35,775 bases of DNA, taken from NCBI GenBank assembly GCA_012840405.1, contig DULM01000148.1, positions 1 through 35,775 on the forward strand. Reading direction: 5' to 3'. Below, piece by piece: positions 1-35,775 of this stretch. The stretch is from Syntrophomonadaceae bacterium (GTDB lineage Bacteria > Bacillota > DSM-12270 > Thermacetogeniales > Thermacetogeniaceae). Position numbers and translations under genes: made by a program. Numbering within the stretch: the stretch's first letter is position 1; every line of letters begins with the position of its first letter. A model generated the notes under the pieces. The model made no database searches and was not told the DNA's origin. It saw nothing but the letters and a program-made list of their open reading frames with translations.

Positions 1-204
1 GGTAATGGGGTTGTTTTTTCAGGGGATACCCTTTTTATGGGTTCCATAGGCAGGACTGATTTTCCCGGAGGCTCATACAGTGATATTATTGCCTCCATCA
101 AAAATAAGATCCTGCCTTGTGGGGATGACTATGTGGTTTATCCAGGGCATGGCCCTGCTACCACGGTTAAGGATGAAAGGCTGAATAATCCCTTTCTCAA
201 ATAG
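1..204 (+). CDS. MBL-fold metallo-hydrolase (glyoxalase II-like), C-terminal part, truncated by window start
   Basis: Frame 1 translates to GNGVVFSGDTLFMGSIGRTDFPGGSYSDIIASIKNKILPCGDDYVVYPGHGPATTVKDERLNNPFLK*, with the GDTLF...GRTDFPGGS...PGHGP signature of the glyoxalase II-like MBL family. Confidence 0.9.
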   Translation, partial: GNGVVFSGDTLFMGSIGRTDFPGGSYSDIIASIKNKILPCGDDYVVYPGHGPATTVKDERLNNPFLK

Positions 205-205
205 A

Positions 206-239
206 TTGTTTTACCCGCAAGACACTGATTTGGTATAAT
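206..239 (+). promoter_or_regulatory. Putative SigA promoter for hisS (extended -10 TGGTATAAT)
   Basis: TATAAT at 234-239 preceded by TGG (extended -10); weak -35 TTTACC at 210-215 (18-bp spacer); lies in the 70-bp gap before hisS. Confidence 0.5.
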
Positions 240-274
240 CGGAATATATTGAGGCAGTTTTTGGTTTAAAGGAG

Positions 275-1552
275 ATGGTGACATTGATTAAGGCACCCCG
301 GGGTACAAAGGATCTGCTGCCAGGGGAAATAGAGAAATGGCATTATGTGGAGAAGATAGCCAGGGAAGTAAGCGAAATTTACGGCTACCATGAGATCAGA
401 ATTCCCATTTTTGAGCACACAGAGCTTTTTCAGCGCGGTGTTGGCGATACCACCGATATTGTGCAAAAGGAGATGTATACCTTTCAGGACCGGGGAGGAA
501 GGAGCATCACACTCCGTCCTGAGGGGACAGCAGGGGTTGTGAGAGCTTATCTGGAGAACCATTTGAACAGCCAACCCCAGCCTGTGAAACTGTATTATCT
601 GGGCCCAATGTTCCGCTATGACCGTCCCCAGGCAGGGCGTATGCGTCAGTTTCACCAGTTGGGGATTGAGGCTTTTGGCAGTAATGACCCGGCATTGGAT
701 ATGGAGGTTATCTGTTACACCTATGACTTTTTTACCAAACTGGGATTGACAAATTTAAGGGTAATGGTCAACAGTGTGGGATGCCCTCAGTGCAGGTCCA
801 ATTATGGTAGGGCTTTGAAAGAGTTTACAGAAAGCCACCGGGAGTTACTCTGTGAAAACTGTAGGGACAGGCTGGAGAGAAATCCTTTACGAGTTTTGGA
901 CTGTAAAGAAGAGAGTTGCCAGCGGCTATTGGATGGTTCACCAGATATTCACGATTACCTGTGTAATGATTGCAGCAGTCATTTCCAGCAGGTAAATGAG
1001 TATTTGAACTTAACAGGGGTGCCTTTTGAAATCAATAAAAAACTGGTGCGTGGGCTTGACTATTATACACAAACTGTGTTTGAAGTAACAACTGTAGGGC
1101 CCGATGAAGGTTCATTAGCCGGAGGGGGTCGCTATAACAATCTGGTGGAAACCATTGGGGGAATGTCTGTACCTGGTATCGGGGTTGCCATCGGATTGGA
1201 GCGTGTTTTAATAGCACTGGAGAATCAGGGGGTGCAGCTCCCCTTAGAGCAAAAAAAGATCATCTATATAGCTACAGCAGGGGAAGACCCAGAAGGAAAA
1301 TTGGCTAGAGAGGCTGTACTGCTTCTTTTGGAACTGAGAAAGGCCGGTTTTGCTGCAGAAAAAGACCTGATGGGCCGCAGCCTAAAAGCCCAGATGAAAT
1401 TTGCAGGTCGGTTAGGGGCAAGTTATGTGGTTATTTTTGGCTTGGAAGAAATTCAGCAGGGCCGTCTGCTGCTGAGGGATATGCTGAAAGGAGAACAGTT
1501 GGAAATTCCTCGGGATGGTCTTGTGGAATATTTAAAGTCTTTGCTGAACTAA
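275..1552 (+). CDS. hisS: Histidyl-tRNA synthetase
   Basis: Class II aaRS: APRGTKDLLPGE, MFRYDRPQAGRMRQFHQ, LVRGLDYYTQTVFEV, GGGRYNNLVE, GIGVAIGLER. Start may be GTG 278 or TTG 284 given the AAAGGAG position. Confidence 0.97.
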   Translation: MVTLIKAPRGTKDLLPGEIEKWHYVEKIAREVSEIYGYHEIRIPIFEHTELFQRGVGDTTDIVQKEMYTFQDRGGRSITLRPEGTAGVVRAYLENHLNSQPQPVKLYYLGPMFRYDRPQAGRMRQFHQLGIEAFGSNDPALDMEVICYTYDFFTKLGLTNLRVMVNSVGCPQCRSNYGRALKEFTESHRELLCENCRDRLERNPLRVLDCKEESCQRLLDGSPDIHDYLCNDCSSHFQQVNEYLNLTGVPFEINKKLVRGLDYYTQTVFEVTTVGPDEGSLAGGGRYNNLVETIGGMSVPGIGVAIGLERVLIALENQGVQLPLEQKKIIYIATAGEDPEGKLAREAVLLLLELRKAGFAAEKDLMGRSLKAQMKFAGRLGASYVVIFGLEEIQQGRLLLRDMLKGEQLEIPRDGLVEYLKSLLN

Positions 1553-1564
1553 GGAGGCTGTAAT

Positions 1565-3364
1565 GTGGAAAGCAATGGGGAATTAAAGAGAACTCATCAC
1601 TGTGGAGAACTTTCCTTAAACAATACCGGACAGGATATAGTTTTGATGGGCTGGGTAAACAGAAGGCGTGACCACGGAGGGGTCATTTTCCTTGACCTGC
1701 GGGATAGAAGTGGTGTAGTCCAGGTAGTAGTAAGCCCTGATATAAATGTAGATGCTTTTGAGAAGGCGAACGGTGTGCGTGCCGAATATGTGCTTGCTGT
1801 GCAGGGTGAGGTCAGGAAAAGACCGCCTGGTACAGAAAACCCCAATATGGCTACCGGTGAGATTGAAGTTATAGCCCGTGATATAAGGATTCTTAATATT
1901 GCCAGAGCTCTACCCTTTTACCCTGGGGATGCGGCACATGTTGATGAAGCTCTCCGTCTGCGTTACCGCTATCTGGACCTGCGACGGCCGGAATACTGGC
2001 ATATCTTTTCTATGCGCCATCAGGCAGCGGCTATTATTCGGAATTTTTTAAGTAATAATGGTTTTCTAGAGTTGGAAACACCTTTGTTGACTCGCAGCAC
2101 CCCTGAAGGGGCTAGGGATTACCTGGTCCCCAGCAGGGTGCACCCAGGTGAATTCTTTGCATTGCCCCAGTCACCACAGTTATTTAAACAGATCCTGATG
2201 ATCGCCGGTTTTGAGCGTTATTTCCAGTTTGCCCGCTGTTTTCGGGATGAAGATTTAAGAGCAGACCGCCAGCCGGAGTTCACCCAACTGGATATTGAGA
2301 TGTCTTTTGTTGATGAAACAGATGTACAGGAACTGACCGAGGAGATGTTTGTTCATCTTTTTAAGGAATTGTTGGGTATTGAACTGACCAGGCCCTTTCC
2401 CAGGCTTAGCTACCAGGAGGCTATGGCGAGATATGGGACTGATAAGCCGGACCTGCGCTTTGGGCTGGAGATAGTGGATGTATCAAGATTACTGGCAGGC
2501 AGCGAATGCCGGGTTTTTGCTGATCCCATCAAAAAAGGTGGGGTTGTGAGGGGTATTTGTGTACCTGGCGGTGCTGTGTTCAGCAGAAAGGTGCTTGATG
2601 AACTGTCCGCACTGGCAGTGGAATGGGGTGCCCGGGGGCTTGCCTGGTTTATCCTGGGTGAGAAGGGCATCAGGTCCCCTTTGTTAAAATTGATGAAAGC
2701 TGAAGAGCTAGACAGTCTTGTTGCTGAAATGGGAGCAAAGACAGGAGATCTTCTGCTCCTTGTAGCAGATCGCAGTAAGACCGTTGCAGAGGTTTTAGGG
2801 CTGATGAGGTTGGAGCTTGCCAAACGGCTTGATCTGATTGACAACGGTGTGTTTTCTTTTGTCTGGATAACAGATTTTCCTCTGCTGGAGTATAATGAAG
2901 ATGAGCAGAGGCTGGAAGCTGTGCATCACCCCTTTACTTCCCCTAAAGAAGAGGATCTGCCATTACTAGAAACAGACCCGGAAAGGGTCAGAGCACGGGC
3001 CTATGATCTGGTCCTCAACGGGGTAGAACTGGGTGGTGGCAGTATCAGAATCCACAAACAGGAGGTGCAGAAGCGCCTTTTCTCTGCCATCGGGCTTAAA
3101 GAGGAAGATGTCAGGGATAAGTTTGGTTTTCTTATAGAAGCTCTAGAGTATGGAGCACCTCCCCATGGCGGTATAGCCCTGGGCTTTGACCGGATGATGA
3201 TGATTATGCTGGGTTTATCAACGATTCGTGATGTGATCGCTTTTCCCAAGACTCAAAGCGCTACTTGTCTTTTAACCAGTGCGCCTGCACCTGTTGCAGT
3301 AAAGCAGTTGGAGGAACTCCATATCAGGACAGAGCTTGATGAAAAGATTGATGAGGAGAACTAA
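1565..3364 (+). CDS. aspS: Aspartyl-tRNA synthetase
   Basis: RTHHCGELSLNNTGQDIVLMGWVNRRRDHGGVIFLDLRDRSGVVQVV..., FRDEDLRADRQPEFTQLDIEMSF, GLALGFDR-type motif 3; GTG start; directly downstream of hisS. Confidence 0.97.
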   Translation: MESNGELKRTHHCGELSLNNTGQDIVLMGWVNRRRDHGGVIFLDLRDRSGVVQVVVSPDINVDAFEKANGVRAEYVLAVQGEVRKRPPGTENPNMATGEIEVIARDIRILNIARALPFYPGDAAHVDEALRLRYRYLDLRRPEYWHIFSMRHQAAAIIRNFLSNNGFLELETPLLTRSTPEGARDYLVPSRVHPGEFFALPQSPQLFKQILMIAGFERYFQFARCFRDEDLRADRQPEFTQLDIEMSFVDETDVQELTEEMFVHLFKELLGIELTRPFPRLSYQEAMARYGTDKPDLRFGLEIVDVSRLLAGSECRVFADPIKKGGVVRGICVPGGAVFSRKVLDELSALAVEWGARGLAWFILGEKGIRSPLLKLMKAEELDSLVAEMGAKTGDLLLLVADRSKTVAEVLGLMRLELAKRLDLIDNGVFSFVWITDFPLLEYNEDEQRLEAVHHPFTSPKEEDLPLLETDPERVRARAYDLVLNGVELGGGSIRIHKQEVQKRLFSAIGLKEEDVRDKFGFLIEALEYGAPPHGGIALGFDRMMMIMLGLSTIRDVIAFPKTQSATCLLTSAPAPVAVKQLEELHIRTELDEKIDEEN

Positions 3365-3378
3365 CAGGAAATGGCATC

Positions 3379-3407
3379 TTGAAAATGCAGCTCTCCTGTG
3401 ATAAAAT
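3379..3407 (+). promoter_or_regulatory. SigA-type promoter for 6S RNA
   Basis: TTGAAA (3379-3384), 17-bp spacer, TAAAAT (3402-3407); predicted start ~3413-3416. Confidence 0.75.
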
Positions 3408-3413
3408 TTTAGC

Positions 3414-3613
3414 TGCAAGATGAATTGATAAACCCTGCGATGTGCGTGGGAAACTGGGAGTTTTGAGCCAACACCAAAACTATTGGAGCCTGGACTCTGG
3501 TTGTGGCATGTAGGCCTTGGTGACACAAGGAAACATAAAGCAACCAGGAGGGCACCACCGTGCTAGAGCCAGGTTCAGAAACACCGGGTCCCACGGCATT
3601 TGTGGGGTTTTTT
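3414..3613 (+). ncRNA. ssrS: 6S RNA (SsrS/BsrA type)
   Basis: Intergenic, downstream of aspS as for B. subtilis bsrA. Closing stem CCCTGCGATGTGCGTGGG (3433-3450) pairs with CCCACGGCATTTGTGGGG (3590-3607), with a central internal loop; interior CCTGG/CCAGG-type pairings; T6 tract 3608-3613; own promoter; ~200 nt. Confidence 0.85.
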
Positions 3614-3683
3614 ATTTACTTGACAGTTGATGGCTGATCTAATAGAATTTGCTGTAAGTATTTTGGGTGAGGAGGAATTGTTC

Positions 3684-4991
3684 TTGGCTCACTATTGGAA
3701 TGAAGAAATTGAGTGTATGCCGCGGGAGAAATTGCGCGTTTTACAGGAAGAACGACTACGGGAAACAGTTAGCCGGGTTTATGAGAATGTTCCCTTCTAC
3801 CGCAATGCCTTCGATAAGATCGGCCTCAAGCCCGATGATATAAAATCCCTTGATGATCTGAAAAAACTTCCCTTTACAAATAAAGATGATTTGCGTGACA
3901 ACTATCCCTATGGCTTATTTGCTGTTCCGTTAAGTGAGGTTATCAGGATCCATGCCTCATCAGGGACAACAGGGAAACCCACTGTTGTGGGTTATACACG
4001 ACAGGACATCCGTTCCTGGGCTGAGGTGATGGCTAGGTCCCTTAGCTGCTGTGGAGCGAATAAGAATTCTAAGATCCAGAACGCCTATGGTTATGGTTTG
4101 TTCACCGGTGGACTGGGTGTACACTATGGTGCAGAACTGATCGGTGCCTCTGTAATTCCGGTTTCTGGGGGGCATAGTAAACGACAGATCATGCTGATGA
4201 AGGACTTTGGTTCTACTATCCTAACCTGTACACCCTCTTATGCCCTGCATCTGTCAGATGTGATGAAGGAGATGGGTGTTTCTAAAGATGAACTCTGTCT
4301 TGAAGGGGGGCTTTTCGGAGCAGAACCCTGGTCTTTAAACCTTCGCAATGAGATTGAAAACAGGCTGGGGATTATCGCTCTGGATGTCTACGGACTCAGT
4401 GAGGTGATCGGCCCTGGAGTTGCAGTGGAATGCCCTGTCAAAGAAGGCTTGCACATCTGGGAGGATCACTTTTTAGCAGAGATTGTGGATCCGGAGACAG
4501 GTGAGCAGTTGCCAGCGGGAAGCTACGGAGAACTGGTGATCACCACACTGACCAAAGAAGCACTGCCTATGATCCGCTATCGGACTAGAGATATCACCAG
4601 GATCATCCCTGAGGAAGGGTGTTCCTGCGGGCGCACCCATATGAGGATCGATCGCCTCCAGGGACGCACCGATGACATGCTGGTGATTAGAGGGGTCAAT
4701 GTGTTTCCCTCTCAGATCGAAGAGGTTCTCTTCAACATCAGTCACACAGAACCCTATTATATGATCTATGTGGATCGAAGAGAACAGCTTGATGAATTGG
4801 AGGTTTGGGTAGAGGTATCTGATGAGGTATTTTCCGATGAAATCAGAAAGTTGGAGAGTTTGGAAAGAGAAATACGGAAAGAAATAGAGGTTGTTTTAGG
4901 TATCAATGTGAAGGTCAAATTGGTGGAACCGAAATCCATCGAGCGATTTGAGGGTAAATCTAAGCGGGTCATTGATCGCCGCAGCCTTTAA
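3684..4991 (+). CDS. Phenylacetate-CoA ligase (PaaK-like adenylate-forming enzyme)
   Basis: [78 protein letters not shown]. The ORF opens at 3627, but GAGGAGG at 3669-3675 and the usual family N-terminus favour TTG 3684. Confidence 0.92.
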
Positions 4992-5003
4992 GGAGGGATG
5001 TTG

Positions 5004-5435
5004 ATGCCTGTAAAACAGATAACGGTATTTTTGGAAAACAAGTGCGGCAGGCTGGCCAGTGTAGCCAGAGCTATTGGTGATGAGGGGATCAATATACGAG
5101 CCTTTTCTGTGGCTGATACCACAGATTTCGGTATCCTGCGCCTGATTGTCAATGACCCAGACCGGGCTTACGAAGTGCTGCGGAGTAGACAATTTACGGT
5201 CAGGATGACCGAAGTTATTGCCGTGCAAATACCGGACCATCCTGGTGGATTAGCTGATGTTCTTGCTCTGATGAAAGAAGCGGGGATTAATATCGAGTAT
5301 TTATATGCCTTTGTTACCAAGGTTTCAGGGGATGCTCTGGCTGTCTTTCGGGTAGAAAATATAAAGGAAGCTGAACAGTTAATGATTGATAAAGGGATCA
5401 AAGTTTTGAGTGGGGAAGAAGTGTATGCCCTTTAA
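5004..5435 (+). CDS. Tandem ACT-domain protein
   Basis: KQITVFLENKCGRLASVARAIGDEGINIRAFSVADT followed by EVIAVQIPDHPGGLADVLALMKEAGINIEYLYAFV: two ACT repeats. AGGAGG 4991-4996 favours ATG 5004 (ORF opens at 4998). Confidence 0.9.
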   Translation: MPVKQITVFLENKCGRLASVARAIGDEGINIRAFSVADTTDFGILRLIVNDPDRAYEVLRSRQFTVRMTEVIAVQIPDHPGGLADVLALMKEAGINIEYLYAFVTKVSGDALAVFRVENIKEAEQLMIDKGIKVLSGEEVYAL

Positions 5436-6546
5436 AAATGGGAAAATTGTTAATAATCAGTTAGTTCCCTATGGTTGTGCAACCGGAATTGGGAGTTTGC
5501 CCCATCTTGACCCGAAAGCTGCAGTTGCCCTTGTTTGTCAATATCTGCCGGAGATGCCTCACTGGCCGCAGTTGCCGCGCAAAACGGTGAAAGAGTATTT
5601 TTGCACTCAGTTTTTACAAGCCCTTAGTGATATAGGTTTGATCCAGGTAGAAAAGGGAACAAAAGCGTTTTTTTTAAATGAAGATGATGATTGGCCTGGC
5701 CGTTTGGCTGAGTTTTATGAGCTTTACTTGCAGGCAGCAGATGGGGATCTGGAAATATTAAATAAATTTTCATTTTCATTGGGATCTGCGGAAGGATTTT
5801 CTTGCTTTTATGACGAATTAATAGCAAAAGGAACTGGTCAAGCCAGGTACCTGAAAGGGCAGGTTGTTGGTCTTCTGTCTGTTGGTTTCCAGGTCACCAA
5901 TCAAGAGGGGATTCCTGCCTATTATGATGAGCAATTGCGGGATATATTGCTCAAACAACTGTCCCTACAGGCTGCCTGGCAGGTGAAGACACTGGGGCGA
6001 TTTGGCCTTCCTGTGATCATTTTCATGGATGATCCGGTCATCGATAGCTGTGGGAGGTATGATCGCATCAGTGTCAGCAGAGATGATGTACAGGTTGAGC
6101 TTAACGAATTTGCTGCTTTTGTGCGCAGGTTCGGTGGTTTAGCTGGTGTACACTCCTGTTCCGATTTAGATTGGTCCATCCTTTTAAGCGCAGATATTGA
6201 TGTGATCAGTTTTGATACCTACCAGTTTGCTGAGAGTTTTGCACTATACCCTGAATTAATCCAGCAGTTTTTGGAACAGGGCGGGGTCATCGCCTGGGGT
6301 ATGGTCCCTACTGATAGGAAATCCCTGCAGGAAGAGGAAGCTGATACCCTTATTGCTCGTGTTGTAAAACTAGTCTCACAGCTGGTAAAAAAAGGTGTTG
6401 ATCGGCAATTGCTTTATGCACAAAGCATCATCACACCTGCCTGTGGGACAGGTACACTGACCGAGGCTGAGGCAGAGCGTATTTACCAGTTGACAAACTC
6501 TATAGCTGCGGAATGGAAGACAATAATAAATCAGTGCAATTGCTGA
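5425..6546 (+). CDS. MetE C-terminal/UROD-like TIM-barrel protein (cobalamin-independent methionine synthase-like)
   Basis: ATGIGSLPHLDPKAAVALVCQYLPEMPHWPQLP..., VHSCSDLDWSILLSADIDVISFD, SIITPACGTGTLTEAEAERIYQLT. Probable ATG 5425, overlapping the ACT gene (ORF opens at 5410). Confidence 0.75.
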   Translation: MPFKNGKIVNNQLVPYGCATGIGSLPHLDPKAAVALVCQYLPEMPHWPQLPRKTVKEYFCTQFLQALSDIGLIQVEKGTKAFFLNEDDDWPGRLAEFYELYLQAADGDLEILNKFSFSLGSAEGFSCFYDELIAKGTGQARYLKGQVVGLLSVGFQVTNQEGIPAYYDEQLRDILLKQLSLQAAWQVKTLGRFGLPVIIFMDDPVIDSCGRYDRISVSRDDVQVELNEFAAFVRRFGGLAGVHSCSDLDWSILLSADIDVISFDTYQFAESFALYPELIQQFLEQGGVIAWGMVPTDRKSLQEEEADTLIARVVKLVSQLVKKGVDRQLLYAQSIITPACGTGTLTEAEAERIYQLTNSIAAEWKTIINQCNC

Positions 6547-6561
6547 TTTATATAACTTTTT

Positions 6562-6996
6562 ATGGAGGTGATGAAAATAAGCTCACCGGGGAAGTTCGAT
6601 GAAACAGTTGTAGATAGAAACGATGCCCGGGAGAGAATGAATGAGCAGCAGCGTAAAAAGATGCAGCATGAGTTTAAAATATATATGGAGCAATACTTTA
6701 AACGCACACTAGGAAAAAGTGTTACAACCACAAAAATTAATATAGTAGAGGATATGCTAATCATTAGGGGTGAAGGTTTTCTAACTGAGTCTGAAAAGTT
6801 TATCGTTAGGACGCCCCGGGGGAAGGATGCAATCAGAGCTTCTAGAATGCATGTTGTTCAGCAGCACATAATTGACAATCTGCCTTATTTCGAGAAAAGG
6901 TTAGGGGCAAAAGGAATTCATCAGACTTATGAAGTAGAGCCTGAAAACGATTTTTGGATGCATGTCATTGTTTTTGATCGTGTTTTAACAGTTTAA
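6562..6996 (+). CDS. DUF2294/MpsC-like protein
   Basis: EFKIYMEQYFKRTLGKSVTTTKINIVEDMLIIRGEGFLTESEKFIV....VRQ-type helix...YEVEPENDFWMHVIVFDRVL resembles DUF2294 (YbcI/MpsC) proteins. Confidence 0.7.
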   Translation: MEVMKISSPGKFDETVVDRNDARERMNEQQRKKMQHEFKIYMEQYFKRTLGKSVTTTKINIVEDMLIIRGEGFLTESEKFIVRTPRGKDAIRASRMHVVQQHIIDNLPYFEKRLGAKGIHQTYEVEPENDFWMHVIVFDRVLTV

Positions 6997-7053
6997 AGAG
7001 TAGTGAGTTGCAGTTGAAGCCAGTGGTAGCATAACTTGTTTGATGGGCTTTGT

Positions 7054-7281
7054 AACAATTAATAAGTGGTGGTTTACGGAGAAACCTGCGGGTGGCTCCA
7101 AAGAAAGACCAATGTTTTTACGGTGAGGCTTGAGTCCACTGTGAAAATATTGGTCTTTATTTGTAATAGGATGTTTAAACAATTGCTAAGTGGTAGTTTA
7201 CGGAGAAACTTGCAGGTGGCTCCAAGGAAAGACCAGTGTTTTTATAGTGAGGCTATGGTCCACTATAAGAAATTGGTCTTT
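7054..7281 (+). repeat. Two tandem ~105-nt structured repeats (124-bp period): candidate tandem cis-regulatory RNA
   Basis: Copy 1 7054-7158 and copy 2 7178-7281 share AACAATTnnTAAGTGGTrGTTTACGGAGAAACyTGCrGGTGGCTCCAArGAAAGACCArTGTTTTTAyrGTGAGGCT...GTCCACT...TTGGTCTTT. Each has a 21-22-bp terminal hairpin; differences are compensatory. Confidence 0.85.
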
Positions 7282-7353
7282 CTTTGTTTTATCCCAGATT
7301 AGGGTTATCCTGGGTAAATCCAATAATAATAAAAAACTAAGGGGGAGTATGTA

Positions 7354-8409
7354 ATGTCAACAATGAAGGCTTTGGTTTATCATGGTCCAGAAAAGATCAG
7401 TCTCGATGATGTTCCTATGCCGAAGATTATTGAGCCGGATGATGCAATAGTTAAGGTGACCCTTTCAACTATCTGCGGGACTGATATCCACATCTGGCAT
7501 GGTGGGATGCCTGAGGTACAGCCACCCAGAATTCTTGGTCATGAATTTTGTGGAGAGGTTGTAGAGGTAGGCCCTGCAGTGAGGAATGTCAAGGTGGGGG
7601 ACCGGGTTGCTGTTTCCTGTGTTACCCAGTGCGGTGAGTGCTTCTACTGCAGACGGGGGTCTAATTATGCCCACTGCACAACCGGTAGTTGGATCTTCGG
7701 TTATATGATCGACGGCTGTCAGGCTGAATATGTCCGGGTGCCTCATGCTAATCTGGGTTGCCATAAAATTCCGGAAGGGCTAACAGAAGACGATGTTCTG
7801 CTGGTTGGTGACATCCTGTCTACAGGTTATTTCGGTGCTGAAAATGCCGAGATCGAACCTGGGGACACAGTAGCAGTGATGGGAAGCGGCCCTGTGGGTA
7901 TGTGCGCCATGATGGCCGCCCGCTTGTGGGGCCCTGCAAGAATCATCGCAGTTGATATGAACCAGCAACGGCTCGATTTTGCTGTCAAACAGGGATATGC
8001 AGATATGGCCTTGAACTCTGCGGAAGTCAATGTTCCCGAAGCGATCAGGGATCTGACCGATGGCCGCGGTGCCGACAGGACCATTGAGGCTGTAGGTGTC
8101 AAGGGAACCTTTGATCTGGCTCTGGAGGCTGTACGGCCTTGTGGAAATGTCTCGATCATCGGTGTATTTGAACAGCCGCAGGAAATTCCTATGAACAAGA
8201 TGTGGATCAAGAACATCAAGATCAGCATGGGTCTCGTCAATGCCAACCGGATTCCTGAGCTGATCAATCTGATTCAGGCTGGAAAGATCAATGCCAAGCC
8301 TCTCTACACCCATCGCAAACCGCTGAATGATCTCCTCGAGGGATATGATGTCTTCGGCAACAAGAAGGACAACGTCATCAAGTGGCTTATCACACCATAT
8401 GAGAGATAA
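7354..8409 (+). CDS. Zinc-dependent alcohol dehydrogenase (MDR superfamily)
   Basis: MKALVYHGPEKISLDDVPMPKI, CGTDIHIWHG, GHEFCGEVVEVG, CGECFYCRRG, GDTVAVMGSGPVGMCAMMAARLWGPARIIAVD. Confidence 0.93.
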   Translation: MSTMKALVYHGPEKISLDDVPMPKIIEPDDAIVKVTLSTICGTDIHIWHGGMPEVQPPRILGHEFCGEVVEVGPAVRNVKVGDRVAVSCVTQCGECFYCRRGSNYAHCTTGSWIFGYMIDGCQAEYVRVPHANLGCHKIPEGLTEDDVLLVGDILSTGYFGAENAEIEPGDTVAVMGSGPVGMCAMMAARLWGPARIIAVDMNQQRLDFAVKQGYADMALNSAEVNVPEAIRDLTDGRGADRTIEAVGVKGTFDLALEAVRPCGNVSIIGVFEQPQEIPMNKMWIKNIKISMGLVNANRIPELINLIQAGKINAKPLYTHRKPLNDLLEGYDVFGNKKDNVIKWLITPYER

Positions 8410-8457
8410 GAGATTATATTATTAAGCCGGTTTCCACTGGCTTAATACACCTCAATA

Positions 8458-8490
8458 AACCGGGGTTTGTTTCAGCCCCGGTTTTTTTAT
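8458..8490 (+). terminator. Rho-independent terminator downstream of adh
   Basis: AACCGGGG (8458-8465) / CCCCGGTT (8476-8483) stem followed by a long T-rich tract. Confidence 0.9.
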
Positions 8491-8538
8491 TTTTTTTTGT
8501 GGGAAGAAGGATTTCATCTTTCGATAGAGAAAAATAAA

Positions 8539-8585
8539 AAGTGGCGGAAAGTGGAATGAAGTGGTGCGTTATATATACGAAGTGG
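8539..8585 (+). promoter_or_regulatory. Putative MraZ operator/mraZ promoter region
   Basis: AAGTGG repeats with GTGG at 8541, 8551, 8561 (10-bp period) and a fourth GAAGTGG at 8579-8585; AT-rich TTATATATA -10-like element between copies 3 and 4. Confidence 0.65.
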
Positions 8586-8593
8586 GGAGATAA

Positions 8594-9034
8594 ATGTTTA
8601 TCGGGGAGTATCGACATAACTTAGATGCCAAGGGACGTTTGATACTTCCGGCGAAATTCCGGAGTTGTCTGGGTGAGCGCTGTATTGCCACCCGGGGCCT
8701 GGATCACTGTCTTTTTGTTTTTCCCCTGGAAGAGTGGCAGGGGATGGAAGAAAAAATGAGAAATCTCCCCCTTACCAAGAAAGATGCCCGCGCTTTTTCC
8801 CGTTTCTTCTTTTCAGGTGCCACAGAGTGTGAATTGGATGGACAGGGGAGGATCCTGTTACCACCATCTTTGAGGGAATATGCACAGATCAAGAAGGAAG
8901 TAGCAATCATCGGAGTGTCATCCCGTATAGAGATCTGGGCGGCGGATCGCTGGGATGAATATTGCGCCGGAGCAGAGGAAACATATGAAGAATTAGCAGA
9001 ACAAATGGATAAAGGCGGTGTCTTTATTGACTGA
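8594..9034 (+). CDS. mraZ: Transcriptional regulator MraZ
   Basis: [23 protein letters not shown]...[16 protein letters not shown]: tandem SpoVT/AbrB-like MraZ domains at the head of the dcw cluster. Confidence 0.97.
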
Positions 9035-9938
9035 AGTGGTACATGCTCCGGTAATGCTCAAAGAAGCTGTTGACCTGTTAAATCCTCATGCAGGTGGTAT
9101 CTATGTGGACTGCACCCTTGGCGGTGGTGGACATGCTAAAGAGATCTTGAGCCGGATAGGGGAAAGAGGGCATCTGATAGCCTTTGATAAGGATCGGCAT
9201 GCAATTGAGCGTTCACAAAAGGTTCTTGCCCCTTATCTTAACCGGGTGACCGTTGTGCACCGGGATTATCGCTTTTTGGCAGAGGTTCTTCGGGAATTGG
9301 AAATAGCTGAGGTCGATGGGATTTTATTTGATCTGGGTGTTTCTTCATATCAGGTTTTGGAGCCGGAGCGGGGTTTTAGTTACAACTATGATGCTCCTTT
9401 GGATATGAGAATGGATGATAGTTCAGCAACAACCGCGGCGGACCTGGTCAATACACTCTCGGAAAAGGAATTAGGAGACATCATTTATCGTTTTGGTGAG
9501 GAAAGATGGGCACGCCGTATCGCATCTTTTATAGTTGAGCAGAGAAAAAAAGCTCCAATTAAAACTACTGGTCAGCTTACTGAGATTATTAAGGCGGCTA
9601 TTCCTGCTGCTGCCCGGCGCAAGGGCCCCCATCCCGCCCGACGTACCTTTATGGCATTACGAATTGCTGTTAATGATGAATTATCAGGGCTAGAAGAAGG
9701 TCTCAGGGCGGGCATTTCTTTTCTGAAAGCAGGGGGAAGAATTGTGGTGATCTCTTTCCATTCACTGGAAGACCGGATTGTGAAGCGGATATTCAGGGAA
9801 TATGCGGCTTCAAATATTTTGCGCATACTCACTAAAAAACCCTTAATACCCTCAGAGGAAGAGGTGCTTGTTAACCCTAGATCACGCAGCGCAAAAATAC
9901 GAGCAGCTGAAAAAGACGATGCGAGCAGGGTAATATAA
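9018..9938 (+). CDS. rsmH: 16S rRNA (cytosine1402-N4)-methyltransferase
   Basis: [86 protein letters not shown]. Confidence 0.97.
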
Positions 9939-9948
9939 AAAAACCGAG

Positions 9949-10452
9949 GTGAATAAATTGGTATTAGCGGAAAACAGTTACTCAGCAGGCACAGTTAGAG
10001 CCCCTGTTAGGAATAAACATAAACTAAGAAATAGACCAAGAAATAGACTAAGAAATAAACCGCACAAAAAAAACCTTCTCTATTTTCAGGTGATTGCACT
10101 GATTTTATGCGCCTTTGGATTGGGGCTTTACTATATCAATATGAATCATCAGGTGACAGCTTTGAGTTACCGGCTTGAAGCCCAAAAAGAGAAGGTAGCT
10201 ATGCTGCAGAGAGATTACAAACAATTGGAATTAAAGGCTGCGGAGCTTCAATGCCCTGATCGGGTTGAGGAAGTTGCGGTTAACAAGTTGGGCATGCAAA
10301 AGCCTGACAGTGTCTTATTTGCTGCTCTTCCAACCGAGGAAAAAACTACTACTACTCAAGAACAGAAAAAAGGGGACCAGGGTCAAGATAATAACAGCTG
10401 GTCATTGGCTTTCCAGAAATGGGTCAACCGGGCAGAAGCTTCGCCTTGGTGA
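9949..10452 (+). CDS. ftsL: Cell division protein FtsL
   Basis: Basic cytoplasmic tail, one TM segment, coiled coil and VEEVAVNKLGMQKPDSV; positioned between rsmH and the PBP gene. TTG start. Confidence 0.85.
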   Translation: MNKLVLAENSYSAGTVRAPVRNKHKLRNRPRNRLRNKPHKKNLLYFQVIALILCAFGLGLYYINMNHQVTALSYRLEAQKEKVAMLQRDYKQLELKAAELQCPDRVEEVAVNKLGMQKPDSVLFAALPTEEKTTTTQEQKKGDQGQDNNSWSLAFQKWVNRAEASPW

Positions 10453-10461
10453 TGGAGTGTT

Positions 10462-12600
10462 ATGATGAGTACATATAGTGTTGAGGTGCGAAAAAGAATA
10501 ACATTCATTTTTTTTGCCCTTTTTTTTGTTTTTTTCTTATTGGTGCTGCGTCTTGCTTATCTTCAGATCATTAAAGGTACCTGGTACCAACAAAAAGCCC
10601 TGGAAAACAGAATCCGCGAAATAGTCGTAGAACCGAAAAGAGGGGATATCTATGACCGTAATGGTAATGAACTGGCGGTCAGTATCAATGCAGATGCCTG
10701 CTATGCTGTCCCTGCAGAGGTAAAAAAGGCAGAAAATGTTGAGGAAGTTGCTCGCGAACTGGCTGAGATTCTTGATATGGATCAAGAGAAGGTCTATAAA
10801 CTGATTACTCAGGATCAGCACTCGGTTTGGCTGAAATTTAAACTGACAGAGGAAGAGGTAAAAAAACTGCGAGAAAAGAATTTACCGGGGATTGGGACCA
10901 TCCCTAAACCCCAGCGTTTTTATCCCAAGGGAAATTTAGCCTCTCATGTGCTGGGGTTTGCCGGTGATTATAACCAGGGCCTGGAAGGGATTGAAGTCGC
11001 TTTTGAAGAGGAATTGGCAGGTATTAACGGCTACCTGTTGGTTGAATATGACGCGGCAGGACATGAAATTCCCGAATCAACAAAAAAATATATTGAACCG
11101 GAACAGGGTCTTAGTGTAGTTCTTACTATAGATCAAACGATCCAGTATATTGCAGAGCGGGAATTGGATAAGATCATGCAAAAACACTCCCCGAAACGTG
11201 CTACAATTTTAGTGATGGACCCGAAGACCGGGGAGATTCTCGCCCTGGCCAACAAGCCGGATTTTAATCCCAATGAATTTCATAAGTATGGAGCTGATGT
11301 GCGCCGCAATGGAGCTGTGAATGATAGTTATGAACCTGGATCTACTTTCAAAATTATAACTCTGGCTGCAGCCTTGGAAGAGGGTTTGACCAATCCGGAG
11401 GAAAGGTTTAATGACCCTGGCTTTATTGAAGTTGATGGGGAGAGAATCCACTGCTGGGTCCAGGGGGGACATGGTAATCAGAGCCTATCTGAGGTTGTGC
11501 AGAACTCCTGTAACCCGGGCTTTATTACCTTAGGGATGCGGCTCGGCACAGAAAGGCTTTACAAATATATAAGGGGTTTTGGTTTTGGCAGCACTTTGGG
11601 TCTTGAACTCCCAGGAGAAGCCACTGGTATCATTGTTCCAGAGGATCAGGTAAAACCCGTTGATTTGGCTACTATCTCCATGGGCCAGACCAATAGTGTT
11701 ACCCCCTTACAGATGGTTACAGCCCTTTCTGCTGTAGTCAATGGGGGTAAGCTGATGAAGCCCTATATAGTTAAGGAACTGCGCAATAAGGATGGAGATG
11801 TAGTAAAAACCTTTCAGCCTCAGGTAATAAGGCAGGTTATTTCTGAAGAAACATCTAAAATCGAAAGGGAACTATTGGAGAATGTTGTAACACACGGTTC
11901 AGGACGCAATGCTTATATAGAAGGCTATTCTGTGGGGGGAAAAACAGGTACCGCTCAAAAACCTGCACCAGGTGGGGGTTATTCTTCCAGCGATTATATT
12001 GCATCTTTTTTGGGCTTTGCGCCTGTGGATGACCCACGGCTGGTGTGTTTAGTTGTGGTTGATTCACCTAAAGGCTATCCCTATTATGGAGGCACAGTGG
12101 CAGCTCCTGCCTTCAGGGAAGTGGTGGGGGACAGTCTTCGCTATCTCGGCGTTCCGGTGCGCTATGATGAAAAGGATAAAAAATCTGATGAAGAGATGAC
12201 AACAGTCCCAATGGTGATCAATCTTCCGGTGGATGAAGCGGAAAAGATTCTAAAAGATGCCGGGCTGCAGGTTGAGCGTTCAGGATCAGGAGATATTGTT
12301 TACGGTCAGGTTCCTGTTGATGGTATCAGGGTAAAGATAGGCAGCAAAGTGCTGCTGCAGCTACAAAAAACGGAGGAATTACAGGATGGCGAACGCATTG
12401 TGCCCAATATTAAAGGCAAGAGTATGCGGGATGCAGCTGAGCTGTTGGGGATGATAGGACTGGTGCTGGTTCCTGAAGGGGACCCCTATCCAACGGGAAT
12501 TGCTGTAGAGCAGTCACCAGCCCCTGGGACAAAAGTCCCTGCTGGTGAGCAGGTCAGAGTTAAATTTAAGCCCCCTTCTGCTGTAGAGATTGCACCTTGA
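10462..12600 (+). CDS. Class B penicillin-binding protein with C-terminal PASTA domains (SpoVD/FtsI type)
   Basis: GDIYDRNGNELAVS, YEPGSTFKIITL (SxxK), SGN-like NSCN, GGKTGTAQKP (KTG); two C-terminal PASTA repeats (TVPMVINLPVDEAEKILKDAGL..., IVPNIKGKSMRDAAELLGMIGL...). Confidence 0.95.
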   Translation: MMSTYSVEVRKRITFIFFALFFVFFLLVLRLAYLQIIKGTWYQQKALENRIREIVVEPKRGDIYDRNGNELAVSINADACYAVPAEVKKAENVEEVARELAEILDMDQEKVYKLITQDQHSVWLKFKLTEEEVKKLREKNLPGIGTIPKPQRFYPKGNLASHVLGFAGDYNQGLEGIEVAFEEELAGINGYLLVEYDAAGHEIPESTKKYIEPEQGLSVVLTIDQTIQYIAERELDKIMQKHSPKRATILVMDPKTGEILALANKPDFNPNEFHKYGADVRRNGAVNDSYEPGSTFKIITLAAALEEGLTNPEERFNDPGFIEVDGERIHCWVQGGHGNQSLSEVVQNSCNPGFITLGMRLGTERLYKYIRGFGFGSTLGLELPGEATGIIVPEDQVKPVDLATISMGQTNSVTPLQMVTALSAVVNGGKLMKPYIVKELRNKDGDVVKTFQPQVIRQVISEETSKIERELLENVVTHGSGRNAYIEGYSVGGKTGTAQKPAPGGGYSSSDYIASFLGFAPVDDPRLVCLVVVDSPKGYPYYGGTVAAPAFREVVGDSLRYLGVPVRYDEKDKKSDEEMTTVPMVINLPVDEAEKILKDAGLQVERSGSGDIVYGQVPVDGIRVKIGSKVLLQLQKTEELQDGERIVPNIKGKSMRDAAELLGMIGLVLVPEGDPYPTGIAVEQSPAPGTKVPAGEQVRVKFKPPSAVEIAP

Positions 12601-12655
12601 TTGAGGTGGGGTAAGATGGGGTATAATGTTAAAATAACCAGTTAGAGGTGGTTTT

Positions 12656-14137
12656 GTGCGACTAATAGATCTGCTCCAGGGAATTAAGATCCTGGAGGGT
12701 AGAGGGCTTGAACAAATTGTTGAGGGTGTGCACTACGATTCCCGACAGATAAAAAAAGGCTATATTTTTGTTTGTATCAAGGGTTACCGCACAGATGGGC
12801 ATCTTTATATAGATGATGCAATAGCCAGAGGAGCTGTTGGCTTGGTGGTTGAACGGGAGGTTGAAGTGCCAGCGGGGATATCTCTGGTGCGGGTTGAGGA
12901 TTCCCGGCTGGCCCTTGCCCAATTGTCAGCAAATTTTTATGGCCATCCCAGCAGGTCGTTGACTCTGATTGGTGTGACCGGTACCAATGGGAAAACAACT
13001 GTTACTCATCTGATTGAGGCTGTGCTGAGAGTTGGGGGAAAATCAACAGGTATCATCGGCACCATCTGGAATAAAATAGGTGCCCAAAAGCTGACAGGGG
13101 TGCGTACCACACCTGAATCCCTGGATCTTCAGGCCTTATTGAACAGGATGGTGGCAGCTGATGTTACTGCTGTTTCCATGGAGGTTTCCTCCCATGCCCT
13201 TTATCTGCACCGGGTGGTGGGTTGTGAATTTGATGTAGGGGTTTTTACAAATTTGACACAGGATCATCTTGATTTTCATAAAGATTTAGATGAATATAAA
13301 GCAGCAAAGATGCTGCTTTTTCAAGGTCTGGGTAAAGGGAGGACAAAGAATCGCCCCTGTTATGCTGTTGTTAATATTGATGATCCAGTAGGGAAAGAAA
13401 TTGTCATGAACACTGAAGTTCCAGTGATCACATATGGCATGCGGGAAGATGCTGATGTAAAAGCCGTAGATGTGCACCTGACATCAAGAGGCACATCTTT
13501 TACTGCAGTTCATAGCAAGGGGAGAATACCTATCTCCCTTTCCCTTCCAGGAGAATTTAATGTTTATAATTGTCTGGCAGCCGTCTGTGTGGGACTTAAA
13601 GAAGGGGTTCCTGCAGAGCTTATCAGCAGCGCATTAAAGGAAGTGAAGGGTGTTCCCGGGAGGTTTGAACTGGTTGATGAAGGACAGAATTTTACTGTTG
13701 TGGTGGACTATGCCCATACCCCTGATGGACTGGAAAATGTTCTGAAAACAGCCCGCAAGATTAAACGGGGAAGGTTAATTACAGTGTTTGGCTGCGGAGG
13801 TGACCGGGATCAGGGGAAGCGTCCTTTGATGGGAAGGATATCGGGAGAACTCAGTGATTATACTGTGATCACCTCTGATAATCCCCGTTCAGAGGACCCT
13901 GAAAAAATAGTGGGGCAGATTGTAGAGGGCATCAAGGAATGTAAAGAGACCTCCTACACTGTGATCACTGATCGTTATGAAGCCATCAGACATGCTCTTC
14001 ACTGGGCCCGGGAGGGGGATTTTGTGGTGATTGCAGGGAAGGGCCATGAAACATATCAGATCATCGGTGATCAGGTGCTTCCCTTCGATGATCAGCAGGT
14101 TGCCAGAGAGATTTTAGTAAAGGAGATCATCTGTTAG
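12656..14137 (+). CDS. murE: UDP-N-acetylmuramoyl-tripeptide (MurNAc-L-Ala-D-Glu) ligase MurE
   Basis: GVTGTNGKTTVTHLIEAVL, TTPESLDLQ, EVSSHAL, VVDYAHTPDGLENVL, SDNPRSEDPEKI. GTG start. Confidence 0.96.
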   Translation: MRLIDLLQGIKILEGRGLEQIVEGVHYDSRQIKKGYIFVCIKGYRTDGHLYIDDAIARGAVGLVVEREVEVPAGISLVRVEDSRLALAQLSANFYGHPSRSLTLIGVTGTNGKTTVTHLIEAVLRVGGKSTGIIGTIWNKIGAQKLTGVRTTPESLDLQALLNRMVAADVTAVSMEVSSHALYLHRVVGCEFDVGVFTNLTQDHLDFHKDLDEYKAAKMLLFQGLGKGRTKNRPCYAVVNIDDPVGKEIVMNTEVPVITYGMREDADVKAVDVHLTSRGTSFTAVHSKGRIPISLSLPGEFNVYNCLAAVCVGLKEGVPAELISSALKEVKGVPGRFELVDEGQNFTVVVDYAHTPDGLENVLKTARKIKRGRLITVFGCGGDRDQGKRPLMGRISGELSDYTVITSDNPRSEDPEKIVGQIVEGIKECKETSYTVITDRYEAIRHALHWAREGDFVVIAGKGHETYQIIGDQVLPFDDQQVAREILVKEIIC

Positions 14138-14140
14138 CAA

Positions 14141-15535
14141 ATGAAAGCAATGGGGTTAGACTGGGTATTGGAAACGATCCATGATGCTGTTCTGGAAAAG
14201 GGAAGTTCACAGGTAGAGATAACAGGTGTGAGTATTGACAGCAGGAAAGTCAGGCCCGGGGATCTTTTTTTCGCTTTTTCAGGGGAACATGTGGATGGTC
14301 ATGACTATATAGAGGATGCATTTCAGAGGGGTGCTGCAGCGGCAGTGATCTCCCACCCTGTTGATTGTCAACAGGATAAACCGCTGATCAGGGTTTCTGA
14401 TCCCTTGCAGGCTCTGCAGGCTCTGGCGCGGGGCTACCGCTCTCTTTTTAATATACCTGTAGTTGCTGTAACCGGCAGCACAGGTAAAACCACTACCAAG
14501 GATTTAATTGCCGGTGTTCTGGGCAGTAAGATGGCGGTTATTAAAACTGAAGGGAATTACAACAATGAGCTGGGGCTGCCTCTGACCTTATTGAACTTAG
14601 ATGACCAACATCAGGCTGCGGTTTTGGAGATGGCCATGCGCGGGCCAGGCCAGATCGCTGAGTTATGTGAGATCAGCCACCCCCTGGTAGGGGTGATTAC
14701 CAATATAGGTAAAACCCATTTAGAACTTTTGGGGTCCCAGGAGGCTATTGCAGAGGCCAAAGGGGAACTCCTTTCCTCTCTGCCCATTGATGGCTGTGCT
14801 GTACTCAATGCTGATGACCCCTGGCAAGTGAAGCTGGCCAGCAGGGTCAGGGGAGAGCTAATATATTACGGAACAGATAGTATGTGCCAGATCAGGGCAA
14901 CTGACATCAGACTGCGTGGACTGGAAGGGGTGGATTTTAAACTGCACACTCCCTCAGGAGAGGCAGACTGTTTTCTTCCCCTACCAGGAGCGCACAATGT
15001 GGCCAATGCCCTGGCTGCGGCAGCTGTAGGGTACAGATTCAGTTTAACTGCTGAAGAGATAGCCGCAGGTTTGACTTCTGCTTCTTTGACGGGAATGCGG
15101 CTGGATGTCAAAGCAGGGATCAGGGATACAAAGATCATCGATGACTCTTACAATGCCAGCCCTGCATCCACAACAGCTGCCCTGGAACTGCTGGCAGCTG
15201 TTGATGGAAACAGGAAAATCGCTGTTTTAGGCGATATGTATGAGTTAGGTGAAGAGACAATATCCGGCCACCGGGAGGTGGGGGAAAAGGCAGCTCTTCT
15301 GTCAATTGATTGCCTTTGCACTGTGGGAGAATTGGCTAGGGAAATTGCTGTAGGTGCTGAATTGGCTGGCTTACATGATGAGCGCATCCATATTTTTCAG
15401 GAAAAAGCGGAAGCAGTGGCCTTTCTTAAATCCTATCTGCAAAAGGGTGATCTGGTTCTGATCAAGGGTTCACGGGGAATGCGGATGGAAGAGATTACAG
15501 CAGCGCTTGCTAGAGGGGTGAACACAGGTGAATGA
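14141..15535 (+). CDS. murF: UDP-N-acetylmuramoyl-tripeptide-D-alanyl-D-alanine ligase
   Basis: VAVTGSTGKTTTKDLIAGVL, EGNYNNELGLPLTLL, DDSYNASPASTTAALELL. Confidence 0.96.
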   Translation: MKAMGLDWVLETIHDAVLEKGSSQVEITGVSIDSRKVRPGDLFFAFSGEHVDGHDYIEDAFQRGAAAAVISHPVDCQQDKPLIRVSDPLQALQALARGYRSLFNIPVVAVTGSTGKTTTKDLIAGVLGSKMAVIKTEGNYNNELGLPLTLLNLDDQHQAAVLEMAMRGPGQIAELCEISHPLVGVITNIGKTHLELLGSQEAIAEAKGELLSSLPIDGCAVLNADDPWQVKLASRVRGELIYYGTDSMCQIRATDIRLRGLEGVDFKLHTPSGEADCFLPLPGAHNVANALAAAAVGYRFSLTAEEIAAGLTSASLTGMRLDVKAGIRDTKIIDDSYNASPASTTAALELLAAVDGNRKIAVLGDMYELGEETISGHREVGEKAALLSIDCLCTVGELAREIAVGAELAGLHDERIHIFQEKAEAVAFLKSYLQKGDLVLIKGSRGMRMEEITAALARGVNTGE

Positions 15536-16496
15536 AATTACTGCTATCATCTTAGCTCTAGTAGTTAGTTTGGTTGTTGTACTGATTTTGGGACCTGTAT
15601 TGATCCCCATACTATACAGAATGAAGTTTGGGCAGGAGGTCAGGGATGACGGGCCCAAGACCCATTTAAAAAAACAGGGTACTGCCACTATGGGTGGGGT
15701 TATGATCCTTTTGGGCTCAACAATAGCCGCCTTCCTGTTCACAGATGATCTTTGGAAAACCCTGCTCCTGACGGGTATTACTCTGGGTGCTGGGCTTTTA
15801 GGGTTTTTGGATGATTACCTTAAAGTTATACTGAGAAGGCCCCTGGGGCTTAAAGCCAGACATAAGATCCTGGGGCAGTTTCTGTTAGGAATTCTGCTGG
15901 CATGGGGTGCAGTGCTTTTAGGTAGGGATACAACGATCATCATACCTTTTATAGGAAATGAATTCGATATTGGTTTGTTCTATTATCCCTTTGTAATGAT
16001 AGTATTCATTTCTGCCACAAATGCGGTCAATCTGACTGATGGATTGGATGGACTGGCCAGCGGATTAATGGCCATCGCAGCCGGTGTTTATGTATTGATT
16101 TCCTGGATCATGGGGAACACCGCAGCAGCGGTTTTTGCTGCTGCCCTTAGCGGGGCTTGTCTGGGGTTTTTAAAGCATAATTATCATCCAGCTAAAGTAT
16201 TTATGGGTGATACCGGTTCTCTGGCTTTAGGAGGCGCTTTGGCTGCTCTGGCGGTGCTCACCGGAACAGAACTGGTTCTGCTTGTTTTAGGTGCTGTTTT
16301 TGTATTTGAGGTACTCTCGGTGATCATCCAGGTGGTATCCTTTCAGCTGACCGGGAAGAGGGTCTTTAAAATGAGCCCCTTACACCACCATTTTGAGCTG
16401 TGCGGCTGGCCGGAGGTTAAGGTTGTTCATTTATTTTGGCTGATGGGTTTTTGTTTTGCTCTTCTCGGCTTGTGGTCCGTGAAGGGGATGGGGTAA
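15528..16496 (+). CDS. mraY: Phospho-N-acetylmuramoyl-pentapeptide-transferase
   Basis: DDGPKTHLKKQGTATMGGVMIL, FLDDYLK, NAVNLTDGLDGLASG, FMGDTGSLALGG, SPLHHHFEL. Confidence 0.97.
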   Translation: MNEITAIILALVVSLVVVLILGPVLIPILYRMKFGQEVRDDGPKTHLKKQGTATMGGVMILLGSTIAAFLFTDDLWKTLLLTGITLGAGLLGFLDDYLKVILRRPLGLKARHKILGQFLLGILLAWGAVLLGRDTTIIIPFIGNEFDIGLFYYPFVMIVFISATNAVNLTDGLDGLASGLMAIAAGVYVLISWIMGNTAAAVFAAALSGACLGFLKHNYHPAKVFMGDTGSLALGGALAALAVLTGTELVLLVLGAVFVFEVLSVIIQVVSFQLTGKRVFKMSPLHHHFELCGWPEVKVVHLFWLMGFCFALLGLWSVKGMG

Positions 16497-16529
16497 ATCC
16501 CAATTCTGATTGTAGGTAGGAGAAAGCAA

Positions 16530-17894
16530 ATGATCGATCTAAACGGAAAAAAAGTTCTTGTTATAGGATTGGCACGCAGCGGACAGGCTGCTGTCCGTTT
16601 TCTGAGCAATCAGGGGGCAAAGGTTACCGGGACTGACTGTAAAAAAGAAGAATTGTTGGGTTATGAGTTTGAGCGGTTAAAGGATTTACCGGTTAGCTTG
16701 ATCACTGGTGGTTACCCTGAGGTGAAGGCTGGGGACTATGATTTGGTAATAGTCAGCCCCGGTGTGCCTGGGAATATCAAACTGCTCAAGGAGCTAGAGG
16801 AATATGGTATTCCAATCTGGAGTGAATTGGAACTGGCTGCGCAGTTTATTGAAGAACCGATGATAGCTGTGACCGGAACCAATGGTAAAACCACTTCAAC
16901 ATCTTTGATTGGCTATATATTTGCAAAAGCAGGAATTAATGCTGTGGTTGCCGGCAATATTGGGATTCCTTTGATCCAGGAGGTAGAACAAAATCTCCGC
17001 AACAGGGATAAAAAATACTGGATAGTAGAAGTTAGTTCTTTTCAACTGGAACGGGTCCAGTCTTTCAGACCGAAGATCGCTGTTTTTTTGAATTTAACTC
17101 CGGATCATTTGGACAGACATGGAGACCTTGAAAGCTATGGATTGATTAAAGCTCGTATCTTCGCCAATCAAAAGTCCAGTGATTTTGCGGTGATCAACCT
17201 AGATGATCCTTGGCTGTCAACTCATAAGGACTATATTCCCAGCCGGATCTGGGGTTTTTCTGCCAGCAGCTTACCAGAGGAAGGGATTGGATTGTGTGGC
17301 TCAAAGGTCATTTATAGCTGTCATGGTATCAAGGAAACCCTTTGCTCTGTAGCTGAGATCAGGCTGCCCGGTCCCCATAATCTGGAGAATGTTCTGGCAG
17401 CCTCTGCCGCATCCCTGCTGGCAGGTATCGACAAAGATATTGTGGCTGAAGCTCTGCGTACCTTTCCCGGTGTTCCCCACCGTCTGGAGGAGGTGCGTTC
17501 AGTTAACGGAGTGCGATATATTAATGATTCAAAAGGAACAAATCCAGAGGCAGTTATCAAAGCCTTGGCTTCCTTCACAGAACCAATAATTTTGATCGCA
17601 GGAGGACAGCACAAAGGAAGTGACCTGAGTGAACTTGTCCACAAGATCAAGGAAAAGGTCAAAGCGCTCATTCTTCTTGGAGAAGCTGCTCCTCTGTTTC
17701 GCAAGAAGGCAGAGGAGGCAGGATATAACAGGATCTGGGATGTCAGCTCACTTCCTGAGGCAGTTAAACTGGCGCACAGAATTGCCCAACCGGGTGATAT
17801 TGTGCTCCTGTCACCGGGCTGTGCCAGTTGGGACATGTTTCGGGATTATGAGGAGCGGGGCGAACTTTTCCGTGCAGAAGTTAGGAAACTGTGA
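16530..17894 (+). CDS. murD: UDP-N-acetylmuramoylalanine-D-glutamate ligase
   Basis: GLARSGQAAVRFL, VTGTNGKTTSTSLIGYI, LNLTPDHLDRHG, NDSKGTNPEAVIKAL. Confidence 0.96.
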   Translation: MIDLNGKKVLVIGLARSGQAAVRFLSNQGAKVTGTDCKKEELLGYEFERLKDLPVSLITGGYPEVKAGDYDLVIVSPGVPGNIKLLKELEEYGIPIWSELELAAQFIEEPMIAVTGTNGKTTSTSLIGYIFAKAGINAVVAGNIGIPLIQEVEQNLRNRDKKYWIVEVSSFQLERVQSFRPKIAVFLNLTPDHLDRHGDLESYGLIKARIFANQKSSDFAVINLDDPWLSTHKDYIPSRIWGFSASSLPEEGIGLCGSKVIYSCHGIKETLCSVAEIRLPGPHNLENVLAASAASLLAGIDKDIVAEALRTFPGVPHRLEEVRSVNGVRYINDSKGTNPEAVIKALASFTEPIILIAGGQHKGSDLSELVHKIKEKVKALILLGEAAPLFRKKAEEAGYNRIWDVSSLPEAVKLAHRIAQPGDIVLLSPGCASWDMFRDYEERGELFRAEVRKL

Positions 17895-17908
17895 AGGAGG
17901 GGGTTAAA

Positions 17909-19009
17909 ATGAAAAAAGCGCGCCAAGCCCCTGATTTTATATTGTTTATTATTGTATTATTGTTATTGACCTTTGGAATTGTGATGGTCTATAGTGCAAG
18001 CTATGTTTCTGCACAGGTCACCTATGCTGATGGCGCTCATTTTTTTAAACGCCAGCTGATCTGGGCAGTGCTTGGTATCATTGCTATGATTGTGGTAATG
18101 AAAATCGATTACAGTTTCTACTATAAATGGGGATACCAACTGTTCGGATTGGCTGTCCTGCTCTTAATTTTGCTGTTTGTTCCTGGGGTGGGGATCACCA
18201 TTAAAGATGCTACCCGCTGGATCGGGGTTGGATCCCTTACTTTTCAGCCTTCAGAGATTGCCAAACTGGGCATGGTATTTTTCTTAGCGAAATATTTAGT
18301 AGATAATCAGAACCAGATCAAGCAATTTTTTAAAGGCTTTGTTCCACCACTTTTAGTGGTTGGATGTGTTTGTCTGCTGATTATCAAACAACCGGATTTG
18401 GGGACAGCAGTTACTATTGCGGCAACAGCTTATGTTTTGCTGTTGGTGGCGGGAGCACGCTTCACTCACCTGGGGTTTTTAGCAGCTTTGGGCTGCGGGT
18501 TGGTGGCTATGGCCATCAAAATGGCACCCTATCGGATGCAACGCATCACCGCTTTCCTCGATCCCTGGGCTGATCCCTTGGGAGATGGTTTTCAAACTAT
18601 TCAATCCCTTTTAGCGGTTGGTTCAGGTAGAATTTTTGGTACAGGCCTTGGGCACGGGAGGCAGAAATTTCTCTATCTGCCGGAACAGCAGACCGATTTT
18701 ATTTTTGCGGTTTTAGCTGAAGAGATGGGATTCCTGGGAGCATCATTTGTTGTTCTGCTGTTCCTGGCATTTGCCTGGAGAGGATTGAGAATAGCTATCA
18801 AGGCTCCAGACTTTTTTGGCGCATTGCTGGCGACAGGTATAACTGCCATGGTTGTGGTACAGGCAGCGATCAATATTGGTGTTGTCACAGGAAGTCTTCC
18901 TGTTACGGGAATCACCCTTCCTTTTATCAGTTACGGTGGTTCATCATTAACTTTGAATCTATTGGGAATCGGAATACTGTTGAACATTTCACGATATGTG
19001 AGAGAATAG
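17909..19009 (+). CDS. ftsW: SEDS-family peptidoglycan polymerase (FtsW/SpoVE)
   Basis: RWIGVGSLTFQPSEIAKLGMV, KQPDLGTA, LPEQQTDFIFAVLAEEMGFLG, PFISYGGSSL. AAGGAGGGGG favours ATG 17909 (ORF opens GTG 17891). Confidence 0.94.
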   Translation: MKKARQAPDFILFIIVLLLLTFGIVMVYSASYVSAQVTYADGAHFFKRQLIWAVLGIIAMIVVMKIDYSFYYKWGYQLFGLAVLLLILLFVPGVGITIKDATRWIGVGSLTFQPSEIAKLGMVFFLAKYLVDNQNQIKQFFKGFVPPLLVVGCVCLLIIKQPDLGTAVTIAATAYVLLLVAGARFTHLGFLAALGCGLVAMAIKMAPYRMQRITAFLDPWADPLGDGFQTIQSLLAVGSGRIFGTGLGHGRQKFLYLPEQQTDFIFAVLAEEMGFLGASFVVLLFLAFAWRGLRIAIKAPDFFGALLATGITAMVVVQAAINIGVVTGSLPVTGITLPFISYGGSSLTLNLLGIGILLNISRYVRE

Positions 19010-19020
19010 GAGAATAAAAA

Positions 19021-20172
19021 ATGCGTGTCATGCTTACTGGTGGGGGTACAGGAGGACACCTCTACCCAGCATTAGCTGTTGCGGGATTATTGCGAAAATT
19101 GGATCCAGATGGAGAAATTCTTTTTGTGGGAACAGGAGAAGGGTTGGAAAGCAGAGTTGTTCCCCAAGAGGGGTATTCTTTTTGTCAGATAGCGGCAGGA
19201 AAATGGCCGCGCAAAATATCTATCGATGGAATCAAATCCTTATTTTCACTGGGTAAGGGTTTTATACAAGGTATCAGACTCATCAAACAGTTTCATCCGG
19301 ATGCAGTCTTGGCAACCGGTGGTTATGTATCTGTGCCTTTGGGTATTGCTGCAGCCGTTTTAGGTGTACCCCTCTTACTGCATGAGCAGAACTCTGTTCC
19401 CGGTATGGCTAATAAACTGCTGTCACGCTGGGCTGAGGTATTATTTACCACCTTTCCTTTGGACAAGGGATCTTTTTCATCCAGGGCGAAAATAATTCAT
19501 GTAGGTCTTCCGGTACGCTCTGAAATTTTAAATGTGAAACGAGAGGACGGAATTAACTTTTTCGGTTTTGAAGCTGACCGTTTGACAATTCTAGTTACAG
19601 GGGGGAGCAGGGGAGCACGGCGCCTTAACCAGGTCCTTTTGGAGGTCTACGAGGAGATCTGTAAGGATGGATCCTTTCCAGCTCTGCAGATCATCCATCT
19701 CACCGGTAGAACAGAGTATCAGCAGGTATGCCATGAAATGGCAAAGAAGGGATTAACAACCGTAAAATTTGGTAAAATAGTTATAAAGCCATATTTGGAA
19801 GAGATGGAATATGCTTTAGCTGCTGCAGACCTGGTCATCAGCCGTGCTGGTGCTGCTACACTTGCAGAGATTACGGCTCGAGGGATTCCGGCGGTTTTGA
19901 TACCTTATCCCTATGCTACCGGAAATCACCAGTATCATAATGCTCGCTTTTTAAAGGACAGAGGGGCGGCAGTGTTAATTCCTGAAAGTGAATTAAATGC
20001 TAAGCGAATGTTCCGGGAATTAAGGAAGTTGATTGAGAATATCCAACTCCGTGAAAAGATGGCTGAACAATCCCGTAAAATCGGGCGCCCTCAGGCAGGA
20101 GAGTATATTGCCGAATTTCTGCTTAATGTTGGCAAAAAGTCACACTGCACCTCCCCGGTGGGAAAGACATAA
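19021..20172 (+). CDS. murG: UDP-N-acetylglucosamine transferase MurG
   Basis: LTGGGTGGHLYPALAVAG, ATGGYVSVPLGIAA, LHEQNSVPGMANKLL, SRAGAATLAEITARGIPAVLIPYP. Confidence 0.97.
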   Translation: MRVMLTGGGTGGHLYPALAVAGLLRKLDPDGEILFVGTGEGLESRVVPQEGYSFCQIAAGKWPRKISIDGIKSLFSLGKGFIQGIRLIKQFHPDAVLATGGYVSVPLGIAAAVLGVPLLLHEQNSVPGMANKLLSRWAEVLFTTFPLDKGSFSSRAKIIHVGLPVRSEILNVKREDGINFFGFEADRLTILVTGGSRGARRLNQVLLEVYEEICKDGSFPALQIIHLTGRTEYQQVCHEMAKKGLTTVKFGKIVIKPYLEEMEYALAAADLVISRAGAATLAEITARGIPAVLIPYPYATGNHQYHNARFLKDRGAAVLIPESELNAKRMFRELRKLIENIQLREKMAEQSRKIGRPQAGEYIAEFLLNVGKKSHCTSPVGKT

Positions 20173-20181
20173 ACTGTTGTT

Positions 20182-21609
20182 GTGGCAACTGATGAAAAAC
20201 AGGATGCAGTGCTCAAGGGAGGAGATTATTTAGTGGCTGGCAAGTGGTATCATTTTATTGGAATCGGCGGTGTGGGTATGAGCGGTCTTGCCCGGGTTCT
20301 GCTTGAAATGGGGATGCGGGTTAGTGGTTCTGATATGGCCTCATCACCGGTCACAGAAAAGCTGAAAATGATGGGTGCTCAGATCTACATTGGACATAGT
20401 GAGGATAACATTAAAGAAGATATGGATGTTGTGGTTATTTCTTCTGCCATACACCCTAACAATATCGAATTAAGCACTGCCCGCCAGCGGGGATTAAAAG
20501 TGCTTAAACGGGGCGAACTGTTAGCGCAATTGATGGATTCCTATCAGGGAATCGCGATTACAGGTTCCCATGGGAAAACAACAACCAGTGCCATGATCTC
20601 TGTGCTGTTGATGGAGAACGGCTATGACCCTACCTGTCTGGTAGGCGGTCACATAGCTGCCCTGGGGGGCAATGCCCGCTTAGGCAGAGGCGCATACCTT
20701 GTAGCTGAATCAGATGAAAGCGATGGGTCATTTCTTAAGCAGAAGCCGAATATTGCAGTTATTACCAATATTGATGATGATCACCTGGATTATTATAGTG
20801 ATTTGACCGGAATTCTCAAGGCCTTTCAGGATTATTTAAGCCGCATTAAGCCAGGTGGCCTCGCTGTGCTCTGCTATGATAATCCTAATGTACGCCGTTT
20901 AGATATCAGTCAGGTCAATGCTGTCACTTATGGTTTAGAAGGCGACTCTGATTATCAGGCAAAAGAGATCAAGCAGATGGGCTTTACCACTGAAGGGAAA
21001 GTATACCACCGCGGGAGTCTGCTGGGTACTTTAAAGCTTTCTGTACCAGGGTTACATAATATGCAGAACGCCCTAGCAGCAGTTGCTGTTGGTATGCATT
21101 TGGGTATGGATTTTTCCAGTATAGCAGTTGCCCTTTCCCATTTCAAAGGTGTCCAACGCCGTTTTCAACTGGTAGCTCAATTTGATGGGATTAAAATTAT
21201 CGATGATTATGCCCACCACCCCACAGAAATAAAAGCTTTGATGAAAGCTGCATTGGGTGTTAAGAAAAATAGACTGATCACAGTTTTTCAGCCCCATCGT
21301 TACACCAGAACCAAGCTCTTGAAAGAGGAGTTTGGTAAGGCTTTTGCAGGAAGTGATCTGGTTATAGTAACAGATATCTATTCTGCAGGTGAGTTGCCTT
21401 TAGATGGTGTTAGTGCTGAAGGCATTGTTCAGGAATTGCGCAAAAATGGTGAGAATGTGGTTTATATCAACTCACTTGAAGATGTGGTACAGTACCTGAT
21501 CAGAGAAGTACATTCTGGAGATACTGTGCTAACCGTAGGGGCAGGGAATGTCTGGACTGTAGGAAAGAACATCGCTCAGAATATCAAACATCATTATCGG
21601 CACAATTAA
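20182..21609 (+). CDS. murC: UDP-N-acetylmuramate-L-alanine ligase
   Basis: YHFIGIGGVGMSGLARVLLEMG, ITGSHGKTTTSAMI, ESDESDGSFL, DDYAHHPTEIKAL. Confidence 0.97.
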   Translation: MATDEKQDAVLKGGDYLVAGKWYHFIGIGGVGMSGLARVLLEMGMRVSGSDMASSPVTEKLKMMGAQIYIGHSEDNIKEDMDVVVISSAIHPNNIELSTARQRGLKVLKRGELLAQLMDSYQGIAITGSHGKTTTSAMISVLLMENGYDPTCLVGGHIAALGGNARLGRGAYLVAESDESDGSFLKQKPNIAVITNIDDDHLDYYSDLTGILKAFQDYLSRIKPGGLAVLCYDNPNVRRLDISQVNAVTYGLEGDSDYQAKEIKQMGFTTEGKVYHRGSLLGTLKLSVPGLHNMQNALAAVAVGMHLGMDFSSIAVALSHFKGVQRRFQLVAQFDGIKIIDDYAHHPTEIKALMKAALGVKKNRLITVFQPHRYTRTKLLKEEFGKAFAGSDLVIVTDIYSAGELPLDGVSAEGIVQELRKNGENVVYINSLEDVVQYLIREVHSGDTVLTVGAGNVWTVGKNIAQNIKHHYRHN

Positions 21610-21623
21610 GGAGTTTTACTCAT

Positions 21624-22538
21624 ATGAAATGGCAGGAATTGGCCAACCAACTCAGGCAAAAAATAGATGGCCAGGTGCTGGCCAATGCTCCTATGAAGCA
21701 GCATACAACATGGAGAGTAGGGGGACCAGCAGATCTGTTGGTCATCCCTCAGACAGTAAAAGATGTCCATGAAACATTGCTCTTTACAAAACACCATCGA
21801 CTGCCTTTGATGGCTATTGGTAATGGCTCCAATCTTCTGGTGCTGGATGGCGGTATCAGGGGTGTGGTTTTGAAACTTAGCGGTGGTCTTAAATCACAGT
21901 ATCTGGATGGTAATTTCCTGGTTGCAGAAGGTGGGGCGATGCTGCCTTCCCTGGCGAGGATGGCCCTTAATAATTCACTGAGCGGTCTAGAGTTCGCTGT
22001 GGGGATTCCGGCTACTCTAGGAGGAGCTATTGTCATGAATGCAGGGGCTTTCGGCCAGGATATCGGATCCCTGATCAGCCAAGTGGAGGTTATTGATTTT
22101 GAGGGGAAGCAGCAGGTATTGTCCAGGGATGAACTGACCTTTGGCTACCGGAAATCCTCTTTGCAGGATAAAAACATGATAATTTTAAGAGCTACCCTTC
22201 AGTTGAAAGCAGGCAAAAAAGAGGATATTGCTGCCAGCATGGAAGCTAAACTCTCCTTGCGCAATAATATGCAACCCCTGGAATACCCTACTGCCGGCAG
22301 TGTTTTTCGCAACCCTGTAGGTGATTATGCGGGAAGATTGATCGAGGCAGTAGGGCTCAAGGGGCACAGCATCGGAGATGCTGAGATATCAACGAAGCAC
22401 GCCAATTTCATTATTAATCGCGGTAATGCCACAGGAGGCGAAATTCTAACCCTCATCAGGACCATCCAAGAGCGGGTTTTCGAACGGGAGGGGGTAATGC
22501 TAGTCCCCGAGGTCTTGATCGTGGGGGAAGAAGGGTGA
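21624..22538 (+). CDS. murB: UDP-N-acetylenolpyruvoylglucosamine reductase
   Basis: KQHTTWRVGGPADLLVIP, IGNGSNLLVLDGGIRGVVLKL, EFAVGIPATLGGAIVMNAGAFG, GSVFRNPVGDYAGRLIEAVGLKG. Confidence 0.96.
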   Translation: MKWQELANQLRQKIDGQVLANAPMKQHTTWRVGGPADLLVIPQTVKDVHETLLFTKHHRLPLMAIGNGSNLLVLDGGIRGVVLKLSGGLKSQYLDGNFLVAEGGAMLPSLARMALNNSLSGLEFAVGIPATLGGAIVMNAGAFGQDIGSLISQVEVIDFEGKQQVLSRDELTFGYRKSSLQDKNMIILRATLQLKAGKKEDIAASMEAKLSLRNNMQPLEYPTAGSVFRNPVGDYAGRLIEAVGLKGHSIGDAEISTKHANFIINRGNATGGEILTLIRTIQERVFEREGVMLVPEVLIVGEEG

Positions 22539-22544
22539 GTTGGT

Positions 22545-23807
22545 GTGGAGAGGTTGATTGTAACTGGAGGGACACCACTGAGGGGCTCGATAGCAGTCAG
22601 TGGGGCAAAAAACGCGATTTTACCGATTATGGCAGCATCACTGCTTTCTGAAAGCCGTGTGGTGCTTGAGGGAGTGCCTTTTTTAAAAGATGTGCAAACC
22701 ATGAAGGAAACGCTGGAATCATTGGGTGCTAAGATCAAATTGACCGGTGATACCATTGAGGTGAATCCATCTGGTTTACATTCTCAGGAAGTACCTTCTT
22801 CTTTAGCCAGGCGTATGCGAGCTTCCAATTTGGTAATGGGGCCCTTGCTTGGACGGTTTGGGACTTTTAAGGCCTCCTACCCTGGTGGATGCACAATTGG
22901 GTCCCGTCCCATGGACTTGCATATAAAGGGTTTTGAAGCTCTGGGAGCGAAAATTGATGAGGATCACGGTTATATTAAAGCTGAGGCAGCCAAACTTAAG
23001 GGAACAGAGATACACCTTGATTTTCCCAGTGTTGGTGCCACTGAGAATATCATGATGGCTGCTACTCTGGCTGAAGGGACTACCATTATTAGAAATGCTG
23101 CCCGTGAGCCGGAAATTGTTGATTTGCAGAACTATTTGAATAAAATGGGTGCCCGGATCAGGGGGGCAGGAATGGATAGCATCCGCATTGACGGTGTAAA
23201 GAAGCTGAACAGGGAGATTAGCTATCGGGTTATCCCTGACCGGATTGAAACAGGAACCTTTATGGTAGCGGCAGCTATCACCAGAGGAGAGTTGGTTATT
23301 GAAAATGCTATCCCTGAGCATGTGGAAGCTGTCACAGCCAAACTCAGGGAAGCAGGTGTTCAAGTTCGAGAGGAAGATGACCGGATTATTGTTAAAGGTT
23401 CTCCTGTCTGGAAAGGGTTGGATATAAGAACTATGCCTTTTCCAGGGTTCCCTACAGATATGCAGCCTCAGATGATGGTTTTTCTCTGTTTGGCTCAAGG
23501 AACAAGTATTATCACCGAAAATATATTTGAAAACCGCTACAGACATGTAGGAGAATTAAGACGAATGGGGGGGCAGATTCAATTAGAGGGAAGAAGTGCC
23601 ATAATCAAAGGTGTGCCACGGTTGACAGGAACTGTTGTTGAGGCAACGGACCTCAGGGCAGGAGCAGCATTGGTTTTGGGAGGGCTTGCTGCGGAGAATA
23701 CAACTGTAATAGAAGGGGTACATCACCTGGATCGGGGCTACGGAAATTTAGAGGAGCGGCTGCGGATGCTGGGAGCTCAGATTTATCGTGAAACTAATTT
23801 ATCGTGA
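22545..23807 (+). CDS. murA: UDP-N-acetylglucosamine 1-carboxyvinyltransferase
   Basis: LRGSIAVSGAKNAILPIMAASLL, GGCTIGSRPMDLHIKGFEALGA, FPGFPTDMQPQMM, TDLRAGAALVLGGLAAENTTVI. Confidence 0.97.
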   Translation: MERLIVTGGTPLRGSIAVSGAKNAILPIMAASLLSESRVVLEGVPFLKDVQTMKETLESLGAKIKLTGDTIEVNPSGLHSQEVPSSLARRMRASNLVMGPLLGRFGTFKASYPGGCTIGSRPMDLHIKGFEALGAKIDEDHGYIKAEAAKLKGTEIHLDFPSVGATENIMMAATLAEGTTIIRNAAREPEIVDLQNYLNKMGARIRGAGMDSIRIDGVKKLNREISYRVIPDRIETGTFMVAAAITRGELVIENAIPEHVEAVTAKLREAGVQVREEDDRIIVKGSPVWKGLDIRTMPFPGFPTDMQPQMMVFLCLAQGTSIITENIFENRYRHVGELRRMGGQIQLEGRSAIIKGVPRLTGTVVEATDLRAGAALVLGGLAAENTTVIEGVHHLDRGYGNLEERLRMLGAQIYRETNLS

Positions 23808-23852
23808 AAGGTGATACTATCTACTATTTTTTTTAAATCAGGGAGGACAAGC

Positions 23853-24650
23853 ATGTCTTCTACCAAAACCCGAAGAAAGCGCAGGGTAAAAAAGAACCCG
23901 CGCAAAATAATTAAAGCACTAAGGAATCTGCTGATCATAACTACTAGTGTTTTGGCCTTTTACTATTTTACCCAGTCCCCTTTTTTTGCCTTGAAAGAAA
24001 TTGAGGTAAAAGGGAACAAACAACTCCCACAAACTGAGCTCATCCAAAAAAGCGGTTTAAGCCTGGGAATCAACTACTTTGATATTGATACCGGTCTGGT
24101 TACAAAGCGATTATCCTCTATTCCTGTGATCGCATCTGTGGAAGTGAAAAAAAGCCTCCCCAACCGGATGGAGATTGTGGTCAAGGAGCGGGAACCGCTG
24201 GCCCTTTACTGCACCCAGGATAGTTTTGCTGTGATCGATGGTCAAGGTTACTGCCTTGAAAATAATGTTTCGATACAGGATTATGATCTGCCCATTATCA
24301 CTGGATTAACCCCAGATGTACTGCAGCCGGGGGAGAAGGTCAGTAATAAAGAATGTCTGCAGTCGGTTCTCGCAGTTTTAGATGAGGATGTGCAGCAGTT
24401 GATTTCCGAGATTGATCTTGCCCAGGAGAACAGCCTTATTGCCTATACCAGACAAGGGATTCCTCTGCTTTTGGGTACCCCGGACCAACTGTCAGAGAAG
24501 ATTAAAATGGCTGTTTCTTATCTTAATCTGCTAGCTACTGTTGAGGGGATCGAATATGTGGATATCAGAAGCCTAAATGCTCCTGCAGTGAAATGTGAAG
24601 GAAAAAATATAGAAAAAATAGAAAATTCAATCCCATTAGCAGAAAATTAG
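23853..24650 (+). CDS. ftsQ: Cell division protein FtsQ/DivIB
   Basis: Basic tail plus TM, POTRA (FALKEIEVKGNKQLPQTELIQKSGLSLGINYF) and FtsQ domain. GGGAGG favours ATG 23853 (ORF opens 23811). Confidence 0.9.
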   Translation: MSSTKTRRKRRVKKNPRKIIKALRNLLIITTSVLAFYYFTQSPFFALKEIEVKGNKQLPQTELIQKSGLSLGINYFDIDTGLVTKRLSSIPVIASVEVKKSLPNRMEIVVKEREPLALYCTQDSFAVIDGQGYCLENNVSIQDYDLPIITGLTPDVLQPGEKVSNKECLQSVLAVLDEDVQQLISEIDLAQENSLIAYTRQGIPLLLGTPDQLSEKIKMAVSYLNLLATVEGIEYVDIRSLNAPAVKCEGKNIEKIENSIPLAEN

Positions 24651-24715
24651 AGGAAAAAATCGATTTGCGTTGAAAAGGTTTAAAGTGTGTGATATCTGGG
24701 TGGAGGTGCGGTAAT

Positions 24716-25945
24716 TTGACCCGGGGAAACCTTATTGTCAGCCTTGATCTGGGCAGTTCAAAGGTTGCTGTGATTGCTGGGGAGGTCGATCAGGAAGACC
24801 AAGTCCATGTGGTTGGTTTTGGTTCCGTGGCATCAAATGGAATCCGTAAGGGTAATATCATTGATATAGAAAACACGGTACGTGCCATAGAAGCTGCTGT
24901 GGAACAGGCTGAACAGATGAGCGGGCGCCAGATCGAGGGTGGATATGTGGGGATCACAGGCCTCTTAGTTTCCTCACTCAATAATCGTGGCGTTGTTGCA
25001 GTCGCGGGTCCTGATCAGGAAATTACCCAAGAGGATGTGGATAGGGTCCTGCAAGCAGCACGTGTCATTGCCCTACCTTCCGACCGTAAAATCCTTCATG
25101 TTATACCCCGCCAGTATTTTGTTGATGGAAATGCAAATATAGTTGACCCGGTGGGTATGGTTGGGTCAAGATTAGAAGTAGAGACACATATTGTAACGAT
25201 TAACAATGCCACTCTCCAAAATGTTATCAAGTGCTGTGAACGAGCAGGATTTCATCCTTGGGAAATAGTATTCAACGGTTATGCCTCGGGTGAAGCAGTG
25301 CTTTTCCCGGCAGAAAAAGAGTTAGGAGCTGTGGTGGTAGATATTGGTGGGGGCACAACAGATATTGCTCTTTTTGACCAGGGAACCTTATGGTATACGG
25401 CAGTTCTTCCAGTGGGTGGGGATTACATCACCAGTGATCTGGCGGTTGGTCTGCGCACTCCACTAAATCAGGCAGAGATTATCAAAAAGGAGCATGGAGG
25501 AACACTCCCTGCACTAACATCAGATAGTGAATTTGTGGATGTTCCCAGTGTGGGGGGGAGGGAGACCTTCAGGGTATCTAAAAAAGTAGTTGCTAGCATT
25601 ATTGAACCACGTGTGCAGGAAATTCTCACTCTCGTAAAGAATAAATTGGAGAGTTCCGGTTATCCAGGTTTACTTCCAGGGGGAATTGTTCTGACCGGAG
25701 GAACTGCTTTAACCAGCGGAATTGCCGAACTGGCAGTGGATCTATTAGAAAAACCTGTCAGGATCGGATATCCCGAAGGTATCATTGGATTGGCTGATGT
25801 TGTACATAGCCCTGAGTATGCCACAGGTGTGGGGCTGTTGATGTATGGAGTCAGACGTTACCAGGCTATGCGAGAAAATGAAGACAGTTTTTTTGCGAAG
25901 AATATCTTCAGCAGGATTAAAAAATGGTTTCAAGATCTTTTTTAA
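24716..25945 (+). CDS. ftsA: Cell division protein FtsA
   Basis: NLIVSLDLGSSKVAVIAGEV, GAVVVDIGGGTTDIALFDQG, LPGGIVLTGGTAL, C-terminal amphipathic IKKWFQDLF. GGAGGTG 24702-24708 favours TTG 24716 (ORF opens GTG 24689). Confidence 0.93.
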   Translation: MTRGNLIVSLDLGSSKVAVIAGEVDQEDQVHVVGFGSVASNGIRKGNIIDIENTVRAIEAAVEQAEQMSGRQIEGGYVGITGLLVSSLNNRGVVAVAGPDQEITQEDVDRVLQAARVIALPSDRKILHVIPRQYFVDGNANIVDPVGMVGSRLEVETHIVTINNATLQNVIKCCERAGFHPWEIVFNGYASGEAVLFPAEKELGAVVVDIGGGTTDIALFDQGTLWYTAVLPVGGDYITSDLAVGLRTPLNQAEIIKKEHGGTLPALTSDSEFVDVPSVGGRETFRVSKKVVASIIEPRVQEILTLVKNKLESSGYPGLLPGGIVLTGGTALTSGIAELAVDLLEKPVRIGYPEGIIGLADVVHSPEYATGVGLLMYGVRRYQAMRENEDSFFAKNIFSRIKKWFQDLF

Positions 25946-25967
25946 GAAGTGAGGGATTAACAGGGAG

Positions 25968-27011
25968 ATGTTAGAATTGGAGGTTGACACAAATCAGTTT
26001 GCCAATATTAAGGTAATTGGTGTCGGTGGTGGTGGTGGGAATGCCGTAAATAGAATGATCCAGGCAGAACTGAAGGGCGTACATTTCATTGCTGTCAATA
26101 CCGATGCCCAGGCTCTGAATTTGTCTTTAGCAGAACATAAGTTGCAGATTGGATCAAAGCTTACCAAAGGCCTGGGTGCAGGTGCAGACCCGGAGATTGG
26201 GAAAAAGGCGGCAGAAGAGAGCCGCGACGAATTAATGCAAGCCCTGCGCGGTGCTGATATGGTATTTGTCACAGCAGGTATGGGCGGAGGAACAGGAACC
26301 GGTGGTGCACCGGTAGTTGCTGAAGTTGCGAAGGAAGTTGGTGCTCTGACCGTTGGTGTGGTAACCAGGCCCTTCACCTTTGAAGGGAAAAAGCGAGCTA
26401 CCCAGGCAGAACAGGGGATTCAGGAGCTGAAAAGCAAAGTGGATACCTTGATCACCATCCCCAATGACCGCTTGCTGCAGGTAGTGGATAAGTCTACCTC
26501 GATCAATGAAGCCTTCCGCATTGCAGATGATGTGCTACGTCAGGGAGTTCAGGGTATTTCAGATTTAATTGCTGTCCCAGGTTTGATCAATTTGGATTTT
26601 GCTGATGTGAAAACAATAATGTCAAATACTGGTACAGCCTTGATGGGGATCGGCAGTGCCAAGGGGGAAAACCGGGCAGCGGAAGCAGCAAAGATAGCCA
26701 TTTCCAGCCCACTTTTGGAAACATCCATTGAGGGTGCCAAGGGTGTACTGCTTAATATCACCGGCGGACCTGATCTAGGACTATTTGAGGTCAATGAGGC
26801 AGCTGAGATCATTTCCCAGGCAGCAGATCCAGAAGCCAATATCATTTTTGGTGCGGTCATCGATGAAAAGCTCGAGGATGAAGTGAGGGTAACAGTTATT
26901 GCCACCGGATTTGATGCAGTAAGTCATGAGGAAAAGGAAGGTCACGTTGTTGATCTGCGCTCATTTACCTCTGATGATTTGGATATCCCGGCATTCTTGC
27001 GCAAACGTTAA
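25968..27011 (+). CDS. ftsZ: Cell division protein FtsZ
   Basis: [47 protein letters not shown]-terminal DIPAFLRKR. Confidence 0.98.
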
Positions 27012-27081
27012 ATAACGGCAACTATTCTTAATCTGAGCAATGACTTGTTGATTAAATTCAGCTAGTGTTGTTTATTGTCCA

Positions 27082-27111
27082 ATGCCGAATGAATTTTCTT
27101 CGGCATTTTTC
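27082..27111 (+). terminator. Rho-independent terminator downstream of ftsZ
   Basis: ATGCCGAA (27082-27089) / TTCGGCAT (27099-27106) followed by TTTTCT; a second C4/G5-T5 hairpin (ccccgctaaggggg-tcttttta, ~27119-27138) follows. Confidence 0.85.
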
Positions 27112-27300
27112 TATTGGCCCCGCTAAGGGGGTCTTTTTATATCTGACACCCTGTCTCATATATTTACAGCTTATACACTCATATTAGCCCGATAAAAGGT
27201 TGATAGCTGTTTTAATGGGCGACTGAGGTTAATTAGTGTCTAAAAGCAGGTAAAGTTTTGGGTGAATCCCCCGATATATCAGCGAGCAAATTATCATATT

Positions 27301-27333
27301 CTGACAGATATCATTTTTGCTATTTTATATAAT
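27301..27333 (+). promoter_or_regulatory. Putative spoIIG-type promoter (long-spacer SigA promoter)
   Basis: CTGACA (27301-27306), 21-bp spacer, TATAAT (27328-27333), 83 bp upstream of spoIIGA. Confidence 0.5.
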
Positions 27334-27415
27334 GACCATTGGTATTGTAGCAGTTTTCAATGAATATACATTAAATAATAAGTTTTAAAAAAATTATGAT
27401 ACCCGGGGTGACGGT

Positions 27416-28318
27416 ATGCCCGGAAACACTGCTGTCTATGTAGATATGTTGTTCTTAATCAATTTTGTAATGGATTTTGTAGTTCTCTGGGCAGCAGCCC
27501 GGCTGGCTCAGCTGCGAATATCTTATTGGAGGTTGGGGCTTGCAGCAACTCTAGGTTCTTTATACAGTGTGCTTGTTCTGCTGCCTGCTTTTAAGTCAAT
27601 GTCCAGGATGGAAATCAAGTTTATCGTTTCCCTGGGGATGGTTGTCATAGCTTACTACCCTTTACCGTGGAAGAAGTTTGGGCAGGCTGTTCTCTACTTT
27701 TATTTGGTTGCCTTCACAATGGGTGGAGCAGTGCTCGGATTTATGTATTTTTCCAGCAGCAGTTCATTGATATCAAACCTTCCTCTTCACTATTTGTGGC
27801 TTGCTGTAGCATTGGTTACCGCTGCTGTCTTGGGTAAATACGGGATAGCCTATATTAAAAAGAATTTATTACAAGATTTATTGAAAGTACCTGTGGAGAT
27901 CTGTATTCAAGGGAAGACCTTTAAGGTGACCGGGTTGGTAGATACCGGGAACCAGCTTGTTGATCCTCTGACTAGAAAGCCGGTTGTTATTGTGGAATAT
28001 GCTGTTCTAAAACCATATCTGCCATTGGAATTGCAGAATATTATCGATGCTGATGGAGAAGTTGATCTGGCCAGATTAACTGAGATAGTGCCCAGTGAGG
28101 GAAGCAATCTATCATTGAGGTTGATACCTTTTACAACCATTGGTAAACGCCATGGTATGCTGGTTGGTTTCCGCCCTGATAAGATCACTGTCTTTATAGG
28201 GGATCAACAGCTTTCTAAAACCGATGTGGTTATTGGTATTTACAACAGGCGTCTTTCGCCTCAGGGGTCTTATCGAGCCCTGCTTCATCCTGATCTGATT
28301 CAAGCGGCTGCAAATTGA
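27416..28318 (+). CDS. spoIIGA: Sigma-E processing peptidase SpoIIGA
   Basis: VYVDMLFLINFVMDFVVLWAAA (TM region), aspartic protease GLVDTGNQLVDPLTRKPVVIVE; immediately upstream of sigE. Confidence 0.95.
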   Translation: MPGNTAVYVDMLFLINFVMDFVVLWAAARLAQLRISYWRLGLAATLGSLYSVLVLLPAFKSMSRMEIKFIVSLGMVVIAYYPLPWKKFGQAVLYFYLVAFTMGGAVLGFMYFSSSSSLISNLPLHYLWLAVALVTAAVLGKYGIAYIKKNLLQDLLKVPVEICIQGKTFKVTGLVDTGNQLVDPLTRKPVVIVEYAVLKPYLPLELQNIIDADGEVDLARLTEIVPSEGSNLSLRLIPFTTIGKRHGMLVGFRPDKITVFIGDQQLSKTDVVIGIYNRRLSPQGSYRALLHPDLIQAAAN

Positions 28319-28341
28319 GTTTGAATTAAGGGGGATTGCTG

Positions 28342-29067
28342 ATGAGGGAGAGGGTTTCATTGTTGTGGCAGGTTCGGTTATGGTTGATACGTCTTTTACA
28401 GAGATTTAGATATCCGTCCCATATCTATTATTTAGGAAATCATGAAGCACTACCGCCTCCTCTGACCAGTGAAGAGGAAGTGGCTTTATTGGGCAAGCTG
28501 GAAACCGGGGATATCACTGTGAGGAATGCCCTTATTGAAAGGAATCTGCGGTTAGTGGTTTATATTGCCCGCAAATTCGATAACACCGGTGTAGGTATTG
28601 AGGACCTGGTCTCTATCGGTACGATTGGACTGATCAAGGCTGTGAACACCTTTAAGCCCCAGCGCAAAATCAAACTGGCTACCTATGCCTCCCGCTGTAT
28701 CGAAAATGAAATTTTAATGCATCTGCGCAGGAGCAATAAGAACAAGGCTGAGGTGTCCTTTGATGAGCCCTTGAATACTGACTGGGACGGTAATGAACTG
28801 CTCCTGTCAGATGTGCTGGGAACAGATAGTGATGTTATTTACCGGCATTTAGAAGAGGAGGTTGACCGGAAACTGCTGCATACCGCTGTCAACAGACTAT
28901 CTCCTAGGGAACGGAAGATAATGGAACTCAGGTTTGGGTTGTCGGGCTCAAGAGAGAAAACCCAAAAAGAAGTGGCAGATCTGCTGGGAATATCACAGTC
29001 TTATATTTCCCGGTTGGAAAAGCGCATTATTAAGAGGTTGCGTAAAGAAATTTGCTGTATGGAATAA
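28342..29067 (+). CDS. sigE: RNA polymerase sporulation sigma factor SigE
   Basis: [69 protein letters not shown]-terminal HTH; N-terminal pro-sequence. ATG 28342 follows AAGGGGGA. Confidence 0.96.
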
Positions 29068-29125
29068 CAATTGCCGGTTATCCCCCTTAATAATTGAATA
29101 ATATTAAAAATGTATAAAAAAGTTC

Positions 29126-29157
29126 TGGGAACCCATAGGGTTCCCATTTTCTTTTTA
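29126..29157 (+). terminator. Rho-independent terminator between sigE and sigG
   Basis: TGGGAACCC-ATA-GGGTTCCCA (29126-29146) followed by TTTTCTTTTTA. Confidence 0.9.
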
Positions 29158-29181
29158 TCAAGGCTGGTTCTGTACCTAATC

Positions 29182-29210
29182 GTATAATTTGAAACATCCC
29201 CGGTAATAAT
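29182..29210 (+). promoter_or_regulatory. Putative sigma-F(/G)-dependent promoter for sigG
   Basis: GTATA (29182-29186), 15-bp spacer, GGTAATAAT (29202-29210), matching GYATA-N15-GGnnAnAnT. Confidence 0.65.
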
Positions 29211-29250
29211 GAAAAACGACCAAAGAATCGCTGGGGAGGAAGCAGGCGGA

Positions 29251-30021
29251 ATGGTAAACAAGGTTGAGATCTGTGGAGTCAACACAGCTAAACTACCAGT
29301 GCTTACCAGTGAAGAGATGAATGAACTATTCTTGAGTGTGAAAGCCGGTGATAAAACAGCAAGAGAAAAACTGATCAAAGGAAACCTGCGCCTGGTACTC
29401 AGTGTGATTCAGAGGTTTACCAATCGGGGGGAATATGTAGATGATCTGTTTCAGGTTGGATGTATTGGTCTGATCAAAGCCATTGATAATTTTGATCTGG
29501 GGCAGAATGTGAAGTTTTCTACCTATGCAGTACCGATGATCATTGGAGAAATTCGGCGTTATCTGCGGGATAACAACCCCATCAGGGTCAGCAGATCCCT
29601 AAGGGATATTGCCTATAAGGCCATTCAGGTGAGGGAAACATTGATCAATAAACACTCCCGGGAACCCAAAATAAATGAGATTGCTGAGGAACTCAATTTA
29701 CCCAGAGAAGAAGTTATTTTTGCCATGGATGCTATTCAAGAACCAGTCAGCCTCTTTGAGCCCATTTATCACGACGCTGGTGACCCCATTTATGTGATGG
29801 ATCAGATCGGTGATGAGAAAAACAATGATCTTAACTGGCTGGAAACAATAGCGATCAGGGAGGCTCTCAGTAAATTGAATAACCGAGAAAAAAGAATCCT
29901 TACTATGCGGTTTTTTGAAGGAAAGACCCAGATGGAGGTAGCCGAAGAAATCGGTATTTCCCAAGCCCAGGTGTCACGGTTGGAGAAAGCTGCATTAAAC
30001 CATATGCGAAAATACATTTAG
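29251..30021 (+). CDS. sigG: RNA polymerase sporulation sigma factor SigG
   Basis: NKVEICGVNTAKLPVLTSEEMNELF closely resembles B. subtilis SigG; sigma-70 regions 2-4. ATG 29251 preferred over the ORF start 29209, which lies inside the predicted promoter. Confidence 0.96.
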   Translation: MVNKVEICGVNTAKLPVLTSEEMNELFLSVKAGDKTAREKLIKGNLRLVLSVIQRFTNRGEYVDDLFQVGCIGLIKAIDNFDLGQNVKFSTYAVPMIIGEIRRYLRDNNPIRVSRSLRDIAYKAIQVRETLINKHSREPKINEIAEELNLPREEVIFAMDAIQEPVSLFEPIYHDAGDPIYVMDQIGDEKNNDLNWLETIAIREALSKLNNREKRILTMRFFEGKTQMEVAEEIGISQAQVSRLEKAALNHMRKYI

Positions 30022-30045
30022 AAAATACATATAGGGGTGATATAT

Positions 30046-30696
30046 ATGGCCCAGCGGAAAATTTGTATTTTACTGCTGCTCTGTTCGCTGCTAACCCTTG
30101 TTTTTTTCAGTACAGCTCTACAGACGAAAACAGCTTATACCCCAGATAACCTGATAAGGCTCCATGTTATCGCCAACAGTGATCACCAGCAGGATCAGGC
30201 AATAAAATACAAGGTGCGGGACTGTATAATCGAAATATTGAGAGAGAAGTTGACAGGGGTGGAAAGCTATCAGGAAGCACGCGAGGTAATAATCAATAGC
30301 CGCCCACAGCTTACTGCTGCTGTTGAGGAAGTTGTAGCTGCTGCTGGAGTAAGCTACCCGGTAAGGTTGGAATACGGCCGGTTCGATTTCCCTCCCAGGG
30401 CTTATGGTAAACTGGTGCTGCCTCAGGGTGAATATGAGGCTGTGAAAGTGGTATTAGGGGATGGCAAAGGTGCCAACTGGTGGTGTGTTCTTTTTCCGCC
30501 CCTCTGTTTTGTTGACATATCGAGCAGTGCTCTGGAAAATGAAGAAAACACAACAATGGAGGTAATGGCAAAGCAGGGAGACGATTCGGTGGTCACTGAA
30601 TCTGTTGATGAAAATAGGGTTGATCTTAATTTCAAGCTATGGGAGTGGCTGAACAGGGATAAGGGCTACCTGGCAAAGCTGAAGGGTTTAAGATAA
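30046..30696 (+). CDS. spoIIR: Stage II sporulation protein R
   Basis: N-terminal signal/TM, NLIRLHVIANSDHQQDQAIKYKVRDCI, YGRFDFPPRAYGKLVLPQGEYEAVKVVLGDGKGANWWCVLFPPLCFVD. ATG 30046 follows GGGGTGAT. Confidence 0.95.
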   Translation: MAQRKICILLLLCSLLTLVFFSTALQTKTAYTPDNLIRLHVIANSDHQQDQAIKYKVRDCIIEILREKLTGVESYQEAREVIINSRPQLTAAVEEVVAAAGVSYPVRLEYGRFDFPPRAYGKLVLPQGEYEAVKVVLGDGKGANWWCVLFPPLCFVDISSSALENEENTTMEVMAKQGDDSVVTESVDENRVDLNFKLWEWLNRDKGYLAKLKGLR

Positions 30697-30715
30697 CAAA
30701 GGAGCACAAAATGCG

Positions 30716-30748
30716 CACCTCCCTCATATATTTATTTTGAGGGAGGTG
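30716..30748 (+). promoter_or_regulatory. Perfect 11-bp inverted repeat covering the SD of the YlmC/YmxH-like gene
   Basis: CACCTCCCTCA (30716-30726) / TGAGGGAGGTG (30738-30748), 11-nt AT-rich loop; the 3' arm contains the GGGAGGTG Shine-Dalgarno. Confidence 0.7.
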
Positions 30749-30754
30749 GTAGCA

Positions 30755-31012
30755 GTGATCAAAATATCTGAACTGCGGCTTCATGATGTGATTAATGTTA
30801 TAGATGGCAGGCGTTTGGGGATGATCAAGGATATTGATATTGATGTGGAAACCGGCCGGGTCAGATCTATTATCTTGCCCGGAAATAACCGGGTGTTTAA
30901 TTTTTTTGCGAAGAGTGAGGAAGTGATCATCCCCTGGGAGAAGATTGTGAAAATAGGTGTAGATGTGATTTTGGTTGAATATTCTGCCACAAATCATCCC
31001 CAACAGAAGTAA
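30755..31012 (+). CDS. YlmC/YmxH-family sporulation protein (PRC-barrel)
   Basis: MIKISELRLHDVINVIDGRRLGMIKDIDIDVETGRVRSIILPG...EEVIIPWEKIVKIGVDVILVE. GTG 30755 preceded by GGGAGGTGG (ORF opens 30737). Confidence 0.88.
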   Translation: MIKISELRLHDVINVIDGRRLGMIKDIDIDVETGRVRSIILPGNNRVFNFFAKSEEVIIPWEKIVKIGVDVILVEYSATNHPQQK

Positions 31013-31095
31013 TCAAAGTGATAGTGATGAAATTCTTCCTTTGGGGAAATTGATCTCCGTTGTAAGATATAAGGGGAGGAAGTGGATAAGACTTC

Positions 31096-31124
31096 AGTCC
31101 CAAATGAAAGATGGGACTTTTTTT
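31096..31124 (+). terminator. Rho-independent terminator upstream of the nrd operon
   Basis: AGTCCCA (31096-31102) / TGGGACT (31112-31118) followed by T7. Confidence 0.88.
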
Positions 31125-31147
31125 GTGGTCAAAGGGGCAGGAATGTT

Positions 31148-31194
31148 ACACTATATGTAGTATAATTAATATTGCATTACCCTATATATTGTTT
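31148..31194 (+). promoter_or_regulatory. Paired NrdR boxes and -10 element of the nrdR-nrdD operon
   Basis: Box 1 ACACTATATGTAGTAT (31148-31163), box 2 ACCCTATATATTGTTT (31179-31194), start-to-start 31 bp; TATAAT at 31161-31166 overlaps box 1. Confidence 0.8.
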
Positions 31195-31235
31195 CTATTC
31201 CTATTATATTCCTATTAAAAGGATGATGAGGACTG

Positions 31236-31700
31236 ATGCGCTGCCCTTTCTGTAGAAAAAGTGAATCAAGGGTTTTAGAGTCTAGAGCGCTGGATAATGG
31301 TTTTACTATCAGGCGCAGGAGGGAATGTACCAGTTGCAGCAGGCGTTTTACGACCTATGAACGAGTGGATGATGTGCCTTTATGGGTGATCAAAAAAGAT
31401 GGCAGGAGGGAACTTTTTAACCGTGACAAGCTCCTGACCGGTATCATGAAGGCATGTGAAAAAAGGCCCGCAGCACTGGAAACCTTATCGGAAATAGTTG
31501 ATAAGATAGAGAGAGAGCTACGCAATCAGCCTGAACATGAGATTCCCAGCAAGATGATCGGGCAGATAGTGATGGATCATCTGCTGAAATTGGACAAGGT
31601 AGCTTATGTTCGTTTTGCTTCTGTTTACAGGGAATTTCAAGATGTGGGAGAGATTCTTGACTGCCTAGAAGAAATGGGTGTCAGAGGGCGCAGACAGTAG
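31236..31700 (+). CDS. nrdR: Transcriptional repressor NrdR
   Basis: MRCPFCRKSESRVLESRALDNGFTIRRRRECTSCSRRFTTYERV (Zn ribbon) plus ATP-cone. Confidence 0.98.
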   Translation: MRCPFCRKSESRVLESRALDNGFTIRRRRECTSCSRRFTTYERVDDVPLWVIKKDGRRELFNRDKLLTGIMKACEKRPAALETLSEIVDKIERELRNQPEHEIPSKMIGQIVMDHLLKLDKVAYVRFASVYREFQDVGEILDCLEEMGVRGRRQ

Positions 31701-31748
31701 TATTTTTGCTAGCGCTTAAAGTAATTTTGATAGAGAGGAGAACCATGG

Positions 31749-33761
31749 TTGTTTACTAAGATTAGAAAAAGAGATGGTAGAGAAGTACCTTTTGATGACT
31801 CTAAAATTACAGATGCGATTTTTCAAGCAGCTCGTGCTGTGGGTGGTGAGGACCGGGAACTGGCGGTTTCCCTTACCCTGCAAGTGCTGCGTGCACTGAA
31901 GCAGAAATACAACGGGCAGATTTTTGGTGTGGAGGATGTCCAGGATGTAGTGGAAAAGGTATTGATTGAAAATGGTCATGCCCGTACCGCCAAGGCCTAT
32001 ATCCTCTACAGGGATAAACGCACTCGTATACGTGAGGCGAAAACCGAGCTGATGGATGTTGTTGAAGATATCATCAGGGAAACTGACCGGGACAATGCCA
32101 ATGTAGGCAATTCTCCTTCAGCCAAAATGCTGCAGATCGCCAGTGCTGCCAGCAGAAATTATTATTTGAACAGGTTGCTGGATGAAGACTATTCTCTGGC
32201 TCACAGGCGGGGGGATATCCACATCCACGATTTAGATTTCTACGCTACCACGATCAATTGCCTACAAATCCCTTTGGATGACCTATTAAGAGAGGGTTTT
32301 GATAATGGCCATGGCTATATCAGGCCTCCCAAACGGCCTGCTTCTGCTACAGCCCTGGCGGCAATCATCCTGCAGAGTTCGCAGAATGATATGTTTGGCG
32401 GCCAGTCTTTCCCCTTTTTCGATAAACAGATGGCTCCCTTTATTGATGGCAACAGTGAGGATGAGGTATATCAGGCCATGGAGGCCTTTGTTTACAATCT
32501 GAACTCTATGCACAGCAGAGCGGGCTCTCAAGTCCCCTTTTCATCCATTAATTTGGGTACAGATACCTCTGAGGCAGGGCGCAAGATCACCCGCAATCTC
32601 CTGCTGGCCTATGAGGCTGGCCTGGGGAAAGGAGAGAACCCCATTTTCCCCAATGTTATTTTCCGGCTGAAAAAAGGGGTCAACTTTAACCCAGAGGACC
32701 CAAATTATGATCTTTTTAAACTGGCGGTGCGGGTGGCCAGCAAGAGATTGAACCCTACTTTCAGCTTTATGGATTCATCTTTCAATAAAGATTATGGTGA
32801 CCAGGTAGCCTATATGGGCTGCCGCACCCGGGTGATGGCCAACCGCAGGGGGCCGGAGGAGACCGCCAGGAGAGGAAATCTTTCCTTCACAACTATCAAT
32901 CTCCCCCGGCTGGCCATCAAAGCTGAGCGAAATTTAAAGAAATTTTATCAGCTGCTGGATGAGATTACAGAACTGGTCATCAATCAGCTTTATCACAGGT
33001 TTAAAGTGCAGTGCAGGCTGCGGGTCAAGGATATCCCCTTTGTTATGGGACAGGGGCTTTATATGGGATCAGAGGATTTAAAACCCGATGACTCCATCGA
33101 ACCAGCTATCGTCAATGGGACCCTTTCTGTTGGGATGATCGGACTGGCAGAAACTCTGGTCGCTTTGACCGGCTACCATCACGGGCAGAATAAGGATTCT
33201 CAAGAACTGGGGCTGGAGATCGTGAAGCACATCAAAGAAAAGGTTGATGAGGCTTGTGAGCGCTTTGATCTAAACTATACCTTTTTGGCAACACCTGCTG
33301 AAGGGCTCGCAGGGAGATTTGTCAAACTGGATAAGAAAGAGTTTGGGATCATTCCTGGAGTAACAGACCGGGAGTATTACACCAATTCATTCCATATCCC
33401 TGTTTATTATCCGATCAGTATGTTCGACAAGGTGAGGCTGGAGGGACCGTACCACAAGTTCTTTAATGCCGGGCATATCAGTTATGTAGAACTGGCGTCA
33501 CCACCTAAGGACAATCCGCAGGCTGTAGAATCTCTGCTCAGGCATATGGCTGAGTGTGATATGGGATATGCCGGTATCAACTATCCGGTGGATTTCTGCT
33601 GCGGCTGCAATCTTTTAGGTGTGTTTAATGATCCCGAATGCCCCCGCTGCGGTTCCACAAATATCCGCCGTGTACGCCGGATTACAGGATATTTAAGCAC
33701 TGTGGACCGCTTTAATGATGGCAAAGTGGCAGAACTGCGTGATCGGGTACCCCACAGTTGA
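31749..33761 (+). CDS. nrdD: Anaerobic (class III) ribonucleoside-triphosphate reductase
   Basis: N-terminal ATP-cone, HIHDLDFYATTINCLQIPL, C-terminal Zn site CCGCN...CPRCGS and glycyl-radical region RITGYLSTVDRFNDGKVAELRDRV. Confidence 0.96.
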   Translation: MFTKIRKRDGREVPFDDSKITDAIFQAARAVGGEDRELAVSLTLQVLRALKQKYNGQIFGVEDVQDVVEKVLIENGHARTAKAYILYRDKRTRIREAKTELMDVVEDIIRETDRDNANVGNSPSAKMLQIASAASRNYYLNRLLDEDYSLAHRRGDIHIHDLDFYATTINCLQIPLDDLLREGFDNGHGYIRPPKRPASATALAAIILQSSQNDMFGGQSFPFFDKQMAPFIDGNSEDEVYQAMEAFVYNLNSMHSRAGSQVPFSSINLGTDTSEAGRKITRNLLLAYEAGLGKGENPIFPNVIFRLKKGVNFNPEDPNYDLFKLAVRVASKRLNPTFSFMDSSFNKDYGDQVAYMGCRTRVMANRRGPEETARRGNLSFTTINLPRLAIKAERNLKKFYQLLDEITELVINQLYHRFKVQCRLRVKDIPFVMGQGLYMGSEDLKPDDSIEPAIVNGTLSVGMIGLAETLVALTGYHHGQNKDSQELGLEIVKHIKEKVDEACERFDLNYTFLATPAEGLAGRFVKLDKKEFGIIPGVTDREYYTNSFHIPVYYPISMFDKVRLEGPYHKFFNAGHISYVELASPPKDNPQAVESLLRHMAECDMGYAGINYPVDFCCGCNLLGVFNDPECPRCGSTNIRRVRRITGYLSTVDRFNDGKVAELRDRVPHS

Positions 33762-33787
33762 TATTTGATAGTAGAAGCTGCTGGTGA

Positions 33788-35254
33788 ATGATCATGGCCG
33801 ATTCCCTGATTTCTCAACTGCCTTCAGTCTCTGCTGCGGGGAGACAGGAAGCAGAAAAAATTATGGAGCGTGTGGAGCAGGGCAGGGGGTGTTTGCTGAA
33901 GACAGATGAGTTGGTGATGCCCCAGAGGAAGAGCGGGGTTGCGGCAACAGAAGCAGTTGGTGAATGGTGCAACAGGCTTCTCTATGGGGATAACCTCCTG
34001 CTGATGGAGGCTCTGTTAACTGGTGATCCTCTGACAGCTTTGCCGCCTCTGCGAGGAAAAATCAACTTGATCTATATAGATCCACCTTTTGCCAGCAGGT
34101 CCAACTACCGGACCTGCTGTACATTAAAGGGAAGGGATGGCAGTTTTACTCTTAAGCAGCAGGCCTATTCTGATACATGGCAGGGTGGGATGGTTGGTTA
34201 CCTCAAAATGCTTTATCCCAGACTGTATCTCATGAGGGAACTGTTAAGTGAAAATGGCTCACTGATTGTACACCTGGATTGGCATGCTGTTCATTATGTT
34301 AAAGTTATCCTTGATGATATTTTTGGCAGTGAAAACTTCCGCAATGAAATCGCCTGGTGCTATGGTGGTGGTGGGGCAGCCAAAAGGACCTATCCCAGAA
34401 AGCATGATCTGCTGTTATGGTATACCAAAAGCGATAATTGGACCTTTAACAGGCAGTTTCGTCCTTATACCCAGGGGACCCTGGAGAGAGGACTCACTGC
34501 CGTTAAGGGGGATAAATATGTGCTCAGGAAAGAAGGGGCTGGATTAGATGATTGGTGGGCTGGCAGAGATGTCCAAAAAATCCTCAGCCCTACAGCCTAT
34601 GAGAATCTCAAGTTCAATACCCAAAAACCAGAGGGACTGCTGAAAAGGATCATCAGAGGGCATTCCTGCCCTGGGGATTTGGTGGCTGATTTTTTCTGTG
34701 GTACAGGGACCACAGGGGCGGTTGCTGAAAAGTTGGGCCGGCGCTGGATTATGGCGGATGCTAGCAGGCTGGCTCTGATAATCGCTTATAAACGCCTGTT
34801 GCAGCAGGGATGCAGGCCCTTTATACAGCAGTCCATTGATGAAATAGAAGTTACACAGGGAGAAAACAGCGGTAAGGATGCTGTCTGTCAACTGGTTTTG
34901 AAGCAACTGATAGTGCAAAACATTTCTGCTGATTGGGATGAGATCCTGCTGGAATTGGGTGGTTTGACCTATTCGACCTTTGACCATTTACCGCTGAGCG
35001 GAGAGACAAAAGAAAAGGTAAAAGAGTTGGCCTTCTCTGATTCCCTGGCATTCCTGGAGTATTGGAGTGTTGACCCTGATTATGATGGGAAAACCTTCCG
35101 CAGCAGATGGCAGTGCTGCCGGGGCAGGGAGGGACGGGTCGACAGCGGGGCAAGGATAGCTGTGCCCAGGGTAACAGGTGTTAGGAGGATCTGTGTCAAA
35201 GCTGTGGATGTTTTCGGTAATGAAAGTGTTGTTTGTGAAACAGTAAATCAATAA
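33788..35254 (+). CDS. Site-specific DNA methyltransferase, beta-class (type III Mod-like), no restriction partner in window
   Basis: Motif IV NLIYIDPPFASRSNY precedes motif I-like LVADFFCGTGTTGAVAEKLGRRWIMAD; RLYLMRELLSENGSLIVHLDWHAVHYVKVILDDIFG is typical of Mod/DNA methylase N4/N6 proteins. Confidence 0.92.
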   Translation: MIMADSLISQLPSVSAAGRQEAEKIMERVEQGRGCLLKTDELVMPQRKSGVAATEAVGEWCNRLLYGDNLLLMEALLTGDPLTALPPLRGKINLIYIDPPFASRSNYRTCCTLKGRDGSFTLKQQAYSDTWQGGMVGYLKMLYPRLYLMRELLSENGSLIVHLDWHAVHYVKVILDDIFGSENFRNEIAWCYGGGGAAKRTYPRKHDLLLWYTKSDNWTFNRQFRPYTQGTLERGLTAVKGDKYVLRKEGAGLDDWWAGRDVQKILSPTAYENLKFNTQKPEGLLKRIIRGHSCPGDLVADFFCGTGTTGAVAEKLGRRWIMADASRLALIIAYKRLLQQGCRPFIQQSIDEIEVTQGENSGKDAVCQLVLKQLIVQNISADWDEILLELGGLTYSTFDHLPLSGETKEKVKELAFSDSLAFLEYWSVDPDYDGKTFRSRWQCCRGREGRVDSGARIAVPRVTGVRRICVKAVDVFGNESVVCETVNQ

Positions 35255-35271
35255 CAAGGGGATAATTTGCC

Positions 35272-35775
35272 ATGAAGCTGCGGATAGCCGGTTTAACAAA
35301 AGAAAGTGTTGTCGATGGGCCTGGGATCAGGTTTGTTGTTTTTGTCCAGGGATGCCCCCATCACTGCCCAGGCTGCCATAACCCCGAAACCTGGGATTTT
35401 ACTGCTGGGAAAGAGCTAACAGTTGATGAACTCTTTGCTCAAATCAAAGATACCCGGCTGCTGCAGGGTGTTACTTTCTCCGGTGGTGAGCCTTTTGCCC
35501 AGGCTGCAGCCCTGGCCTGTTTGGGGAAAAAGGTAAAAGAACTGGGCTTGGATATTGTCACTTATACCGGGTATACTTTTGAAGAGCTTTTGGATATGGC
35601 GAAGAAAAATCAGGATGTGAGAGAACTGCTGGAGATCAGCGATCTGCTGGTGGATGGCCCTTATCTAGCTGAAGAAAGGGATCTAAACTTAGCTTTCCGG
35701 GGTTCGAGAAATCAAAGGATCATTTCTGTTGCCGCATCCCTGAAAGCCAAACGAGCAGTAGAAGCTGTATTATAA
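35272..35775 (+). CDS. nrdG: Anaerobic ribonucleoside-triphosphate reductase activating protein
   Basis: Radical-SAM GCPHHCPGCHNPETWDF, GVTFSGGEPFAQA; ends with TAA exactly at the window end. Confidence 0.95.
   Translation: MKLRIAGLTKESVVDGPGIRFVVFVQGCPHHCPGCHNPETWDFTAGKELTVDELFAQIKDTRLLQGVTFSGGEPFAQAAALACLGKKVKELGLDIVTYTGYTFEELLDMAKKNQDVRELLEISDLLVDGPYLAEERDLNLAFRGSRNQRIISVAASLKAKRAVEAVL

Follow-up and report, generated by a model that had tools for sequence, protein, structure and literature searches.

Two tandem RNA units occupy the gap between mpsC and adh

The window analysed here, a 35,775-nt stretch of DNA from a Syntrophomonadaceae bacterium, carries an mpsC gene followed by adh with a non-coding gap in between, and we asked what occupies this gap and whether it could control adh. 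The gap holds two tandem units of a conserved structured RNA (7062-7290), which have a spacing of 124 and share 84% identity over 94 nt (7054-7147 versus 7178-7271); the whole window genome contains only these two copies. Each unit has a 5' domain of two helices, P1 and P2, and a 3' hairpin, P3, with a U-rich tail (Table 1). The fold z-scores were -7.4 for copy 1 and -6.4 for copy 2, with no equally stable fold among 200 shuffles, and the reverse strand of copy 1 scored -3.5. A 78-aa ORF (7066-7302) overlies both units and has no Pfam or NCBIfam match; we therefore took it to be spurious.

The initial annotation of this region had proposed tandem copies with a period of 124 filling the gap, and a 22-bp hairpin in copy 1 with a counterpart in copy 2; both claims held as described, the hairpins corresponding to P3. 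It missed that each unit is also structured in its 5' half (7062-7111 and 7186-7235), which competes with the hairpin, and that the units are not local repeats, the RNA being present in other genera and families. It had also described the apical loop as partly conserved; the conserved part is the P1/P2 domain and not mainly this loop.

Table 1. Features of the mpsC-adh region of the window, and genes that follow DUF2294 at other loci
Feature	Position or locus	Strand	Remarks
MpsC/DUF2294 gene	6562..6996	+	144 aa, pI 8.8; proposed trans-acting factor (RNA binding inferred)
Copy 1 antiterminator (P1+P2)	7067..7111	+	Covariation over 94 units; unconstrained minimum-energy nascent fold
Copy 1 P1, outer	7067-7070/7108-7111		UGGU pairs with ACCA
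Copy 1 P1, purine mismatches	7071-7072/7106-7107		
Copy 1 P1, inner	7073-7075/7103-7105		UUU pairs with GAA
Copy 1 P2	7078-7081/7096-7099 and 7084-7086/7091-7093		GGAG/CUCC and ACC/GGU
Copy 1 terminator hairpin P3	7104..7164	+	Stem 7104-7125/7137-7158, with U-rich tail
Copy 2 antiterminator	7191..7235	+	Layout as copy 1; UGGU 7191-7194 with ACCA 7232-7235
Copy 2 terminator hairpin P3	7228..7290	+	Stem 7228-7249/7261-7281, with U-rich tail
adh, zinc-dependent alcohol dehydrogenase	7354..8409	+	351 aa; ADH_N and ADH_zinc_N; proposed controlled gene
PEP carboxylase after DUF2294	L203, L204, L224		L204 from N-terminal sequence only
Na+-dependent bicarbonate transporter Sbt_1 (SbtA) after DUF2294	L185, L193, L217		
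PurE/PurK after DUF2294	L183, L189, L190, L198, L218		
Biotin carboxylase after DUF2294	L180, L184		L184 from N-terminal sequence only
PEP carboxykinase after DUF2294	L230		
2-oxoacid:ferredoxin oxidoreductase after DUF2294	L187		

The RNA is absent from Rfam and present in other genera

The initial annotation had suggested a comparison with Rfam and a covariance-model search of other genomes, and both were run. No Rfam 15 family reached its gathering threshold for the units in the window, the 371-bp gap or 26 related loci; the weak sub-threshold matches were mostly to miRNA-type hairpins. A confident Rfam match, one of the outcomes that the initial annotation had named as refuting its claim, was not obtained. 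BLAST against related genomes showed that further genera carry the element, immediately 5' of adh. A pattern scan of named genomes found it in Thermacetogenium, Syntrophaceticus schinkii Sp3, Syntrophomonas MAGs and other Clostridia MAGs, and also returned chance matches without the hairpin. Covariance modelling recovered about 95 further units, mostly from Thermacetogeniaceae and Syntrophomonadia. A first model (R1, built from 16 units) was positive in 29 of the 63 genomes from the class of genome G079 and in 21 of the 399 from the phylum; a second (R2), made with 94 units, increased the latter number to 34. Matches in G397 (VanY) and G102 (VWA) are likely to be due to chance.

Two loci carry three or four units each (L154 2613-3716 and L140 2148-3100), with tandem attenuators from mpsC to adh and one more before mpsC. 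At another (L122 2256-2351) a third unit lies 3' of adh and the next gene is convergent.

Covariation supports both the 5' domain and the hairpin

In the alignment of 94 units, 25 of the 28 pairs showed compensatory changes, 91% of cells were paired (78% after shuffling), and the covariation score was 0.425, compared with 0.209 after shuffling and at most 0.118 when the partners were slid by 1-3 columns. The P3 stem alone had compensatory changes in 13 of its 15 pairs, and nearly all 94 units have the P3 hairpin with a U-rich tail. The loop of P2 varies in length and sequence, while the purines of the internal loop are strongly conserved.

Because this alignment had been fitted to the model, we added a test of P1 that is free of it, in which all positions after the 5' GGURG anchor were compared with all positions before the 3' ACC anchor. 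The top antiparallel run of three paired +5..+7 with -3..-5, which is the inner helix of P1, and the diagonal extends outward through two purine·purine positions into GGU:ACC. One of these mismatch positions is G·A in 78 of 94 units; at the other, A·A occurs once where 8.5 cases were expected (shuffling, p 0.0001). The earliest sequences had suggested an H-type pseudoknot (GGUUU/AAACC with GGAG/CUCC), which was rejected, as GGUUU/AAACC fails in several relatives and the nested P1/P2 covaries.

Antiterminator and terminator are mutually exclusive

The ACC that pairs in P1 is also the base of the 5' arm of the P3 terminator, and P1 and the terminator are therefore mutually exclusive. Across the 94 units this ACC never changes, although the arm varies elsewhere; we attribute the invariance to the ACC serving both structures. 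Further support came from 26 distant DUF2294-linked units, in which the shared base triple co-varies (U-A-U, C-G-C, A-U-A), as UUGGC..GCCAA..UUGGC, UUGGA..UCCAA..UUGGA and UUGGU..ACCAA..UUGGU; pairing was found in 21 of the 26 on the antiterminator side and in all 26 on the terminator side. One member of this set (L201) was corrected by eye, and six of the C-G-C units come from one genus.

Folding of the nascent chain gave the same picture. The unconstrained minimum-energy fold was the P1+P2 antiterminator in both window copies (-15.0 kcal/mol for copy 1), and it flipped to the terminator once the 3' arm of P3 had emerged. Of the 94 units, 85 formed the GGU:ACC pairing in the nascent fold, against 35 when the interior was shuffled, and 90 had the ACC inside the terminator in the full-length fold. 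The units thus satisfy two criteria for an intrinsic-terminator attenuator: a stable hairpin followed by a U-rich tract lies upstream of a co-directional gene, and the antiterminator excludes the terminator, as seen from the common ACC, the covariation of P1, the co-changing bases and the folding switch. The window hairpins, the U tails of which are imperfect, escaped a simple terminator scan.

The RNA is linked to genes encoding MpsC/DUF2294

The protein encoded upstream of the window units scores 79.4 bits against PF10057 (Pfam gathering score 23 bits) and so qualifies as a member of the MpsC family. Across the 399 genomes, 54 of 63 R2 matches have a PF10057 gene within 500 bp (chance about 0.0005), at a median gap of 61 bp, and 35 of the 37 PF10057 genes that were checked in those genomes adjoin a match. 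The usual layout in Syntrophomonadia is unit, mpsC, unit, adh, and one locus (L130) has a decayed mpsC flanked by two units. RNA and PF10057 also co-occur: among 63 genomes the RNA is found in 29, PF10057 in 28 and both in 26, and among 399 genomes the numbers are 34, 113 and 32. The corresponding Fisher tests (p ~5e-12 and 3e-17) ignore phylogeny, which affects the locus-level adjacency tests less. The RNA occurs without PF10057 clearly in G158, at a contig end in G105, and as weak matches in G102 and G451.

As an independent test we turned to the 30 loci that scored highest for PF10057, picked regardless of the RNA. These gave 14 R2 matches at E<=0.0015, almost all of them immediately next to the gene; 13-14 of the 30 loci carry a unit, whereas 128 kb of control loci gave no R2 match below E 0.2. 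By eye, the same pattern of a unit beside DUF2294 was seen at further loci (L187, L189 and L203); no recognizable unit was found at the DUF2294-carboxylase pairs L180 and L184. A c-di-AMP riboswitch lies just upstream of one DUF2294 gene (L176 1266-1397).

PF10057 is named after mpsC of Staphylococcus aureus and has no assigned function; we found no description of a function for DUF2294, or of this RNA, in the literature searched, from which most subscription papers were absent. A structural model of MpsC (pLDDT 77) gave no PDB match at E<=0.001 and no known RNA-binding fold was recognized in it, and sequence and fold searches of the PDB with MpsC returned nothing usable. The alpha-beta-beta order suggested an internal duplication, for which HHalign gave no support (E 0.29). 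The basic pI of 8.8 is compatible with RNA binding, which has not been shown, and says no more than that.

A proposed DUF2294-dependent antitermination model

The sequence analysis establishes that the two structures exist and exclude each other, and that the RNA is linked to DUF2294. We interpret the RNA as a new transcription-antitermination element whose factor is probably DUF2294, and give this reading a probability of about 0.62; RNA binding, the signal and the direction (ON or OFF) all rest on inference, without any experiment. Each unit would be a transcription attenuator, with regulated readthrough in vivo likewise inferred. As polymerase leaves mpsC, the nascent RNA would fold first into the P1+P2 antiterminator. 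If nothing holds P1/P2, the 3' arm of P3 would capture the ACC from P1, the intrinsic terminator would form and adh would remain untranscribed; a factor holding P1/P2 would block the base of the terminator and allow polymerase to continue into adh. The best candidate for this factor is the MpsC/DUF2294 protein, whose gene lies immediately upstream and which may act in the manner of BglG/LicT-type proteins. It would then act on its own mRNA as well as on the downstream gene, many relatives having a unit before mpsC, and the two window units in series would provide a tighter block.

The initial annotation had also claimed selection on RNA structure, which is supported by the 94 units with their compensatory changes and a covariation score above the controls. 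Its claim of a cis-regulatory attenuator before adh is supported too, although regulation itself is inferred from sequence; the proposed aptamer was not shown. We favour a protein-dependent antiterminator over a metabolite riboswitch because the RNA is so closely linked to the DUF2294 gene.

Such a riboswitch is nevertheless the best surviving alternative, albeit an unlikely one. On this view a small molecule or ion would bind directly to P1/P2, which would act as an aptamer in competition with the terminator, and mpsC would be merely one of its targets. P1/P2 is indeed compact, with strongly conserved internal-loop purines, and overlaps the terminator directly, as in ON riboswitches; moreover, some units precede genes far from mpsC (the ABM-domain genes at L126, L137 and L156). 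Against this, most matches adjoin a single protein family regardless of the downstream gene, almost every genome in which units lie far from mpsC has that gene elsewhere, and the P2 loop is variable. There are no ligand-binding data.

Alternatively, DUF2294 might bind the RNA and promote termination, like PyrR or TRAP, so that the unit before mpsC would serve negative autoregulation. RNA-binding regulators commonly show negative autoregulation, and units do occur on both sides of mpsC. However, it is the antiterminator that holds the conserved non-canonical positions, and binding there should favour antitermination; we regard this possibility as remote. We give still less credence to a duplicated bidirectional terminator or mRNA-stabilizing hairpin without regulation. 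The strength of the P3 hairpin, its U-rich tail and a weak score on the opposite strand speak for this view, but it does not account for a 5' domain that covaries and is conserved across families, for the invariant ACC in an otherwise variable arm, or for antiterminator and terminator bases that change together in distant units. A repetitive or mobile palindromic element, which the tandem arrangement in the window and at L140 and L154 might suggest, can be practically ruled out, since the window genome holds no more than two copies, the copies diverge with pairing kept, and placement is strictly gene-linked, not scattered through unrelated contexts as the initial annotation had said would refute its claim.

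Comparison with known antitermination systems

The closest working likeness to the proposed DUF2294-dependent antiterminator is the bgl system of Escherichia coli. The ribonucleic antiterminator (RAT) site of BglG, LicT and SacY is likewise an antiterminator hairpin, interrupted by internal loops, the 3' side of which overlaps the 5' arm of the terminator, as in bglGFB (PMC9678765). In the bgl operon terminators flank the antiterminator gene bglG and precede the target, and BglG binds RNA overlapping each terminator (PMC9678765), a layout that the order unit, mpsC, unit, target resembles. The new element differs in being longer, in its P1/P2 layout and in its partner gene, which encodes DUF2294 (PF10057) and not a CAT-RBD/PRD antiterminator; moreover, the window has no match within 3 mismatches to what we take to be the RAT consensus. 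We therefore do not place it in the bgl/RAT family, as both sequence and protein differ.

ANTAR sites also form an RNA structure exclusive with a terminator (PMC3369936). They consist of two small hexaloop hairpins (see PMC8934654), whereas P2 is one variable-loop hairpin closed by P1, and membership was rejected on this ground. T-box leaders share the terminator/antiterminator switch and a GGUGGNxCC-like string in the antiterminator, and were rejected because there was no Rfam T-box match and no room for a Stem I or specifier loop. We class the element as an RNA attenuator family in its own right, one not represented in Rfam 15, and its partner protein as a candidate for a new antiterminator class; this offers a testable function for a widespread family (PF10057 in 113 of 399 genomes) that has had none.

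Downstream genes point to inorganic carbon

In most loci the gene after the unit is adh or another dehydrogenase; some Syntrophomonadia targets encode a short-chain dehydrogenase, which is not of the same family as the zinc enzyme. Genes with an ABM domain (antibiotic biosynthesis monooxygenase-like) away from mpsC are preceded by a subtype of the unit (L157 in addition to the three loci above). At the PF10057-chosen loci, the gene after DUF2294 often uses or moves CO2 or bicarbonate (Table 1), which suggests control of inorganic-carbon use, where known RNA-level regulators are few. Other followers are not obviously related to CO2, namely DUF4914, a Na+/sulfate-type symporter, K+ transport and an amino-acid permease. 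DUF4914, for which no PDB relative was found, follows DUF2294 and a unit at L199, L201 and L219 (the last from N-terminal sequence).

In S. aureus, mpsC adjoins the bicarbonate transporter genes mpsAB, and mpsA expression is lower at 5% CO2; deletion of mpsC gave no growth phenotype, and mpsC is dispensable for MpsAB activity (PMC6689103). Given the downstream genes together with this neighbourhood and CO2 response, CO2/bicarbonate status is a reasonable guess for the signal across the family; it is inferred, and its relation to adh is unknown. A bolder reading, which we consider no more than possible, is that DUF2294/MpsC is a new family of RNA-binding antiterminators answering to CO2/bicarbonate, or to a C1/redox signal closely linked with it, and controlling, via this RNA, carboxylases, bicarbonate transporters and dehydrogenases, the latter in syntrophic acetate and fatty-acid oxidizers. 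In the window lineage, the RNA element would govern the oxidation of alcohols or aldehydes, in anaerobes living near the thermodynamic limit.

Three further observations concern neighbouring elements. A HigB-like toxin gene lies near a divergent unit in a Syntrophomonas-type genome (L135 2018-2347). Moco/tungsten riboswitches occur near two mpsC-adh loci (L133 3263-3382; L134 157-276, - strand). The window itself also carries a 6S RNA (RF00013, 100 bits) at 3429-3612 on the + strand, upstream of a phenylacetate-CoA-ligase-like gene.
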